Assembly (NCBI RefSeq): GCF_000970855.1
Contig: NZ_KQ034046.1
Span: forward strand, 311,053-375,052
DNA: 64,000 nucleotides
Source: Lactobacillus helsingborgensis
GTDB lineage: Bacteria > Bacillota > Bacilli > Lactobacillales > Lactobacillaceae
Reading direction: 5' to 3'
The first letter of the stretch is position 1. Every line of letters begins with the position of its first letter. Shown here in pieces: positions 1 to 64,000 of this stretch. Both the position numbers and the translations under genes were made by a program. The notes under the pieces were generated by a model that made no database searches, was not told the DNA's origin, and saw only the letters and a list, made by a program, of their open reading frames with translations.

Positions 1-87
1 GCTTTGGTATATATGGAATTATTTTTTTGATTAGGTATTTAATCTGCTTAATTTGTAATTAATTTGCGTATTTGAGTTTTGGTTTGC

Positions 88-327
88 TTATTTTTTGTTA
101 TTTTTGAAGAATATCATCCATTCATAAACACATGTAATAACTGCTATTAGATAATCATACCAATGAAAAGCTTTTGAAAAGCCCACTAAAGAGAGGAGAA
201 ACACAGCAATCAACGCTAAAGTAAAAAGGATAGGCATAGCAAGCGTCATATTGTATCTGGCAAGCCAAGTATCGATTGGCAGAAGCTCTAGAGCCAAGAT
301 AATGATTATTATTAAAGTAGTATTCAT
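88..327 (-). CDS. Small hydrophobic membrane protein, unknown function
   Basis: This 79-residue protein has about three hydrophobic segments (roughly residues 3-15, 27-50 and 57-73) and a basic NNKK tail. It should therefore be a small integral membrane protein. It lies 25 bp downstream of the secreted protein at 353-856 on the same strand and has no promoter of its own that I can see, so the two are probably cotranscribed. A secreted product followed by a small membrane protein is the usual layout of bacteriocin/immunity pairs. That reading is only an inference from context, and I recognise no family. A GTG/TAACATG region with a GGTGTG stretch could serve as its ribosome binding site. Confidence 0.55.
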   Translation of the reverse strand: MNTTLIIIIILALELLPIDTWLARYNMTLAMPILFTLALIAVFLLSLVGFSKAFHWYDYLIAVITCVYEWMIFFKNNKK

Positions 328-352
328 GTTATAGTCACACCTTTTAGATTAT

Positions 353-856
353 TTAAAGATAGATAAATACGACTGTTCGTGCCGTCCAGTAAGCGACTGT
401 GCTGTTAAGGTGAAGATAATGAATTAGCGCATATCGTATACCATCTTCAGCTTTACCTTCATAATCAGTTAGAAAGTTTACAAAAGCTTTTAGTGGCTTA
501 GTTTTTAAACTGTTACCAGTAATTTTAGCAACGTATTTGGCAATTTTCTTAATTGTTTCTAACTTTAAGCCACGTGTCAGGTTATTGTTTTGTTCAGTAA
601 TTTTGTCTTGTAAGAGAGTATTCTGCTGCTCCTCATTAAGTCCAGCACCATTAACAATTTGATCAAACTCATCTTGTTGATCTTTAGTTAATGAACCGTA
701 CAATGCCCCATATGAACTGTTGTTTTGATTTTCATTGGAATTACTTACGGAGTTGTCCGTAGCAGCAAATGTATTTACTACAGTTGTTGCCATAGTCGTT
801 CCTATAAAACTTGCTGCCGCAAGAGAAATTCCCAATTTTTTAATGGTACTTTTCAT
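353..856 (-). CDS. Secreted protein of unknown function
   Basis: The 167-residue product begins with a classic Sec signal peptide: MKSTIKKLG, a hydrophobic stretch, then VNTFAATDN with a likely cleavage after AFAA/TFA at about residue 31. A short Asn/Ser-rich linker follows, then a Gln/Glu-rich helical part (residues 55-95) and a basic helical part with LETIKKIAKYVAKITGN. The tail is hydrophobic and aromatic (YWTARTVVFIYL). There is no sortase signal, lipobox or enzyme motif. The cationic, helical, hydrophobic C-terminus and the small membrane protein next to it would suit a bacteriocin-like or membrane-active peptide precursor, but I cannot name a family. The start codon is preceded by AAAGGCG at a suitable distance. 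Confidence 0.6.
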   Translation of the reverse strand: MKSTIKKLGISLAAASFIGTTMATTVVNTFAATDNSVSNSNENQNNSSYGALYGSLTKDQQDEFDQIVNGAGLNEEQQNTLLQDKITEQNNNLTRGLKLETIKKIAKYVAKITGNSLKTKPLKAFVNFLTDYEGKAEDGIRYALIHYLHLNSTVAYWTARTVVFIYL

Positions 857-884
857 AATAGTACGCCTTTCATAATATTTTTCG

Positions 885-935
885 TCAATGTCGACATTGA
901 TACTAAAACCATAGTTCAGTATTAAAATTTGTCAA
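885..935 (-). promoter_or_regulatory. Promoter with 16-bp perfect palindrome (probable operator)
   Basis: On the minus strand a -35 box TTGACA (930-935) and a -10-like TATGGT (908-913) are 16 bp apart, facing the secreted-protein gene. Just downstream, at the expected transcript start, lies the perfect 16-bp palindrome TCAATGTCGACATTGA (885-900). A palindrome placed there is typical of a repressor operator. No matching repressor gene is visible inside the window. Confidence 0.6.
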
Positions 936-1353
936 TAAATAATATTAAAAAATAATCATGTATATATAAACATATAGTTCATTAAATATCCAGTTAATTT
1001 GTGCTTGATAATATGAAATTATCAAATTTTTCAAAGATTAGTAACTAGAAGATAAAATAAAAAATGACTCTTACAAGTCATTTGAAATATTGATTACTTA
1101 TTAAAAAAATACAGTAGAAATTAATATTATAGTAGGTGAAATTATTGTCAAAATAACTTTGAATACGTTACTTTTAAACATTAAGTTCCCTATTGTTAGC
1201 GAATGATTATAAGCCAGTTAGAAGGGATCTTAATATGTCTCAAAGTCTTATGCCCAATTATTTAAAAATCTTTTGCCACCAGTGTTCATTTTTTCGAACT
1301 GGCTCTTTTAGTTCATTAGCAATATTTCTTTCTTTACGTTCTAAAGAGCCCTG

Positions 1354-1656
1354 GCAGTTACCCAACTCAGACGTGAGCTTAAAGTCAGCGTAACTTTTAT
1401 TCTTGATACCATTAATGCCAATCCCAATCTGCCGCACTTATCCCGTAGTAATTACTACTACACTTTAAAGAAGAAGGACAAAGAGCGGGATAATCGAGAA
1501 ATGTTTTATGGCTTTTGAAAAGCAGTTTAAAAATCTCACTGAACTGGAAGACGCATCAGAGACTACATTGAGTATTACAAGCAGAAAAGAATCAAGATTA
1601 AACTAAAATACACGACTCCGATTAAATATCGGAATCGTGCGTTAGGTCTTGCTTAA
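1354..1656 (+). pseudogene. IS3-family transposase (OrfB) remnant
   Basis: Frame 1354-1518 reads an OrfB-like stretch that includes RRELKVSVTFILDT, NANPNLPHLSRSNYYYTLKK and KDKERDNREM. The frame shifts to give GFEKQFKNLTELE (about 1510-1548), then shifts back to give RRIRDYIEYYKQKRIKIKL and a stop at 1654-1656. These match the N-terminal and the extreme C-terminal parts of IS3/IS150-type transposases. The whole catalytic DDE middle is missing, so the copy is dead. The stretch 1190-1350 may hold further scrambled pieces of the same element. I could not define terminal inverted repeats. Confidence 0.75.
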
Positions 1657-1721
1657 TAATAAAATGTTTAACTTTTTAGTTGCACTTCAAAGTCTGAGGG
1701 TTTATTTTGGATTGAATTTGC

Positions 1722-2993
1722 CTAAATAATGGCAGCAATCCATTCGCTAACTTTAATAAATATCCAGCCAATCCAAGTTGTAGCTGAGCCGACAATGTTG
1801 GTTATTGAACTAAAAGATTTAATCGAAGTAACATTTGCTTGTAAAGCCGCTTTAGTAAATTCGGGTGCAATAGAAGTGCCAATATAAAAGATGGTGATGA
1901 TAATTAATAAACCCGAGATAAGCATTCTGAAAATGTTACGATTGCAAAATGGTGCAACCAAAGCAAAGAGAAACATTAGTGAAGCTAAATCAGCAAAAGG
2001 CAGCACCTTATTACCAGGCAAAAGAAAGGCTAAAATTATTGCCAGTGGCAAGAGTAACAGTCCTGTTGAAAGCACTGATGGATCATCAATTAGTAAAGCG
2101 GTATCCATGCCAATGTAGAATTTTCTTTTAGGAAACCAATCCTTCAATTTGGCATTAACGTGATCTTTAACCATCACGAGTCCAGATACTAATACGTTAA
2201 CAACTATGGGCAATAAGTACATTGAGGCAGCGATATTAACGCCTAATGTTAAAATCTTAGAAAAACTATAATTTGCTAAGATGCCCATTAATACACCAAT
2301 AATTGCCCCAAAGCTGATTGGTTCGCCAAGTATACCCATTTTTTTGTTGATAGTTTCAGGATCTAACTGGATTTTATTCAAACCAGGGATATGTTCACAG
2401 ATCCAATTACCAATGATACCGAAAGGCACCCAGGCCAAACATGTTAAGTGGGGAAAAGAAATACCATTTAAGTCTTTATTAGGAAATTTCTTTTGAATGA
2501 TAGGTTGTGTGATATCAGCGATGATTAAAGTCAAAGTGTAAATAATCCAATCAGCAATAATAGCGATCCAGTAATTATTGGTCCCGGCGTAGATAACGGC
2601 ACCAACTAAGAGAAAGATCCAAAAATTAAAGATATCAAGATCAACCGTTTTAGTTAAATTTAAAAACAATAAGATTGCATTTATGACTAAAAAGCCTACT
2701 ACTGCAACTAACATAATTGGCGAGCCCCAGCCGATAGTAGACGCTGTTCCCCAACCAACATCTGTGACAGTGAGCTTTAAGCCTAGTCGTTCAACCATTG
2801 CTTTAGATGCTGGACCCAAAGCGCCAAGCATCAAGTTAATTACCATTGATACTCCGGTAAAGCCGACTCCAACCAGCATACCTGCTTTAAAAGCTTTTGC
2901 AGGGTGCATTCTGAAGATTAGACCAACGATAAAAAAGATGATAGGCATCATGACGGCGGAGCCCAAACCGATAATAGAATTAATAAAAGCCAT
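1722..2993 (-). CDS. PTS galactitol-type sugar transporter subunit EIIC
   Basis: This 423-residue polytopic membrane protein has about ten to twelve hydrophobic segments. Its GAT-family EIIC features include the N-terminal INSIIGLGSAVMMPIIFFIV, the MHPAKAFKAGMLVGVGFTG loop and the conserved WGSPIM / GEPISFGAIIG stretches. Proteins of this family move a polyol or pentitol across the membrane while it is phosphorylated by EIIB. It is the last gene of a minus-strand operon with two dehydrogenases, an FGGY kinase, a GlpP-like regulator and an aldolase. No EIIA or EIIB of the galactitol family is encoded beside it, which is unusual. It must borrow partners encoded elsewhere or act as a facilitator feeding the kinase. 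RBS GGAGG lies just upstream of the ATG. Confidence 0.85.
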   Translation of the reverse strand: MAFINSIIGLGSAVMMPIIFFIVGLIFRMHPAKAFKAGMLVGVGFTGVSMVINLMLGALGPASKAMVERLGLKLTVTDVGWGTASTIGWGSPIMLVAVVGFLVINAILLFLNLTKTVDLDIFNFWIFLLVGAVIYAGTNNYWIAIIADWIIYTLTLIIADITQPIIQKKFPNKDLNGISFPHLTCLAWVPFGIIGNWICEHIPGLNKIQLDPETINKKMGILGEPISFGAIIGVLMGILANYSFSKILTLGVNIAASMYLLPIVVNVLVSGLVMVKDHVNAKLKDWFPKRKFYIGMDTALLIDDPSVLSTGLLLLPLAIILAFLLPGNKVLPFADLASLMFLFALVAPFCNRNIFRMLISGLLIIITIFYIGTSIAPEFTKAALQANVTSIKSFSSITNIVGSATTWIGWIFIKVSEWIAAII

Positions 2994-3022
2994 TTAATAA
3001 CCTCCAATTTATTTATTCATGG

Positions 3023-4024
3023 TTATTTTTGTGCACTTAAAAATCTTTCAGCAAATAGTTTTGGAGTATTCTTGAAAGCATCGGCGGTAGAACCAGCTAA
3101 GTGCGAGGTTAAAGTAACGTTTTCCAAACTTAAAAATGCAGAGTTTGCGGGTAATGGTTCATCGTCAAAAGTATCAATAGCTGCACCCGCAATTTTGCCC
3201 TGCTTGAGTACAGCAATCAGAGCTTTTTCATCGACCAGAGCTGAACGCGCCGTATTAATAAAGTAGGCCGTGGGTTTCATTAAATCGAACATATCCTGGT
3301 CAATAATGTGGTGGGTTTCTTCCGTAGCCCGCATGTGAATTGTAATGATATCGGATTGTCTAATTAGAGCTGAAATGCTGTCGATTTTTTCGGCATAAAG
3401 ACTGTTACCCTTAACATAAGGATCGTAAAAAATAATTTTGGCACCAAAGCCCTTTAAAAATTGAGCTACTAATTGGCCGATGTGCCCAAAACCAATGATT
3501 CCAATGGTTTTACCACCAATTTCGGGAATATTATCTTTGTTAGGAAAATCCTTGTACCAAATGTCTTCGTGCATTTTGGCATTAGTACGGGCAATATTTC
3601 TGGTTTCGGCTAAAATCATACCAACGGTGAATTCCGCAACTGCTCGTGCATTGCGTCCGGCAGTGTTAATCACTTTAATCCCTTTACTTTGGGCATAATC
3701 CACATCTACATTTTCCATGCCACCTCTTAAAACACCTATATATTTAAGGTTTTGAGCCAGATCAATGACCTGTTTTCCGATTGGCATAAACTGCGTGATG
3801 ATCATGTCATAATCTGCTATTTCAGCTAACAAATTTTGATCAGTAATTTCGATTGCATTTGCTCCTTCTTGTTCAATTTTGATATTGTCGTTTTGTAAAC
3901 TTTCTACAGTTTCATGGCTCCAATCACGAATTTCCACAATGTCGCCATTTTCCTGAAATTGTGTTAAACCTGCTTTTAACATTTCGGGAGTAATCAAGTT
4001 ATCTCCAAATGCTATTATTTTCAT
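3023..4024 (-). CDS. D-isomer-specific 2-hydroxyacid dehydrogenase
   Basis: The 333-residue NAD(P)-dependent dehydrogenase shows the Rossmann motif GIIGFGHIGQLVAQFL near residue 176. The later catalytic elements are NTARSALVDEKALIAVL (substrate-binding Arg), the Glu within DTFDDEPLP, and the acid-base His in TSHLAGST. Family members reduce 2-keto acids or oxidise D-2-hydroxyacids and phosphoglycerate-like compounds. The substrate cannot be read from sequence. It sits 25 bp after the SDR gene and 29 bp before EIIC in the same operon, so it probably acts on an intermediate of the same polyol or sugar-acid pathway. Length and motifs are complete. Confidence 0.85.
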   Translation of the reverse strand: MKIIAFGDNLITPEMLKAGLTQFQENGDIVEIRDWSHETVESLQNDNIKIEQEGANAIEITDQNLLAEIADYDMIITQFMPIGKQVIDLAQNLKYIGVLRGGMENVDVDYAQSKGIKVINTAGRNARAVAEFTVGMILAETRNIARTNAKMHEDIWYKDFPNKDNIPEIGGKTIGIIGFGHIGQLVAQFLKGFGAKIIFYDPYVKGNSLYAEKIDSISALIRQSDIITIHMRATEETHHIIDQDMFDLMKPTAYFINTARSALVDEKALIAVLKQGKIAGAAIDTFDDEPLPANSAFLSLENVTLTSHLAGSTADAFKNTPKLFAERFLSAQK

Positions 4025-4049
4025 AATTATTCTCCTCTTAACTTTCTGA

Positions 4050-4811
4050 TTAATGCATCAGCATTCCACCGGTTAAATCTACTGTTGCTCCAGTCATATA
4101 GCTATAGACGTCGGAAACTAACAGCGTACCCATTTTGGCAATTTCTTCTGGTTCAACCACTCTGCCCATTGGGATTCTGCTGACATAATAATTAGGATCT
4201 TTGTCAAGATTGGCCTGAATCATTCTGGTATGCATGATACCGATAGCAATATTGTTGCTGTTGATGCCGTTTTGAGCCTGTTCTCTGGCAAAAGAGGCAT
4301 TAAAAGCTATTAAGCCTGCCTTAGATGCAGCATAATGAGAGTGTCCGGTTGTTGAACCATAGTAAGCGGCTTGACTAGTTACATTTAAAACGTGCCCGCC
4401 GTGTTTTTCCTTATTGGCGGCAAGTGCGAATTTTTGGGCAAGTAGAAATGGTGCCCTAAGGTTGGTTTTCATTTCCAAATCCCAATCTTGCTCTTTAATA
4501 TCCGTTACTTTGCCACTTAGCCAGATACCGGCGTTATTAATTAAAATATCTATTTGTCCCAACTGCTCGTGGGCTTCATCAAACAGTTTTCTGGCTTGAT
4601 CAACTTGAGACAAGTCTGTTTTAAAGCCGTAAGCTTTTTGATGAGTCTCTTTTTCTACTTTGTCCAGTGTTACTTCCGGGTGTTCTTTTTCATTTAAATA
4701 ACTGAAAGCAACTGTGACGCCTTCTTTTGCTAAAGCTAAAACAAATTGTTGTCCTAAACCTGTAGCACCACCGGTTACTAATGCGTTTTTACCTTGTAGT
4801 CCTAGTTTCAT
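4050..4811 (-). CDS. Short-chain dehydrogenase/reductase (SDR)
   Basis: This is a classical 253-residue SDR. The nucleotide-binding motif TGGATGLG is at residues 14-21, NNAGIW is near residue 91, and the catalytic Ser is in NVTSQAAYYGS. The active-site YAASK lies near residue 160, and the C-terminal segment ends with DLTGGMLMH. It should interconvert a hydroxyl and a keto group on a polyol, sugar or sugar acid using NAD(P). It lies between the FGGY kinase and the 2-hydroxyacid dehydrogenase. Two oxidoreductases in one operon suggest a two-step oxidation or an epimerisation before cleavage by the aldolase. RBS AGGAGG precedes the ATG. Confidence 0.85.
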   Translation of the reverse strand: MKLGLQGKNALVTGGATGLGQQFVLALAKEGVTVAFSYLNEKEHPEVTLDKVEKETHQKAYGFKTDLSQVDQARKLFDEAHEQLGQIDILINNAGIWLSGKVTDIKEQDWDLEMKTNLRAPFLLAQKFALAANKEKHGGHVLNVTSQAAYYGSTTGHSHYAASKAGLIAFNASFAREQAQNGINSNNIAIGIMHTRMIQANLDKDPNYYVSRIPMGRVVEPEEIAKMGTLLVSDVYSYMTGATVDLTGGMLMH

Positions 4812-4842
4812 TATTAATCCTCCTTAAAATTAAATTTTGTTG

Positions 4843-6399
4843 TTAGTTAGCTGTTTCTAACTGCGTATTGCCAATATCGTTCCAAACAAAAGATTGGTCT
4901 TTAACTACTTTTTGATATAGGTCATATTTTTCCTGATAAACTTCTGCTAGTTCAGGATTAGGAGTAATTGTTCTTGAAATATGAACCATACTTTTTGCTG
5001 CCGCTTTAAAGTCGGTAAATAAGCCGGACATTACGCCAGCTGCCATAGCTGCTCCCATTGCGCCGTTTTCCTTAACGTTAACTAGTTCTAATGGCTTTTG
5101 AAAAATATCCGCAAACATTTGTAACCATACTTGTGAATTAGTGATTCCGCCGGCTATGCGAATTGGAGAAGACAAAACATTGGCATTTATTTTGAGCAAT
5201 TTTTCAACGTGAGCTTTGTGGGCGAAACAAACACCTTCATAAACTGCATTTACAAATTGGGCTAATGAGGTATCTTTTGAAGCCCCAATGAAGCCGGCAG
5301 ATGAGTTCGCAATACCAGCGTTAGAGCCAAAAATGAATGGATAAAAAATCAGTTTGCTTTCCCAAGGTTTAACTGCTGCCACCAATTTTGAGCAATAATC
5401 ATAGATACTATGTTCATCATTAACAATCTTTAACAGTTGGGTATGATCCTTCATAAATGTTTCTGTGAACCAAGTTAAGTTAGAGCCACTTGTAGGTGAC
5501 GCCTCAGTTAAGAGATATTCGTCCTTAATCGGATAATCAGAAGTCATAAATAAGTCTTTAACAACTGAGATTTTGTTATCAATGTACTGGTTAATGCTCC
5601 AAGTTCCAGTTACAATTGATAACTGATTGTGTTTAACCAATCCTGTTGAAAGTGCGCTTGCGGTGATGTCAAATAGCCCACCAGCTACTGGAGTTCCTTC
5701 ACACAGTCCGGTTTTCTTGCTGACAGCTGCGGTGATTTTCCCGCATTCAGCAGTAGAATCAACTAATGGTGGAATCTTTTTTAACCACTTTTTGATACCG
5801 AAAAATTCGAATACCTTTTCATCTAATTTTTCTGTGTCTTGGTTAAAAAGCGAGGTGCCACTTGCGTTTGAAATTTCAAAACCTGCCTTGCCGGTTAGCC
5901 AATATCTGACTAAGTCGGTAATCATGAAGACATATTCTGTTTTGTCATAGACTTCAGGTTCATTTTCATCAAGCCACTTTAAAAGGGCAGCTGGTTGTGA
6001 GCTCCAAATAGTGGCGTAGGTTCTAGGCCTGACAGCTGTTTCATAATTTTTATCAGCAAGCCATTTTTCGACAATAGCACTGGCCCTGTTATCTGTAGAA
6101 ATAATGCCGTTGCGCACAAACTGACCATTCTTACCGATTAAGTAAAGGCCATTGCCATGACCAGTCATACCGACCCCAGCAATATCTTTAGGGTTAATTT
6201 TTGATTTTTGCAAAACATCATGAATGACCTGAAAGTTTACTGCTCTTAATTCGGACATATCCCTTTCGGTCCAGTATTCATGAGGTGTTAACATTTCCGT
6301 ATATATTGTGGACTTTGCAATTTCGTTGCCGGCAGCATCATAAATAGCTGCCTTAGTTGAAGTACCACCATTATCTATTCCCATTAAATATTTGGTCAT
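4843..6399 (-). CDS. FGGY-family carbohydrate kinase
   Basis: The 518-residue protein belongs to the xylulokinase/ribulokinase/glycerol kinase superfamily. The N-terminal phosphate-binding motif is GIDNGGTSTKAAIYD, followed by GVGMTGHGNGLYLIG. The second actin-like domain contains IVTGTWSINQY and AGGITNSQVWLQMFADIF, with the adenosine motif NGAMGAAMAAGV. It transfers phosphate from ATP to a pentulose or polyol. It is flanked by the GlpP-like antiterminator and the SDR, all in one operon. The aldolase encoded first in the operon suggests that the phosphorylated product is finally cleaved to triose-type products. Exact sugar unknown. Confidence 0.85.
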   Translation of the reverse strand: MTKYLMGIDNGGTSTKAAIYDAAGNEIAKSTIYTEMLTPHEYWTERDMSELRAVNFQVIHDVLQKSKINPKDIAGVGMTGHGNGLYLIGKNGQFVRNGIISTDNRASAIVEKWLADKNYETAVRPRTYATIWSSQPAALLKWLDENEPEVYDKTEYVFMITDLVRYWLTGKAGFEISNASGTSLFNQDTEKLDEKVFEFFGIKKWLKKIPPLVDSTAECGKITAAVSKKTGLCEGTPVAGGLFDITASALSTGLVKHNQLSIVTGTWSINQYIDNKISVVKDLFMTSDYPIKDEYLLTEASPTSGSNLTWFTETFMKDHTQLLKIVNDEHSIYDYCSKLVAAVKPWESKLIFYPFIFGSNAGIANSSAGFIGASKDTSLAQFVNAVYEGVCFAHKAHVEKLLKINANVLSSPIRIAGGITNSQVWLQMFADIFQKPLELVNVKENGAMGAAMAAGVMSGLFTDFKAAAKSMVHISRTITPNPELAEVYQEKYDLYQKVVKDQSFVWNDIGNTQLETAN

Positions 6400-6411
6400 T
6401 TTATACCTCTT

Positions 6412-6960
6412 TCATTGCCATAATTTGCTATTACTAGTAGTAATGCCAGAAAATCCTAATCTAAAAATCTGATCGACCATATTTAAAGTTTTAATAAAAC
6501 CTCCGGCAAATAATTTAGAACTTATGTTTAATTTAGCTAGATCAGCTGATTCAGCAATTGCTGAACATGCTGGCAAAACTTCAATAGCATCAAACTTATT
6601 ATTTTCAAGTATTGCGCCGGTTCTTTTAAGAGAACGGCTGTCAATTAAGAAAAAACGATAGATCACGTTGAGGCCAATACTCTTTGCAATATTGCCTGCT
6701 TGAATATTAGTAGTAAAAACACCATCCACTTGGTACATGTTTTTAAGTAACCGCAAGCCTTTTGCATCTGGTGCAAAACCTGCAATTAATTCCAAATGTA
6801 CAAAAGCTTTTTTTCTGAATTTATGAACGTACGAAGTTTGCTTAATTAAGTTTCCTATATCAGTGTTACTCAATAGAATAATTGATGCCTTAGACTTACA
6901 AGCAAGTTGCAATAGTTTTAGCTCTCTAACTGAGGGTATGATTGTTTTCTGGTTCTGCAT
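6412..6960 (-). CDS. GlpP-family antiterminator regulatory protein
   Basis: The 182-residue product matches the GlpP family in length and pattern: an early KSKASIILLSN strand, HLELIAGFAPDAKGL, then VDGVFTTN, QAGNIAKSIGL, DSRSLKRTGAIL and a late AGGFIKTL. The protein is a small TIM-barrel-like fold related to glycerophosphodiesterase-type barrels. In Bacillus, GlpP binds glycerol-3-phosphate and the leader mRNA of glpD to prevent termination. Here it is the second gene of a kinase/aldolase/dehydrogenase operon. The leader of that operon carries a long terminator hairpin (7857-7921), so it probably controls its own operon in response to a phosphorylated intermediate. No glycerol catabolic gene is near. 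The effector could differ from glycerol-3-phosphate. Confidence 0.8.
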   Translation of the reverse strand: MQNQKTIIPSVRELKLLQLACKSKASIILLSNTDIGNLIKQTSYVHKFRKKAFVHLELIAGFAPDAKGLRLLKNMYQVDGVFTTNIQAGNIAKSIGLNVIYRFFLIDSRSLKRTGAILENNKFDAIEVLPACSAIAESADLAKLNISSKLFAGGFIKTLNMVDQIFRLGFSGITTSNSKLWQ

Positions 6961-7019
6961 TCAATTTCCTCCAATTAAATTATTACTAGGCTTTATTAAA
7001 GAAAATTATTAAGTGGTAA

Positions 7020-7832
7020 TTAGGATTTGGTAGTTGAATATATTTGAAGAGCCTCCTCAACTGTTTTGCCATCATGGACAATTGCAGATAGAGCTGCTAC
7101 CTTACCAACTGGGTTAGGGTCTTGGGTAATATTTCTTCCGGTTGCAATTCCGCAAACTCCAGCTGTCATTAAGTTGTGGACATATTCGAAGTAGGTCTTG
7201 TTGTCAGTTTTTGGTCCTCCCAAAGCAACTGCAGGACGTCTGGTGTTTTCTACAATTTTTCTGTCAGTCTCAATATCGCCAGTAAATCTGGTTTTGATGA
7301 CATCGGCACCGTATTCAACGCCTAATCTTGCTGCCGTTTTGATATAGTCTGGATTATCTGAGTTAGGTTCTTGGTCAGAAACGGCGTAAGAACAAGGAAG
7401 GGTCTCAGCAATCACTGGCACGTTCCATTCCTCGCCTTGTTTTGCGAGCCGCGCTAACATTTTATGAGAAAATTCTTCTCTATCACCTTGACTGCCGGGG
7501 AAAGTCATGCAGACAACGCCGCTTGCTCCTAGTTTTAATGCATCAGTGACATCGAAGAATTGTGCTGTTTCAGGAACACTGCTGTCAAAAACATTAACCG
7601 ACCCGTCTACTCTTAAAATCGTCGGCACATCAATTAAATCTTGCGCAAATAATTGAGCTTGTCCGTATGTAACTAAGGCGCAGTTAAGTCCATACTTTAA
7701 TAACTGATGAACGCTTTTGACTGAAAAATCTACCCCGTCTGTATTAGCGGAAAAACCGAATCCGTCTAAAGCGACAATAATCGTTTTGCCATCTTTACCA
7801 AAAATATTATTTAAACGTTTTGCTTTATCCAT
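7020..7832 (-). CDS. Class I aldolase, DeoC/FbaB/LacD superfamily
   Basis: This 270-residue TIM-barrel aldolase resembles the FbaB/DhnA/LsrF group of class I aldolases. The N-terminal IIVALDGFG strand carries an acidic residue. The Schiff-base lysine is Lys180 in GADVIKTRFTGD, and phosphate-binding ends are seen at ALGGPKTDNK and GVCGIATGRNI. It would cleave a phosphorylated ketose by Schiff-base chemistry. It is the first gene of the operon, directly behind the terminator-containing leader, with a good RBS (AAAGGAGA) before ATG. With the FGGY kinase and dehydrogenases downstream it would complete a pathway from an imported polyol to triose phosphate. The exact substrate is unknown. Confidence 0.8.
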   Translation of the reverse strand: MDKAKRLNNIFGKDGKTIIVALDGFGFSANTDGVDFSVKSVHQLLKYGLNCALVTYGQAQLFAQDLIDVPTILRVDGSVNVFDSSVPETAQFFDVTDALKLGASGVVCMTFPGSQGDREEFSHKMLARLAKQGEEWNVPVIAETLPCSYAVSDQEPNSDNPDYIKTAARLGVEYGADVIKTRFTGDIETDRKIVENTRRPAVALGGPKTDNKTYFEYVHNLMTAGVCGIATGRNITQDPNPVGKVAALSAIVHDGKTVEEALQIYSTTKS

Positions 7833-7856
7833 TTGTAATCTCCTTTTCTAATTGAA

Positions 7857-7921
7857 GTCAAAAAAAGAAGGTCCAAATAAACCCAAGTGCAGAATTCTGC
7901 ACAGGTTTAATTGAACCTTCT
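7857..7921 (-). terminator. Leader terminator hairpin, probable target of the GlpP-like antiterminator
   Basis: On the minus strand, between promoter and the aldolase gene, AGAAGGTTCAATTAAACC pairs with GGTTTATTTGGACCTTCT at 16 of 18 positions. Its apex is a perfect inner hairpin GTGCAGAATTCTGCAC. A run of seven U residues follows (7860-7866). This is an intrinsic terminator located before the first gene, so expression needs readthrough. The operon's second gene is a GlpP-family antiterminator, which makes this leader its most likely target. Confidence 0.8.
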
Positions 7922-7958
7922 AATTTTCTCGTTCAGTTTTATATTTTATTACGATGTA

Positions 7959-7987
7959 AGCATAGCAGTATTTGAAAACGCTGTCAA
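7959..7987 (-). promoter_or_regulatory. Promoter of the aldolase/kinase operon with overlapping cre-like site
   Basis: TTGACA (7982-7987) and TATGCT (7959-7964) are separated by 17 bp on the minus strand. The stretch TTGACAGCGTTTTCAA (7972-7987), covering the -35 box, fits the CcpA cre consensus with one mismatch in the core. This suggests carbon catabolite repression on top of antitermination control. Confidence 0.75.
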
Positions 7988-8035
7988 TAAAATTTGGCAA
8001 ATTGTTTTAGTAATAATTTTTCAAAGCAAATGCTA

Positions 8036-8064
8036 TTGCTCATATCGTTTAACTATACTATACT
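8036..8064 (+). promoter_or_regulatory. Promoter of the riboflavin operon
   Basis: TTGCTC (8036-8041) and TATACT (8059-8064) are 17 bp apart, about 18 bp before the FMN riboswitch. It is divergent from the kinase-operon promoter 49 bp away. Confidence 0.65.
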
Positions 8065-8081
8065 TGAAATAGTTGAATACG

Positions 8082-8209
8082 GTTTCTTCGGGGCAGGGTG
8101 CAATTCCTTACCGACGGTGACAATTAATAATTGAAGTCCGTGACCCGCGTTTTGCGGTGGAACTAGTGAGAGTCTAGTACCGACAGTTATAGTCTGGATG
8201 GGAGAAGAA
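8082..8209 (+). promoter_or_regulatory. FMN riboswitch (RFN element)
   Basis: The conserved RFN blocks are present in order: TCTTCGGGGCAGGGTG, ATTCCTTACCGACGGTGA, GTCCGTGACCCGCG, then TAGTACCGACAGTTATAG and TCTGGATGGGAGAAGA. A terminator hairpin follows at 8281-8312 before ribD. FMN binding should favour termination, so the four rib genes are expressed when flavin is scarce. Confidence 0.97.
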
Positions 8210-8280
8210 CAAACAAGATTAGACAGAAAACTCGCGTCGTTATTAAACTTCGCTGAAATCTTATTTGATGAATAAAAAAT

Positions 8281-8312
8281 AAGCCTCGTTGATAAAATCA
8301 ACGAGGCTTTTT
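8281..8312 (+). terminator. Riboswitch-controlled terminator before ribD
   Basis: AAGCCTCGTTGAT and ATCAACGAGGCTT form a 13-bp stem with a 3-nt loop and a T run. It ends about 20 bp before the ribD start, as expected for the expression platform of the FMN riboswitch. Confidence 0.9.
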
Positions 8313-8332
8313 AATGCTTAGGAAGTGAGATA

Positions 8333-9394
8333 GTGCAAGACAAGGATTATATGCAAATGGCAGCCCAAGAAGCTGTGAAAGCAGAAGGGATGACTTGGAC
8401 TAATCCATTAGTTGGTGCGGTTTTAGTTAAAAACGAGCAAGTTTTAGCAACGGGCTATCACCACCAATATGGCAGAGAACATGCTGAAGTGAATACGTTA
8501 GCGCATTTATCTGACCCCAAAGAGGCTCAGGGAGCAACCCTGTATGTCACACTAGAGCCCTGCAGTCATTATGGCAAACAGCCACCTTGTTGCAAAAAAG
8601 TAGCCGAAGCTGGAATCAAAAGAGTAGTTATCGGTCAGGTTGATCCTCATCAAATTGTAGCAGGTAAGGGCATTAAATATTTAGAAAGTCATGGTGTTCA
8701 GACTGAGGTCATTGGTGGCACTGAAAATTTAAATGTTGCGTATAACTTTTTTTATCGACAAAAAAGACCATTTGTAACACTTAAATATGCAATGTCTATT
8801 GACGGCAAAATTAATGCTGCGGGCAAAACGAGAACGCTTTTGACTGGGGATGCAGCTCAAATAGATGTGCAAAGGTTGCGCCTGCAAAACCAAGCAATTT
8901 TAATCGGGGCCAATACCTTACGAATTGATAATCCGCTGTTAACAGTTAGAATTAAGAACTTACCACAGCCACCAATTAAGATTGTGTTAACTAGGGATGC
9001 TAATCAGCTTGATTTTTCCAGTCAGATATTTAAGACACGTGGTGAAATTTGGCTGTTAAGTACAACCAATTTGTCGCAAAAAGTAACTGAAAACGTCCAT
9101 TGCTATACTGCTGCTAATTGGACACCAACAAAAATAGTGCAATTTTTAGCTGAACATGAAATTCAGTCACTATTAGTTGAAGGTGGCAGCAACGTACAGG
9201 CTCAATTTGTAGCGGCCGGTTTGGCGGACGAGATAGTAACATACGTAGCTCCTTTAGTTTTAGGCGGCACTGGTTTACCAGCTGTGTTTGGTCAGCCTGC
9301 AGCAACAAAAAGTGACTATCAACTTTTGGATGTTAAGAGATTCAATCAAGATATCAGAATACGCGTGAGGAGAAAAGAATGTTTACAGGAATAA
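8333..9394 (+). CDS. ribD: Bifunctional riboflavin deaminase/reductase RibD
   Basis: The 353-residue enzyme deaminates and then reduces the pyrimidine intermediate of riboflavin synthesis. The N-terminal cytidine-deaminase-like domain (1-145) carries the zinc motifs HAEVNTL and TLEPCSHYGKQPPCC. The C-terminal reductase domain (146-353) has RPFVTLKYAMSIDGKI and SLLVEGGSNVQAQF. The start is GTG (8333) after AGGAAGTGAG, in frame with full family length. The 3' end overlaps ribE by 16 bp. It is the first gene of the FMN-riboswitch-controlled operon. Confidence 0.95.
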   Translation: MQDKDYMQMAAQEAVKAEGMTWTNPLVGAVLVKNEQVLATGYHHQYGREHAEVNTLAHLSDPKEAQGATLYVTLEPCSHYGKQPPCCKKVAEAGIKRVVIGQVDPHQIVAGKGIKYLESHGVQTEVIGGTENLNVAYNFFYRQKRPFVTLKYAMSIDGKINAAGKTRTLLTGDAAQIDVQRLRLQNQAILIGANTLRIDNPLLTVRIKNLPQPPIKIVLTRDANQLDFSSQIFKTRGEIWLLSTTNLSQKVTENVHCYTAANWTPTKIVQFLAEHEIQSLLVEGGSNVQAQFVAAGLADEIVTYVAPLVLGGTGLPAVFGQPAATKSDYQLLDVKRFNQDIRIRVRRKECLQE

Positions 9395-9984
9395 TTCAGG
9401 CAACAGGCACCATTACTCGTTTAGAAATTAACGCGCAACATGCCAGATTGGGCATCTGTGCTTCTGCATTAACGCCAGCAGATTTGCCATTAGGAGCAAG
9501 TATTGCCGTTAATGGTATTTGTTTGACTGTTACTGATTGGAGCGATAATGACTTTGCGGTAGACGTAATGCCGGAAACAATGAAAAGGACTAATCTAGGC
9601 CATTTACAAAAAGGTAGTTTGGTAAATTTAGAGCCCGCACTAGCACTGAACGGCAAACTAGATGGTCATATTGTTGCGGGTCATGTTGATACCACAGCTG
9701 AACTGGTAATAAGAAACGAAAATGAGAATTCCATAGAATTAGAATTCGCAGTACCACATAAGTATGCTCCCTTTATTGTTGAAAAAGGGTCGATCGCTAT
9801 TGACGGCATCAGTTTAACCGTCACGATGGCAGAGAATGATCATTTTGGCGTAAGTTTAATTCCTTATACCATTCAAAATACTACGCTTGCACATTATCAG
9901 GTCGGTGATAAAGCAAATATTGAAGTGGATATGATTGGTCGCTACGCAGTTAAGCAGATTCAGGCTTGGAAAAAAGAATTTTGA
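9379..9984 (+). CDS. ribE: Riboflavin synthase alpha subunit RibE
   Basis: This 201-residue enzyme dismutates 6,7-dimethyl-8-ribityllumazine into riboflavin. It starts with the hallmark MFTGIIQATG and contains the two lumazine-binding repeats (about 1-95 and 96-190). They carry matching motifs: VNGICLTV in the first and DGISLTVT in the second, and GHVDTTA. Length is typical. It overlaps the end of ribD, with RBS GAGGAGAAAA inside ribD, and its stop overlaps the upstream candidate start of ribBA, so the genes are translationally coupled. Some organisms name this gene ribB or ribC. Confidence 0.95.
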   Translation: MFTGIIQATGTITRLEINAQHARLGICASALTPADLPLGASIAVNGICLTVTDWSDNDFAVDVMPETMKRTNLGHLQKGSLVNLEPALALNGKLDGHIVAGHVDTTAELVIRNENENSIELEFAVPHKYAPFIVEKGSIAIDGISLTVTMAENDHFGVSLIPYTIQNTTLAHYQVGDKANIEVDMIGRYAVKQIQAWKKEF

Positions 9985-9995
9985 TGGAGAAAAAA

Positions 9996-11222
9996 ATGAC
10001 AGAACAATTGAATAAAAAAATACAAAAAGTATTACAGCATATGTTAAAAGGTGGATTAGTTATTGTCGCTGATTCGCCTCAACGTGAGTCTGAAGGGGAT
10101 ATGATTGGCTTAGCAGAGAAGGTTACACCGCAAGCGGTTAATATGATGATTACTAAGGCTCGTGGATTATTATGCGTACCAATGAGCAAAGCGTATGCCG
10201 ACCGTCTGCAATTAAAACCAATTGAAACTGGCTCGAACGATACTTTTGGCACGGCTTTTACTCTTAGTGTTGACTCCACTGAAACTACTACGGGAATTTC
10301 AGCTTTTGATCGTGCGAAAACAATTAAAAAGTTAGCGGATCCTAATAGTCAATGGGCTGATTTTTATCATCCTGGTCATGTTTTCCCGTTAGTAGCTAAA
10401 GAAGGTGGCGTGCTGGAACGGACCGGTCATACAGAAGCAGCCTTAGATTTGGCAAGACTAGCTGGCGTTGCTCCTGTTGGCTTTATCTGTGAATGTATTA
10501 AAAAAGATGGAACAATGGCCAGACGCAAAGACTTGAAAGCTTTAGCAGAAGGACTTGGCATACCTTATTTGACCATTGAGGAGTTAATTGAGTACCGTAA
10601 AAATCAGGAAAACAAAGATTTGGGGATTGAATCTTTTACTAAGGTTGACTTTCCTACAAAATATGGTCACTTCCAGCTTGAAGGTTTCAGAGATACAAAG
10701 CACCCTGAAAAGCAGCCAACTTTATTGATTAGCAAAGGTGAAGTTAAAAAAGGTGACCCGCTTTTATTGCGGCTTCACAGTGAATGCTTAACGGGAGATG
10801 TGTTTGGTTCTAAGCGTTGTGATTGTGGCGCTCAACTTGCCGCAGCATTAACTAAAATTGAAGAAAATGGTTCAGGAGCAGTTTTATACTTGCGTCAAGA
10901 AGGTCGGGGAATTGGTCTTGAGAATAAATTACGTGCTTATAAGCTGCAAGATGAGGGTATGAATACAGTAGAAGCTAATCAACATCTTGGACTGCCGGTT
11001 GATGCTCGCCGCTACAATGTTGCTGCTGAAATTTTAAGACAAAAAGGCGTTAGCGAAGTTAAATTAATGACTAATAACCCGGATAAAGTAGCGCAATTAG
11101 AAAACTATGGCATCAAAGTTACTGAACGCATTCCAGTTGAAGTGGGCATGACTGAAGAAAATAAAAAATATTTGGCGACTAAAAAACATGAAATGAATCA
11201 TATTTTAAATGAGGTGGATTAA
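9996..11222 (+). CDS. ribBA: Bifunctional DHBP synthase / GTP cyclohydrolase II RibBA
   Basis: The N-terminal half (to about residue 200) is 3,4-dihydroxy-2-butanone-4-phosphate synthase, with the acidic site RESEGDMIG and GHVFPLVAKEGGVLERTGHT. The C-terminal half is GTP cyclohydrolase II, with the zinc cysteines in HSECLTGDVFGSKRCDCG and the LRQEGRGIGL and MTNNPDK motifs. Together they make both precursors of riboflavin. I prefer ATG 9996 (408 residues), because GGAG sits seven bases before it. In-frame upstream starts at 9966 (TTG) and 9984 (ATG) would overlap ribE. The next gene begins two bases after the stop. Confidence 0.93.
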   Translation: MTEQLNKKIQKVLQHMLKGGLVIVADSPQRESEGDMIGLAEKVTPQAVNMMITKARGLLCVPMSKAYADRLQLKPIETGSNDTFGTAFTLSVDSTETTTGISAFDRAKTIKKLADPNSQWADFYHPGHVFPLVAKEGGVLERTGHTEAALDLARLAGVAPVGFICECIKKDGTMARRKDLKALAEGLGIPYLTIEELIEYRKNQENKDLGIESFTKVDFPTKYGHFQLEGFRDTKHPEKQPTLLISKGEVKKGDPLLLRLHSECLTGDVFGSKRCDCGAQLAAALTKIEENGSGAVLYLRQEGRGIGLENKLRAYKLQDEGMNTVEANQHLGLPVDARRYNVAAEILRQKGVSEVKLMTNNPDKVAQLENYGIKVTERIPVEVGMTEENKKYLATKKHEMNHILNEVD

Positions 11223-11224
11223 TT

Positions 11225-11698
11225 ATGAAAGAAATTAACGGAAACATTGCTCAAGGACAAGATAAAAAGATTGGGATTGTTGTTGCTCAGTTTAATGGTG
11301 TGGTCACAGACCGTTTGCTTTCTGGAGCAGTGTCACAATTAAAAAAATCGGGCGTGAAAGATGAAAATATTGTGATTGTGAGAGTACCGGGTGCCTTTGA
11401 AATTGCTCGTACAGTCAACTGCCTAGCAAAAAGTGGCCAAGTCGATGGCATTATTGCTCTAGGCGCAGTAATTCGGGGCGAAACTGCTCACTTTACCTAT
11501 GTTTGTGAAGGCACTACGTCGCAGTTGGCAGCAGCATCAGCTAACGGAAAAGTACCAGTGATGTTTGGCGTGTTAATGACTGATACAGTTGCACAAGCAA
11601 CTGATCGTGCCGGTGGTAAGTCAGGCAATAAAGGTGCAGAATGTGCGACGGATGTGTTAGAGGTTTTAAATATAGAAGAACAAATTAAACAATTATAA
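11225..11698 (+). CDS. ribH: 6,7-dimethyl-8-ribityllumazine synthase RibH
   Basis: This 157-residue enzyme condenses the two riboflavin precursors and usually assembles into 60-mers. Signature motifs are VAQFNGVVTDRLL, VPGAFEIARTVNCLA, GAVIRGETAHFTYVCE and the C-terminal MTDTVAQATDRAGGKSGNKG. It is the last gene of the operon, starts two bases after ribBA with RBS GAGGTGG, and is followed by a strong terminator. This completes an intact riboflavin pathway, lacking only the phosphatase, which is normally unlinked. Confidence 0.96.
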   Translation: MKEINGNIAQGQDKKIGIVVAQFNGVVTDRLLSGAVSQLKKSGVKDENIVIVRVPGAFEIARTVNCLAKSGQVDGIIALGAVIRGETAHFTYVCEGTTSQLAAASANGKVPVMFGVLMTDTVAQATDRAGGKSGNKGAECATDVLEVLNIEEQIKQL

Positions 11699-11730
11699 TT
11701 ACTACATTTAATCACTGTTAATAATGACTA

Positions 11731-11776
11731 GAAAACAAGTCGTTTCTATTCTCAGAAACGACTTGTTTTCTTTTTA
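11731..11776 (+). terminator. Terminator of the riboflavin operon
   Basis: GAAAACAAGTCGTTTCT pairs with AGAAACGACTTGTTTTC around a short loop and is followed by a T run. It lies 33 bp after ribH. Confidence 0.9.
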
Positions 11777-11903
11777 ATTAATAAATATGTGATTATCAAT
11801 TATATATTATATAAAAGCTATTAATGTTATTTTATATCTTGAATTTTACTGTAGTATTTTAATTTATTTATCATTATTTTAGTAAAAATAATTTATAATA
11901 AGC

Positions 11904-11932
11904 TTGCTTTGTTATTGTTTAATATATATACT
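11904..11932 (+). promoter_or_regulatory. Promoter of the surface-protein gene
   Basis: TTGCTT (11904-11909) and TATACT (11927-11932) are 17 bp apart, 63 bp before the adhesin start. The surrounding 11780-11990 stretch is very AT-rich and holds no gene. Confidence 0.55.
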
Positions 11933-11995
11933 GAAGATGTGATAGTATACATACTTTTTTAGACAAAATAGTTCGATTTATGATAGAGGTAAGAA

Positions 11996-14539
11996 ATGAA
12001 TAAAGGATTAGATCACAATAAGCGGACTGGAGCACTGCTTTTTAGCAGTTTAACGGCAGCTGCGCTTGGTTTGATGAGTTTGAATACTAATGTCGTAAAG
12101 GCTGATAGCAATTCAGGAACACAAGACACTGCACGAAGCTTTAATAAGAATGATAATGATAGTCGTGTTAAAACTCGAGTAGCAAACAATACTGTATCTC
12201 AAGTAAATAATCAGGTCGTTACTACTAATAATGCGAATACCACTGCACCAGAAGGAAATGCTAATGGTACTACAGATAATGCAGATGAAACTCAAAATGG
12301 GAGTGTAGACTCACCGCAGGGCAACAATAAAGATTCCAACTCTCAAACTTCTGCTGGTAATGATCAACCAGAAACAGACATCACTAAGAATGAAAACAAC
12401 ATTAGTACAAAAACTATTAAAACAGGTAAGTGGGGTAATGCTGACGTAAGGTACGATAGTGATACTAACGTATTAACTGTGAGTGGGAGTCATGATAAGG
12501 ATAATCCGACTATTGTAAGTAATGCTGGTCTCGTAGCTGGATTTCTAGGTCAAGATGGACCAGACCCTGAGTGTACGCATGTAAAAAAGGTAAACTTTGA
12601 CGGCTACTTTAAAGTTGTCGGCGATGTTAAGTCAGTTTTTATTCGTCTTAGAGGCCTAACTGATATTGAAGGTTTAGAAAACGTTGATACTTCGGAAGCA
12701 ACCACCATGTATGCCTGGTTTAGTCAATGCAGTAGTCTTAAACATGTAGATCTTTCTCATTTTAAAACCTCAAATGTTAAAAATATGTATTGTATGTTTG
12801 ACCGCTGTACCAATCTTGAAGATCTTGACCTAAGTAAATTTGATACTTCCCAAGTCAAAGATATGTCATATATGTTTGCTGGTTGCAAAAGTCTCAAAGA
12901 ATTAGATTTGCAGAATTTTAATACTTCCCAAGTCACAAATATGTCATGGATGTTTGCAGGGTGTGAGAGTCTTGAAAAATTAAATGTTACTAGCTTCAAT
13001 ACCACTAATGTTAAAGACATGTCATATATGTTTAATCACTGTGCAAGTTTGACTAACATTGATGTACACAGTTTTGATACTAAAAATGTTGAAAACATGA
13101 CGTCAATGTTTAGTATGTATTATAAATACTCTAGCGATACGAGTTCAGTATTCGGTTGGGATTCCAGCCTTGTCTCACTTGATCTTTCTAACTTTAATAC
13201 TAGTAAAGTTACGGATATGTCATTTATGTTCATGAAATGTACAAAGCTAAAAGACCTAAACATTTCTAGCTTTGACACCTCTCAAGTTACAACTATGAAT
13301 AGTATGTTTCAAGGATGTAATAAATTAACATACTTAGACCTGCGCAACTTTGATACTGCAAATGTTGTAGATATGTCATACATGTTTCGTGATACGAATA
13401 GTTTAATCGGTTTAAATTTGTCAAGTTTCAATACTTCTAAAGTAAAAAGCATGAGTCAAATGTTCTATCTCTACGCTAATCCTAAAGTAGATGGTAAATA
13501 TCCTAAACTTTCGAACTTAAGAACCCTAGACATCAGCAATTTTGATATGAGTAGTAATGGTAACACCTTTGATATGCTGAAAGGGCACCAAAACCTGCTA
13601 GTTTTGAAACTGGGAAAAGGAAACAAACTCGTTTCAATTATGGGTCTTGATACACCAGGAACTTGGTTAAATGTTGGAAAGAAAACAATGCAGGATCCTG
13701 AAGGCTCAGAAAAATGGTCATCAGATCAACTGATAAACAATTGGAAAGATGGTGCAAAAGATGAAACGTACGTGCGTGAAACTACAATAACAGCACACTA
13801 TCAAGATGAAGAGGGCAAGAAGCTTGCAGATGATGAGACCTACACTGGCACATACGGCACTCCTTATGAAGCTAAAGTCAAAGAAATTCCTGGTTATGTT
13901 TTAACGGCTATGCCGAAAAATGCTAAAGGACTGATAGGCGAAAACGTAGATGATATTATGTTTATTTATCAAAAACCTACAAATAACGGTAAAACGCCTA
14001 TTAAGGCCGCTGATGTAACGGTTCATTATGAAGATGAAAACGGTAATCAAATCGCTCCTAATGTTATTTTAAGCGGTAATGTTGGTGACGGCTATCAAAC
14101 TGAAACAAAAACTATTTCCGGTTATACGTTAAAGACCAGACCTAATAACGCTACAGGTTTCTTTACCAGCCAACCTCAGGACGTGGTTTACGTTTACACG
14201 AAGAATGATCAAAGTGCTAAGGAACCGGGAAAAGAACCAGGACAGGAACCAAGCGACAATGACAATAGTCATAATTCTAGCGGTAATTCAAAGCCGAATA
14301 AGAATAAGAAGGGACCACATAAGACTAATAAAAAGGCAACTAAAGAAAGCAAGTCTACCAGTAAGCCAAATAACGCTCGTGAACAACTAAGTAAGTCTAC
14401 TGGTGCAAGTAAAAAGACCAGAACTTTGGCTCAGACAGGTTCAGATAGAAAATCTCAAGTAGGTATGCTTCTCATAGGCGCTTCAGCACTAATTTTGAGT
14501 CTTTTAGGTGCGGAGATTGAACGCAGAAGAAAAGAATAA
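11996..14539 (+). CDS. LAQTG-anchored surface protein with BspA-type repeats and MucBP domains
   Basis: The 847-residue protein starts with a signal peptide (about residues 1-36, cleavage near VKADS) and an Asn/Thr/Gln-rich linker to about 135. About ten BspA-like (DUF285) leucine-rich repeats occupy residues 220-530, with the recurring pattern DMSYMF..C..L..LDLS.F.TS.V. Two MucBP-type repeats follow (TITAHYQDEEGKKLA... and DVTVHYEDENGNQIA...). A Lys/Ser/Asn-rich wall-spanning stretch and a sorting signal (LAQTGSDRK, hydrophobic segment, ERRRKE) end the protein. Sortase should attach it to peptidoglycan, where it probably binds mucin or other host or community surfaces. It is monocistronic, with RBS GAGG, its own promoter and a terminator. 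Confidence 0.9.
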   Translation: MNKGLDHNKRTGALLFSSLTAAALGLMSLNTNVVKADSNSGTQDTARSFNKNDNDSRVKTRVANNTVSQVNNQVVTTNNANTTAPEGNANGTTDNADETQNGSVDSPQGNNKDSNSQTSAGNDQPETDITKNENNISTKTIKTGKWGNADVRYDSDTNVLTVSGSHDKDNPTIVSNAGLVAGFLGQDGPDPECTHVKKVNFDGYFKVVGDVKSVFIRLRGLTDIEGLENVDTSEATTMYAWFSQCSSLKHVDLSHFKTSNVKNMYCMFDRCTNLEDLDLSKFDTSQVKDMSYMFAGCKSLKELDLQNFNTSQVTNMSWMFAGCESLEKLNVTSFNTTNVKDMSYMFNHCASLTNIDVHSFDTKNVENMTSMFSMYYKYSSDTSSVFGWDSSLVSLDLSNFNTSKVTDMSFMFMKCTKLKDLNISSFDTSQVTTMNSMFQGCNKLTYLDLRNFDTANVVDMSYMFRDTNSLIGLNLSSFNTSKVKSMSQMFYLYANPKVDGKYPKLSNLRTLDISNFDMSSNGNTFDMLKGHQNLLVLKLGKGNKLVSIMGLDTPGTWLNVGKKTMQDPEGSEKWSSDQLINNWKDGAKDETYVRETTITAHYQDEEGKKLADDETYTGTYGTPYEAKVKEIPGYVLTAMPKNAKGLIGENVDDIMFIYQKPTNNGKTPIKAADVTVHYEDENGNQIAPNVILSGNVGDGYQTETKTISGYTLKTRPNNATGFFTSQPQDVVYVYTKNDQSAKEPGKEPGQEPSDNDNSHNSSGNSKPNKNKKGPHKTNKKATKESKSTSKPNNAREQLSKSTGASKKTRTLAQTGSDRKSQVGMLLIGASALILSLLGAEIERRRKE

Positions 14540-14576
14540 TAACTGTTTGAAGCATATTAATTTAAAAAGTTAACTT

Positions 14577-14613
14577 AAATCAATCATTTCTATTACGAGA
14601 AATGGTTGATTTT
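14577..14613. terminator. Terminator after the surface-protein gene
   Basis: AAATCAATCATTTCT pairs with AGAAATGGTTGATTT (one G-T pair) around ATTACG, with seven T residues on the plus strand. It lies between the convergent adhesin and MFS genes and may serve both. Confidence 0.85.
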
Positions 14614-14625
14614 TTTGACCAATTT

Positions 14626-15819
14626 TTAATTGATCATTTCTTGGCGGTACCGCTGCACATTATTGCCAAGAAGGCTAAAAACAAGTAAAAGGGCAATTCC
14701 TGCAGCAAGTAAAGTAAGAGCTGGTTGGTGGCAAGCATTGGCGATTGCAGATATTCCGACAGTAAAAAAGATATTCAAGAGAGCACTCCCCAGCTGCAAG
14801 AAACTTGATTGGGAAGACTGCACCTCTTTACCGGTTCTTTTAATTCTAGTTTTATTGCACCAATTAGCGATTGGTAAAGTTTCGCCATATATCAGTACAG
14901 TAATAACAGTCATAGTAACGATTGTTTGGTTTAAAAAGAAAATTCCTAAAGCCAGCGTGGTAATAAATACTAAAGCACTAAGTAACCAAAATGTATTATC
15001 AAAGCGAATAAGAATAGCACCTAAGAAAAGACCACTGATAACGGCAACTAGTAGCCAGTAAACGTGACTATAATTAGGATCAATCGCTTTCCAAAAATAG
15101 ATCATCAATCCGTTAAATACTGCTTGGAGAGCACTGGTAAAAATGGCAATAATAACTGAGGCGCGTAAGCCTTTGTTAGCAGCTATTTTGTGCCAAACTG
15201 TCACGAGATGGGTTAAGGTTTTAAAACTATTTTGATTTTTAGTAAAGTGGTTCTGGTGTAAAGCATTAGAGAGAAAGATATTTATAAAAAAGCCGCCGCT
15301 TGCTACCAAGAGGAAAGACAAATAGTTGCGGGTAGTAAAAATTAAAACTGCCATCGCTGCCACACTGGCAATATTACCGATCAGACCAGCAATGGAATTA
15401 TGGTTAATAGTTGGCTCCAGTGCATTATCAGTCAGAAGTGACTTTAAATTCCCAGTGAAAGATAACCCTTCTACTAAGCTAAACATTGTTATACAAAGGT
15501 CAACCATAATGTATAAGGGTACAAAGTATTTTTGTGGAAAAGTAAAAGGGAGTAATAAAAATAAACTCAGTAAAATATACATCCAGATAAGCATGCGTCT
15601 CTTATCAGTGTTATCAAGCTTGGAACCAATAAATAAGACACTCACAATAAGTGCTAATGAACTGATACTTGAGATCAAGCCGTTAATAACGATATTATCT
15701 GAATATTCACGGATAATTAGTGAACCGCCAATTCCAACCAAGATGCTGCTAAAATTCGTCAAAAAATTGATTAAAGGTAATAATATTTGATTACGGCTGA
15801 GAAAGTTATTATTATTCAA
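14626..15819 (-). CDS. MFS family transporter
   Basis: This polytopic membrane protein of about 397 residues has around twelve hydrophobic helices and an MFS-like cytoplasmic loop after the second helix (GSKLDNTDKRRMLIW). It resembles macrolide/lactococcin-type exporters of the MFS set found in lactic acid bacteria; the substrate is unknown. The open frame continues upstream through the promoter region. However, the hydrophobic domain starts after LNNNNFLSRNQ, and GAAAGG precedes a TTG at 15819 (GTG at 15828 is the alternative), so I use the short form. The leader contains a terminator-like hairpin (15893-15927), so expression may be attenuated. It diverges from the mannitol operon. Confidence 0.75.
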   Translation of the reverse strand: MNNNNFLSRNQILLPLINFLTNFSSILVGIGGSLIIREYSDNIVINGLISSISSLALIVSVLFIGSKLDNTDKRRMLIWMYILLSLFLLLPFTFPQKYFVPLYIMVDLCITMFSLVEGLSFTGNLKSLLTDNALEPTINHNSIAGLIGNIASVAAMAVLIFTTRNYLSFLLVASGGFFINIFLSNALHQNHFTKNQNSFKTLTHLVTVWHKIAANKGLRASVIIAIFTSALQAVFNGLMIYFWKAIDPNYSHVYWLLVAVISGLFLGAILIRFDNTFWLLSALVFITTLALGIFFLNQTIVTMTVITVLIYGETLPIANWCNKTRIKRTGKEVQSSQSSFLQLGSALLNIFFTVGISAIANACHQPALTLLAAGIALLLVFSLLGNNVQRYRQEMIN

Positions 15820-15892
15820 TTTTGCCACGCCTTTCGTTTGCTGTAATGAGAAGCGTACCATGTAGCAATTTTTCTGGCACCAAAAGTAACAC

Positions 15893-15927
15893 AAAAGACC
15901 GTTTTCTTTGCGTAAAACGGTCTTTTT
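15893..15927. terminator. Hairpin in the leader of the MFS gene
   Basis: GACCGTTTT and AAAACGGTC form a perfect 9-bp stem around a 7-8 base loop. Six T residues follow on the plus strand and four on the minus strand. It lies about 75 bp upstream of the MFS start, within its presumed leader. It could end transcription in either direction or act as an attenuator. Confidence 0.6.
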
Positions 15928-16029
15928 TAATATACAAATTCGTAAATCAAAAATTTGTTTTTTCACTAAATAAAACTTACTTAATTCGTTTTGACAATTT
16001 ACTACTGCCAAAAGTGCCACTAGATTTCC

Positions 16030-16058
16030 TTGTAAGCGTATACAAGCTCCCATAGAAT
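16030..16058 (+). promoter_or_regulatory. Mannitol operon promoter with palindromic cre site
   Basis: TTGTAA (16030-16035) and TAGAAT (16053-16058) are 17 bp apart. The site TGTAAGCGTATACA (16031-16044) fits the CcpA cre consensus throughout and overlaps the -35 box, predicting carbon catabolite repression of mtlA-mtlF-mtlD. Confidence 0.8.
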
Positions 16059-16087
16059 TAATATAGATAGATTTAAAGAGGAGGAAA

Positions 16088-17902
16088 ATGATGTCACAAG
16101 AAAGTTTAGTTACTGGTCAAAATACAGTAAAAAGTAAAAAATCAGTCAAAACTAGAGTGCAGCAATTTGGCACAGCGCTTTCGGGTATGATTATGCCTAA
16201 TATCTCAGCGATTATAGCTTGGGGCCTAATTACTGCTTTATTCATGGTTCCAGGTGGCTGGTTCCCTAACGCACATATTGCAGAGTTGATTAATCCAATG
16301 CTGCATTACTTATTACCATTGCTGATTGGCTATGTAGGCGGTCGGATGGTCTATGATGAGCGCGGAGCAGTTCTTGGCGCTATCGCCACCACCGGTGTTA
16401 TCGTCGGAGCCAAAGTACCAATGTTTCTTGGTGCGATGATTATGGGCCCTTTAGGCGGTTGGTGCATTAAGAAATTTGATCAATTATTTTTAGATAAAAT
16501 AAGAGCCGGTTTTGAAATGATTTATAAAAATTTCTCTGCCGGTATCATTGGTATTATTTTAGCCATTATTGGCCAATCCATCATTAATCCTTTAGTTGTC
16601 AGTGGGAGTAATTTAGCTGCTAAAGGTGTTTCTTGGATTATTTCCGTTCACTTATTGCCATTAGCCAACATTTTTATTGAACCAGCAAAGGTTCTATTCT
16701 TAAACAATGCTGTCGGTAACGGTATCTTGGTTCCCTTGGGTATCCAGCAAGCAGGACAGCTGGGTAAGTCAATGCTATTTTTACTGGAATCTAATCCTGG
16801 ACCCGGTTTAGGAATTTTATTAGCTTTTTGTCTTTACGGCAAAGGAAGTTCAAAGTCTTCTGCTCCCGGTGCAGTTATTATTCACTTTTTGGGTGGTGTT
16901 CATGAAATATACTTCCCCTATATTTTAATGAAACCTATTTTAATTATTCCAGCAATTTTAGCAGGTGTTTCAGGTACATTTACGTTCCAATTATTAGGTG
17001 CTGGTTTAAAAGCTGCTGCTTCACCGGGTTCGATTATTGCAATTTTACTGATGACGCCAAAAGGCAGCTATATAGCAAACCTAGCCGGAGTTTTGGTAGC
17101 AACTGTTGTCTCGTTTGTTTTATCTGCAATCATTTTAAAGCGGGATAAATCTTTAGGTGGTGACCTGGAAGAAAAGCAGGCACAAGTAGAGCAAATGAAA
17201 GCTGAATCCAAAGGAATTACCAATAATAATGCGGACTTCAGCAGATCTGGAAAGATTAACAAGATTATTTTTGCTTGTGATGCCGGAATGGGTTCATCTG
17301 CAATGGGCGCATCTTTACTTCGTGACAAATTGAAAAAAGAAGGAATTACTGATATTTCAGTTACCAATACTGCTATTCGTGATCTTAAACCTGAACCAAA
17401 TTTATTAGTTGTAACACAGAAAGAATTAGCAGATCGGGCTATTGCCCAAACTCCAGATGCAATGCACATTTCTGTAGGTAATTTTATGAGCAGCAGCCGC
17501 TATGATGAAATTGCTGCAATGCTCAAGCAGGAAACTAAAGAAAATAAACCTAGTGGCGCAGATAAGAATACAGCTGGAACTACTAGTCTTCTTGACGAGA
17601 TCGATTTTGACAGAGTCCAAAAAATATATTTCGTCAGCGGGAAAAATAATATAGGTTCAACTACCATGGCTGTAAGCTTATTCAATGATGAACTTGCCAA
17701 AACTCACCAGAAATTTGTTGCTGCCAGAAAAGCACTTGACGAAGTTGTTGATAGTGCAGATGAGCTGCTCATCACAACCAAACCTGTAGCAGAGCAGTTA
17801 GGTAGTCAAATAAGTAAAGCACAAGTGATTGTGGTTGATGATTTGCTAAAAAGTAAAGAACTAAAAGAATTGGTTCTTTATCTAAATGGTAAGGATGTGT
17901 AA
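16088..17902 (+). CDS. mtlA: Mannitol PTS permease EIICB MtlA with an extra degenerate IIB domain
   Basis: The 604-residue transporter imports mannitol as mannitol-1-phosphate. The EIIC membrane domain (about 1-350) includes VQQFGTALSGMIMPNISAII and the GGVHEIYFPY motif. The EIIB domain (about 390-485) carries the phosphorylated Cys397 in FACDAGMGSSAMG. A further C-terminal domain (about 510-604) repeats the IIB pattern as YFVSGKNNIGSTTMA, but with Ser517 where the cysteine should be. It looks like a duplicated, catalytically dead IIB. RBS AGAGGAGGAA precedes two adjacent ATG codons. It is the first gene of the operon, and mtlF follows after one base. Confidence 0.93.
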   Translation: MMSQESLVTGQNTVKSKKSVKTRVQQFGTALSGMIMPNISAIIAWGLITALFMVPGGWFPNAHIAELINPMLHYLLPLLIGYVGGRMVYDERGAVLGAIATTGVIVGAKVPMFLGAMIMGPLGGWCIKKFDQLFLDKIRAGFEMIYKNFSAGIIGIILAIIGQSIINPLVVSGSNLAAKGVSWIISVHLLPLANIFIEPAKVLFLNNAVGNGILVPLGIQQAGQLGKSMLFLLESNPGPGLGILLAFCLYGKGSSKSSAPGAVIIHFLGGVHEIYFPYILMKPILIIPAILAGVSGTFTFQLLGAGLKAAASPGSIIAILLMTPKGSYIANLAGVLVATVVSFVLSAIILKRDKSLGGDLEEKQAQVEQMKAESKGITNNNADFSRSGKINKIIFACDAGMGSSAMGASLLRDKLKKEGITDISVTNTAIRDLKPEPNLLVVTQKELADRAIAQTPDAMHISVGNFMSSSRYDEIAAMLKQETKENKPSGADKNTAGTTSLLDEIDFDRVQKIYFVSGKNNIGSTTMAVSLFNDELAKTHQKFVAARKALDEVVDSADELLITTKPVAEQLGSQISKAQVIVVDDLLKSKELKELVLYLNGKDV

Positions 17903-17903
17903 G

Positions 17904-18350
17904 ATGATGAACCTTGATCAAAATATGATAGTACTTAACCAAAAATTTGACACAAAAGAAGATGCAATTCGCGCAGCTGGACAGTTGTTAGTTGATGGTG
18001 GTTGTGTAAGCACTGATTATATTGACTCAATGATTGCTCGTAATAAGGAGCTTTCCACATACGTTGGCAACTTCATAGCTATTCCCCATGGTACAGAAGA
18101 AGGGAAAAAGTACATCAAAAAAACTGGTATTGCTTTTATTCAAGTTCCGGAGGGGATTGACTTCTCAGATGATCCAGCAAAAAAGCAAATTGTGACTGCC
18201 ATTTTTGGAATTGCGGGTATTAATAATGAGCATTTACAAGTTTTATCACAAATTGCATCATTTTGTGGACAGATTGACAATGTGGCTCACTTAGCAGACG
18301 CTCAATCAAAACAAGAAGTGATTGATTTATTGGAAGGAGCAAAAGATTGA
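17904..18350 (+). CDS. mtlF: Mannitol PTS EIIA component MtlF
   Basis: The roughly 148-residue EIIA of the fructose-mannitol family passes phosphate from HPr to MtlA. The phosphorylated His62 lies in [15 protein letters not shown], followed by [14 protein letters not shown] chose ATG 17904, one base after the mtlA stop, because AAGGA sits eight bases before it. The in-frame ATG at 17886 would overlap mtlA and add six atypical residues. Its stop overlaps the mtlD start (TGATG). Confidence 0.94.
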
Positions 18351-19498
18351 TGAAAGCAGTTCATTTTGGAGCAGGTAATATTGGTAGAGGCTTTATTGGA
18401 GAAACTCTTGCCGCTAATGATTTTGCAATTACATTTGTTGACGTTAACGACACCATCATTAACGAACTTAATAAACGTAAAGAATACACCATTGAACTGG
18501 CTGCAGAAGAACAACAGAAAATTACTGTTAAAAATGTTTGTGGCATAAATAATGGGCAAAATCCAGAAGAAGTGGTCACTGCCATTGCTCACACAGATTT
18601 AGTGACGACTGCTATTGGACCCAAGATTTTGCAGTTTATTGCTCCACTGATTGCACAAGGGATCAGTGCCCGTAAGAATGCTGGCAATGAGGAAAAACTT
18701 GACTGCATAGCTTGTGAGAATATGATTGGCGGTTCACAATTATTAAAAAAGGAAGTCTATCAGCATTTAAATGAAGATGAAAAAGAATACTGCCAGCACT
18801 ATATTGGCTTTCCCAATGCAGCAGTAGACCGTATTGTTCCTTTACAAAAGCATGATGATCCGCTCCTTGTTTCGGTGGAGCCATTTAAAGAATGGATAGT
18901 TGATGAATCTCAGATGGCTAATCCTTCTTTAAAATTAACTGGAGTTGATTATGCACCTGATTTGGAACCATACATTGAGCGCAAATTATTTTCGGTTAAT
19001 ACTGGGCATGCTACGGTTGCCTACACTGGAAAAACTTTAGGCTACACCGATATTGGCGAAGCGATTAAGGATGAACGAGTATTAAACCAGCTAAAAGGTG
19101 TTTTACAAGAAACTGGCGCTCTGCTGATTGCTAAATGGCACTTTGATCCCGCTCAACATGCACAGTACCAAAAGAAAATTATTCAGCGTTTTGAAAATCC
19201 ATACATTTCCGATACTATAGCTCGCGTCGGACGCACCCCAATTCGCAAGTTAGGTTATGATGAAAGATTTATCAGACCAATTCGTGAAGCTAAGAAACGG
19301 GGATTAAAGTATGACAAGTTGCTTGAAACCGTAGCTAAAATATACCAGTTTGATGTTCCAAGTGATGATGAAAGTGTCAAACTACAACAGTTAATCCAGA
19401 ATAAATTTGCCGAAGTAGTTAAGCAAACAACCAGCTTGCAAGATCAAGATTTGATTGGTGAAATTGCTACTCAAATATCAGCAGAATTTAAAAAATAA
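18350..19498 (+). CDS. mtlD: Mannitol-1-phosphate 5-dehydrogenase MtlD
   Basis: This 382-residue enzyme oxidises mannitol-1-phosphate to fructose-6-phosphate with NAD. The N-terminal [13 protein letters not shown] nucleotide-binding motif is diagnostic. Later motifs are [23 protein letters not shown] and [10 protein letters not shown] with the KERKL-like catalytic region ([13 protein letters not shown]). The start ATG overlaps the mtlF stop with RBS GGAAGGAG. Length and motifs are complete. Confidence 0.96.
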
Positions 19499-19515
19499 AT
19501 TAATTTAATGTATTA

Positions 19516-19560
19516 AAAACAGCCGTTATATAGTTTAATCATATTAATGGCTGTTTTCTT
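19516..19560 (+). terminator. Terminator between mtlD and mtlR
   Basis: AAAACAGCC pairs with GGCTGTTTT around a 24-base AT-rich loop and is followed by a short T-rich tail. It may reduce rather than block readthrough into the regulator gene. Confidence 0.6.
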
Positions 19561-19599
19561 AATTAAATGTATTATCGCATATTTAGCAAGAGTAGAAAA

Positions 19600-21645
19600 A
19601 TGGTTGTATTTACAGAGCGACAGCAGAAAATTTTGTTAAAGTTAATTAATAATAAAAATGGCCTGTCTTTAGCTGAATTGGAACAACAACTTGGTATTAG
19701 CCAGAGAACGTTATACAGAGAATTTGCAGATTTAAGACCAAGTTTACGGCAAGAAGGAGCAGTACTGACCAGCAAAAATAGTATTTATCAAGTTGAGGGT
19801 AGTGCTGCAACATTAAATAATATTGAAATAAGCTTGGCGGGGCAGAAAAATACACTTTATTTAGCTACTCCTTCAAGACAGAATGCGGTAATTTGCATCT
19901 TACTATTAAGCACTGCCGAAATGAAGATTAATAATTTAGCATTAACTCTGGAAGTGAGTCAGGGCACAATTCAAAGGGATTTAGACGCAGTGGCTAAATC
20001 ACTCAAGGCGTATGGCTTGTCACTAGTACGTAAAAAAGGCGTCGGAATTTTAATTAGTGGTTCCGAAGAAATCCGCAGATATCTTTTTTGCAGAATAGTT
20101 TTGCAAGAAATAAATGAATATCAATTTTTACAAGGATTAGCAAATAACGAAATAACGGGTAATTTATTTGCCGTTCTTATTCCTACTGATCTCTTATTAG
20201 AATGTTATCAAACTCTAGCAGATTGTGTTTTGCCTCAACTTACAGGAATTTATGACAGACAGACCATCTCTTTAGTTTTAATGTTTTCTTTATCGTTATA
20301 CCGTTTTAAGAATGGTTGCGTTTTAACTAATACAGTAGACAATAATATAAAGCCTAAATATGTCAAACTTGTAAAAGATTTTTTAACAAGACTAAAATAT
20401 CATGATCTTGGCCACAAGTTAACCGAGAATGAAATCAACTTTCTGGCACTGCAATTGCAAAATAGTGATCGGATAAAAACTCCTAGTAATATTGATGACA
20501 TGGATTTATCACTTTCACTTCAAGTTAAGGAGTTCGTATCGTTGGTATCTACTGCCTATGGTTGGGATTTTACACGTAATCCAGATTTTTCTGAAAAAAT
20601 TACCCTTCATATAAAAAGCCTGTTGCAGAAATCACAGCCTGTGTTGCCTGAGAATAGTTTAGAGTCAATTACATATTTAACCGAAAAGTACCAAAAGCTA
20701 ATCACTGTTATTAGTGAAAAATGGGCTGAAGTATTTACAAATAAAAAGCTTCATCAGTACGAAAAGCAACTATTGCTTTTGTATTTTGCCAATGAAATTG
20801 AAAACCATAAATATCGTCAAGGCCTAAGTGCCCTGGTAATTTGCGAAAATGGTTTTTCAACATCACAAATCTTAAAGAGTCGATTGCAACAGGAAATTCC
20901 AGAACTCACTCAAATTGATACGACTAAAATAACTAAGTTAAATCAAATTGAACTGGCCAATTATGATATTATTTTGACCACAGTTGATTTGCCCGGGTTT
21001 GCTAGAGATTATCTGGTTGTCAGTCCCTTGCTCTTAAACGATGAGGCGCAAAAAATAAGAAATTACTTGCAGACATACCAATATCAGAATGCTAATTTTA
21101 AGCAGGATAATAGTCAGCAGGCTTTGAAACAGCTGCAAGAAAGAAAAAAGGAACTTGACCTTTATCTTGATTTAATTGATAATGTGCAACTTTTTACGTA
21201 TCAAAATAATGAAGAACAAACTCTTAAAGAGGTCATTAAAGGCGTTATAGATTTACTGCCTTCAGCTATAATTATTGATTCGCAGCAGGTGGCGCAAAAA
21301 TTATTTAAGCGTATTAACCAGTCTCCCGTGGGTATTCCCCATAGCAGTTTAGCTCTTGTTCACGCCAGTAGTTCGGCTGTCAGAAAGGCTTACGTTGCTG
21401 TGTGCCAGCTGCAGACAGTGGTGAAAATGAAGGCAATGGATTATGACGAGGTCAGAGTAAAAAGATTTCTGCTACTTTTAGCACCAAGCAAAAGCAATAA
21501 GGTTGAAACTAAAGCATTGGGCACGGTCAGCAGTACGCTGGTAATGAATAATGATAGTGTCAGTTTATTTGAAAAAGGTGATACCAGTGACTTAAAAGAG
21601 TTTTTAGCAGAAAATTTTTGGACTTTATTAGAGCAAAAAGATTAA
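19600..21645 (+). CDS. mtlR: PRD-containing mannitol operon activator MtlR
   Basis: The regulator of about 681 residues has N-terminal helix-turn-helix modules (FTERQQKILLKLIN..., LSLAELEQQLGISQRTLYREF; a second around KINNLALTLEVSQGTIQRD). Two PTS regulation domains (about 170-390) follow, then an EIIB-Gat-like domain with the cysteine in ALVICENGFSTSQIL. The C-terminal EIIA-like domain carries the histidine in VGIPHSSLALVH. HPr and EII phosphorylation of these sites sets its activity, so mannitol flux controls transcription. It follows mtlD on the same strand. I start at ATG 19600 (MVVFTERQQ); the upstream ATG 19567 lacks an RBS. Confidence 0.9.
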   Translation: MVVFTERQQKILLKLINNKNGLSLAELEQQLGISQRTLYREFADLRPSLRQEGAVLTSKNSIYQVEGSAATLNNIEISLAGQKNTLYLATPSRQNAVICILLLSTAEMKINNLALTLEVSQGTIQRDLDAVAKSLKAYGLSLVRKKGVGILISGSEEIRRYLFCRIVLQEINEYQFLQGLANNEITGNLFAVLIPTDLLLECYQTLADCVLPQLTGIYDRQTISLVLMFSLSLYRFKNGCVLTNTVDNNIKPKYVKLVKDFLTRLKYHDLGHKLTENEINFLALQLQNSDRIKTPSNIDDMDLSLSLQVKEFVSLVSTAYGWDFTRNPDFSEKITLHIKSLLQKSQPVLPENSLESITYLTEKYQKLITVISEKWAEVFTNKKLHQYEKQLLLLYFANEIENHKYRQGLSALVICENGFSTSQILKSRLQQEIPELTQIDTTKITKLNQIELANYDIILTTVDLPGFARDYLVVSPLLLNDEAQKIRNYLQTYQYQNANFKQDNSQQALKQLQERKKELDLYLDLIDNVQLFTYQNNEEQTLKEVIKGVIDLLPSAIIIDSQQVAQKLFKRINQSPVGIPHSSLALVHASSSAVRKAYVAVCQLQTVVKMKAMDYDEVRVKRFLLLLAPSKSNKVETKALGTVSSTLVMNNDSVSLFEKGDTSDLKEFLAENFWTLLEQKD

Positions 21646-21658
21646 AGAAAATTTCAAA

Positions 21659-21683
21659 CACCCTTTTTCCAGGGTGCTTTTTA
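21659..21683 (+). terminator. Terminator of mtlR
   Basis: CACCCT and AGGGTG pair around TTTTTCC and are followed by CTTTTTAT, 13 bp after the mtlR stop. Confidence 0.75.
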
Positions 21684-21689
21684 TATTAA

Positions 21690-21753
21690 AAAAATCAAGC
21701 TTTAAGAAAGTATTGCTAACTTGCAAGTAGTTTCCTCTGTGCTTGATTTTTGA
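21690..21753 (-). terminator. Terminator of sorE
   Basis: On the minus strand AAAAATCAAGC and GCTTGATTTTTTT pair across a 40-base loop, ending in a T run. It lies 23 bp past the sorE stop. Confidence 0.65.
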
Positions 21754-21775
21754 AAATTTTATTTTAGAAGGGAAT

Positions 21776-23011
21776 TTAGATGTCCGGCATATTATTTAAA
21801 ATCCACTGTTCTGCTTCGTGGGACCAGATGCCGTTGTGCTTTTTGAGAATCTTACCTAACTCTGAATCAGGGTCTACTTTAGCTAACTCTATCCGATCAA
21901 ATTTCTTGTGGGTATAAATCAGCTTTTTGCCACCACCAATTTCAGGTTGTGACAAGGTGGTTTCAGCAGCAGCGTTTAGACCTAAGACATGAGTAATGAC
22001 TTTGGCCACGTCCAATTTGTGCTCGGCAATTAATTTAGCTGCTTTAGCTTCGTTTTCTGCATTACCACCCGAAGTACCAACAACGTGGGTAAAGTTGTAG
22101 TGGATATCATAGAAGTTGAGGTCAGCAGAAAATGATTTATCGACTGGTCCAGCGAACTGGTTAAGGCAGGCATCGGTATTCATTAAACGCCCAGCCATTT
22201 CAGCCAGTGGCTTGACACTAATCATTAAGAACAAGTCATCGTATTTTTCGTTATTTACTTTGGCATTCAATAATTTCTCTTGTTCGTCAATTGACAAGCC
22301 CTTAGTATTGACGAAATGAACTTCGACTTCGTCTGACGGGTAGAGTTCCTTAGCCCTATCTAATTTTGCCTGATCAATATCGGTTACAACTAGTCGTTTA
22401 GGTTTGGTATCAGCGTGAAGTGCATAATCAATAGCCAGCAGCCCCATAGGTCCGGTTCCGCCCACAATTAACATGTTGCCGCCTGCTTTAATTCCCATTT
22501 TGTGGTTGTAAGTATGGGGAATGAGGTGGTATTGGGCGTCAAACGCAGCAATGACGCAGCTGACCGGCTCACATAAAGAACCTTCATAATAAGAATCGCC
22601 CTTAAATGGAATGAGGCAGCCTAATTCCATCACTTCATTCGGAATAATGATGTAAGTCGCATCACCGCCAATATAAGGATATGAATAGCCCGGGACAAAT
22701 GGTGTGTCGTCTCTAGCTAAATTTGGTTGCACAACGAAGTCTTCATTTTCGTGAAACTGATCTTGCCACTTAGAACCAACTTTTAAAATTTTGCCTGAAA
22801 ATTCGTGTCCCACCATAATGGGATGATCTTTTAAATTATTAGGCGTCTTTTTGTGATCCTCACCCTCTTTGGCTAATTTCCAAGAAGACATGCACATTGA
22901 ATCGGACATAACTTCAGCCAGGATCTCATTGTCTTTTATTTCAGGTAATGAGACCTCATCAATTTTCATATTGTCTTTGCCGTATAATCGTAAAGCTTTG
23001 CTTAAAACCAT
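21776..23011 (-). CDS. sorE: L-sorbose-1-phosphate reductase (zinc-type dehydrogenase) SorE
   Basis: This 411-residue medium-chain dehydrogenase has the zinc-alcohol-dehydrogenase pattern: a GHEFSG motif near residue 71, a PCEPVS-like EGSLCEPVSCVIAAF stretch, and the nucleotide-binding MLIVGGTGPMGLLA. In the L-sorbose pathway of Lactobacillus casei, SorE reduces L-sorbose-1-phosphate to sorbitol-6-phosphate. The neighbouring sorR, sorF and mannose-family PTS make this assignment strong. It lies downstream of sorR on the minus strand, with its own operator/cre region between them. RBS AAGGAG precedes the ATG. Confidence 0.88.
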   Translation of the reverse strand: MVLSKALRLYGKDNMKIDEVSLPEIKDNEILAEVMSDSMCMSSWKLAKEGEDHKKTPNNLKDHPIMVGHEFSGKILKVGSKWQDQFHENEDFVVQPNLARDDTPFVPGYSYPYIGGDATYIIIPNEVMELGCLIPFKGDSYYEGSLCEPVSCVIAAFDAQYHLIPHTYNHKMGIKAGGNMLIVGGTGPMGLLAIDYALHADTKPKRLVVTDIDQAKLDRAKELYPSDEVEVHFVNTKGLSIDEQEKLLNAKVNNEKYDDLFLMISVKPLAEMAGRLMNTDACLNQFAGPVDKSFSADLNFYDIHYNFTHVVGTSGGNAENEAKAAKLIAEHKLDVAKVITHVLGLNAAAETTLSQPEIGGGKKLIYTHKKFDRIELAKVDPDSELGKILKKHNGIWSHEAEQWILNNMPDI

Positions 23012-23042
23012 TTTTAATCTCCTTAATGCTAAAAAACAGAAA

Positions 23043-23118
23043 GCGCTAACTTCACAAATGATACTAATAAATATTTACTGCAATTGCAATATGATTTAGC
23101 TTTATTGCACAAATGTGA
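23043..23118 (-). promoter_or_regulatory. sorE upstream region: SorR-type operators and cre-like site
   Basis: GCACAAATGTGA (23107-23118) and TCACAAATGATA (23052-23063) match the inverted repeat TCACA-NN-TGTGA seen upstream of sorF. GAAAGCGCTAAC (about 23040-23051) resembles a CcpA cre site. Together they suggest that sorE is regulated by the sorbose regulator and by catabolite repression. Confidence 0.6.
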
Positions 23119-23119
23119 T

Positions 23120-24067
23120 TTAACTACATAAATCACGAATACCCAACGCGGTAATATCCGTGGTAATTAGAACATCTAAAATATGGGCGTTGAGAGCACC
23201 TAAAATTGATTTTATTTTATTTTTGCCACATGCGATTCCTATAACGGTTGGGACTTTTTTCAGCTCGTCCAGGTTCATGCTAATAATATGATATTTGGAT
23301 GAACTGATAATTTTACCATTCTCAGAAAAGGGGCGGGAAAGAATATCGCCTACGGCATTAGTTTCACTGAAAATGGTGGCGAAACTAGAATTTTTATAAA
23401 ATTCCTGCCACTGTTCCATATCAATTATTAAATTACTACCAATACCGACAATGGCATAGTCAAGATTTTGCCAGAGGTTAAAAATAAGCTGATTATTAGG
23501 GTTAGACATTAATTCATCTTGTAAACTCTGAGAACTGACTATCGCAGGACAATTGAGTGTTTCGCTTTTTGCGTTTAGTTTTTCACTCAAAAGGTAAGCC
23601 AAACGATTCGACTGATAATCATTCTTGAGTCTCCCTGCTGGTCCACCAACTAAAGGGACAACCACGATACCGTGCTTTTCGCTTTTAGCTGGCATGGCCT
23701 GAAAGGCATGCGCTAATGTCCTGCCCCAAGAAATACCCACAATTGAATTGCTGCTAATTGTGCTTGCGAGATAATTGGCCGCAAAATTGCCCAGAGTTTT
23801 TAAATTTAAATCATTAATATTTTCAGGCACAATTAGAGCCTCTTTTAAATTGAATTTTTTCACAAGGAAGTCTTGCAGGTCGGTAAAATCTTGCGAACCT
23901 GAAGTAACTGTTATTTTTACCAGCCCGAGCTTTCTAGCTTCTTTTAACATTCTGCTGATTTGGCTTCTATGAATATGGACTTTTTTTGCAATTTCTTCTT
24001 GTGTAAGACCATTTATATAATAAAGCTTTGAAACTGAAATGAGTTGGTTTATTAAATTTTCTTCCAT
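23120..24067 (-). CDS. sorR: SorC-family transcriptional regulator of sorbose genes
   Basis: The 315-residue regulator has an N-terminal helix-turn-helix (YINGLTQEEIAKKVHIHRSQ, then ISRMLKEARKLGLV) joined to a sugar-phosphate-binding domain. That domain carries VGISWGRTLAHAF, VVPLVGGPAGR and a late IGIACGKNKIKSIL. This is the SorC/DeoR-like architecture that senses sugar phosphates. It is divergent from sorF-PTS and followed by sorE. TCACA/TGTGA repeats flank the gene on both sides, which fits control of both transcription units and of itself. Confidence 0.9.
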   Translation of the reverse strand: MEENLINQLISVSKLYYINGLTQEEIAKKVHIHRSQISRMLKEARKLGLVKITVTSGSQDFTDLQDFLVKKFNLKEALIVPENINDLNLKTLGNFAANYLASTISSNSIVGISWGRTLAHAFQAMPAKSEKHGIVVVPLVGGPAGRLKNDYQSNRLAYLLSEKLNAKSETLNCPAIVSSQSLQDELMSNPNNQLIFNLWQNLDYAIVGIGSNLIIDMEQWQEFYKNSSFATIFSETNAVGDILSRPFSENGKIISSSKYHIISMNLDELKKVPTVIGIACGKNKIKSILGALNAHILDVLITTDITALGIRDLCS

Positions 24068-24123
24068 AGTATATTGACCTTTTTAATTTAACAATAAAAT
24101 TTAAAATACATCTTTATTATAAA

Positions 24124-24233
24124 TCACATTTGTGAAAATTACCACAATATTATTGAATGTTACCCCATTAGTTGCTATATTTTTAGTTAAGATAGCGCTA
24201 ACAAAAATACTAAATTTATTATTCACATTTGTT
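24124..24233 (+). promoter_or_regulatory. sorR-sorF intergenic control region
   Basis: Two copies of the operator occur: TCACATTTGTGA (24124-24135) and TCACATTTGTTA (24223-24234). Between them AGATAGCGCTAACA (24190-24203) resembles a cre site. The divergent sorR and sorF promoters must lie here. The pattern predicts sorbose-dependent activation plus CcpA repression. Confidence 0.65.
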
Positions 24234-24249
24234 AAAAGGAGATAATAAT

Positions 24250-25050
24250 ATGGAAAATTGGATTGATTTGGCTAAGAAAACATACATTGTAACTGGTGGT
24301 TCTTCGGGAATTGGCGATGCAATTGTGAAAGAATTACTAGCAAACGGTGCCAATGTTGTTGATGCAGATTTAAATCCATCCCAAATCAATGATAATCATT
24401 TGCTTTACGTAAAATGTGACGTCACTTCACCTGAAGATGTTACTAATGTTATTAATCAAACTAAAACTAAATTTGGTCAGACTGATGGCTTAGTAAATAA
24501 TGCCGGCATCAATTTACCAAGATTACTGGTTGACGAAAAAGAGCCTGAAAGCAAATATGAAATGCACCTAAATGACTTTAAAAAGATGTTTGCTGTAAAT
24601 GTGCAAAGCGTTTACTTGTTATCCCAAGCCGTTGCCCGTGAACTAGTGCAAAAGCAAAAGGGCGTAATTGTGAACATGTCATCAGAGGCTGGTCTAGAAG
24701 GCTCCCAGGGACAAAGCATTTATTCTGCAACCAAGGGCGCAATTAATGGCTTTACCAGATCATGGGCAAAGGAATTAGGCAGATTTAATGTGCGTGTCGT
24801 TGGTGTTGCACCGGGCATTTTAGAGGCAACTGGTTTGCGGACACCTGCTTATGAAGAAGCTCTGGCATATACCAGAAATATCACTGTTGAACAGTTAAGA
24901 AAAGGTTATTCAAGTACTTCAACCACTCCCCTTGGCAGAAGTGGCAAATTGTCAGAAGTAGCAGATTTAGTGAGCTACCTTTTGTCTGACAGAGCCAGTT
25001 ATATTACTGGGGTCACAATTAATGTTGCAGGTGGAAAATCAAGGGGTTAA
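24250..25050 (+). CDS. sorF: Sorbitol-6-phosphate 2-dehydrogenase (SDR) SorF
   Basis: This 266-residue SDR should oxidise D-sorbitol-6-phosphate to fructose-6-phosphate, the last step of L-sorbose use. It has TGGSSGIG near residue 16, NNAGINLPR, the catalytic Ser in VNMSSEAG, YSATKGAI, and a C-terminal TINVAGGKSRG. I use ATG 24250 because AAAGGAG lies eight bases before it; the TTG at 24229 would start inside the operator. It is the first gene of the PTS operon, and the EIIA start follows after two bases. Sorbitol-specific function is inferred from context. Confidence 0.88.
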   Translation: MENWIDLAKKTYIVTGGSSGIGDAIVKELLANGANVVDADLNPSQINDNHLLYVKCDVTSPEDVTNVINQTKTKFGQTDGLVNNAGINLPRLLVDEKEPESKYEMHLNDFKKMFAVNVQSVYLLSQAVARELVQKQKGVIVNMSSEAGLEGSQGQSIYSATKGAINGFTRSWAKELGRFNVRVVGVAPGILEATGLRTPAYEEALAYTRNITVEQLRKGYSSTSTTPLGRSGKLSEVADLVSYLLSDRASYITGVTINVAGGKSRG

Positions 25051-25052
25051 AG

Positions 25053-25469
25053 ATGAAAGTTATTTTAATTGGTCATGGTAAAACAGGTGTTGCTTTTAAA
25101 GAAGCTGTGGAAATGATCTTTGGCAAAGCCGAAAATTTGATAGCTTTAACATTTGCTCCAGGAGAAGGGCTTGAAGATGTTTGTAACAAAATTATCACTG
25201 CCAGCTCAGGCATTCCCAGTGAACAAATCTTAATCGTAACAGATCTATATTCTGGCACACCATATAATGCCGCGGCCAGTTTGGTTTTAAAGGGAAAAGC
25301 AAAAGACGTAATAGCAGGGATGTCGCTGCCAATTTTATTAGAAATTGTAACTAAGATGAATAGCACCTCAATTACAGATATAGTTAAAGGAATTTTGCAG
25401 GATTCTGGCACCTTTACCACAGCTTTAAGTGCAGAAATGCAAAAACAAGAAGAGGAGGATGATTTTTAA
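25053..25469 (+). CDS. sorA: Mannose-family PTS EIIA (sorbose)
   Basis: The 138-residue EIIA of the mannose family has its phosphorylated His8 in ILIGHGKTGVAFK. The VTDLYSGTPYNAA strand-loop is typical of this fold. It accepts phosphate from HPr and passes it to the separate EIIB. The acidic tail EEEDDF is usual for free EIIA. The stop overlaps the EIIB start by one base (TAATG). Its position in the sorbose operon fixes its role. Confidence 0.9.
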   Translation: MKVILIGHGKTGVAFKEAVEMIFGKAENLIALTFAPGEGLEDVCNKIITASSGIPSEQILIVTDLYSGTPYNAAASLVLKGKAKDVIAGMSLPILLEIVTKMNSTSITDIVKGILQDSGTFTTALSAEMQKQEEEDDF

Positions 25470-25945
25470 TGATTATCAAATTTGCTAGAATTGATGACCG
25501 GTTAATACATGGTCAAGTTGCTACTGTATGGGCTAAGTTAGCTAATGCACAAAGAATAATTGTGGTCAGTAAAGAAGTATTTAACGATAAAATTCGCAAG
25601 GTTTTAGTCAAACAGGCTGCTCCGGCAGGGATGAAAGTTAATGTAGTTGATGTGCCCAAAGCAATAGCCGTTTTTAACAACCCTAAATATCAAAATGATA
25701 CAGTTTTCTATTTGTTTACCAATCCTACAGAAGTACTGGAGTTGGTAAAGGGCGGAATTCCGTTGAAGTCAATCAATATTGGTGGTTTAAGTTATGCCGA
25801 AGGTAAAAAGCAAATAACAAAAGCAGTATCTGTGACCCCAGAAGACGTACAGGCCTTTAAAGAGCTGGATAAATTAGGTGTAAATTTAGATTTACGAGTT
25901 TTAGCTGATGATCCTAAAAAGGATATTCTTAAACTAATTAGTTAA
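25469..25945 (+). CDS. sorB: Mannose-family PTS EIIB (sorbose)
   Basis: The 158-residue EIIB has the signature RIDDRLIHGQVATVW with phosphorylated His14 at the start. Family strands VVSKEVFNDKIRK and INIGGLSYAEGKKQ follow. It phosphorylates L-sorbose during passage through EIIC/EIID. It overlaps the EIIA stop by one base, with RBS AGAGGAGG inside the EIIA end. Confidence 0.93.
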   Translation: MIIKFARIDDRLIHGQVATVWAKLANAQRIIVVSKEVFNDKIRKVLVKQAAPAGMKVNVVDVPKAIAVFNNPKYQNDTVFYLFTNPTEVLELVKGGIPLKSINIGGLSYAEGKKQITKAVSVTPEDVQAFKELDKLGVNLDLRVLADDPKKDILKLIS

Positions 25946-25978
25946 AAGTCTGTGGTCTGATTAAATAGGAGAATAAAT

Positions 25979-26785
25979 ATGACAACATTTCAAATTATTT
26001 TAGTTTTCTTGTGGTCATCTATTGTAGGCTGTGGAAGTGTTTTGGACGAATTTCAAACTCATCGTCCTTTAATTGCATGTTCCGTGATGGGTCTTATTTT
26101 AGGCGATCCTGTTAAAGGCATTATTTTAGGTGGGACACTGGAACTCATTGCTTTAGGTTGGATGAATGTCGGTGCAGCACAATCACCCGATTCGGCTTTA
26201 GCCAGCACTGTTTCCACTATTCTAGTAATTATTGGTCATCAAAGCATTACTAAAGGGATTGCTATAGCCCTTCCTGTAGCTGCTGCTGGACAAGTATTAA
26301 CAGTTATCGTTCGTACGTGTACTGTCTTCTTTCAACATGCTTCGGACAGAGAAGTTGAAAAGGCCAACTTTAGAGCTATTGAATGGCTCCACTTTTCTGC
26401 TTTGATCTTCCAAGCATTGAGAGTGTCAATTCCGACTACTCTAGTTGCAGCCTTTGTAAATCCGACAATGGTTCAAAATGCTTTGAATTCTTTACCAGAT
26501 GTCGTTACCGGTGGTTTGGCTGTCGCAGGCGGCTTTATCGTAACTGTTGGTTATGCGATGATTTTAAACATGATGTATGTGAAGTATTTAATGCCATTCT
26601 TTTACTTGGGCTTTGTTTTAAGCGGTTATTTAAAGCTTAGTTTACTTGCCTTTGGTGCAGTGGGTTTGATATTAGCACTAATCTACGTTCAATTAGACCC
26701 GCAATTTTCACAAAAGACAGTCCCAGCGAATTCTGCAGCCGCAGATCCTGATACTGAATTAGCCGAAGATGAATTGGAAGACTAA
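25979..26785 (+). CDS. sorC: Mannose-family PTS EIIC (sorbose)
   Basis: The 268-residue membrane protein begins with the hydrophobic FQIILVFLWSSIVGCGSVLD. It holds the EIIC signature GLILGDPVKGIILGGTLELI and a GAAQSPDSALAST loop, with about seven or eight membrane segments. The C-terminus is acidic (DTELAEDELED). It forms the translocation channel with EIID. The gene symbol follows the L. casei naming and must not be confused with the SorC regulator family. Confidence 0.92.
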   Translation: MTTFQIILVFLWSSIVGCGSVLDEFQTHRPLIACSVMGLILGDPVKGIILGGTLELIALGWMNVGAAQSPDSALASTVSTILVIIGHQSITKGIAIALPVAAAGQVLTVIVRTCTVFFQHASDREVEKANFRAIEWLHFSALIFQALRVSIPTTLVAAFVNPTMVQNALNSLPDVVTGGLAVAGGFIVTVGYAMILNMMYVKYLMPFFYLGFVLSGYLKLSLLAFGAVGLILALIYVQLDPQFSQKTVPANSAAADPDTELAEDELED

Positions 26786-26800
26786 ATTTGGAGATTTATT

Positions 26801-27634
26801 ATGGTAGAGAAGAAAATCAAAAATCAATTAACTAAAAAAGATATTTTTCAAACTTTTATCTTTGAAAATTTTCAACAGGCATCATATAACTACGAAAGAA
26901 TTCATGCTTTAGCGTTTTGTGTTGACATGATTCCCACAATTAGAAGGGTATATAAGAAAAAAGAAGATCAAGTTGCCGCTTTGAAAAGGCACAACACATT
27001 CTTTAATGTTACACCCGCATTTTCTGGTCCTGTTATAGGCTTGACCAGTGCTTTGGAACAAGCTAAGGCCCAAGGAGAAGATATTGACGTTGGAACTATT
27101 AACAGTTTGAAAGTTGGTTTAATGGGTCCACTTTGTGGGGTCGGCGACCCGGTGATGTGGGGAACATTAAGACCTATATTAGCTGCTTTGGGCGCTACTT
27201 TGGCATTACAAGGCTCTTGGCTGGGACCTGTTCTATTTTTTGTTGTCTTTAACATCGTTCGTTTAGGAATTAAATGGTACGGCTTAAAACTTGGCTTGAA
27301 TGAAGGTATGTCGTTAGTTCAAGAACTTTCGGGAAACTTTTTAAAGAAATTGACTGAAGGTGCAACTGTTCTGGGATTGTTTATCATGGGAGTGCTAGTC
27401 AACAAATGGACGACAATTAATGTCCCACTCGTAGTTTCAAAAACTACCCTTAATGGCAAAACCACCATTACCACTGTGCAGAATATTCTCGATCAATTAT
27501 GTCCGGGTTTACTTTCTTTAGGATTAACTCTGTTGATGATGTATTTACTGAAAAAGAGAGTGAGTCCAATTATACTAATCTTTATTCTGTTTGGAGTAGG
27601 AATACTGGGATACGGAATTGGTGTTTTAAAATAG
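26801..27634 (+). CDS. sorD: Mannose-family PTS EIID (sorbose)
   Basis: The 277-residue EIID carries the family pattern FENFQQASYNYERI..., RHNTFFNVTPAFSG, GLMGPLCGVGDPVMWGTLRP and a C-terminal pair of membrane helices. It is found only with EIIC of the same family and completes the permease. It starts 15 bp after EIIC (RBS TGGAGAT) and ends three bases before the small membrane protein. Confidence 0.93.
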   Translation: MVEKKIKNQLTKKDIFQTFIFENFQQASYNYERIHALAFCVDMIPTIRRVYKKKEDQVAALKRHNTFFNVTPAFSGPVIGLTSALEQAKAQGEDIDVGTINSLKVGLMGPLCGVGDPVMWGTLRPILAALGATLALQGSWLGPVLFFVVFNIVRLGIKWYGLKLGLNEGMSLVQELSGNFLKKLTEGATVLGLFIMGVLVNKWTTINVPLVVSKTTLNGKTTITTVQNILDQLCPGLLSLGLTLLMMYLLKKRVSPIILIFILFGVGILGYGIGVLK

Positions 27635-27637
27635 AAA

Positions 27638-27817
27638 ATGGTGACCAAAATGGGTATAGACAATTATATTACTCTTGCAGTCGGCTTTCTGCTTTTTATT
27701 ACAGGTTTTATTACTAAAAAAAGAACGGGCGTTTATGATTGGCTGTACATAATTTTGGGCTTTGTTATCATTTGTATAGGCATTCTAAGAGCCTTTGGGT
27801 TGATAAACCTTAATTAG
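27638..27817 (+). CDS. Small two-helix membrane protein, SorG-like position
   Basis: The 59-residue product has two hydrophobic helices (about residues 9-25 and 38-56) separated by a charged KKRTGVYD turn. It starts three bases after the EIID stop and precedes the operon terminator, so it is cotranscribed with the sorbose PTS. In L. casei the sorFABCDG operon ends with a small gene of unknown role, sorG, and position suggests the same here. An in-frame ATG at 27650, preceded by GGTGA, is an alternative start. Function unknown; it may assist the permease. Confidence 0.65.
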   Translation: MVTKMGIDNYITLAVGFLLFITGFITKKRTGVYDWLYIILGFVIICIGILRAFGLINLN

Positions 27818-27868
27818 ATTTTTAGTCATGTTTTTTACAAAGTTTAGCTTATTGATAATTGTCTTAAT

Positions 27869-27899
27869 GCTCAGGAAATAAAATTCCTGGGCTTTTTTG
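27869..27899 (+). terminator. Terminator of the sorbose operon
   Basis: GCTCAGGAAT-like and ATTCCTGGGC arms pair around an AT loop and are followed by six T residues. It lies about 50 bp after the small membrane protein. Confidence 0.85.
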
Positions 27900-27900
27900 T

Positions 27901-28283
27901 TGTCTGATTTTTGCTTTTAACCGAAAATTGCAATTTTCGACTTAAACATTTCAACTACTAATTTAGAAACTGCAATCTATTTAAATTTGCATACACAAAA
28001 TAAAATTAATGTAATTGGGGGGAGGATGATTGATACGTATTCCAGTAGTATGATTACTGCCAGAAATTTACGTGATTATGTTTTTGACATTTCTTTTATG
28101 TCATGTAGAGGATTTAGTCTGGAGTACGGTGTTACTGATAAGGTTGAATCTGAGTCTAGCCCAAAGCATACTTTAATTGATTTACTATCTATACTTTCCC
28201 AACATTTCAATATAAATTGTTGGTTGTTTATCTTTTCTACATCAATATAATTAAAACAACTTAAATTGAAAGAAGAGAAATTC
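27901..28283. other. Stretch without a confident gene
   Basis: About 380 AT-rich bases separate the sorbose terminator from the exporter. A frame of up to 87 codons (27987-28250, plus) exists. Its internal ATG (28026) touches GGGGGGAGG with no spacing, and the peptide has no recognisable features, so I do not call it a gene. The stretch presumably carries the exporter promoter and any operator for the TetR protein; I could not single them out. Confidence 0.4.
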
Positions 28284-29642
28284 ATGACTGGAAAAAATGC
28301 TAATTTAATTTTTGGAACTCTTTTGACTGGAACAATTGTTACATCGTTTCTTCAAACTTCTTTAACAACGGCCTTACCACAAATTATGCATGAGTTATCA
28401 TTGACCGCACTAACTGCCCAGTGGTTAACCAGCGCTTTTAGTTTAGCTATGGCTGTAATGATTCCTATATCAGCATATTTGATTAAAAACTTTACTACTA
28501 GGCAAATATTTTTATCGTCAATGCTATTATTTGCTTTCGGCACATTACTTTGTTGTTGGGGGAACAATTTTCCTATTATACTAATAGGTCGTATATTTCA
28601 AGCTTTGGGTAGCGGCATTATTTTACCATTAACTCAAGTAGTAATTATGATTCTTTATCCGGTTAATAAACAGGGAATGGTCATGGGGATATTGGGATTG
28701 GCATCAGGAGCAGCACCTGTGATAGCACCAACTTTAACAGGCTTCCTTATTGAAATATGGGGTTGGCGTAGTGTTTTCTTTATTTCAGCAACTATATCAC
28801 TTTTTATTATAATTTTAGCAATCTTTAGCGTTGAAAATGTTTCACCAGTTGCAAAAAATCATCTAGATTACTTTTCTCTATTATTAAGTACTGGTGGCTT
28901 GAGCAGTATGTTGATAGGACTAAGCAATATTACTACTAGATTATTTACAAGCTTAATCTTGATGGTTATTGGAACAGTATTAATAATTATTTTTTGTAAA
29001 AGACAGTTACAAGATGATGAACCATTACTAAATCTAAGAATTTTTAAGAATTCAAATTTTCGTTTGGCTGTATTAATCAGTATGCTTCTTTATGCAATAA
29101 TGATGGGTAGTTCAACTATTTACCCTATTTTAATTCAAACTGTAATGAAAAAATCAGCCCTTATTTCAGCATTTATAATGTTGCCCGGATCGTTAGCTAT
29201 GGCTATAATTAATCCTTTTACAGGGATGTTTTATGACAGATTTGGAATAATTAAATTGACAATTTCAGGAAGCTTGTTATTAGTAATTAGTTGCTTGGGA
29301 GTAACATTTATCAATTCTCCAAAAGAAATAATTTTGTTAGGAGTTTTTTATCTTCTCCGTTTATTAGGGGTTGGCTGCTTGATGATGCCAATCGTAACTT
29401 GGGGAATGCAAAGTTTGCCTAAAAATGAAGCAGCAAATGGTACAGCTCTTCTAACTTGTTTAAGAACATTAAGCGGTGCTATAGGAACTTCTTTATTTAT
29501 GGAAGCCATGACTAGCGCAACCCACTTTATTGATACCAAAGTGACGGCAAATTATATAGGAATTCAATTCACATTCGGTATGATGTCATTTTTGGCTTTA
29601 GTTCAATTATTTATTAGCATATATAAATTCAAAAAGCTTTAA
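28284..29642 (+). CDS. MFS drug exporter, DHA2 (EmrB/QacA) type
   Basis: The transporter of about 452 residues has the DHA2 hallmarks: LQTSLTTALPQIMHEL in helix 1, QWLTSAFSLAMAVMIP, GRIFQALGSGIILPL, and motif C-like GLASGAAPVIAPTLTGFL. About 13-14 membrane helices are visible. It should export drugs or other toxic compounds by proton antiport. I use ATG 28284, preceded by GAAGAG, rather than the TTG at 28266. A TetR-type regulator follows 32 bp later on the same strand and probably controls it. Confidence 0.88.
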   Translation: MTGKNANLIFGTLLTGTIVTSFLQTSLTTALPQIMHELSLTALTAQWLTSAFSLAMAVMIPISAYLIKNFTTRQIFLSSMLLFAFGTLLCCWGNNFPIILIGRIFQALGSGIILPLTQVVIMILYPVNKQGMVMGILGLASGAAPVIAPTLTGFLIEIWGWRSVFFISATISLFIIILAIFSVENVSPVAKNHLDYFSLLLSTGGLSSMLIGLSNITTRLFTSLILMVIGTVLIIIFCKRQLQDDEPLLNLRIFKNSNFRLAVLISMLLYAIMMGSSTIYPILIQTVMKKSALISAFIMLPGSLAMAIINPFTGMFYDRFGIIKLTISGSLLLVISCLGVTFINSPKEIILLGVFYLLRLLGVGCLMMPIVTWGMQSLPKNEAANGTALLTCLRTLSGAIGTSLFMEAMTSATHFIDTKVTANYIGIQFTFGMMSFLALVQLFISIYKFKKL

Positions 29643-29674
29643 CAAAAAGATTTTTATATGTCATAATTATTTCT

Positions 29675-30175
29675 ATGAATAAAAAAAGAAATCGCACTGT
29701 ATCACGTAAAAAAATTCAAAATGCCGTCGTAGAACTTTTAAAAAATAGTAACTTAGAAAATTTAAAAGTCACTGAAATTTGTCAAAAGGCACAAATTAAC
29801 AGGTCAACTTTTTATGATAATTACACAGATATTTATGATATGGCAGACAAATTAAGAAAATATCTTGTTGATGAATACGCATTAACGCAAAAGAATTCTA
29901 AAAAACCATGTTTTTCAAAATTATTACAACATGTTAAAGACAACCAAGATTTATATCGTTTATTTTTTAAACTTAATTTACAAAATGGTATTGCTGAAAA
30001 GTTTATAGATAGTCATGAAGAAAAAAATCATTATGATGAAGTATTTTTTCGCAATGGTATAGTGGCTATAATTACCGAGTGGCTAAAAAATAATTGTTCA
30101 GAACCAATAGATAACGTTGTTAAAGTAATTGATGCACATCAAAATTGTTTGCAGAATAATAGTAATAAATATTAA
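29675..30175 (+). CDS. TetR/AcrR-family transcriptional regulator
   Basis: The 166-residue protein has a TetR-type N-terminal DNA-binding domain (residues about 8-60). It contains the helix-turn-helix VTEICQKAQINRSTFYDNYT, followed by an all-helical ligand domain with FSKLLQHVKDNQDLYRLFF. It resembles the short TetR proteins with the TetR_C_33-like C-terminus. Being immediately downstream of the DHA2 exporter, it likely represses the pair until a substrate binds. Confidence 0.85.
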   Translation: MNKKRNRTVSRKKIQNAVVELLKNSNLENLKVTEICQKAQINRSTFYDNYTDIYDMADKLRKYLVDEYALTQKNSKKPCFSKLLQHVKDNQDLYRLFFKLNLQNGIAEKFIDSHEEKNHYDEVFFRNGIVAIITEWLKNNCSEPIDNVVKVIDAHQNCLQNNSNKY

Positions 30176-30194
30176 GATCTACCTAAGAAAAAAT

Positions 30195-30225
30195 AAAAAA
30201 CAATCTGAATTGCAGATTGTTTTTC
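30195..30225. terminator. Bidirectional terminator
   Basis: AAAAAACAATCTG and CAGATTGTTTTT form a near-perfect stem with A and T runs on both sides. It sits between the convergent TetR gene and the ABC ATPase gene and can serve both strands. Confidence 0.85.
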
Positions 30226-30229
30226 TGTT

Positions 30230-31033
30230 TTAAGCCAGTAAAATAGCATCGTCTTCAAGTTCAGAACCAACGTGCTTTTGGAACAATTCCATTAACTTAG
30301 GCACAGTTAAGTTTTGCTTATCTTCCCCGGCTAAGTCAATGGCAACACGCCCTTGGTGCAACATAATCAAACGATTGCCATAGCGGATTGCATCTTCCAT
30401 GTTATGGGTAACCATAAATGCTGTCAAATGCTGTTCAGAAATCAACTTTTCAGTTAATTGCATGACCGTTATTGAAGTTTGTGGATCAAGAGCCGCAGTA
30501 TGCTCATCCAGTAAAATCAAATCTGGTCTTTGCAAAGTAGCCATTAAGAGTGTAATTGCTTGTCTTTGACCACCGGAAAGAAGTCCAATTTCAGTTTCCA
30601 AACGATTTTCCAGATTTAAGTTAAGTTGTGCAAGCTGTTTTTTGAAAAACTTTCTATCCTGTTTTTTAACTCCAGGACGAAAGCCCCGCCGTTGACCTCT
30701 TTTCATTGCCAAGGCTAGATTTTCTTCGACGGTCAGTCTTACTGCAGTCCCCATTTTAGGATCTTGGAAGACGCGACTGATATTTTGGGCACGTTTAGTT
30801 ACAGGCAATTTGGTAATGTCGTTGCCATTTAAAATTATTTGACCTTCTTGAATTGGCAGCGTTCCGGCAATGCTGTTAAGCAGCGTAGATTTTCCAGCAC
30901 CGTTACTACCAATAATAGTTACAAAATCGCCTGCTTCTAAATTAAGATCAATTCCGCGCAGTACCCGATTTTCGTTTACGGTTCCGCGCTCAAATGTTTG
31001 ATGTAAGTTTTTAATTTTTAGTACTTCCGGCAT
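30230..31033 (-). CDS. ABC transporter ATP-binding protein (TrpZ-type)
   Basis: The 267-residue ATPase has Walker A GSNGAGKST near residue 43, a Q-loop, the ABC signature LLSGGQRQA, Walker B LILLDEHTAALDP, and the switch histidine in FMVTHNMEDA. The EHTAALDPQTS form is characteristic of ATPases paired with ABC_sub_bind-type receptors (the pneumococcal TrpXYZ group). It overlaps the permease by 23 bp. It powers uptake for the adjacent permease and two receptors. Confidence 0.88.
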   Translation of the reverse strand: MPEVLKIKNLHQTFERGTVNENRVLRGIDLNLEAGDFVTIIGSNGAGKSTLLNSIAGTLPIQEGQIILNGNDITKLPVTKRAQNISRVFQDPKMGTAVRLTVEENLALAMKRGQRRGFRPGVKKQDRKFFKKQLAQLNLNLENRLETEIGLLSGGQRQAITLLMATLQRPDLILLDEHTAALDPQTSITVMQLTEKLISEQHLTAFMVTHNMEDAIRYGNRLIMLHQGRVAIDLAGEDKQNLTVPKLMELFQKHVGSELEDDAILLA

Positions 31034-31928
31034 CTTTTTTTCCTCCTTTTAGATTGTGTGGTAAATGGAAATTAGGTAATGTTAAACAGACCACTAGAAC
31101 TAAGGCTGAAGCTAATTTGGCATCAGACGGTTCAACGTTCATTTGGAATACCAGAGCTAAAATTAAGCGGTAAATAATCGCGCCTACAACTAATGTAAGT
31201 AAACGACCGCCAATTGGCAGATTCCTGATAAGTACTTCTGCGATAATGATAGAAGCTAATCCAATAACCAAAGTACCTACACCAGAGTTTAAATCGGCAA
31301 AGCCGTTATTTTGTGCTAACAGTCCGCCGGATAGGGCAATGCAGCCGTTAGAAATCATGTAACCTAAAATTTTCATTCCCTGAGTTTTGATGCCGTTGGC
31401 AGCACTCATTTGAGGGTTATCACCAGTGGCTCTCATAGCCAAGCCTATTTCTGTTTTGAAGAAAACGACTAATAAGAAGATCACTAAAAGTGCTATTATC
31501 AGTCCCATTGCGATCACAGCATTATTACGACTTAACCCCCAGTTTTGCGCTATGGTAAAAACCGTGTCTTTGCCAAGTAGTGAAACATTAGCAGCATTCT
31601 GCATTACTCTGGAAGTAATTGAATATAATCCAGTCATAGTGATAATTCCTGCTAACAAAGAAGGTATACGCAATTTTGTGTTCAAAATGCCCGTAACCAA
31701 ACCGGCAATTAAGCCGCCAATAAATGCAGCGCCAGTTGCTAAGATAGGATTAATTCCCTTAATTATGCACATGGTGGCAATGGCTCCTCCTAAGGGAAAA
31801 CTACCTTCTGCTGTCATATCGGCTAAGTCTAAAATACGAAAAGTTAGGTAGACCCCAATTGCCATCAACGACCAGAGTAGTCCCTGTGAAGTAGACGATA
31901 GTAATAACTCCCAAAATGTATTCAACAT
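31011..31928 (-). CDS. ABC transporter permease (TrpY-type)
   Basis: The 305-residue membrane protein belongs to the branched-chain-type (BPD_transp_2) permeases: TSQGLLWSLMAIGVYLTFRI at the start, DLADMTAEGSFPLGGAIA, and GLAMRATGDNPQMSAANGI as the ATPase-coupling loop. About eight to nine helices are predicted. It is encoded between a receptor and the ATPase in one operon. The family imports aromatic or related small molecules; the receptor decides specificity. Confidence 0.87.
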   Translation of the reverse strand: MLNTFWELLLSSTSQGLLWSLMAIGVYLTFRILDLADMTAEGSFPLGGAIATMCIIKGINPILATGAAFIGGLIAGLVTGILNTKLRIPSLLAGIITMTGLYSITSRVMQNAANVSLLGKDTVFTIAQNWGLSRNNAVIAMGLIIALLVIFLLVVFFKTEIGLAMRATGDNPQMSAANGIKTQGMKILGYMISNGCIALSGGLLAQNNGFADLNSGVGTLVIGLASIIIAEVLIRNLPIGGRLLTLVVGAIIYRLILALVFQMNVEPSDAKLASALVLVVCLTLPNFHLPHNLKGGKKDAGSTKN

Positions 31929-31955
31929 ATTCTTTATTCACGCTGCCTTTCCTAA

Positions 31956-32924
31956 TTATTTAGGTGCTTTAATCGAATTAGGGTTAATGCCAAGGGCTTT
32001 AGCCATCTTTTTATTAACAACTAATTTTAGATCTGTAGCTTTTTCAACTGGCATATCTTTAGGTTTTGCCTTACCAGATAAAATTTTGGCAGCCATTTTG
32101 CCAGTTTGTTTACCAAGAGCTTCATAATCAATTCCGATAGAAGCCAAACCACCAGTTTTTACTTGATCAGTTGAACCGGCAACTAAAGGAATTTTCTTTT
32201 CTTTGACTACTTTACCAATAATTGAAGAAGCAGAAGCAAATGTGTTGTCTGTTGGTACGTAAATGCCTTGGACTTTACCAGCTAAAGTTTCTGTTACTTG
32301 TTGAACATCGTTAGTGGTATTAGCAGTCTTAACTACCACTTTAACTCCAGCTTTTTTAAGTGACTTAATGGCTAAATCTGCTTGAATTTTTGAATTGGCT
32401 TCACCAGCATTGTACATAATCCCGATTGTTTTGGCTTTAGGCACAATTGATAAGAGCAGCCTGATTTGCTTATCAATTGAAACCATGTCGGTTGTACCAG
32501 TAACATTACGCCCCGGCTTAGCATCTGAATTAACCAGTTTAGCCGCCTTTAGGTCGGTTACAGCAGTAACCACGATGGGGATATCCTGCGTAGCGTTGGC
32601 CACACTTTGTGCTGCTGGTGTGGCAATACCCAATATTAAATCTGATTTTTCATTAACTAGTTTTTCACTCATACTCTTTAAATTGTCTTGACTGTTTTGG
32701 GCATTTTGGTAATCAATCTTGAGATTTTTACCTTCAACGTAACCTTCTTCTTTTAAGCCTTCCTTAAAACCTTTGTTGGCTTCATCTAAAGACGGGTGCT
32801 GCACCACTTGCAAAATTCCCACGTGTTTAACAGTGGAAGTGCTGCCGGTTTTTTTGCTGCTGCAACCTCCTAGCAGCAATAACCCGGCTAAAGTTATTCC
32901 CATGACTAATTTTTTGATCCGCAT
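31956..32924 (-). CDS. ABC substrate-binding lipoprotein (ABC_sub_bind family), copy 1
   Basis: This lipoprotein of about 322 residues has a lipobox (LLLGGC, cysteine near residue 21 of the short form) and the two-lobed fold of the PF04392-type receptors, with HVGILQVVQHPSLDEA and IGIMYNAGEANSKIQADL. TrpX of pneumococcus belongs here and binds aromatic amino acids. ATG 32924 is preferred because GGAGG overlaps the upstream ATG at 32939. It is the first gene of the receptor-permease-ATPase operon and lies directly behind attenuator 1. It is about 80 percent identical by eye to copy 2 at 33351-34322. Confidence 0.88.
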   Translation of the reverse strand: MRIKKLVMGITLAGLLLLGGCSSKKTGSTSTVKHVGILQVVQHPSLDEANKGFKEGLKEEGYVEGKNLKIDYQNAQNSQDNLKSMSEKLVNEKSDLILGIATPAAQSVANATQDIPIVVTAVTDLKAAKLVNSDAKPGRNVTGTTDMVSIDKQIRLLLSIVPKAKTIGIMYNAGEANSKIQADLAIKSLKKAGVKVVVKTANTTNDVQQVTETLAGKVQGIYVPTDNTFASASSIIGKVVKEKKIPLVAGSTDQVKTGGLASIGIDYEALGKQTGKMAAKILSGKAKPKDMPVEKATDLKLVVNKKMAKALGINPNSIKAPK

Positions 32925-32954
32925 TTTCTTTTCCTCCATCTAACTATCAGTAAC

Positions 32955-33128
32955 ATAAAAACACCCACTTATTCCTAAGTGGGTGTACAAGTTATTATTT
33001 TGATTAATAATCATTTGTGATTAACCACTTAGAAAGCTATGTGGCTAACCGCAACTAAAGGACTCTAGCCATCATAGATAAATTCAAAACTTGAATCTGG
33101 TTTGAATTCATCTTGATGAACCCAAACC
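32955..33128 (-). promoter_or_regulatory. Attenuator 1: mutually exclusive RNA helices ending in a terminator
   Basis: On the minus strand, going downstream from the leader peptide, four elements follow. (a) UUAUCUAUGAUGGCUAG-type segment 2 (33065-33080) pairs with the last codons of the peptide at 15 of 16 positions. (b) GGUUAGCCAC (33041-33050) pairs with GUGGUUAAUC (33019-33028). (c) The terminator ACACCCACUUAG/UAAGUGGGUGU has a U run (32957-32986). Alternative pairings are (d) UGGCUAG of segment 2 with UUAGCCA of segment 3, and (e) UUUCUAAGUGG of segment 4 with CCACUUAGGAA of the terminator. A ribosome held on the leader peptide would favour d and e, hence readthrough. No T-box motif (GGGTGGNACC) is present. 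Confidence 0.75.
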
Positions 33129-33194
33129 CTATCTAAAATAGCTAAAGTAATAACGATTATTCAGTTGTGAGACGTGTTTAATATAATATTTCAT
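33129..33194 (-). CDS. Leader peptide 1 (21 residues, aromatic-rich)
   Basis: This frame opens with ATG (33194) nine bases after a perfect GGAGG (33204-33208). It encodes MKYYIKHVS followed by QLNNRYYFSYFR and stop. Seven of 21 residues are Tyr or Phe, five of them in the last seven codons. The last codons and stop form the 5' strand of the first attenuator helix. The same C-terminal peptide is encoded in front of receptor copy 2, with the same RBS spacing. Four of the six codon differences over the shared 13 codons are synonymous, which indicates selection on the peptide. It is probably a regulatory peptide sensed during translation. Confidence 0.8.
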   Translation of the reverse strand: MKYYIKHVSQLNNRYYFSYFR

Positions 33195-33223
33195 TAAGAT
33201 CAACCTCCAACCTTAATGAGAAG

Positions 33224-33252
33224 ATTATAAAAAATAAAGAAGAAAATGTCAA
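33224..33252 (-). promoter_or_regulatory. Promoter of receptor copy 1 operon
   Basis: Consensus TTGACA (33247-33252) and TATAAT (33224-33229) are exactly 17 bp apart on the minus strand, 30 bp before the leader-peptide ATG. Confidence 0.92.
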
Positions 33253-33305
33253 GAAATAATAAAGTATTATTTTAAAAATTGTGTTTAATTATATTTTTCC
33301 TTAAA

Positions 33306-33338
33306 TTAAAAGACCGCTTCTGTGCGGTCTTTTAAACG
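33306..33338. terminator. Terminator after receptor copy 2
   Basis: AAAAGACCGC and GCGGTCTTTT pair around a short loop, 13 bp past the stop of receptor copy 2. This makes copy 2 a single-gene unit separate from the ABC operon. Confidence 0.88.
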
Positions 33339-33350
33339 TCTTACAAAAAA

Positions 33351-34322
33351 TTATTTAGGAGCTTTAATTGACTTGGGATCAATTCCCAGTGCCTTGGCCA
33401 TGCTCTTGTTTACCACTAATTTCATATCATGTGCTTTTTCGACTGGCATATTCGCTGGTTTAGCCTTACCAGATAAAATCTTGGCAGCCATTTTGCCAGT
33501 TTGTTCTCCTAGTAATTCGTAATCAATTCCAATTGAGGCCAAGCCACCAGTTCTAACTTGGTCAACTGAACTTGCTACTAAAGGAACTTTCTTTTCTTTA
33601 ACTACTTTGCCAACTACTGAAGCTGCTGAATCAAAGGTATTATCAGTAGGAACGAAAATGCCATCAACTTTTGAAGCCAGAGTTTCTGTTACTTGTTGGA
33701 CATCGTTAGTCGTATTTGCTGTTTTAATTAAAACTTTCACTCCCGCCTTTTTCAATGCAGCTGTTGCTAAGTCAGCCTGAATTTTGGAGTTTGATTCACC
33801 AGCGTTGTACATGATACCGATAGTTTTAGCCTTCGGAACAATTGACAGGAGCAGTTTGATCTGGCGTTTAATTGATACCATATCTGTTGTTCCCGTAATA
33901 TTCCTGCCCGGTTTCTCATCTGAATTAACGAGTTTGGCTGCTTTTAAATCAGTAACTGCGGTAACAACAGTAGGAATTTTTTGCGTAGCATTAGCCACAC
34001 TCTGAGCAGCTGGTGTTGCAATACCTAAAATCAAATCGGACTTTTCGTTGACTAGTTTTTCACTCATACTCTTTAAATTATCTTGATTATTTTGCGCATT
34101 CTGGTAATCAATTTTGAGATTTTTGCCTTCAACGAAGCCTTCTTCTTTTAATCCTTTTTTAAAACCTTTGTATGCCTTGTCTAATGACGGGTGCTGCACT
34201 ACTTGCAACACACCGACATGTTTAACTTCAGTGGTGGATTTGTCTGCTTTTTTACTGCTGCAACCGCCTAACGTCATTAATCCTACAATTGTAATTCCTG
34301 CAACTAATTTTCTCAAATGCAT
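33351..34322 (-). CDS. ABC substrate-binding lipoprotein (ABC_sub_bind family), copy 2
   Basis: This 323-residue paralogue of the receptor at 31956-32924 has lipobox TLGGC near residue 20 and the same motifs (HVGVLQVVQHPSLDKA, IGIMYNAGESNSKIQADL). It has its own promoter, leader peptide, attenuator and terminator. No permease or ATPase accompanies it, so it presumably docks on the neighbouring transporter, widening specificity or changing affinity. RBS GGAGG lies eight bases before ATG. The duplication covers the gene and its whole control region, so it arose as a tandem copy. Confidence 0.88.
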   Translation of the reverse strand: MHLRKLVAGITIVGLMTLGGCSSKKADKSTTEVKHVGVLQVVQHPSLDKAYKGFKKGLKEEGFVEGKNLKIDYQNAQNNQDNLKSMSEKLVNEKSDLILGIATPAAQSVANATQKIPTVVTAVTDLKAAKLVNSDEKPGRNITGTTDMVSIKRQIKLLLSIVPKAKTIGIMYNAGESNSKIQADLATAALKKAGVKVLIKTANTTNDVQQVTETLASKVDGIFVPTDNTFDSAASVVGKVVKEKKVPLVASSVDQVRTGGLASIGIDYELLGEQTGKMAAKILSGKAKPANMPVEKAHDMKLVVNKSMAKALGIDPKSIKAPK

Positions 34323-34333
34323 CTTGTGCCTCC

Positions 34334-34507
34334 ATAAAAAATACCCACTTACTTCTAAGCGGGTACACAGGAATTAAATTACCAAAATGATTGGATGTGG
34401 TTAGCCACTTAGAAAGCTATGTGGCTAACCATACTAAAAGAGCCTAGCCATCATAGATAAATTCAAACTTGAGTTTCGTTTGAATTCATCTAGATGAACC
34501 CAAACGC
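34334..34507 (-). promoter_or_regulatory. Attenuator 2: paralogous RNA switch before receptor copy 2
   Basis: It has the same order of elements as attenuator 1. A 16-bp helix forms between the end of the leader peptide and a segment at about 34444-34459. A hairpin GGUUAGCCAC/GUGGCUAACC (34399-34430) and the terminator UACCCGCUUA/UAAGUGGGUA with a U run (34335-34366) follow. The alternative UUUCUAAGUGG/CCGCUUAGAAG antiterminator again has 11 pairs. Base changes between copies keep pairing (GUUAAUC becomes GCUAACC; ACUUAG becomes GCUUAG), which supports the structure. Confidence 0.75.
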
Positions 34508-34564
34508 TTATCTATAGTAGCTAAGGTAATAACGATTATTTAGCTGTTTACTAAAAGTAATCAT
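34508..34564 (-). CDS. Leader peptide 2 (18 residues, aromatic-rich)
   Basis: ATG (34564) follows GGAGG (34574-34578) by nine bases, as in leader 1. The peptide reads MITFSK, then QLNNRYYLSYYR and stop. Only the C-terminal 12 residues match leader 1; the N-terminal part is unrelated. Conserved are the RYY pair, the SY pair and the final Arg (AGA codon) before stop. The end of the frame is the 5' strand of the first helix of attenuator 2. Confidence 0.8.
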   Translation of the reverse strand: MITFSKQLNNRYYLSYYR

Positions 34565-34593
34565 TAAAACTTACCTCCAACTTCGATAATCGC

Positions 34594-34622
34594 ATTATAA
34601 AAAAATAAAAAATTAAAGTCAA
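34594..34622 (-). promoter_or_regulatory. Promoter of receptor copy 2
   Basis: TTGACT (34617-34622) and TATAAT (34594-34599) are 17 bp apart on the minus strand, 30 bp before the leader-peptide ATG, the same geometry as at copy 1. Confidence 0.9.
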
Positions 34623-34820
34623 GTATTAATTTTACTTTTATTTAGTTTAAAAATAAAATCTTGTTGGATATTGGGACAAAAACGCTCTATTGATATAAGT
34701 AGTAAAATTTTGCAGTTGGCTTTACAAAACCCGCTATAGAAGCATCTTTTAGCACTTCTCTGACAGTAGCTTCAGCTATGGTTAAAACAATTTTACTTTA
34801 TGACCTGCTGTTAAAATTAA

Positions 34821-34850
34821 TTAGTAAGCGCTCTTTTTAATCGTTATAAT
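34821..34850 (+). promoter_or_regulatory. Candidate promoter of the LevR-type gene
   Basis: TATAAT (34845-34850) lies 31 bp before the start, with a weak -35 (TTAGTA, 34821-34826). The overlapping AGTAAGCGCTCTTT is only partly cre-like. The preceding 34625-34815 stretch holds no gene I can identify. Confidence 0.45.
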
Positions 34851-34880
34851 ACAGATAATAAAAACATGGGGGAAATAAAC

Positions 34881-37442
34881 ATGAAGGCAGCTAAAGAAAG
34901 AGTGCTAAAGCAAATAGATGAATTACCGGATAACGTGACAATTGCGACAAGCGAACTAGCTGAGAAACTAAATTTATCCAGATCAGTAGTTAGTCACTAT
35001 TTAAATCAATTGCTTAAAGACAAGAAAGTACAAAAAATTACTCAAAGACCAGTTAGGTGGGCTAAAATTTCTGCTGCCAATTTTTCTGATCAAGCAGCTT
35101 TTAAGAACGTGATTGGAAATAGTGGCTCGCTTAAAAAGGCAATCGCACAAATTAGTGCGGCAGCAGCTTATCCACCTGCTGGGTTGAACGTCTTAATTAC
35201 CGGTAAGTCAGGCGTAGGAAAAAGCTTTTTGGCCAGTAAATTATACTCGTATTCTAAGGAAATAGGCGTGATTGGCAAAAAGGCTCCGTATATCGTTTTA
35301 AACTGTGCCAATTATGCCAATAATCCTGAACTTGTGTCCAGTATGCTCTTTGGCTATGTTCAAGGAGCTTTTACCGGGGCAGACACGGATAAAGAGGGAT
35401 TATTAAAAGAGGCGGATGGCGGCTATTTGTTTTTAGATGAAGTACACAGGCTCAGTAGTGAAAATCAGGAAAAACTCTTTAGCTTTATTGATTCTGGCGA
35501 ATTTTACAAAATGGGTGATAATGCTCACGCTTGTAAAGCAAATGTCAGGTTGATTATGGCAACAACCGAAAAGCCGGAAGCTGTTTTGTTGCCCACATTT
35601 TTGAGACGCATTCCCGTCCGCATAAAATTACCGGATTATATTGAGCGTCCAATTGATGAACGGCTGCAACTAATTAATTCTCTGTTTTTGCATGAAGCTC
35701 ATAAGATAAATAAAAAGATTGTAATTGATCAAAAGGTAGTTTCAGCACTTTTACAGCTAAAGCATACTGGTAATATCGGCTATTTGAAAAATATTGTGAA
35801 AGTTTCTTGTGCCACAGCCTATCATGACAGCAGTAGTGCGGAAACAATCACCTTAAAACTAAAAGACTTGGATTTGGCTTCTTTGCCGCATTTTAAAGAT
35901 TATGGTGCCTTGACAGTTGATCCTAATGAAAAAAACCGGTACACACCACGTATCAGTTTAACCGCGAAACTATTAGAAATAACTTCTGCTTTACAAGAAC
36001 TCAGCACGGATTTTACCAATACCAATTTAAATGCCTGTCGTTTACAGATTCAGGCGCTTAATAAATTTATTACGCAAGGGATGCTGGCATCAGGATTGCA
36101 TGTGCAACACAATTATCTTTTTAAAAAAATCATCACCAACCAGTACGGCTTGAACAAAACGGACTATTTGGAACCGGTCATGTATGTTCTGTATGAGCGT
36201 CATTTTAAACCCAACTGCGACAAAGAAAAGCTCACAGAAGTTATAACTACTCATTTACCAAGATCGCTGCATGTTGCCAGTAAATTTTATGAAAAATTAT
36301 CCGTTCTTGATGAGGAAAGTCAAACCAGTTTAGCGTTAATTTTAGCATTACTTTTAAGTGATCACGTGGATGAAAATATTCAGCTGCGCGGATTAATGGT
36401 GGCACATGGAGAAAGCACGGCAACCAGCATTCAGGCTGTGGTAAATTCTCTATGTGGCAATTATGTTTTTGATGCGATTGATATGCCTATTGATGCCGAC
36501 ATTGCGACAATTATTAATGAAGCTAATAAGTTGATCAGCAGTTTTAATACCACTAATGGCTTCATATTAATGGTTGATATGGGATCGCTGAGCCAACTCT
36601 ATAGTCAAATCAGTGCACAATTAGATGGTGATTTATTAGTCGTCAATAATTTGACGACTTTAACTGCTTTAGATTTAGCACTCAAAATGAAGCAGAATTT
36701 ACCTTTTAAACAAATTGCAGAAAAGGCCGATAAAGACTATGACATTGGTGTCAAATATTACGAAGGCTTTTCTCAGTCAATGAACATCTTAGTCTCGTGT
36801 ATTTCCGGGTTGGGTATAGCTGAGAAAATTAGTGATATCATTCGGGACTATTTACCTGCCAGCATAAAGGTGATCCCCTTAGGCTATAATTCACTAAAAG
36901 AAAAAATTGCCGGCAAAAAATGGTCCTACTTTGACCGAACTTTATTTGTGCTGACTACTATTGATTTAACGGAAAAAGTTAAATTTAACCACATGAATCT
37001 GTATGACATACTGGATTCCAGTGGTGAAAATAAGTTGAAAAAATGGCTTTCTCCTTATCTGACCCCAAAGCAGATGGAGAACTTCAACAACCAATTACTG
37101 CGGTTCTTTTCTAAAGAGGGTATTTCTGAACGTTTAAGTTTTTTAAATCCCGATGTAGTTTTAAGTGAAGTGGAAACCATTAATAAAAAATACGAGGACT
37201 TTTATAATTTAAGGTTAGATGGCAAGGTTAAATTAAACTTATACATGCACATTGCCCTGATGATTGAACGTTCAATGATGCACAACACGACTGAAGTCGA
37301 AGTTGAACCCAAGTCAGACAAAGAAAAAGGCTTTTTTAAAATTACCAAGAGTATTTTTCAGCCTATTGAAATCAAATACAACATTAAGGTTTCTAGTTAT
37401 GAAATGTCATTGTTGTACGAGTTGTTTAAACAGTTTATTTAA
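34881..37442 (+). CDS. levR: Sigma-54-dependent PTS activator, LevR/ManR type
   Basis: The regulator of about 853 residues has an N-terminal winged helix (IATSELAEKLNLSRSVVSHY). The AAA+ domain has Walker A TGKSGVGKS near residue 108, the sigma-54-contacting GAFTGA and Walker B GGYLFLDEVHRL. Two PTS regulation domains flank an EIIA-Man-like domain (VAHGESTATSI) and an EIIB-Gat-like domain (LVSCISGLGIAEK). PTS phosphorylation should tune it. It lies immediately upstream of a perfect -24/-12 promoter and a mannose-family PTS, and rpoN is encoded a few genes on. Start ATG 34881 follows GGGGGAA. Confidence 0.92.
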   Translation: MKAAKERVLKQIDELPDNVTIATSELAEKLNLSRSVVSHYLNQLLKDKKVQKITQRPVRWAKISAANFSDQAAFKNVIGNSGSLKKAIAQISAAAAYPPAGLNVLITGKSGVGKSFLASKLYSYSKEIGVIGKKAPYIVLNCANYANNPELVSSMLFGYVQGAFTGADTDKEGLLKEADGGYLFLDEVHRLSSENQEKLFSFIDSGEFYKMGDNAHACKANVRLIMATTEKPEAVLLPTFLRRIPVRIKLPDYIERPIDERLQLINSLFLHEAHKINKKIVIDQKVVSALLQLKHTGNIGYLKNIVKVSCATAYHDSSSAETITLKLKDLDLASLPHFKDYGALTVDPNEKNRYTPRISLTAKLLEITSALQELSTDFTNTNLNACRLQIQALNKFITQGMLASGLHVQHNYLFKKIITNQYGLNKTDYLEPVMYVLYERHFKPNCDKEKLTEVITTHLPRSLHVASKFYEKLSVLDEESQTSLALILALLLSDHVDENIQLRGLMVAHGESTATSIQAVVNSLCGNYVFDAIDMPIDADIATIINEANKLISSFNTTNGFILMVDMGSLSQLYSQISAQLDGDLLVVNNLTTLTALDLALKMKQNLPFKQIAEKADKDYDIGVKYYEGFSQSMNILVSCISGLGIAEKISDIIRDYLPASIKVIPLGYNSLKEKIAGKKWSYFDRTLFVLTTIDLTEKVKFNHMNLYDILDSSGENKLKKWLSPYLTPKQMENFNNQLLRFFSKEGISERLSFLNPDVVLSEVETINKKYEDFYNLRLDGKVKLNLYMHIALMIERSMMHNTTEVEVEPKSDKEKGFFKITKSIFQPIEIKYNIKVSSYEMSLLYELFKQFI

Positions 37443-37495
37443 AAGTGTTTAATAATGCAAAAAGAAGTATTTAGATTTTAAACACTTCTTTTTTT
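37443..37495 (+). terminator. Terminator of the LevR-type gene
   Basis: AAGTGTTTAA pairs with TTTAAACACTT across a long loop and is followed by eight T residues. A competing AAGAAGT/ACTTCTT stem overlaps it. It separates the activator from the sigma-54 promoter 29 bp downstream. Confidence 0.75.
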
Positions 37496-37523
37496 GTTGC
37501 CTTCATTTCGGGCTTTACATTAC

Positions 37524-37540
37524 TTGGCACGTCTTTTGCT
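37524..37540 (+). promoter_or_regulatory. Sigma-54 (-24/-12) promoter
   Basis: TTGGCACGTCTTTTGCT matches the sigma-54 consensus TGGCAC-N5-TTGC, with GG and GC separated by exactly 10 bases. It lies 42 bp before the EIIA gene and just after the LevR-type activator. It predicts that the PTS, and possibly rpoN, depend on RpoN and LevR. Confidence 0.93.
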
Positions 37541-37581
37541 AAAGAGTTAGTGATGATTGATTTAGGAAAAGGAGTGACAAG

Positions 37582-37995
37582 ATGACAGACATATTAATTG
37601 CCAGTCACGGACATTTTGCCAGCGGCTTAAAAAGTTCCATTGATATTTTAACGGGAATGGCAAAAAAGATTCAGGTGATTGATGCGTATGTTGATAAATC
37701 TGATTATACGAAGCAAATTACGGATTTTATTCAAAACGCTAAACGTCCAGCCGTCATTTTTACTGATTTAAAGGGAGGTAGTGTAAATCAGAAGGTTGTT
37801 TTAAAGGCGGCCCAAGAAAAAGACATTTTTATTGTTACTCAAACCAACCTTGCAGTTGTATTGGCAGTCTTTTTAGACAATGAAAAGCTTACGAAACAAC
37901 ATTTGCAGGATTTAATTAATCAAAGCCAAGTTGAACTGTTTCAACTTAATGATGGTGATGAGTCGAGCACTCAAGAAGATGAATTTTTTGGATAA
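37582..37995 (+). CDS. Mannose-family PTS EIIA (LevD-type)
   Basis: The 137-residue EIIA has its phosphorylated His9 in ILIASHGHFASGLKSS and the strand VIFTDLKGGSVNQK. It is a stand-alone EIIA, as in the fructose/mannose Lev systems, not fused to EIIB as in ManL. The acidic tail SSTQEDEFFG is typical. It is first in the sigma-54-dependent operon, with RBS AAAGGAGTG, and is followed 11 bp later by EIIB. Confidence 0.9.
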   Translation: MTDILIASHGHFASGLKSSIDILTGMAKKIQVIDAYVDKSDYTKQITDFIQNAKRPAVIFTDLKGGSVNQKVVLKAAQEKDIFIVTQTNLAVVLAVFLDNEKLTKQHLQDLINQSQVELFQLNDGDESSTQEDEFFG

Positions 37996-38006
37996 GGAGA
38001 AATAAA

Positions 38007-38498
38007 ATGATTGCACAACTTAGAGTAGATGACCGTTTAATTCACGGTCAAGTTGCATTAGTTTGGACCAAAGAACTGAATACACCAGGAATTATTGTAG
38101 CTAACGATAATGCCGCTAATAATCAAATGGTCCAGATGACGCTAAAAATGGCAACGCCAACGGGTAAAAAACTGCTAATTAGAACAGTTGATGATGCTAT
38201 TAAAGTTTTTAACAATCCTAAGGGCGCCAATATGAGAATTTTTGCTCTGACCAATAGCGTTAAAGATGCACTGAAAATTGCCCAAAACGTTAAGGATATT
38301 GAAGGAATAAACGTTGCTAACGTTGGTCGCTTTGCCAAAGATGCCAATGATGCGGTTCAGCTTTCTTCAACCTTAATGCTGTCGCAAGATGAATTGAAGT
38401 CTTTAAAAGAACTGGCTAGTTTAGATATTCCTGTCTTTAACCAAGTGGTGCCAAGTAACGCCAAGACACCAATTAAAACCTTATTGAAAAACAAATAA
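38007..38498 (+). CDS. Mannose-family PTS EIIB (LevE-type)
   Basis: The 163-residue EIIB has the signature LRVDDRLIHGQVALVWTKEL with phosphorylated His13, and later VANVGRFAKDA. It transfers phosphate from EIIA to the incoming hexose. It sits between EIIA and EIIC in the operon with RBS AAGGAG. Sequence clearly differs from the sorbose EIIB at 25469, so the two systems are separate. Confidence 0.92.
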   Translation: MIAQLRVDDRLIHGQVALVWTKELNTPGIIVANDNAANNQMVQMTLKMATPTGKKLLIRTVDDAIKVFNNPKGANMRIFALTNSVKDALKIAQNVKDIEGINVANVGRFAKDANDAVQLSSTLMLSQDELKSLKELASLDIPVFNQVVPSNAKTPIKTLLKNK

Positions 38499-38524
38499 TG
38501 ACTTAACTTTGAAGGAGGTAAATT

Positions 38525-39364
38525 ATGTTACAAACAGCCTTTCTGGCAGCCCTCTGTGTTTTTATCTGCTTAGGCGGAAACTGGCTCTGGGGTCAAACAA
38601 TGATTGAGCGACCATTAGTGGTTGGTACAATTATGGGCTTAATTATGGGAGATATGAGAACCGGTATCTTAATCGGAGCATCTCTTGAAGCTATTTTCAT
38701 GGGCGCCGTTGATATTGGTGGTGCGCTCTCGGCTGAGCCTGTTACTGCTACAGTATTGGCAACTACTTTTGCAATTACTTTAGGGGTTAACACGAAAGCA
38801 GCCTTGGCTTTAGCTGTGCCCATCGGAGTTTTTGCGGCATTTATCTTAATGTTTATGAAGAACGTAGTGATGAATATTTTTGCGCCGCTGGTTGATAAAG
38901 TAGCTAGTGATGATAATTCTAAGGGCTTAACCAGACTTCATTTTGGGATGTGGTTTTTGAATTATTTTATCTTTTCATTAGTTACATTCTTCGCAGTTTT
39001 AGCCGGTGCTCGTCCGGTGCAACAATTAGTTGCGAAAATTCCTGCCAACTTAATGGCTGGTTTGGCAGCAACTGGTGGATTGCTTCCTGCTGTTGGTTTT
39101 GCTATCTTGATGAGAATGTTATGGAGTAAGCAACTTTCACCATACTACTTTTTAGGTTTTATCTTAGCTGCATATATGAATTTGCCATCAGTCGCTGTGG
39201 CTGCAGTCGGCATCATTATTGTTGTTATTCAATGGATCCGTGATAAGCAAATCATGGACATTGAAAATAAGCAAAAAGAAATGGTAGCTATGCCACATAA
39301 TGAAAATCAGACCAAGAGTACTGAAACAGCTGCTGAACAAGAAGAGGAGGACTTTTTCTCATGA
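38525..39364 (+). CDS. Mannose-family PTS EIIC (LevF-type)
   Basis: The 279-residue membrane protein has the EIIC signature GLIMGDMRTGILIGASLEAIFMG and a GGALSAEPVTATVLATTFAI stretch. About eight hydrophobic segments and a charged C-terminal tail (EQEEEDFFS) are present. Its last codons overlap the EIID start by four bases. RBS GAAGGAGG precedes the ATG strongly. Confidence 0.92.
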   Translation: MLQTAFLAALCVFICLGGNWLWGQTMIERPLVVGTIMGLIMGDMRTGILIGASLEAIFMGAVDIGGALSAEPVTATVLATTFAITLGVNTKAALALAVPIGVFAAFILMFMKNVVMNIFAPLVDKVASDDNSKGLTRLHFGMWFLNYFIFSLVTFFAVLAGARPVQQLVAKIPANLMAGLAATGGLLPAVGFAILMRMLWSKQLSPYYFLGFILAAYMNLPSVAVAAVGIIIVVIQWIRDKQIMDIENKQKEMVAMPHNENQTKSTETAAEQEEEDFFS

Positions 39365-40188
39365 AATTAACTAAAGATGTATCACCGACAGACAAGAAAA
39401 TAATTAATCGAATTTTTTGGCGTTCATTCACAGTTTTTGCCAGCCGGGTAGGAGCAACTAAAGCCCATGCCCCTGGTTTCATGTATTCAATCATGCCCGC
39501 TCTTGATGAATACTATAAAAATGACAAAGAGGGTCACCGTAAAGCAATGATGCGCCATACAACTTGGTACAATATTACGCAAAATGTGGGTACTTTTGTA
39601 ATGGGACTAGTTGCTTCAATGGAGAAAAAGACTGCCCAAGACCCTAATTTTGACCCTGAAACCACGGTTGCGATCAAAACTTCCTTAATGGGGCCATTAT
39701 CTGGTATCGGCGATTCAATTTTCTGGGGAGTATTGAGAGTTATCGCTGCCGGTGTTGGTATTAGTCTGGCCAGTCAGGGCTCTATCTTGGGACCACTTCT
39801 TTTCTTAATAATTTATAATGTACCGTCAATTTTAACGAGGTATTACTTAACTTACATGGGCTTCACTTTGGGTGACACTTTTATTCAAAATATGTATGAA
39901 AGTGGCAGTATGAAGTTACTGAATAAGGCTGCTTCAACTTTAGGATTAATGATGATCGGCTGTATGACGGCGACAATGGTGCAATTTAAGTCTAAGTTAA
40001 GTATTCCGATTACTGGCGGCAAGCCAATTTTAATTCAGACATACCTTGACCAATTGTGGAAAGGATTAGTACCTTTACTGGTTACTCTTGGCTGCTACTG
40101 GCTTTTATCTAAAAAGGTTAATGTTAACTGGATTTTATTAGGAGTACTTGTTTTAGCAATTATTTTAGGATTAATTGGAGTGGTTTAA
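39361..40188 (+). CDS. Mannose-family PTS EIID (LevG-type)
   Basis: The 275-residue EIID has KKIINRIFWRSFTVFASRVG at the start, MRHTTWYNITQNVGTFVMG, SLMGPLSGIGDSIFWGVLR and two C-terminal helices. In related lactic acid bacteria and Listeria, the mannose EIIC/EIID pair is also the receptor of class IIa bacteriocins. Whether this one serves so is unknown. Its stop is directly followed by the TTG start of the MgtC-like gene. Confidence 0.92.
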   Translation: MKLTKDVSPTDKKIINRIFWRSFTVFASRVGATKAHAPGFMYSIMPALDEYYKNDKEGHRKAMMRHTTWYNITQNVGTFVMGLVASMEKKTAQDPNFDPETTVAIKTSLMGPLSGIGDSIFWGVLRVIAAGVGISLASQGSILGPLLFLIIYNVPSILTRYYLTYMGFTLGDTFIQNMYESGSMKLLNKAASTLGLMMIGCMTATMVQFKSKLSIPITGGKPILIQTYLDQLWKGLVPLLVTLGCYWLLSKKVNVNWILLGVLVLAIILGLIGVV

Positions 40189-40893
40189 TTGGATATAGCC
40201 GTGACACTGCCGGAAATTATTGCTAGATTAGCTTTATCTATCGTAATTGCAAGTGTTATTGGTTTTGATCGAGAACATAAAAATAGGCCAGCAGGAATAA
40301 AAACCCACGTTTTAGTTTGTGTTGGTGCTTGTATAATCGCTTTAATTCAAAAAAAGATTGGTTTTGATGCTCTGCAGATAGCAAACGCACAGCCTAAAAT
40401 GGCAGGTGTTGTCAGGGCAGATGAAGCCCGTTTAATTGCGCAGGTTGTTTCGGGAATAGGATTTTTGGGAGCAGGAACTATTTTGGTTCAGCACCGGACG
40501 ATCTTAGGACTGACTACCGCGGCCAGTTTATGGGCAGTTGCTGGAATAGGATTGGCTTTAGGTATGGGTGATTATGCAATTGGAGTAGTAGGAGCAATAG
40601 CAGTAATTATAGTTTTGGTTTTTTCAAAAAGATTGATCCACATTCATCCAATGAAAAAGCTGGAGATAAAATATAAGCACAAAGTAGAAACAAAAGAATT
40701 TATCAACGATTATTTTAAGAAACATAATATTACTGTTGTCAACGTAAATTTTAAAGTCACGCAAAACTTAAATGATATAACCTATGTTAATATATATGAT
40801 ATAGAAACCCCACGTTCTATTGATTATGCAAATATAATTGAAGATCTGTCTATGAATAAGAATGTCATGGAAATTCAATTAGTAAGTATTTAG
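40189..40893 (+). CDS. MgtC/SapB-family membrane protein
   Basis: This 234-residue protein shows the MgtC pattern: LSIVIASVIGFDREHKNRPAG near the start, KTHVLVCVGACIIALIQ, AQVVSGIGFLGAGTILVQ and LTTAASLWAVAGIGLALG. A soluble C-terminal ACT-like domain follows (about 150-234). Such proteins are linked to magnesium and pH stress or to regulation of membrane ATPase in other bacteria. It starts with TTG, adjacent to the EIID stop, with GGAG eight bases upstream, so it appears to be part of the PTS operon. That is unusual company and suggests coregulation. Confidence 0.85.
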   Translation: MDIAVTLPEIIARLALSIVIASVIGFDREHKNRPAGIKTHVLVCVGACIIALIQKKIGFDALQIANAQPKMAGVVRADEARLIAQVVSGIGFLGAGTILVQHRTILGLTTAASLWAVAGIGLALGMGDYAIGVVGAIAVIIVLVFSKRLIHIHPMKKLEIKYKHKVETKEFINDYFKKHNITVVNVNFKVTQNLNDITYVNIYDIETPRSIDYANIIEDLSMNKNVMEIQLVSI

Positions 40894-40914
40894 GTTCATT
40901 AAGGAGAAAAGCCG

Positions 40915-42180
40915 ATGACACGATTGCAAAAAATGGTATTGAAACCAAAAGAGCAGTTAGTGTCACGGCTTTTTTTGTCGCCCAAGTTAAGGCAGAATCT
41001 GACGGTTCTTTCATATAGCACCCATGATTTAATTAAGGCGATGAAAGAATTAAGTGCCAGCGATCCCTTTGTTTTTTTACGTGAACCGCAAGGTGACGCG
41101 ATGCAAAATCTGGAATGGTTACGTGCACCTGAGGGAGAAAATCTAGTGGACCATTTGCTGATGCAGGTTGATTTGAGTGATTGGCATGACTGGGAAAAAC
41201 GTGCGGTCAAAATGTTGATCTATCATTTGGATGAAGATGGTTATTTAAGGGTGAGCTTGACTAAAATTATTGAGCGTAGTGAGTTTTCGCTTGAAAACTT
41301 AACTAGAGCGAAGAAATTGCTTCAAAGTCTTGATCCATGCGGCATTGGCGCTGCCGACCTAAATGAATGTCTCTTGCTTCAAGCGCTGCACAAACCTCAC
41401 TTTAATCCTGTTGCCCTTGAAATTTTGCTCAATAAACAGTTAGAAATATTAGCTGATCCAGATCAATGGCATAATTCTGTATTTTCAGAGACGGAATTAA
41501 CTGCGGCATTAGCTAGTATTCAGACTTTAGATCCTACTCCGGCAAGTGATTATGTGACGGGGGAAAATACGCAGTATTTACTTCCTGACCTTATTTATAA
41601 AGTAAATGACGGACACTTAATGATTGAGAATTTACAAAGTCAGATACCGGAAATGGTTTTTGATGAGCAAGCCTTTAATGAATTAAAAGAGCAGGCAGAT
41701 GAAAATAAATATTTTTCCCAGCAAAAACAGCGTTATGAGGAAATGAAGAATGCAATTGCGGAACGGCAGAAGACTATTATGCGGCTGGGTGAATTTGTTG
41801 GTCAGTTTCAGTATGAATTTTTGACAACAATGCACAAAAAAGAATTAAAACCGCTGGGCTTAAAAGAAACCGCACAGGCGTTGAACCTAGCACCAAGTAC
41901 GATTAGCAGGGCTATCAAGGATAAATACATCCAGTGTCAAAATAAAATTTTTAGTTTTAAAATGCTATTTCCGCGGGAAGTCACTACCGATTTATCACAA
42001 GCCCGCGTAGAATATGACTTGTGCAAAATTATTAGAAAAGAGAATACCCGTGCGCCACTTAGTGACCAGCAGTTAGTGGAAATTTTTGCTAAACATGATG
42101 TCTTTTTAAGTAGGCGCGTCATAGCGAAGTACCGTAACAAGCTCAAGATACCCAACAGTTATGCCAGAAGAGCAAAATAA
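40915..42180 (+). CDS. rpoN: RNA polymerase sigma-54 factor RpoN
   Basis: The 421-residue sigma factor has region I (KPKEQLVSRLFLSPKLRQNL), the core-binding region with LQSLDPCGIGAADLNECLLL, and a helix-turn-helix (LGLKETAQALNLAPSTISRAIK). The RpoN box is in SRRVIAKYRNKLKIPNSY near the C-terminus. It recognises -24/-12 promoters with activators such as LevR. It lies 21 bp after the MgtC-like gene with RBS AAGGAG and no visible promoter between. It may therefore be transcribed from the sigma-54 promoter at 37524, as well as from a promoter I could not find. Confidence 0.95.
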   Translation: MTRLQKMVLKPKEQLVSRLFLSPKLRQNLTVLSYSTHDLIKAMKELSASDPFVFLREPQGDAMQNLEWLRAPEGENLVDHLLMQVDLSDWHDWEKRAVKMLIYHLDEDGYLRVSLTKIIERSEFSLENLTRAKKLLQSLDPCGIGAADLNECLLLQALHKPHFNPVALEILLNKQLEILADPDQWHNSVFSETELTAALASIQTLDPTPASDYVTGENTQYLLPDLIYKVNDGHLMIENLQSQIPEMVFDEQAFNELKEQADENKYFSQQKQRYEEMKNAIAERQKTIMRLGEFVGQFQYEFLTTMHKKELKPLGLKETAQALNLAPSTISRAIKDKYIQCQNKIFSFKMLFPREVTTDLSQARVEYDLCKIIRKENTRAPLSDQQLVEIFAKHDVFLSRRVIAKYRNKLKIPNSYARRAK

Positions 42181-42182
42181 AT

Positions 42183-42318
42183 AAAAGGGTCTGGGGAAAA
42201 ACTCTAACCTAACAAAAAGGCTGACAAATAACGTCAATAAAACGTTGATTTGTCGGCCTTTTTAAATTGTGAAATTTTTTAATTTAACTTCAAAGAGCAC
42301 TTTTTCCCAGACTCTTTG
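42183..42318. repeat. Nested inverted-repeat element after rpoN
   Basis: Outer arms AAAAGGGTCTGGGGAAAAA and TTTTTCCCAGACTCTTT enclose two inner hairpins. One has AAAAAGGCTGACAAAT and ATTTGTCGGCCTTTTT with ACGT/ACGTT. The other has TTAAATT and AATTTAA. The inner hairpin with its T run can act as the rpoN terminator. The outer palindrome is reminiscent of small dispersed repeats in lactobacilli. Only this copy was noticed in the window. Confidence 0.7.
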
Positions 42319-42334
42319 TTTTAGCTAAAAGTGT

Positions 42335-43276
42335 TTATGGCAAATCATTACCAGCAGCTAAATAAATGTCATACCATTCTTGAGCTGTAAGGGAGATATC
42401 CGCCCCCTTGGCGCTGTCAATAATATGGGCTGGCGTCATTGTTCCGATAATAACTTGGGTATTTGCCGGGTGGCGTAAAATCCAGGCAGCGGCTACCGCA
42501 TTTTTCGAAACACCTTTTTGATCAGCTACTTTTTGCAAAGCTTCGTTAACTTCCGGAAACTTCGGGTTGCCAATAAAGTTGCCTTCGATTTGACCATACT
42601 GGAAAGGTGACCATGCCTGAACAGTCATGTTGTGTAAACGTGAATAATCTAGCACGCCGCGGTCATGATCAATGCTGCGCTCATCTGTCATATTGGTGTG
42701 AATGTTGAAATCGATTGGACCGGTGTGCATGACGCTAAGTTGCAACTGGTTAATTAACAGTCTTTGACTGACTCCACTTTGCAATAAGTCTACTTGCATC
42801 GGGTTAAAGTTTGATACACCAAAGTGTCTTACTTTGCCGTCTCTTTGTAATTCATCAAAAGCAGCAGCAATTTCTGCAGGATCCATTAAGGCATCAGGTC
42901 TGTGGAGTAGCAGACTGTCCAAATAATCAATTTTCATGCGGGAAAGAATGCCGTCGACTGCTTTAATCAAGTACTTTTTAGAAAAATCGTATCTTGTCGT
43001 CTTGTAATCTAATTTAGGATTTTCATAAATGCCAGTTTTAGACTGAATATAAAAATCTTCTCTGCTTAATGATGACTTTTGGAATGCTGCACCAAAAACT
43101 TCTTCAGATTTGCCATGACCATAAATGTCTGCCGAATCAATATAGTTAATTCCTGCTTGATGGGCAGTTTCTAATGTGACTGCTGCATCATCAACGCTCA
43201 ATTTATTCATGCGCATAATTCCTAGAGCTATTGCTGAAGTAGTAAAGTTTGTATTGCCAATTTTTATTTGTCTCAT
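42335..43276 (-). CDS. Aldo/keto reductase
   Basis: The 313-residue NADPH-dependent TIM-barrel reductase has the catalytic Asp and Tyr in YIDSADIYGHGKSEE, the Lys in YIQSKTGIYEN, and His in LLLHRPDALMD. GVSNFNPMQVDLL and a C-terminal nucleotide-binding VIIGTMTP follow. It belongs to the YdhF-like group of aldo/keto reductases acting on varied aldehydes and ketones. It is monocistronic, convergent with rpoN and divergent from cas9. An inverted repeat TACGCT-N5-AGCGTA (43299-43315) lies 23 bp upstream of its start and may be an operator. Confidence 0.9.
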   Translation of the reverse strand: MRQIKIGNTNFTTSAIALGIMRMNKLSVDDAAVTLETAHQAGINYIDSADIYGHGKSEEVFGAAFQKSSLSREDFYIQSKTGIYENPKLDYKTTRYDFSKKYLIKAVDGILSRMKIDYLDSLLLHRPDALMDPAEIAAAFDELQRDGKVRHFGVSNFNPMQVDLLQSGVSQRLLINQLQLSVMHTGPIDFNIHTNMTDERSIDHDRGVLDYSRLHNMTVQAWSPFQYGQIEGNFIGNPKFPEVNEALQKVADQKGVSKNAVAAAWILRHPANTQVIIGTMTPAHIIDSAKGADISLTAQEWYDIYLAAGNDLP

Positions 43277-43298
43277 AATGTACCTCCTTTTCTTAGTA

Positions 43299-43315
43299 TA
43301 CGCTTTCTTAGCGTA
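43299..43315 (-). promoter_or_regulatory. Inverted repeat upstream of the aldo/keto reductase
   Basis: TACGCT and AGCGTA are separated by five bases, close to the reductase RBS. This suits a small repressor operator or promoter spacer element. It does not fit the cre consensus. The remaining bases to cas9 (43316-43544) hold no gene. A TTGACA near 43473 may be the cas9 -35 box, but no clear -10 follows. Confidence 0.4.
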
Positions 43316-43544
43316 AAAAATTTAAAATAACTGAGTTTTAATTCATATTTAAGTTGGCAACTGGACTTTTCTTTTGCCTATATTTTATTTGCGATTTACG
43401 CCAAAAATTTGTTTAAAATAAAACTAAAAAATAATTTTGCTGAAAAATATAAAAATATTAATTATAGTATTTGACAATTTTAGTGAATTAAGCTTTTGTT
43501 TGGGGTATTCTTATAGTAATAAATGATGTAAAAAGGAAAAAACT

Positions 43545-46500
43545 ATGAAAACTATTACTGAAGATTATATTTTAGGACTTGATATTGGGACCAACTCTTG
43601 TGGTTGGGCTGTAATGGATAAGAAAAATAGGTTGTTAAGACTAAGAGGCAAGCGTGCCATTGGTTCACATTTATTTGAAGAAGGGCATTCTGCTGCAGAC
43701 CGGCGTAGTTTTAGGACTACTAGAAGGCGCCTTAAACGCAGAAAGTGGCGTTTAAGGCTATTAGAGGAATTTTTTGCGGAACCAATGGCCAAGGTAGATC
43801 CAGCCTTTTTTGTGCGTTTACATCAATCTTGGGTGTCGCCATTAGATAAGGACAGGAAAAAATACCACGCCATTGTTTTTCCGACAGCTAAGGAAGATCA
43901 TGAATTTTATCACGATTATCCAACTATTTATCATTTGCGTGACGCACTAATGAGGGAAGACCGTCAATTTGATTTGCGTGAAATATTTTTAGCTATCCAT
44001 CACATTGTTAAATATCGCGGCAATTTTTTGCAAGACACACCCGTAAATAGTTTTGTCGCCTCAAAAATTGACGTGGCTTCCTTTTTGACTAATGTTAACC
44101 AAGCCTATGCGGACAAATATGGCGAAGAGCAAAATTTTATTGAATTAAACGAGAATAATGCTGCTGCAATAGAAGCTGTAATTCGTGGCAAAGATAAAGA
44201 CAAAACGACTAAACAGTTAGATAAAGCCAAAAAAATTACCAAGTTATTGCAAAGCTCCACTAATAAATACGAGAAAAATGTTACTAGGCAGATAGCTAAT
44301 GCCATTATTGGTTATAAGACACAGTTTGAAACTATTTTAGGTAAAGACATTGATAAAAATGACAAAGCTGATTGGGAATTTAAACTTTCTGACGGGGATG
44401 CCGATGACAAGCTTGAAAACTTGCTGCCAGAATTTGACGACAATGATCAATACATTGTGGCTGAGATCAAAAAATTATTTGGTTCGATTGCTTTAAGCCA
44501 AATAGTCTATGAGAATATGACTCTGTCACAGTCCATGAAATGTAAATATAAAGATCATGGAGAAGACTATGATTTATTAAAGCAGTATATTGCAACTTTA
44601 TCTGATCATAGTCAGGTAAGGAAGCTGCTTTTAGCTTATGACTTGTATGTCAATAATCGTCATGGTCGCTTGCTGGAAGCAAAGAAAGAGTTTAAACAGG
44701 ATAAAGCATTAACGCAAGACGAGTTTTATAAAATAGTTAAGGAAAATTTGGATGATTCCCAACTAGCTCAGAAAATTTTGCAGAAAATTGACGAAGGGAA
44801 GTTCATGCCCAAGCAGCGGGTTAATAAAAACGGCTATATCCCCTATCAATTGCACCAAATTGAATTGGATCAAATTATTGCTAACCAGAGCAAGTATTAT
44901 CCATTTTTGGCAGAGGAAAATCCGGTAAAAGAACATCGCAAGCAAGCACCCTACAAGTTAGATGAACTGGTTAGATTTCGCGTTCCTTATTATGTAGGAC
45001 CTTTGATTAGTCCAGATGATAAAAGAAAAGATGAGCAACAAAATAAAAACCATGAAATGTTTAAGTTTGCGTGGATGAAACGTAAAGATGATAACGGTGC
45101 AATTACCCCTTGGAATTTTGCCCAAAAAGTAGATCGTGAAACCTCAGCAAATAGATTTATTAAGCGCATGACCGTCAAAGATACCTATCTGATTGGAGAA
45201 GATGTATTGCCTGCACGCAGTCTGCTTTACCAAAAATTCGAAGTCTTAAATGAGTTGAACAATATTAGAGTTAACGGTAAACGGCTTGAACCAAAGTTTA
45301 AGCAAAAAGTATTTAACGAACTGTTCAAACAGAAAAATAAGGTAACAAAGAAGGCGTTTAAGGAATTTATTTTACAAAATACCGGTATGAAAACGGCTGA
45401 GATAGATGGTTTGGCTGATCCCACTAAATTTAACTCTAGTTTGTCAAGCTACTATCACCTTAAGAGTACGAAAGTGTTTGATAAGCAGTTAGATGATCCA
45501 CAATATCAAGCAGATTTTGAAAAAATAATAGAATATTCATCTATTTTTGAAGATGCAGAGATTTATCAAGAAAAATTACATAAAGAAATTAAATGGTTAA
45601 CACCCGCACAATTTAAAGCAATTGCAAACTGGCGTTTACAAGGTTGGGGCAGGTTGTCTCGCAAATTGCTGGTAGAGCTGAAAGGTAAAGGTGGGGAAAA
45701 TATTATATATCAGCTCTGGACTACGCAAAAGAATTTTATGCAAATTGTGAATGAACCGGAATTGAAAAAAGCAATCGTTAAAGAAAACCATCAAGCAACA
45801 GAAGAAAAAGGCATTGAAAAAATTCTTGATGATTCCTTTACTTCTCCTGCTAATAAAAAGGCCATTAGACAGGTTATTAAAGTGGTTGATGATGTAGTTA
45901 AAGCAGCTGGTGGTAAAAAGCCTGCCCAATTTGCCATTGAATTTACAAGAGAGCCAAAGTGGAATCCACATCTATCGAATATTCGGGGTACTAAACTTTT
46001 GCAAGTTTACGAAGATACTGCCAAAAAATTGGTAGATCAAAGTCTGACAGACAGTCTTAGAGAAAATATGACCAACCGTAATTTACTTAAAGATGAGTAT
46101 TTCTTGTACTTTATTCAGGGGGGTAGGGATGCTTATACAGGCAAAAAAATTGATATTGATGATATCCCTAAAAAATATCAAATTGATCACATCTTACCCC
46201 AATCATTTATTACAGATGATTCACTAGATAACAGAGTACTGACTGAAATCGAAATAAATCAGAAAAAAGGTAAAAAATATGCTTCCCATCTTTTTGCTCC
46301 AAAACCTGCTTTTGGGTTAAATCAATCAATTAGTGAAATGTGGAAGACGTGGCAAAAAGCTGGACTAATTAGCCAGCGTAAATTGAATAATTTGTTATTT
46401 GATCCAGATTTAGTGAAAGATAAGCAGAAAAAAGGTTTTATAAACAGGCAATTGGTCGAAACCAGTCAAATTATTAAATTGGTTTCAATTATTCTACAAG

Positions 46501-47747
46501 ATAAATTTCCAGATACAGAAATTATCACAGTCAAGGCAGGTTATAACACCGCTTTGCGTAAGGAACTAAAACTATACAAGAGTAGAGAAGCTAATGATTA
46601 TCATCATGCAATTGATGCTTATTTAACAGCAATTTGTGACAATTTCCTTTACCAGGTATACCCTAATTTTCGACCGTTTTTCGTTTATGGACAATTTAAA
46701 AAATTTAGTCAAGATACGGATAAACAAAAAAAAGCCGTTAAATATTATGGCCTTAAAAATTTCTTGTTGCCGTTGCTAGATGACAGTACTGGTGATGAAG
46801 TTATGGTAAATCATACTAAGCATGTGGTCTTTCATAAACAGCGTGACATTTTTAACAGATTGATTCAAGCCTATAATTATAAGTATATGTTGGTGTCTCG
46901 CGAAACTACAACTGAAAACAGCAACATGTTTAATATGACAATTTACCCGCGTGGAGAACGGGATCGCAAAAAGACTAGAAAATTGATACCCAAAGGTAAA
47001 GATCTAGATCCGGCTATTTACGGTGGCTATAGCGGCAATACGGATGCGTATATGGTAATTGTCAAAATTGAAAAAACAAAAGAAACACTTTATAAGGTAG
47101 TTGGGGTTCCAATGCGGGCTTTAGCTAGTCTAAAGAAGGCTCAAAAGGAAGGTAATTACGACCAAGAGCTGAATAAAGTGCTTGAACCGCTAATAATGTT
47201 CAATAAAAATGGTAAAAGTAAAGCTGGCATAAAAGGTTTTACAGTAGTTAAAGATCATGTTCATTTTAAGCAGGTTGTTATAGACGGCGACAGCAAGTTT
47301 ATGTTGTATTCAGCACAATATAGAGCTAACGCTAAACAACTAACTTTGTCTCAGGAAACGATGAAAGTTGTAACTGATAATACTGATGATATGGATCAAA
47401 AAAATGCTGATAAAGATCAGCTTCTCCTGAATGCCTATGATGAAATTCTTGAAAAAGTTGATCAATACTTACCGCTCTTTGATATTAATGGTTTTAGACA
47501 AGGGCTACATGACGGCAGAGCAAAGTTTGCTGCACTAAAAACCAGTGAAAAGAAATATACATTAAAAAATGTTTTAAATGGTTTGCATGATAATTTAGTT
47601 ACTCCTAATTTGAAAAACATAGGAATTAAGACCCCATTTGGGTTGATGCAGTCATCAAGCGGGATAACTTTGTCTCCTAATGCTAAATTGGTTTTCCAGT
47701 CACCTACCGGATTATTTGAAAAACGCGTTAAGCTAACTAATTTATAA
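43545..47747 (+). CDS. cas9: CRISPR-associated endonuclease Cas9 (type II-A)
   Basis: The 1400-residue RNA-guided nuclease appears intact. RuvC-I is LGLDIGTNSCGWAV with Asp13. The arginine-rich bridge helix (RRRLKRRKWRLRLLEEFF, about 58-80) and the IHHIVKYRGNFL recognition-lobe motif follow. RuvC-II is FAIEFTREPKW, and the HNH domain has YQIDHILPQSF with Asp881-His882 and DNRVLTEIEINQKKG. RuvC-III is YHHAIDAYLTAI with His1020 and Asp1024. The C-terminal PAM-interacting region reaches full length. It cuts both strands of invading DNA guided by crRNA:tracrRNA. It is first in the order cas9-cas1-cas2-csn2-array, with the tracrRNA on the opposite strand behind it. RBS AAAGGAAA precedes the ATG. 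Confidence 0.97.
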   Translation: MKTITEDYILGLDIGTNSCGWAVMDKKNRLLRLRGKRAIGSHLFEEGHSAADRRSFRTTRRRLKRRKWRLRLLEEFFAEPMAKVDPAFFVRLHQSWVSPLDKDRKKYHAIVFPTAKEDHEFYHDYPTIYHLRDALMREDRQFDLREIFLAIHHIVKYRGNFLQDTPVNSFVASKIDVASFLTNVNQAYADKYGEEQNFIELNENNAAAIEAVIRGKDKDKTTKQLDKAKKITKLLQSSTNKYEKNVTRQIANAIIGYKTQFETILGKDIDKNDKADWEFKLSDGDADDKLENLLPEFDDNDQYIVAEIKKLFGSIALSQIVYENMTLSQSMKCKYKDHGEDYDLLKQYIATLSDHSQVRKLLLAYDLYVNNRHGRLLEAKKEFKQDKALTQDEFYKIVKENLDDSQLAQKILQKIDEGKFMPKQRVNKNGYIPYQLHQIELDQIIANQSKYYPFLAEENPVKEHRKQAPYKLDELVRFRVPYYVGPLISPDDKRKDEQQNKNHEMFKFAWMKRKDDNGAITPWNFAQKVDRETSANRFIKRMTVKDTYLIGEDVLPARSLLYQKFEVLNELNNIRVNGKRLEPKFKQKVFNELFKQKNKVTKKAFKEFILQNTGMKTAEIDGLADPTKFNSSLSSYYHLKSTKVFDKQLDDPQYQADFEKIIEYSSIFEDAEIYQEKLHKEIKWLTPAQFKAIANWRLQGWGRLSRKLLVELKGKGGENIIYQLWTTQKNFMQIVNEPELKKAIVKENHQATEEKGIEKILDDSFTSPANKKAIRQVIKVVDDVVKAAGGKKPAQFAIEFTREPKWNPHLSNIRGTKLLQVYEDTAKKLVDQSLTDSLRENMTNRNLLKDEYFLYFIQGGRDAYTGKKIDIDDIPKKYQIDHILPQSFITDDSLDNRVLTEIEINQKKGKKYASHLFAPKPAFGLNQSISEMWKTWQKAGLISQRKLNNLLFDPDLVKDKQKKGFINRQLVETSQIIKLVSIILQDKFPDTEIITVKAGYNTALRKELKLYKSREANDYHHAIDAYLTAICDNFLYQVYPNFRPFFVYGQFKKFSQDTDKQKKAVKYYGLKNFLLPLLDDSTGDEVMVNHTKHVVFHKQRDIFNRLIQAYNYKYMLVSRETTTENSNMFNMTIYPRGERDRKKTRKLIPKGKDLDPAIYGGYSGNTDAYMVIVKIEKTKETLYKVVGVPMRALASLKKAQKEGNYDQELNKVLEPLIMFNKNGKSKAGIKGFTVVKDHVHFKQVVIDGDSKFMLYSAQYRANAKQLTLSQETMKVVTDNTDDMDQKNADKDQLLLNAYDEILEKVDQYLPLFDINGFRQGLHDGRAKFAALKTSEKKYTLKNVLNGLHDNLVTPNLKNIGIKTPFGLMQSSSGITLSPNAKLVFQSPTGLFEKRVKLTNL

Positions 47748-47751
47748 GTGC

Positions 47752-47795
47752 ATACAAAAAAGAGAGCTAGATTAATCGCTCTCTATTTTTGTGTA
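47752..47795. terminator. Terminator of cas9
   Basis: AGAGAGC and GCTCTCT pair around TAGATTAATC, extended outward by TACAAAAA/ATTTTTGTG, with a T run on the plus strand. The outer parts sit next to the 3' end of the tracrRNA on the other strand. Confidence 0.85.
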
Positions 47796-47796
47796 T

Positions 47797-47940
47797 AAAA
47801 AAAGCCTCTGCTATGGAACCTAATATACAGAAATAATTAGAGCCTGAGGCGTGACGATAATAAATATCGCGTTGAAACTTGTACAAGAGTACATCGTTTG
47901 ATTTTAAATCTGGTTGTTAAATCAATAATGATTAGAAGTT
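47797..47940 (-). ncRNA. tracrRNA (antisense, between cas9 and cas1)
   Basis: Minus-strand sequence begins with an anti-repeat (47901-47938): CTAATCATTATTGATTTAAC continuing into AACCAGATTTAAAAT. This is complementary to the CRISPR repeat with few mismatches. A nexus-like hairpin TGTACTCTTGTACA follows, then GCGATATTTATTATCGT. The last stem is GCCTC/GAGGC, containing an inner CTAAT..ATTAG hairpin, and it ends in seven T residues (47797-47803). These parts in this order are what type II-A tracrRNAs need for Cas9 binding and RNase III processing. The promoter was not found with certainty. Confidence 0.88.
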
Positions 47941-47997
47941 GGTAGCTAACCAACACCTATAGCTTAACATTTTTTCAAAAAAAAACAAGGAGGAATT

Positions 47998-48909
47998 ATG
48001 GGATGGAGATCAGTAATCATCACGCAGCATGCAAAATTAACATATTCAATGCAAATGATGATTGTTCAAACTCGTGATGGGATAAATCAAATTCCAATTG
48101 AGGATATTAATTTATTGCTTGTTTCAACTACACAGGCAGTGATAACTAGTGCACTTATTAGTAAGTTGGCGCAGAATCAAACCAAAGTTATATTTGTTGA
48201 TGAAAAGGACAATCCGGTAGTTGAAACGGCTGTTTATTATCCTGGAGCGAGAAATATGGCTAAGCTAAAAAAGCAGTTTGATTGGGATGAACATTTAAAA
48301 GAAGTATTGTGGACAAAGATAGTTAGTCAAAAGATCAAAAATCAGATTGCAGTTTTAGAAAATTATCATTTGGCTAAAGATGATGTTCAAAATGAACTGG
48401 ATCAGTTGGAAATTAATGATGAAAGTAATCGCGAGGCAATTGCAGCGCGTAAATACTTTATGCTTTTATTCGATAAAAATTTTGTTAGACGTGATACTAG
48501 TGCGGTCAATGCAGCATTAGATTATGGCTATGCTATTTTGCTTTCTAGTTTTAACCGTGAAATTGTAATGAATGGCTATCTGACATATTTTGGTATTCAC
48601 CACTGTTCGCAAGAAAACCAGTTTAATTTAGCTTCGGATCTAATGGAACCATTTAGACCATTTGTTGATTATTGGGTTAAGGCTCATGAAAGAATTAAAG
48701 AACTAACTCCAGATATTAAGTATGGTTTAGTTGAACTTTTAAGTTTAGAAATAAAGTTTAATGGTAAAAGTACTCTTTTAACAAATGCTATTACGGTTTA
48801 TACGAGGGAATGTTTAAAGTTTCTGAGTGGAGAAAGGAAAGAATTGCCAGAAATGGAGATGAGTTTGACTAATGAGGTACCGAATAATGCGCTTAATGAT
48901 AATGTTTGA
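47998..48909 (+). CDS. cas1: CRISPR integrase Cas1 (type II-A)
   Basis: The 303-residue protein opens with the type II Cas1 form MGWRSVIITQHAKLTYS and VQTRDGINQIPIEDINLLLV. The metal-binding core follows, with conserved Glu, His and Asp in AALDYGYAILLSSFNREIV, GIHHCSQENQFNLASDLMEPFRP (split here by position) and the distal acidic region. With Cas2 it inserts new spacers at the leader end. RBS AAGGAGG precedes the ATG. It overlaps cas2 by 23 bp. Confidence 0.95.
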   Translation: MGWRSVIITQHAKLTYSMQMMIVQTRDGINQIPIEDINLLLVSTTQAVITSALISKLAQNQTKVIFVDEKDNPVVETAVYYPGARNMAKLKKQFDWDEHLKEVLWTKIVSQKIKNQIAVLENYHLAKDDVQNELDQLEINDESNREAIAARKYFMLLFDKNFVRRDTSAVNAALDYGYAILLSSFNREIVMNGYLTYFGIHHCSQENQFNLASDLMEPFRPFVDYWVKAHERIKELTPDIKYGLVELLSLEIKFNGKSTLLTNAITVYTRECLKFLSGERKELPEMEMSLTNEVPNNALNDNV

Positions 48910-49192
48910 TTTACCAACAGAAACGGCTGAAGAACGAAAAGAATATCGCCAATTTCATAAAAAGTTGATTAATGAAGGTTTTCTGATGGTTCAGTTTTCA
49001 GTATATGTGAGGGTGTGTGTTACTAGACAAACAGCTAAATTTTTGGAAAATCGTATTAGAAAATTTTTGCCTCGCGGGGGATTAGTACAGTCATTAATGG
49101 TTACTGAAAAGCAATATAATGACATGCATTTTTTAGTCGGTAAGCCAATTGACGATGTGCGTAATACATCAGATAGGACGGTAATTTTATGA
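48887..49192 (+). CDS. cas2: CRISPR-associated protein Cas2
   Basis: The Cas2 subunit of about 101 residues has the ferredoxin-like fold seen in MRLMIMFDLPTETAEERKEY and GFLMVQFSVYVRVC. It bridges Cas1 dimers in the integration complex. I start at ATG 48887, which gives the canonical N-terminus directly before the FDLP strand and has GAGG about ten bases upstream. The upstream ATG at 48872 would add five residues. The stop overlaps the csn2 start by four bases. Confidence 0.94.
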   Translation: MRLMIMFDLPTETAEERKEYRQFHKKLINEGFLMVQFSVYVRVCVTRQTAKFLENRIRKFLPRGGLVQSLMVTEKQYNDMHFLVGKPIDDVRNTSDRTVIL

Positions 49193-49857
49193 ATTTGTCT
49201 TATTTAACTCATAAAAAATGGGTTCTAAAAAAATTTGGCGTAAAAATCATTGCTACAGGAAGTCCAATCGCATACCGTGACTTGATTCAAGGCTTTCAGG
49301 GGCAAAATCAACTCTTACTTTGCTCAGATGATAATTATGATGCACTAAATATTTCTGAAACCTTTGATTTTATAGGCGATCCGCTACTTAGTGGCGATAT
49401 TACTAAAAAGTATATGACACATATTGTAAGTAGTTATATTACAAACTTGGATGAGGAGAATCGCAATAAGGTTATTAAATCTTTTTATAATTTAGAAACT
49501 ACTTTGCATGATACGTTATTACTTGAAGACTTACCTTTAGAAATTACTTTTGATGAAGACCTGAAAAAGTTACTTAAACTAACTGATGTTCATTTGGACA
49601 AAACTATTTTAAATAGTCCGTATGGTATAATAGAAACAGTTTTAAGAATTCACCAAGTTTGTAATTTGAGGACGATCCCCGTTATTTGTAATGTAGATCA
49701 TTACATAGAAGAACGGGAGTGGCAAGAATTAGCTAGTCTTGTTACGCAAATGAAATTGATTGTGATTTTAATCGAATTTACTGATGCTAAAAATTTACAG
49801 ATACCTAAAGACATACCTTTTTATTATATTGATAAGGATCTAGTTGATTGGTATTAA
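49189..49857 (+). CDS. csn2: CRISPR adaptation protein Csn2
   Basis: This 222-residue protein marks the locus as type II-A. It has the Csn2 pattern MNLSYLTHKKWVLKKFGVKI-like start, QLLLCSDDNYDALNISETFDFIGD (read in parts), and a C-terminal VILIEFTDAKNLQIPKDIPF. Csn2 forms a tetrameric ring around DNA ends during spacer acquisition. The leader-proximal repeat begins 33 bp after its stop. Confidence 0.92.
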   Translation: MNLSYLTHKKWVLKKFGVKIIATGSPIAYRDLIQGFQGQNQLLLCSDDNYDALNISETFDFIGDPLLSGDITKKYMTHIVSSYITNLDEENRNKVIKSFYNLETTLHDTLLLEDLPLEITFDEDLKKLLKLTDVHLDKTILNSPYGIIETVLRIHQVCNLRTIPVICNVDHYIEEREWQELASLVTQMKLIVILIEFTDAKNLQIPKDIPFYYIDKDLVDWY

Positions 49858-49889
49858 CGGTATTATTAAAATTTGATGATAAAATATCG

Positions 49890-50519
49890 GTTTTAGATGG
49901 TTGTTAAATTGATGATGATTAGAACAAAGTATTAATGCGTTTCGCGATTATATGGGTTTTAGATGGTTGTTAAATTGATGATGATTAGAACTTTAAGTGG
50001 TAAATTTTGGTATCTAGGTTGGTTTTAGATGGTTGTTAAATTGATGATGATTAGAACAATCATTTACATATTCGTAAGGCTTATTGCGTTTTAGATGGTT
50101 GTTAAATTGATGATGATTAGAACACTAAGGCTGAACAGTACCTCATAAAATTAGTTTTAGATGGTTGTTAAATTGATGATGATTAGAACCGATACTGATC
50201 AGTTAATAATGGCGCACTAGTTTTAGATGGTTGTTAAATTGATGATGATTAGAACTTCAACCTTATTTTAATATCACAGGTACAGGTTTTAGATGGTTGT
50301 TAAATTGATGATGATTAGAACGTAATATTAATAATGAAGAAAAAACTGATAGTTTTAGATGGTTGTTAAATTGATGATGATTAGAACTTTATCGTTAAAA
50401 AATATCATTGGTGCGATGTTTTAGATGGTTGTTAAATTGATGATGATTAGAACAGTTTGAAAAGCTATCTGTTGATGACCTTAGTTTTAGATGGTTGTTA
50501 GATCAATACTCGTTTAATA
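49890..50519 (+). CRISPR. Type II-A CRISPR array: ten repeats, nine spacers
   Basis: The 36-bp repeat starts GTTTTAGATGGTTGTTAAAT and ends TGATGATGATTAGAAC. Copies begin at 49890, 49956, 50022, 50088, 50154, 50220, 50286, 50352, 50418 and 50484, an exact 66-bp period, so all nine spacers are 30 bp. The first nine repeats are identical. The tenth matches only for its first 17 bases and then diverges, as expected for the leader-distal end. The leader side is therefore next to csn2 (49858-49889). Spacers look unrelated to each other and to the rest of the window as far as I could compare. Confidence 0.98.
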
Positions 50520-50566
50520 TCTTAAGAAAAGTACCCTAAAATAAAGAAAGGTTTTTGTTTGTTTAC

Positions 50567-51808
50567 ATGAAAAATATACTAAAAAGTAACAACAATAAAC
50601 TATACCTTTTGTCAGTGATCACCGATAACTTGGGCAGCTCTTTAATGTCATTTGCATTGCCGTTAATGGTACTAGATATTACTAAAAATGGTATCCACTT
50701 ATCGATAATTTCCATTATTGAAACATTGCCCATTTTGATTTTAGGGCTTCCAGCAGGTGCGTTAACAGATAAATTCGATGTTAAAAGAATCCTTATTTTC
50801 AGTGATTTGATTAGGTTAATCAGCTATTTGATTCTTTCCGCATCCTTTCTATCCCATTTAACAGTCAATTGCATGATTTTCATTATTTATGCGGTATCAC
50901 TTGTTGTCAGTGTAACCAACACGCTTAATACGGTGTCAGAAATTACTTTTGCTTCTTTTTTAGTAGAAAAGAAGGATTTTTCTGAATTAAACAGTCTGGT
51001 TTATGGCATACAATATGCAGCTAATTTTGCATTGCCTATTTTAGGCGGGATATTATATCAGTATATTTCACATAGCCTTTTAATTGGTATTTGTGCAACT
51101 TTCTATTTAATTAGCCTTTTACTAGAAAAAAAGATAAGCTTGCAAACTAGGGCTGCTGCTTTTAGCGGCTATGCAGCTCTCAAATCTGCACTTAAAACGG
51201 TAAAAACAGATATAAAAGAAGGACTGCAATATACGCTTAATCTTCATTCTGTTTTATATCCGTTAATATTAGCTGCACTAGTTAATATTGCTTCAGCAAA
51301 TTTTGATAATGATAGTCTCATAATATTACGCACACAAATAGGACTTTCATCTCAAAATATTGGAATAATTGTAGCGATTGCAGCTATCAGTGCCTTAATT
51401 GGTACTTTGGTGGTCAATTGGTTGAATGAACGCATTGGGTTTAATCTATTGTTTGTATCGTTAATTTTTGCAGGTGCTTTTTTTCGCGTAGTTTTTGTTC
51501 TGAGCCAAAATGTACCAACAATGGTTTTAGCAATTGCATTTGTTTCTATAATTGAATCTATTATTAATATTAGTATCATCACGAATAGGCAACAGCAAGT
51601 TGAACCTAGATATCTTGGACGGGTAACAAGTATCTATAAAACAGTGTTAATTGGGGTAAACTCTTTGGGCTTTCTTTTAGGTGGTCTTGTCGCCAAAAAA
51701 ATAGGTTCAAGATCAGGCATTGGAGTATCAGCAATTGCACTTTTGCTAGTTACCGTAATTAGTATTTATTTGCTGACACCTAAAATAAAACGTGATAACA
51801 AGCTTTAG
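50567..51808 (+). CDS. MFS family transporter
   Basis: This transporter of about 413 residues has around 12 hydrophobic segments. It resembles the MFS_3/enterobactin-exporter-like and macrolide-efflux-type group: ITDNLGSSLMSFALPLMVLD, LGLPAGALTDKFDVKRILIF, and a late NRQQQVEPRYLGRVTSIYKT motif. Substrate unknown. The TTG at 50555 is close to AAAGG. The ATG at 50567 gives a more normal N-terminus, so the start is uncertain. It lies 47 bp after the last CRISPR repeat and is probably a separate unit. Confidence 0.82.
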   Translation: MKNILKSNNNKLYLLSVITDNLGSSLMSFALPLMVLDITKNGIHLSIISIIETLPILILGLPAGALTDKFDVKRILIFSDLIRLISYLILSASFLSHLTVNCMIFIIYAVSLVVSVTNTLNTVSEITFASFLVEKKDFSELNSLVYGIQYAANFALPILGGILYQYISHSLLIGICATFYLISLLLEKKISLQTRAAAFSGYAALKSALKTVKTDIKEGLQYTLNLHSVLYPLILAALVNIASANFDNDSLIILRTQIGLSSQNIGIIVAIAAISALIGTLVVNWLNERIGFNLLFVSLIFAGAFFRVVFVLSQNVPTMVLAIAFVSIIESIINISIITNRQQQVEPRYLGRVTSIYKTVLIGVNSLGFLLGGLVAKKIGSRSGIGVSAIALLLVTVISIYLLTPKIKRDNKL

Positions 51809-52027
51809 CAGCAAAAAAGAATTTAGAGGTAAGTGGTAAACTGTGAAATTTTTATTTATGCAGGTGATTTGTTTAAGATGACAGATGTATAAAAGACTAT
51901 GATTCATAATAATAGCTGTGAAGTTAAACCTAATTGCTACTTCGATAAGACGGCTGGCTACAATTCAGAAGAAAACAGTAGCACACTTAATTTGGATTAA
52001 TGCGATAATTTCATATCTAGCAAAAAT
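51809..52027. other. Short stretch with no intact gene
   Basis: About 220 bases contain broken reading frames (for example one reading AGDLFKMTDV, stop, KTMIHNNSCEVK, then a stop). It might be decayed coding sequence, but I recognise no family. Confidence 0.3.
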
Positions 52028-52075
52028 AAAAGACTAATAAATTGCTTATTACTGCACAAATTTATTAGTCTTTTT
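52028..52075. terminator. Bidirectional terminator
   Basis: AAAGACTAATAAATT and AATTTATTAGTCTTT form a 15-bp stem with A and T runs on either side, between the convergent MFS and glycosyltransferase genes. Confidence 0.88.
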
Positions 52076-52123
52076 GAATGTAAAAATTTTTAAAAATAGT
52101 AATTAATTACAATTTCTGTGATT

Positions 52124-53371
52124 TTAGTTATGAGAAGTTTTTGACCAAGAGTTATTGCCAACTATTAATCGTCCCAATGCCTTGTAGGGCACGATAGCTA
52201 GAGACCATCTGTATATATCAAGCAGAAAGATTATTTTTATTAAGATAGAAAATGATATTGGTGCATCAAATTGGGCTTCGCGCCATTGCTTGATGATTAA
52301 TAGACTGTTTGACAAATACTGTACTAACAGCAAACCCACAATAATTGATATACTAAGCCACGGATTAGTTCTGGCGTAGATTAACAATGCTATTAAAGAA
52401 ATCGCTGCTGCTGGTGTGATAATGATTGAAAATACAGGGATTAATAGGAAAAACATTACGAAAGTCTTGACCATAGTCGGCACAGAATTTGAACGTACGA
52501 TGCGAATACCATAATTATTGAGACATTGAAAGCCACCTTGGCACCAACGTGTTCTTTGGCGTATTAATTTTTTATAATCGATAACACCTTGTTGCGCGAT
52601 GCTGACAGTGTTGAGAAAGGTACCGTGATAGCCTTTTAGTAATCCCTTTAAGGAAAATTCACAATCTTCTAGCAAGGAAGATGACCAACCCACGTCTTTA
52701 GCCATTTTTAAGGTCATAAACTGTCCGTTCCCAGAAGCTAAGGACGAGCCCCAGTTTGTCCTGGCCATTTGTAAAAGGGAATTATAAATGGAAAATTCAA
52801 AATTCTGCATTACCGCAATATAGTGGTCAAGATTGTAAATATTCACTCTTGTTTGCACTAAATCATAATTTGAATGATCAAAAGCATGTACTACCTGTTG
52901 CAAGTATTTTTTACTAGGATGACTATCGGCGTCTACTACCCCGATAATTGTCTCGTCTATTGAATAATTCATTTTAAAAATGTGATTAGCAGCGTCCTGT
53001 AGCGCCGGACCTTTTCCCAGTTGTGCGTTAGGTTTGATGCGATGAATGACTATGATATCAGGATGATAAGCATATTTTTTTAATAAGGAAGATGTGCCGT
53101 CACTTGAATCATCATCAATAAAGACGAGTTTAAGTCTGATAAAATCCTCGCACTGCTTTTGTAAAGCAATCAATTTGGGGATATTTTTGCGTAGAGCTTG
53201 ATATTCATTCATTGCCGGTATCAATAAGAACAGGGTTTTAAAATTGCGACTGCGTTGGCCGTACGGGTCCTGCTTGACATTACCACTAAATGTCAGGTAG
53301 AGCATCCAGAACAAGTCAAAAACGAATGAACAGCCACCCAAAATTAATACGATGTCTATAAATAATTTCAA
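52124..53371 (-). CDS. Processive family 2 glycosyltransferase, membrane-bound
   Basis: The 415-residue protein has an N-terminal membrane helix and a GT2 domain with the acidic motifs FIDDDSSDGTS and VVDADSHPS. EDCEFSLKG and RQRTRWCQGG follow; the last is the QxxRW signature of processive synthases such as poly-GlcNAc, hyaluronan and cellulose synthase. Three or four C-terminal membrane helices form the presumed channel. It probably polymerises or extends a surface polysaccharide. No partner gene of a polysaccharide operon is adjacent, so the product cannot be named. Confidence 0.85.
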   Translation of the reverse strand: MKLFIDIVLILGGCSFVFDLFWMLYLTFSGNVKQDPYGQRSRNFKTLFLLIPAMNEYQALRKNIPKLIALQKQCEDFIRLKLVFIDDDSSDGTSSLLKKYAYHPDIIVIHRIKPNAQLGKGPALQDAANHIFKMNYSIDETIIGVVDADSHPSKKYLQQVVHAFDHSNYDLVQTRVNIYNLDHYIAVMQNFEFSIYNSLLQMARTNWGSSLASGNGQFMTLKMAKDVGWSSSLLEDCEFSLKGLLKGYHGTFLNTVSIAQQGVIDYKKLIRQRTRWCQGGFQCLNNYGIRIVRSNSVPTMVKTFVMFFLLIPVFSIIITPAAAISLIALLIYARTNPWLSISIIVGLLLVQYLSNSLLIIKQWREAQFDAPISFSILIKIIFLLDIYRWSLAIVPYKALGRLIVGNNSWSKTSHN

Positions 53372-53760
53372 TTTAAGGGTCTCCGAATATTTTTTCCATG
53401 ATTCTAAATATATTTCAGATTTATAATAACATTAATAGATATATACATAAAATATATAAGCGCTTAATTATTAGTTAAATATTTATATTTAAATACGCAT
53501 ACACCTATAAACACTGCTTTAATAGCATTAAATTTAAGAATTTAAAAGATAAAAATAATAATTAATTAAATTATTTTTATTTATTTATTAATATTAATAG
53601 TATAAGATGTAAAATTATTTTATTATTAATTTAGTAAATTGAATATTTTAGGGTGAATGTTATTTTTATATCCACAATTCATAAGTAGTTAGGATTCGGG
53701 TTGTCTGTTCAAACTATAATTTTTGCCCTTGCTGTAATTTTAACGGGTAAAACAACAAAT
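53372..53760. other. AT-rich intergenic stretch
   Basis: Nearly 390 bases of very AT-rich sequence lie upstream of the glycosyltransferase. I see no frame, RNA or repeat I can support. The glycosyltransferase promoter must be in its right-hand part relative to the minus strand, but many AT-rich hexamers make a choice unsafe. Confidence 0.4.
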
Positions 53761-53795
53761 AAAAAGACAAGCAGTTATCTGCTTGTCTGAAATTT
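53761..53795 (-). terminator. Terminator of the prolyl aminopeptidase gene
   Basis: AGACAAGCAG and CTGCTTGTCT pair around TTAT and are followed on the minus strand by a T-rich tail, 20 bp past the stop. Confidence 0.85.
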
Positions 53796-53813
53796 TTTTG
53801 CCTGAAAATATTA

Positions 53814-54728
53814 TTATTCGCCTTTAAAAGTGCCGTTTTCTACTTGACTAATGAAATCAGCTAAATGTCTGTAATAAACGTCGGGATTATCAACCATGTG
53901 GTGGTGACCACCATTAGGAGTCGTAACTAAACGGGAATTAGGAATTTCCTTTTGCATAATCTGTGCCGTAGCGATTGGCATTGTTTCGTTTTCACCAAAG
54001 GTTAATAGTGTAGGCACTTTAATATTTTTGAGCTGATTTCTAAAGTGCCAGTCTTTTAATTTACCAGTGATAACAAATTCGTTGTCACCTTGGAAGGCTT
54101 GGTAAACAGCGGAACCACCTATATCTTTTAGGTGATACAACTTAGACGGTTGTTTCCGGTCAACAAAGTTGATGTTTAGAATGTTAACGTCTTCCTGGTA
54201 ACGGGCATTGCCATAGTCGTTATTCTGCTCACATTCATGCATAAAATCAATTTCGGTTTGGGGTAAAACCTCTTGGCGTCGGCGATTAACGGCTTTGACA
54301 TAGTCGTCAATATCATCGACCATTGAAGAAATAATTGCACCTTTTAAGTGTTGCCCATATTTGACGGCATATTCTTGTACCAAAAGTCCGCCCCAGCTTT
54401 GTCCAATCAGGTAAAAATTGTCTAACCCCAATTTTTCTCTGACCTCATCAACTTCATCTAAGAAATAGTCGTAGGTTAAATATTTGCTGGCAATGGCTGG
54501 ATCTGAGTAATCTGGCTGGTCGGAATAAAGAGAACCCAGTTGATCATACATTGTTACTTGAACGTTCAAGCCTTGCTTTTGCAGTTGTGCCGCGGTGTCT
54601 TCCCAGTATTCATGGTTGCCTCCGGGTCCACCGTGCAGAGCTAGTAAATGAATATCTCCTTTACCTTGGGTATTTGTCCATAAATGATAGCCGTTATCAA
54701 GCGTAATAATTTTTGTCCCTGTTTTCAT
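53814..54728 (-). CDS. pepI: Prolyl aminopeptidase (proline iminopeptidase)
   Basis: The 304-residue alpha/beta hydrolase carries the oxyanion motif HGGPGGNHEYW, the nucleophile elbow GQSWGG and the late Asp/His pair (LTFGENETMPIATA and PNGGHHHMVDNP). The length and these motifs match lactobacillar PepI, which removes N-terminal proline from peptides during casein or peptide use. It is monocistronic, with RBS AAAGGAGAAA. A palindromic AAGCGCTT stretch (54833-54840) upstream may be a cre element shared with the divergent PAS gene. Confidence 0.92.
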   Translation of the reverse strand: MKTGTKIITLDNGYHLWTNTQGKGDIHLLALHGGPGGNHEYWEDTAAQLQKQGLNVQVTMYDQLGSLYSDQPDYSDPAIASKYLTYDYFLDEVDEVREKLGLDNFYLIGQSWGGLLVQEYAVKYGQHLKGAIISSMVDDIDDYVKAVNRRRQEVLPQTEIDFMHECEQNNDYGNARYQEDVNILNINFVDRKQPSKLYHLKDIGGSAVYQAFQGDNEFVITGKLKDWHFRNQLKNIKVPTLLTFGENETMPIATAQIMQKEIPNSRLVTTPNGGHHHMVDNPDVYYRHLADFISQVENGTFKGE

Positions 54729-54828
54729 ATTTTTCTCCTTTTTATTATCAGTTAGACTCTATTTTAGCTCATTATAATGAAAAGAAAAACAAATCAAAAA
54801 TGAAAAATGTTTTAAAATAGCAAATTTT

Positions 54829-54845
54829 GCTAAGCGCTTACGTGT
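54829..54845. promoter_or_regulatory. Cre-like palindrome between pepI and the PAS gene
   Basis: GCTAAGCGCTTACG is near the cre consensus (11 of 14 against TGTAAGCGCTTACA) and lies between divergent genes. TTAC..-type promoter boxes for the PAS gene overlap it. Confidence 0.45.
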
Positions 54846-54889
54846 TACAATGAAATTATTACTTTAGCTAAAAATTAAGGAGAATGAAA

Positions 54890-55636
54890 ATGGCTGAACC
54901 CAAATGGTTAAAAGATATGGACAAAGATCAATATTTAAAGGAAGACTTTGATGCTCAAGGCAAAAGCCGTTATACTGTGGCGGATCTGATTAAGAACGAT
55001 CCAGATTGGCTTGATAAGGCGGCAGAAAAAACACATGCTGCTACGGGCGACGATTATGTCAAGCTTGATAGCGGACTGTTAACAGTTAATCAAATCAACT
55101 GGATGCTGCGCAATACCATCGGTGAGCTAACTTTTGTTGACGATAATAACCAATTCCTGTGGTACAACCGTCCGGTTGATCCTAATGTCAAAATGAAGGC
55201 TAAAAGGGTACCGGCACAAGTAGGAAATACGATGGGTGAGGTTCACCCCGATGTACGTGATGTCATTTTGGAAGCAAAAAAAGTTGTCCATGCTTTGCGC
55301 ACCAAAGAAGGCGGACATGACACGGTTTACATGCCAGTACCAACTGGCAACCTTAAGCAATTGGTTTTGCATTATTATAAGCGTGTTGAAGATGATGAAG
55401 GCAATTATGCCGGTATTTATGAATGGGTGCAGGACCTTTATCCGTTAGTAAAATACTTCTGTGAAACAAAGGGACAAAAGCTGGTAGTTGATCCAGACGC
55501 TACAACAGGAGCTACATATAGGAGAAATTCCGCTCCTGATGCTCAGACGAAAGCTTCAACTAAGGCTGCAGCAGCTGCAGAAGAAGAGGCCAAGGCAGTT
55601 GAGCCGGACACTGCAACAGGAGCTTCCCATAACTAA
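54890..55636 (+). CDS. PAS-domain protein
   Basis: The protein of about 248 residues has a central PAS-like domain (about 85-190; GELTFVDDNNQFLWYN, then VGNTMGEVHPD and the YKRVEDDEGNYAGIYEWVQD end). These are features of the DUF438/PAS_10 type found alone or fused to regulators. An Ala/Glu-rich C-terminus has the repeated DATTGAT/DTATGAS ends. No output domain is visible, so it may sense redox, flavin or heme and act through a partner. I start at ATG 54890, seven bases after AAGGAG, rather than at 54884. Confidence 0.75.
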   Translation: MAEPKWLKDMDKDQYLKEDFDAQGKSRYTVADLIKNDPDWLDKAAEKTHAATGDDYVKLDSGLLTVNQINWMLRNTIGELTFVDDNNQFLWYNRPVDPNVKMKAKRVPAQVGNTMGEVHPDVRDVILEAKKVVHALRTKEGGHDTVYMPVPTGNLKQLVLHYYKRVEDDEGNYAGIYEWVQDLYPLVKYFCETKGQKLVVDPDATTGATYRRNSAPDAQTKASTKAAAAAEEEAKAVEPDTATGASHN

Positions 55637-55660
55637 AAATAAATTAAATATTTGCAAGTG

Positions 55661-55689
55661 GTAGTTAGACTGGTTCTAACTACTTTTTT
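55661..55689 (+). terminator. Terminator of the PAS gene
   Basis: GTAGTTAGA and TCTAACTAC pair perfectly around CTGGT, followed by six T residues. Confidence 0.9.
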
Positions 55690-55854
55690 GTTATACTGAT
55701 AATAGGTAGGCTTATAAACACAGTTAGAGCCTAGAAGGAGGAAAATAGCTATTCTTAACAATATTTGGTAGATATAAAACAATTAATAGCAGCTTTTATA
55801 AGCGTATTAATTATAAAAAATAGGTTGAATTATTTTCATAGAGGTAATTATGTT

Positions 55855-56304
55855 ATGACTTTTTACACACTTAAATATATTGAGCAAAATCAAAATACCA
55901 GTAAAACTATTCTATATGTTTTGATTGCTTTCGCGGCTTTGACCATGATTGCTTTCACCGTACTTTATCTCAGACACAGATTTGATACACGTTATCGTGA
56001 TTTAGGGATTATTGCACTGTTATTTTTATTATTATTTATGGGAACGCAATATGAAAAATATGTACAAACTAATGTAGTAAAATCGCAGTCTGAACAAATT
56101 GGCCCCTTTATCAAATCAGTGGCTAAAGATAATAAGGTCCCGGTCTCTGATGTGATGGTCAATTCTACCACGCTGCAAGATGGCTTAATTGTCAGAGTAG
56201 ATTCAAAAGACATTGATTACCAGTTGGAATTAAATGATGACAATAATTCATATACATTAAAGCAGGCACACGTGATCAATCACAAAGTCGATGTCAAGAA
56301 TTAG
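55855..56304 (+). CDS. DUF3290 family membrane protein
   Basis: This protein of about 149 residues begins MTFYTLKYIE and has two membrane helices (about 18-40 and 53-70). A small extracytoplasmic or cytoplasmic domain with VSDVMVNSTTLQDGLIVRVD follows. This matches the DUF3290 family, usually paired with DUF421 as here. GAGG lies ten bases before ATG 55855. The frame extends upstream to 55765 without a good start. Function unknown; the pair probably forms one membrane complex. The DUF421 gene follows 12 bp later. Confidence 0.85.
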   Translation: MTFYTLKYIEQNQNTSKTILYVLIAFAALTMIAFTVLYLRHRFDTRYRDLGIIALLFLLLFMGTQYEKYVQTNVVKSQSEQIGPFIKSVAKDNKVPVSDVMVNSTTLQDGLIVRVDSKDIDYQLELNDDNNSYTLKQAHVINHKVDVKN

Positions 56305-56316
56305 GAGGAAGCAATA

Positions 56317-56952
56317 ATGAATTATACGCAGCTTTTTATTAAATTTGTTTTAGGTGTGTTAACTTTAATTTTTCAAATCAATGTTTTTGGCAAAAGTAAC
56401 ATAGCTCCTACAACCGCTTTGGACCAACTGCAGAACTATGTTCTTGGTGGCATCATTGGTGGTGTTATTTATAATGCCAATATTTCCGTTTTACAGTTTC
56501 TGCTGGTTTTGATTGTTTGGACATTAGTGGTCTTTATTTTGAAGTTTGCCCGGGAACACAGTAACTTTATTCGCAGTTTGATTGATGGTAAGCCAATTCA
56601 AATAGTTAAAAACGGTCAGGTTTTACCACGTAATTGCTTATCTGCTGGACTTTCGGCCAATGAACTAATGTTCAAATTACGCAGTCAGGGCATCTATTCT
56701 GTTGATCAAGTGAAAAATTGTATCTTTGAAAAGAATGGTCAACTAACCGTGATCAAAAAAGATGAAAATAATGTCCGTTTTCCTTTAATTAATGATGGTC
56801 AAATCAACCAAGATGTGCTTGAATCTATTAATAAGGATGAAGATTGGCTGAATAAACAGCTCAAAAAAGCTGGTTATAATGATCCCAGTGATATCTTTTT
56901 GGGTGAATTTGAAAATGGTCAAGTTTCTTTCACGGGTTATAAGCAAAAATAG
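56317..56952 (+). CDS. DUF421 (YetF-like) membrane protein
   Basis: The 211-residue protein has three membrane helices in the first 90 residues. The cytoplasmic DUF421 domain follows (SLIDGKPIQIVKNGQVL, then GLSANELMFKLRSQGIYSVDQV). In Bacillus, YetF/YcaP-type proteins are linked to membrane and spore stress. RBS TAGGAGGAA. It is cotranscribed with the DUF3290 gene and probably with the Sir2-like gene 13 bp downstream. Confidence 0.87.
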   Translation: MNYTQLFIKFVLGVLTLIFQINVFGKSNIAPTTALDQLQNYVLGGIIGGVIYNANISVLQFLLVLIVWTLVVFILKFAREHSNFIRSLIDGKPIQIVKNGQVLPRNCLSAGLSANELMFKLRSQGIYSVDQVKNCIFEKNGQLTVIKKDENNVRFPLINDGQINQDVLESINKDEDWLNKQLKKAGYNDPSDIFLGEFENGQVSFTGYKQK

Positions 56953-56965
56953 AAAAGGGAAATAA

Positions 56966-57787
56966 ATGGAAAATTTGAATAAGGCGCAAAACTTAGTGCA
57001 AAATGCGGAAGCTGTGATAGTAGTTGCTGGTAATGGTTTAGCTAAAGCGGAAGGGCTTGACCTTTTAGGTGAAGAAAATTTTGAGCGGGCTTTTCCAGAT
57101 ATTGTGCAAAAATATGATGTCCACTCTGTAGGCTATGCACTTGACCAGCACCTTTCTTCCTGGTCTGAAAAGTGGCAATTATGGTCGCGCCTTATTCAAA
57201 AATATTCTCTGGCGTATCGTCCCAGTGAGACATTAAAACAATTAAAGCAGTTAATTGGTAACCGACAATATTTTATTGCCACTTCAACTTTTGGTCATTT
57301 TTTCGAAACCGCGGGTTTTAACGAAAACCGTATCTTTAACGCTTTCGGGGATTGGACCAAGATGCAGTGTTCCAGTGGTGTCAATCATGGTCTGCAAGAC
57401 TCTTCCAACGTGGTGCAAAAATTTGTTGTAGCTAAGTCAAGAGCAGCTTTAGAACATCTGGTTCCCAAGTGTGAAGTTTGCGGACAGCCATTGGAAATTC
57501 ACATGCCTTTAAACGATCATTTTTACCCAGATACCGACGCCAATAGCCGCTTCCGTTGGTTTTTGACTGGCAATGAGGACAAAAATACGGTCTTTTTAGA
57601 ACTGGGTGTTGATGAAACCAGTCCGCAATTGCGTGAGCCAATTGAGCATTTGGTTGCAGAATACCCGCAGTGGTCGTACGTTGCCGCAGATTTCCCGCAA
57701 GAAACGTTACTGCCCGAAATTCAGGAGCGTAGTGCCGGCGTGAATGGAGATACAGCGAGTTTAATTAATTATTTAGTAACGGAGTAA
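56966..57787 (+). CDS. Sir2-like NAD-dependent deacylase family protein
   Basis: The 273-residue protein resembles the Sir2 fold: the N-terminal VIVVAGNGLAKAEGLDLLG replaces the usual GAGxSxxSGIPDF. YFIATSTFGHFFETAGF stands in for the TQNID region, and PKCEVCGQ gives two zinc-type cysteines, with a third in KMQCSSG. Only three of the four usual cysteines are evident, and the NAD motif is altered. It may be a divergent deacylase or ADP-ribose-handling protein. It is 10 bp from the exonuclease gene, with which it probably forms an operon. Confidence 0.7.
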   Translation: MENLNKAQNLVQNAEAVIVVAGNGLAKAEGLDLLGEENFERAFPDIVQKYDVHSVGYALDQHLSSWSEKWQLWSRLIQKYSLAYRPSETLKQLKQLIGNRQYFIATSTFGHFFETAGFNENRIFNAFGDWTKMQCSSGVNHGLQDSSNVVQKFVVAKSRAALEHLVPKCEVCGQPLEIHMPLNDHFYPDTDANSRFRWFLTGNEDKNTVFLELGVDETSPQLREPIEHLVAEYPQWSYVAADFPQETLLPEIQERSAGVNGDTASLINYLVTE

Positions 57788-57797
57788 CTGATTTTCA

Positions 57798-58751
57798 ATG
57801 AGTATTTACGTAAAAAATGGCGTGCTGCATGTTTCTGGCGTTCAAGATAAAATAAGGGGTAAAGGACAGGAATGGCCTGATTTTATTTCCGACTATACCA
57901 TGCTTGATATTGAAACCACGGGCTTAAACCCATATCGCGATCATGTGACCGAAATGGGCGCAGTTAAAGTACGTAATAATAAGATTGTGGATGAATTTAG
58001 CCAGTTGGTAGTTTATCCGCGTTCAAACCATGTTCCCAGTTTTATCACCAAGTTAAACGGTATTACTGAAGAGCTGCTGCTTAAAGAAGGAAAACCTGTA
58101 AAAGAAGTAATGACGGCTTTTCGCAGTTTTATTGGTGATGATATTATCATTGGTTACAATGTCAATTTTGACTTAAATTTCCTGTATGATTTAACGCAAA
58201 AGTTTCATTTGCCCGAACTGAATAATGACTACGTTGATGTTTTGCGTCTAGCTCGCGTTTATTATCCCAAGCAGCATAACCGCTTGCTTGACTGTATTCA
58301 ACGTGCGGGTATTGCCCAAGTAGAGCAGCATCATGGTCTGGATGATTCTCTTGATACTAAAAAAGTTTATGATGATTTTCACCAGCATTTTAAGCCCGAA
58401 CTTTTAGAAAAAGCACAAGGCAAACTAAAAAACTTTGATTTATTACAAGATGAACTTGAAACTTGGGAATTGGGCTTTCGTAACCCGGTTAACAATAAGA
58501 AGATTGCTTTTGCTCCCGAAGTAGAAATAGATGCTGCTGAAGCTGCACAAATGGTTAATAATATGAACGGGATTGCGCAAACTGGTGTTAAAGCGGATAC
58601 TGATTATTTAATTATGAGTGATGATGGCTTTTTTAGTAAAAGCAATGCGGAAGCTCTCAAAGCAAAAGAATTTAATCGCGCTGGTAGTAAAATTAAGCGT
58701 CTGTCTGAAAGCTATTTCTTAAATACGCTTGATGAATGGGCTAGGAGTTAA
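57798..58751 (+). CDS. DnaQ-like 3'-5' exonuclease
   Basis: The 317-residue protein carries a DEDDh exonuclease domain (about 30-200): MLDIETTGLNP (Asp, Glu), GYNVNFDLNFLYDL (Asp), and HHGLDDSLDT (His, Asp). The remaining C-terminal part is family-specific, with a BRCT-like or unknown domain at about 235-317. It is related to the epsilon subunit of DNA polymerase III but is a separate protein, probably in DNA repair or degradation. It is downstream of the Sir2-like gene and has its own terminator. Confidence 0.85.
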   Translation: MSIYVKNGVLHVSGVQDKIRGKGQEWPDFISDYTMLDIETTGLNPYRDHVTEMGAVKVRNNKIVDEFSQLVVYPRSNHVPSFITKLNGITEELLLKEGKPVKEVMTAFRSFIGDDIIIGYNVNFDLNFLYDLTQKFHLPELNNDYVDVLRLARVYYPKQHNRLLDCIQRAGIAQVEQHHGLDDSLDTKKVYDDFHQHFKPELLEKAQGKLKNFDLLQDELETWELGFRNPVNNKKIAFAPEVEIDAAEAAQMVNNMNGIAQTGVKADTDYLIMSDDGFFSKSNAEALKAKEFNRAGSKIKRLSESYFLNTLDEWARS

Positions 58752-58765
58752 AAAGTGCTAAGTTA

Positions 58766-58804
58766 AGAGTCCTGAAAGTTTGCCTACTTTTAGGACTTAT
58801 TTTG
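58766..58804 (+). terminator. Terminator of the exonuclease gene
   Basis: AGTCCTGAAAGT and ACTTTTAGGACT pair around TTGCCT (one mismatch) and are followed by TATTTTG. Confidence 0.8.
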
Positions 58805-58833
58805 TTAATAGATTTTCCTTTTTATTGTTCCGG

Positions 58834-58862
58834 TTGCAAACAGTAGTTCGTTTAGCTATACT
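58834..58862 (+). promoter_or_regulatory. Promoter of the DNA-entry-type nuclease
   Basis: TTGCAA (58834-58839) and TATACT (58857-58862) are 17 bp apart, 29 bp before the start codon. Confidence 0.75.
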
Positions 58863-58891
58863 TAATTATTATTAAATAAGGAGCGATTTGA

Positions 58892-59767
58892 ATGGCACGC
58901 AGGCGAGGCAGACGGAGCAATAAAGCCAATATCAGCGACTTCTGGGCAATAGTTATTCTGGTTTTATTTTTAATCTGGTTTATTTCAACTAAAGGCGGCT
59001 CTGATCCGAATGGGCACCAAACGATTGACAGAATTACCCGCAGTGACCATCAGAAAAATAATAAGATTACGCAGGCAAAACCGGCAGCTAAAGTTTATGG
59101 TGGTTTATCAAGTCAAGATTATCAAAAATTAGCTAATTTAGATTTTAAGAGTGGCAGTTCTGCATATATTACGGTTAATAATGATCACTCAACTTTGATT
59201 AAAAATGCTTGGCGGGTTAACCGCGTCATTTATGCGAATTTAGACAGCCTAAACCGCACTTCACATTCCAACACGGCTTTTTTACAAAAAAGGAATGTGG
59301 CAAATGATAGCCTTAGAGTGCGGCAATTCGTTGAGCCTACAGGTTGGCACTACAATCGGCGTAACGGTACCCAAATTTATAATCGTGGGCATTTGATAGC
59401 TTATTCGGTTTCTGCCGGTATTGATCAAGAGGGTAATTTTAATCCTGACAATCTTTCCGGTGATCAAAATAATCCTAAAAATTTGTTCACCCAGTCTGCT
59501 TTTTCGAACCAGCGAATCCAAACCATGTTTGAGAGTCGTATTCGTGTAGCCTTGAGACAGAATAAAAAAGTGATTTATCAAGCCACCCCTATTTTTCGCG
59601 GTGAAGAACTAATGGCACGGGGAATTAACTTGCAGGCAGTTTCTACTGACGGTGAACTTGATTTTAACGTTTACTTATTTAACATTCAGCCGGGCTACTC
59701 TTTTAACTATAATAATGGGCGGGCTAGGATTGATCATGAAATGCTGGTCGAAGAAAATTATAATTGA
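58892..59767 (+). CDS. Membrane-anchored DNA/RNA non-specific endonuclease (EndA type)
   Basis: The 291-residue protein has a basic N-terminus (ARRRGRRSNKAN) and one membrane helix (about 16-34). The beta-beta-alpha metal nuclease domain contains YNRGHLIAYS, the NRGH form of the usual DRGH. The metal-binding Asn is in LFTQSAFSNQRIQ. Pneumococcal EndA, of the same type, degrades one strand of DNA at the surface during uptake. Here it may serve nutrient scavenging or DNA uptake. It is monocistronic, with RBS AAGGAGCG. Confidence 0.88.
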   Translation: MARRRGRRSNKANISDFWAIVILVLFLIWFISTKGGSDPNGHQTIDRITRSDHQKNNKITQAKPAAKVYGGLSSQDYQKLANLDFKSGSSAYITVNNDHSTLIKNAWRVNRVIYANLDSLNRTSHSNTAFLQKRNVANDSLRVRQFVEPTGWHYNRRNGTQIYNRGHLIAYSVSAGIDQEGNFNPDNLSGDQNNPKNLFTQSAFSNQRIQTMFESRIRVALRQNKKVIYQATPIFRGEELMARGINLQAVSTDGELDFNVYLFNIQPGYSFNYNNGRARIDHEMLVEENYN

Positions 59768-59836
59768 TGTGTTCTAGAAAAATGCAAATGAATAGGCAAA
59801 TGTTCGGATAAAATAGTAATTAATATATACAGGAAT

Positions 59837-59875
59837 TAAAAGGGGCAACGGTAAGATTTACAGCTGCCTTTTTTG
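59837..59875 (+). terminator. Terminator of the nuclease gene
   Basis: AAAAGGGGCA pairs with TGCCTTTTTT, with an inner GTAA/TTAC stem, 70 bp after the stop. Confidence 0.7.
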
Positions 59876-60014
59876 TTAATGGTAATATGAGAAAAAGAGA
59901 ACATTAAATACTATTTTTGTAAAATAATTAGCGATTTACACAAGTAATACGAATATTTGGGTCAAAAAGGTGCTTATCACAACTGAACCCCGAATTTTCA
60001 TTGAGCAAATAAGG

Positions 60015-60043
60015 TTGTGTTCTAAGAACTTTTATCATAAAAT
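60015..60043 (+). promoter_or_regulatory. Candidate promoter of the UgpC-type ABC operon
   Basis: TTGTGT (60015-60020) and TAAAAT (60038-60043) are 17 bp apart. The 11-bp palindrome GTTCTAAGAAC (60019-60029) lies in the spacer and could bind a regulator. Confidence 0.55.
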
Positions 60044-60088
60044 TAAAGAAGTAAAAAGTAAAATACAAATTATAGTGGTGCGAGTTAA

Positions 60089-61174
60089 ATGGATAACAAT
60101 AAGTTTGTTGAAGTAAAAAATTTGCGGAAAGTTTATGACAATGGGCATGAGGCGATCAAAAATGTCAGCTTTTCCGTTAAAAAAGGAGATCTGGTCTGTT
60201 TGCTGGGACCGTCTGGATGCGGTAAAACAACCATTTTAAATATGCTGGCAGGCCTTTTAAACCCTACAGAGGGAGATATTTTATTTAACGGTAAGTCAGT
60301 TATAAAAGTTGCGCCTAAAGATCGCCATATTGGCTACGTTTTTCAAAACTATGCATTATATCCACATATGACTGTTTTGCAAAACGTAATGTTTCCGTTA
60401 ATTGTGGGAGCTAATAAAAAGTCTAAAGCTGAAGCTAAAGAAATTGCTACTAAATATATGGAGTTGACTCAAATTACTGAGCTGGCTGACCAAAAGCCGG
60501 GTAATCTATCCGGTGGTCAGCAGCAACGAGTAGCAATTGCCCGCGCCTTAGTACAAGAACCCCAAATTCTGCTGATGGATGAGCCATTAAGCAATTTGGA
60601 TGCTAGATTGCGCTTGAAAATTCGTGAAGAAATACGGTCACTGGTAAAAACCGTAGGGATCACGACCCTCTTTGTCACCCATGACCAAGAAGAAGCGTTG
60701 TCAATTGGTGATAAGATTATTTTGTTCAATGATGGCATTATTCAACAAGATGATTTAGGCCAAAATTTCTATTTGGAACCTAATAATTATTTTGTAGCCA
60801 ATTTTGTAGGCAATCCGGTAATTGATAATTTTAAAGTAACTAAAACAGCAAATGAAATAAAGTCAAGCCAATTTACGATAAATCTTGCCGATATGGAGCA
60901 GTCACGTTTTAAGCGTGAACTCCCAGACGGTGAGTATGTCTTATCTGTGCGACCAGAAAATATCGTTCCCGACCATGATGGTCTTTTTGAAACAAAAGTG
61001 GACGATATTGAATTAATTGGACGTGAACGAATTTTAAAATTTACATTTGATAATCAACAAGTGCGTTCACTAATCAATTTAGAAGCTCCAATTAAGCATG
61101 GTGATGTAGTAAAACTGAAAATGCGGCTAAATAGGGTATTCCTGTTTACACCTGAAGGAGAGCGAGTTTACTAA
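60089..61174 (+). CDS. ugpC: ABC transporter ATP-binding protein, UgpC/MsmK/MalK type
   Basis: The 361-residue ATPase has Walker A GPSGCGKTT near residue 39, the signature LSGGQQQRVAIARAL, Walker B LLMDEPLSNLD and the H-loop LFVTHDQEEAL. A C-terminal TOBE-type regulatory domain (about 240-361) includes SVRPENIVPD. It energises the two permeases that follow. The symbol is by similarity to UgpC; MsmK-type sugar transport is the alternative. Its stop overlaps the start of the first permease (TAATG). Confidence 0.85.
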   Translation: MDNNKFVEVKNLRKVYDNGHEAIKNVSFSVKKGDLVCLLGPSGCGKTTILNMLAGLLNPTEGDILFNGKSVIKVAPKDRHIGYVFQNYALYPHMTVLQNVMFPLIVGANKKSKAEAKEIATKYMELTQITELADQKPGNLSGGQQQRVAIARALVQEPQILLMDEPLSNLDARLRLKIREEIRSLVKTVGITTLFVTHDQEEALSIGDKIILFNDGIIQQDDLGQNFYLEPNNYFVANFVGNPVIDNFKVTKTANEIKSSQFTINLADMEQSRFKRELPDGEYVLSVRPENIVPDHDGLFETKVDDIELIGRERILKFTFDNQQVRSLINLEAPIKHGDVVKLKMRLNRVFLFTPEGERVY

Positions 61175-62040
61175 TGAAGACAAATCAGAAAAAGGCTTGG
61201 CTTTTTTTAGCACCAACAATTATTTTCGTCACTCTGTTTAGCATTTATCCTATTTTACGTGCATTTGGCATGAGCTTTCAGGGTGGTTCCTTAATTGACT
61301 TACATTGGAATGGTTTTAGCAACTACCAGTATATTTTTAACGATCCCGAGTTTTGGCTGGCTATCAAGAATACCGTTCTATATGCCGTTATTTCAGTGCC
61401 GGTTGGACTGGCAATCTCAATCATGCTGGCCTGGATTATTTTTGATAAGGTAAAACACAAGTCATTCTTTGAAACCACATTTTTCATGCCTTATGTTACT
61501 TCAACGATTGCGATTGGTATTGTTTTTCGTTATATCTTCAATGGTGATTACGGGATGCTGAACTTTTTGCTCAGGTCACTGCACCTGCCAGCTCCTGATT
61601 GGATTGATGATCCGGCAATGTCTTTGACGACTATTATTATCTTTGGTATTTGGTCGTCACTGGCTTTCAACATAGTTATTTTGATGGGGGCACTACGTAA
61701 TATTGATCCCAATTTTTACACTATTGCCGATATGTATGGTGCAAGCGGCCGTGATAAGTTCTGGCGCATTACCATGCCCGAACTAGTTCCTACAATTGCA
61801 TTTCTACTTACCATGAATGTGATTGGAGCATTTAAAATTTATACATCTGTTTATGCACTCTTTAACGGGCAAGCCGGAGTCGGAAATTCAGGGACAACCG
61901 CCGTCTTCTATATTTACAATAAGTTCCAAATAGTTGGCACCCCTGGAGTTGCAATGGCGGCGACAGTGATCTTGTTCCTGATAATTCTGTTTGCCACATT
62001 TTTGCAGCGAAAAATGATGAAGAAGGTAGGAGAAAATTAA
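61174..62040 (+). CDS. ugpA: ABC transporter permease, UgpA type
   Basis: The 288-residue permease of the MalF/UgpA group has six membrane helices. It begins KKAWLFLAPTIIFVTLFSIYPIL and holds the coupling motif EAA-like ADMYGASGRDKFWRITMPEL. It partners with the next permease. The operon-mate identities favour import of a glycerol-3-phosphate-like or oligosaccharide substrate. The periplasmic-binding gene is not in the window. The gene directly abuts the next start. Confidence 0.85.
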   Translation: MKTNQKKAWLFLAPTIIFVTLFSIYPILRAFGMSFQGGSLIDLHWNGFSNYQYIFNDPEFWLAIKNTVLYAVISVPVGLAISIMLAWIIFDKVKHKSFFETTFFMPYVTSTIAIGIVFRYIFNGDYGMLNFLLRSLHLPAPDWIDDPAMSLTTIIIFGIWSSLAFNIVILMGALRNIDPNFYTIADMYGASGRDKFWRITMPELVPTIAFLLTMNVIGAFKIYTSVYALFNGQAGVGNSGTTAVFYIYNKFQIVGTPGVAMAATVILFLIILFATFLQRKMMKKVGEN

Positions 62041-62865
62041 ATGAAACGAATTCGCTTAGGAGTTTTATTCAGTTACATTATTTTATTTATCTTTGCCATC
62101 ATTACCGTTTTTCCCTTTATTTATATGATTTTGGGCGGTTTGATGAGTTTTCAGGAAACTACTTCAATTCCTCCTACATTAATTCCGCATCACTTTGAGT
62201 GGTCCAACTACGCTACAGTTTTTGCGCGGGCACCATTTGGTCGTTATTTTTTCAATACGGTATTAACTGCCAGCGTCACTACGATCGTTAGTTTGTTTAA
62301 CTCTTTATTAGGTGCGTTTGCGATGGTTAACCTGCGCTTTAAGGGCAAAGGGTTAATTCAATTGGTGCTTTTGTCACTATTGATGGTTCCAGGAGAAGCA
62401 ATCATCTTTACTAACTATAATACGATTGCGCACATGGGTTTATTGAACACTTATGTGGGTTTGGTCTTACCGTTCTTGACTTCTATATTCTACATGTATT
62501 ACTTGCAAAGCTACTTCGGCTCAATCTCAGATACGATTTATAAAGCCGCTATGATTGATGGAGCAAGCGACTGGGATTACATCTGGAAAATTTTAGTCCC
62601 GATGTCAAAAGGCGGTTTATTTACTGTCGGTCTTTTAAGTTTCATCTCTGGTTGGAATTCTTTCCTTTGGCCTTTGCTTGTAACGAATGAAGATACTATG
62701 AGGCTACTTAATAACGGCTTGTCAGCCTTTGCATCTGATGCCGGTAGTGAAACGCAGCTGCAATTAGCCGCTGCAACCCTTACGGTTTTGCCTATTTTAG
62801 TCTTGTACTTAATCTTTAGAAAACAGATTATTAAGGGGGTAGTACGTAATGACCTCAAAGGCTAA
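62041..62865 (+). CDS. ugpE: ABC transporter permease, UgpE type
   Basis: The 274-residue permease of the MalG/UgpE group has six helices. It starts SYIILFIFAIITVFPFIYMI and carries the coupling motif KAAMIDGASDWDYIWKILVPM. Its 3' end overlaps the following metallo-beta-lactamase gene by 17 bp in another frame, showing tight cotranscription. Confidence 0.86.
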   Translation: MKRIRLGVLFSYIILFIFAIITVFPFIYMILGGLMSFQETTSIPPTLIPHHFEWSNYATVFARAPFGRYFFNTVLTASVTTIVSLFNSLLGAFAMVNLRFKGKGLIQLVLLSLLMVPGEAIIFTNYNTIAHMGLLNTYVGLVLPFLTSIFYMYYLQSYFGSISDTIYKAAMIDGASDWDYIWKILVPMSKGGLFTVGLLSFISGWNSFLWPLLVTNEDTMRLLNNGLSAFASDAGSETQLQLAAATLTVLPILVLYLIFRKQIIKGVVRNDLKG

Positions 62866-64000
62866 GACCACCATTACCTTTTATAACGGCTTGAATACCA
62901 TTGGTGGACCGATGATCGAAGTCGCTTACCGTAAATCGCATATTTTATTTGATTTGGGTGAAGTCTACAGACCGGAATTAAATCTGCCTGATGAAAAGTA
63001 TCAGACTTTAGTTAACAACCAGTTAATTGGGGATGTGCCCAACTTTTATGATCCTGAATTAACTGGGCAACCACTTGATCATGAGCGGTGGACACATGCC
63101 GCAGCCTACATGTCGCATCTTCACCTTGATCACAGTAAGGCTATGAATTTCTTAGCACCTGAAATACCTTTGTATGCTGGACCGATCACAGCTAAGATGT
63201 TGCCGGCTTTGAACGAAAAAGGGGACTTTCTGCTCCCAGCTGCTGGTCATAAGCCGAGCTATACTCGTCCCATTATTGCGGCGCAGTATCAAAAGCCGAT
63301 TGAAGTGGGCGATATTACAATGACGGTTTGGCCTAGTGACCACGATGCCTATGGTGCGACTGGACTTATTGTCAAGACACCTGATTTAGCAATTGCATAT
63401 ACTGGTGACATTCGCTTACACGGTTATCACCCCGATTGGGTCAAAAATTTTTTGATAGCTGCAAAAGAATGCGATGTTCTGATTACTGAGGCAACTGGCT
63501 TTTCTTGGCCCGAAGAAAAGCATGAAGAAAGTAGCGAAGAATTTACCGGTCCTAAAAATGAGGCTGAGCTGACTGCTCAATTTATCCAATTGCAAAATGA
63601 CAATCCCAAGCGGCAAGTCACCTTCAATACTTACCCTACCAATGTTGAACGGTTGCTGCGCATCATTTCTGACTCGCCACGCCGCGTTGTTTTACATGCT
63701 GCTAGGGCCCATTTGTTCAAGGAGAGTTTAAATAAGGACTTTCCGTATTATTACTTGCCAGGGGAGCAAAAATTCGCTGATCTGAAACCAGAATTAGCGG
63801 TTCATTATGAAGAACTGTTAAATGATGATCACGAATTCCTCTGGCAAGCCGTTGCAGATTTTGATCAGTTGCAAAAAGGAGGGCTTTATATTCATTCTAA
63901 TGCGGAGCCCTTAGGTGATTTTGATCCAGCCTATCAACCTTTTATGCAAAAATTGGCTGATCAGGAGATTGAGGTTCAGACGTTGCGTTGTTCTGGTCAC
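62849..64000 (+). CDS. Metallo-beta-lactamase-fold hydrolase (partial, runs off the window)
   Basis: At least 384 residues are read from ATG 62849 to the window end without a stop. The zinc motif is SHLHLDHS around residues 89-95. Further metal-ligand candidates are in PSDHDAYGATG (His/Asp) and YTGDIRLHGYHPD. The later part, with NTYPTNVERLLRII, suggests a beta-CASP/RNase J-like or related phosphodiesterase arrangement. GGGGG nine bases upstream acts as RBS. It is the fourth gene of the ABC operon, so its hydrolase activity may act on the imported compound, for example a phosphodiester. That is an inference, and the 3' end is missing. Confidence 0.8.
   Translation, partial: MTSKAKTTITFYNGLNTIGGPMIEVAYRKSHILFDLGEVYRPELNLPDEKYQTLVNNQLIGDVPNFYDPELTGQPLDHERWTHAAAYMSHLHLDHSKAMNFLAPEIPLYAGPITAKMLPALNEKGDFLLPAAGHKPSYTRPIIAAQYQKPIEVGDITMTVWPSDHDAYGATGLIVKTPDLAIAYTGDIRLHGYHPDWVKNFLIAAKECDVLITEATGFSWPEEKHEESSEEFTGPKNEAELTAQFIQLQNDNPKRQVTFNTYPTNVERLLRIISDSPRRVVLHAARAHLFKESLNKDFPYYYLPGEQKFADLKPELAVHYEELLNDDHEFLWQAVADFDQLQKGGLYIHSNAEPLGDFDPAYQPFMQKLADQEIEVQTLRCSGH

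Follow-up and report, generated by a model that had tools for sequence, protein, structure and literature searches.

The window, by which we mean the whole analysed stretch of 64,000 nucleotides from Lactobacillus helsingborgensis, carries on its reverse strand two genes for PF04392 receptors, one of them followed by genes for a permease and an ABC ATPase, and each receptor gene is preceded by a promoter, a short leader frame and a chain of RNA segments that ends in a terminator (Table 1). As read from the sequence, the window seems to hold two receptor units under separate control, with a terminator-like hairpin between them. Elsewhere in the window, a divergently oriented regulator (34866-37442, forward strand) combines a sigma-54 activator domain with PRD and EIIA-type domains and is DagR-like, scoring under the DagR cut-off, and an FMN riboswitch (RF00050, 107.7 bits) is located at 8080-8213 of the forward strand.

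Table 1. Features of the two leader and receptor units, in coordinates of the window.
Feature	Positions	Strand	Remarks
Promoter of leader B	34594..34622	-	TTGACT-17-TATAAT
Leader peptide B	34508..34564	-	MITFSKQLNNRYYLSYYR-stop
Leader B segments and U-run	34336..34525	-	1 34525-34508; 2 34459-34443; 3 34431-34416; 4 34415-34398; 5 34366-34353; 6 34354-34341
Receptor 1	33351..34322	-	PF04392; single gene behind leader B
Terminator-like hairpin	33308..33333	-	3' of receptor 1, between both units; read from the sequence, unscored
Promoter of leader A	33224..33252	-	TTGACA 33252-33247, 17 nt, TATAAT 33229-33224 (sequence)
Leader peptide A	33129..33194	-	MKYYIKHVSQLNNRYYFSYFR-stop; ATG 33194; GGAGG about 9 nt 5' of ATG
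Segment 1, leader A	33129..33146	-	codons FSYFR and stop; partner segment 2
Segment 2, leader A	33063..33080	-	partner segment 1 or 3
Segment 3, leader A	33036..33050	-	partner segment 2 (antitermination) or 4
Segment 4, leader A	33021..33035	-	partner segment 3 or 5
Segment 5, leader A	32972..32986	-	terminator 5' arm; antiterminator partner segment 4
Segment 6 (32973-32961) and U-run, leader A	32957..32973	-	terminator 3' side
RF02863 (sRNA_2410) match, leader A	32972..33145	-	Rfam covariance match, 70.4 bits (gathering cut-off 61)
Receptor 2	31956..32924	-	PF04392 substrate-binding protein; behind leader A; Tyr at the pocket position that decides Trp binding
Permease	31011..31928	-	PF02653
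ABC ATPase	30230..31033	-	PF00005

The promoter, the 21-codon leader frame, the helices, the terminator and the antiterminator of leader A were re-read from the sequence at the sites given in an earlier note on this DNA. The pairing of segment 1 with segment 2 described there stands (16 pairs with one mismatch, -17.3 kcal/mol in the duplex model), but the last five codons with the stop span 18 nt (33146-33129) and not 16 nt, and the pairing of segment 2 with segment 3 is longer than had been proposed, with 11 to 12 pairs, one bulged A and about -14 kcal/mol. Helix 3:4 occupies 33050-33021 and the terminator 32986-32961, followed by the U-run, and the antiterminator 4:5 (-14.2 kcal/mol) has 11 complementary positions by eye, of which 10 are formed in the duplex model. 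The region 32950-33215 folds at -85.4 kcal/mol (z = -8.3), and none of 200 shuffles was as good. The element corresponds to Rfam family RF02863, catalogued as 'Enterococcus sRNA 2410', and its match at leader A exceeds the gathering cut-off, which argues against a chance resemblance.

A second, tandem element (leader B, 34564-34336), absent from the earlier note, is situated 1.4 kb further upstream, ahead of the other receptor gene. It shares 76% identity with leader A over 309 alignment columns, and its RF02863 match (34359-34524) reaches 56.1 bits, under the cut-off of 61. Two or three tandem matches, 1.3-2.4 kb apart as in the window, were also observed in other genomes of the family (L181-L184 in G436, G419, G452 and G398).

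At E<=0.001, RF02863 was detected in 215 of the 395 sampled Lactobacillales genomes and in 52 of 80 genera, with 99 of the 395 genomes above the curated cut-off; the count within the window's own family, Lactobacillaceae, is 37 of 397, and all 14 control genomes were devoid of the family. Searched across the class, a loose codon pattern matched 26 of 39 Lactobacillales genomes and 13 of 359 genomes of other Bacilli orders, the reversed control likewise giving 13 of 359. Matches outside the order were rejected as instances of the element and taken as chance, since those listed do not resemble it on reading. Altogether 192 loci were gathered, most of them chosen by the RNA model and some by the codon pattern; after six chance-like pattern loci (L103-L107, L122) had been dropped, 186 remained, 185 of which contain one of 166 distinct elements, and at locus L138 the frame ...QLNNYFYFSYFR lies just beyond the searched range.

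All 186 kept loci have a leader frame of the ...QLNNRYYFSYFR type. The frame starts with ATG in 166 of 166 elements, the Shine-Dalgarno score is at least 4 in 148 of them (a clear Shine-Dalgarno sequence is missing in 18), and the frame control returned 148 of 166 in the leader frame, with 0 and 1 for the remaining frames; the peptide frame, on whose conservation in relatives the earlier note had made its model depend, is thus kept. Among 126 distinct contexts of the core YFSYFR, 91 codons depart from the commonest codon, 46 of them by exchange between Phe and Tyr, 44 synonymously and one to Leu, a codon conservation that is partly ascertained, because RF02863 begins with these codons and the search expressions require aromatic tails. 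Aromatic residues also mark the 19 elements that the core expression does not capture, and Trp occurs in two of 166 peptides, each time before the core. Some Lactobacillaceae carry Phe-only leaders (QLNNEFAFSFFFR, FAFSFFFR), others Tyr-only and Tyr-rich ones (QLNNAYYYGYYG and QLNHAYYYGYFG, YYYGYYG and YYYGYFG); the core Arg is replaced by Gly in some elements, and the stop does not directly follow the core in 12 of 166, where it may come three codons later. An NCBIfam search with four leader peptides returned no match.

Ahead of the control codons, an LN motif is found in 133 of the 166 elements and missing in 33; it is preceded by Q in 93 of 113 distinct contexts, and in 129 of 133 cases LN and the core end are 7 to 10 residues apart. 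The bases around QLN are fixed where the code permits change (AAT 108 times versus AAC once, with the third base of the codon before Q mostly A), which points to a constraint on the RNA. A pairing of these bases with the Shine-Dalgarno region of their leader is conceivable (p = 0.016, 26 of 5000 permutations; anchored repeat p = 0.02, 35 of 5000). A pairing of QLN with region 2 was rejected (Wilcoxon p = 0.26; 256 of 5000 permutations did as well).

Automatic segmentation succeeded for 149 of the 166 elements (and failed for 17), which fell into 42 clusters, and covariation was assessed on the 42 cluster representatives by comparing the pairing of a segment with its own partner and with the partners of other elements, kinship being handled by clustering alone. 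The own partner was favoured for 1:2 (-17.6 versus -14.7 kcal/mol, p = 2e-5), for 2:3 (-13.1 versus -11.9 kcal/mol, p = 6e-5) and for 4:5 (-11.0 versus -7.5 kcal/mol, p = 1.5e-9), so that the alternative stems covary, the other property to which the earlier note had tied its model. Segment 4 was picked solely by its pairing with segment 3 and segment 5 solely by its pairing with segment 6; since the two were picked independently of each other, the 4:5 test is not circular, and the formed 4:5 pairs show up to six pair types at a position (38 of the 42 representatives used). The negative-control pairings 2:5, 3:5 and 4:6 were null on the same representatives, and a fourth, 1:4, was marginal (p = 0.04, 68 of 5000 permutations).

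When segment 1 was blocked in RNA truncated after segment 3, the expected number of 2:3 pairs rose in leader A from 0.1 to 12.4 and on average over the 149 elements from 5.1 to 8.7, and the stalled state clearly beat the free state in 30 of 42 representatives. In longer RNA at equilibrium, the same block had little effect, with 2:3 at 0.35 instead of 0.23, 4:5 at 0.42 instead of 0.35 and the full terminator still at 0.84; no clean switch was obtained, and leaders A and B kept 3:4 and the terminator. The attenuation model therefore needs co-transcriptional timing.

Downstream genes were assigned by protein cluster, with Pfam run on the representatives, and a first gene could be read for 164 elements. 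Receptor/ABC operons or aroE, aroF, aroC and pheA genes follow in 161 of these 164. Homologues of the window's PF04392 receptor account for 119 first genes, followed by shikimate dehydrogenase (33), DAHP synthase (6), prephenate dehydratase (2), chorismate synthase (1) and an aminotransferase (1); the other two are another solute receptor, assigned by reading only, and a PTS_EIIC_2 protein, a type with no known aromatic link. No trp gene occurs among the cluster representatives of the first downstream genes. The PTS_EIIC_2 membrane protein stands at locus L087 behind a variant leader ending in YYYFYFFKECL, and is possibly an aromatic transporter. The window's own genome gave no match to PF00793 (DAHP synthase) or PF01264 (chorismate synthase), from which it would follow that import matters greatly to this organism.

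The specificity of the receptors was approached through their closest solved structure, 6hni (CD0873), followed by 3lft (SP1069) and 3lkv (VC_1101). According to the available part of PMC6816091, these three proteins have been solved bound to Tyr, Trp and Phe, and Tyr versus Gln at one pocket position decides on Trp binding. At this position, the 119 receptors behind the leader carry Tyr (111) or Phe (8) and in no case Gln. Both receptors of the window carry Tyr, not Gln, and score 337 and 334 bits with the TrpX model NF041285, not reaching its curated cut-off of 390. These pocket residues support Tyr and Phe rather than Trp, in agreement with the control by Tyr and Phe suggested in the earlier note.

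Paralogues were compared in 20 genomes that we chose among those searched, where 45 of the 46 receptor matches could be read; the Trp-deciding position is Tyr or Phe in 24 and Gln in 21. Of the 24, 20 stand directly behind a leader (18 recognized by the search expression, and L233 and the window's receptor 1 by their known leaders, L189 and B respectively), and four stand further on in tandem (L217, L222, L232 and L237), presumably co-transcribed with the leader unit. When 20 of the 21 Gln receptors were rescanned for aromatic-tailed frames within up to 700 nt, the leader frame was not found, and four showed unrelated aromatic-tailed frames only; the 21st, L230, shares its open frame with L201, forming the second half of it. 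The leader thus belongs to the Phe/Tyr branch of the receptors. An Rfam scan of 20 loci found a T-box at three Gln loci and the RF04312 trpB motif at two. The latter, L198 and L201, are Trp-type receptor loci lacking a Tyr/Phe leader, and their RF04312 motif is perhaps the gbs1262 element of a 2015 paper. A single open frame of 674 residues at locus L201/L230 (G008:C3:57418-59199) encodes two PF04392 domains, both with Gln at the Trp-deciding position. Finally, the residue at the Tyr-hydroxyl position is acidic or Thr in 5 of 15 receptors behind Tyr-only or Tyr-rich leaders and in 1 of 104 others, a comparison that ignores kinship and is suggestive of a tie between this residue and such leaders.

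The element unites a translatable leader ORF, control codons that fit the downstream genes, a segment 1 that overlaps these codons, mutually exclusive helices and a terminator before the gene, as in ribosome-mediated attenuators. Our analysis supports the attenuator interpretation of the earlier note, and we consider it highly probable that six alternating RNA segments constitute a ribosome-mediated transcription attenuator reading the supply of charged tRNA-Tyr and tRNA-Phe. The computation covers anatomy and frame, their conservation, the covariation, the genes downstream and the type of receptor; from these we infer a stalling ribosome, the switch and its signal, as follows. With ample Tyr and Phe, the aromatic codons would be read fast and the ribosome would finish and depart; 1:2, 3:4 and the terminator 5:6 would then form, transcription would stop, and a short RNA such as 'sRNA_2410' would be left. 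With Tyr or Phe in short supply, the ribosome would halt on the YYFSYFR codons and cover segment 1, so that 2:3 and then 4:5 would pair, the terminator would be prevented and the import or biosynthesis operon would be transcribed. A more tentative thought, which we find rather doubtful, is that the codon content of the leader, be it mixed, Phe-only or Tyr-rich, forms an evolutionarily readable sensing code that tracks receptor specificity, with the QLN codons as an extra layer gating translation of the leader. That layer might be a helix with the leader's Shine-Dalgarno region or a brake exerted by the nascent chain.

The element has been encountered before. In the available part of PMC4448216, the gbs2033 element of S. 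agalactiae, located upstream of an ABC operon, was proposed in 2015 as a new riboswitch, and was described as conserved in Lactobacillales and present also before the aroFBC-tyrA operon of E. faecium; by gene context and conservation it is very probably our element. Eleven elements, among which gbs2033 seems to be counted, were reported there as a group to yield short and long transcripts from one start, and the term 'leader peptide' does not occur in the main text. What was interpreted as a riboswitch is read here as a leader-peptide attenuator. A 2017 study lists sRNA_2410 as an sRNA, the word 'leader' being absent from its main text (PMC5593968). It is the same RNA family, the RF02863 model beginning within the last codons of the leader and omitting the start of the frame. 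No description of a leader peptide for the RF02863 element was found in the open-licence papers searched.

These earlier classifications are to be weighed against attenuation. A metabolite riboswitch of the sort suggested for gbs2033, with an aromatic amino acid or a precursor as its direct ligand, would suit a conserved structured RNA with a terminator, so read in the available text of PMC4448216, in an aromatic gene context. We regard it as improbable: ATG, Shine-Dalgarno sequence and frame are all conserved, segment 1 consists of the Phe/Tyr codons themselves, which switch between Phe and Tyr, and the alternating helices account for the conserved parts with no aptamer. Slightly less improbable is an arrest peptide, a nascent QLNNxYYFSYFR chain that would itself respond to a ligand by stalling the ribosome; the frequent LN motif and the Q ahead of it speak for this. 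However, a fifth of the elements lack the motif, its spacing to the core end varies, and the fixed bases around QLN point to the RNA. The exchange of Arg for Gly, the displaced stop and the Phe-only and Tyr-rich forms likewise weaken nascent-peptide arrest, which the earlier note had offered as the alternative to Tyr/Phe charging; charging is the option that our data support.

That the RNA acts in trans, as implied by its current Rfam type 'Gene; sRNA', would agree with the 195-nt RNA of E. faecium and its two transcripts on Northern blots (PMC5593968, available part), yet this seems very unlikely as its sole role, since all 164 elements with a readable next gene stand before it in sense orientation, mostly before aromatic genes, and the presence of a terminator and an antiterminator lets the terminated leader account for the short RNA. 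A T-box sensing uncharged tRNA directly has precedents before the three Trp-type paralogues mentioned above and in the control of S. suis trpX, as stated in the available part of PMC9382623. It is nevertheless extremely unlikely here, where RF00230 has no match above cut-off in the window and a conserved coding frame stands in its place.

Attenuation through a leader peptide is a familiar kind of control. In the his operon attenuator of enterobacteria, the regulated amino acid abounds in the leader peptide, and the segments pair A:B, C:D and E:F or alternatively B:C and D:E. The Lactobacillales element, likened to it by this layout, shares the peptide with the regulated amino acid and the six alternating segments, and differs by its Tyr/Phe codons and its transporter and aro targets. 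In the pheL and trpL attenuators of Proteobacteria, the position of the ribosome picks terminator or antiterminator; this choice is alike, but the Lactobacillales element has an extra 3:4 relay, and the Rfam Trp_leader model RF00513 matches only at E = 0.066 (21.5 bits, cut-off 41). Reportedly, streptococci and lactococci were noted in 2003 to have a candidate regulatory signal ahead of aro genes. For Acholeplasma, a Phe-codon leader, uORFC-13-1, has been proposed to attenuate aroF (PMC8632094, available part), an idea similar by its description to ours, in a different lineage and with a different motif, and a His leader has been proposed in bacilli (PMC2965389, available part). With the kind of attenuator known and the element catalogued, what seems new is the identity of the element, what it reads and its breadth.

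If the attenuation model is true, an RNA family found in roughly half of the Lactobacillales species sampled would gain a mechanism and a signal, and bacteria known for T-boxes would also run their Tyr and Phe supply by classical leader-peptide attenuation. The leader would also provide a simple sequence rule that separates Phe/Tyr receptors from Trp receptors, a split blurred by the name TrpX.
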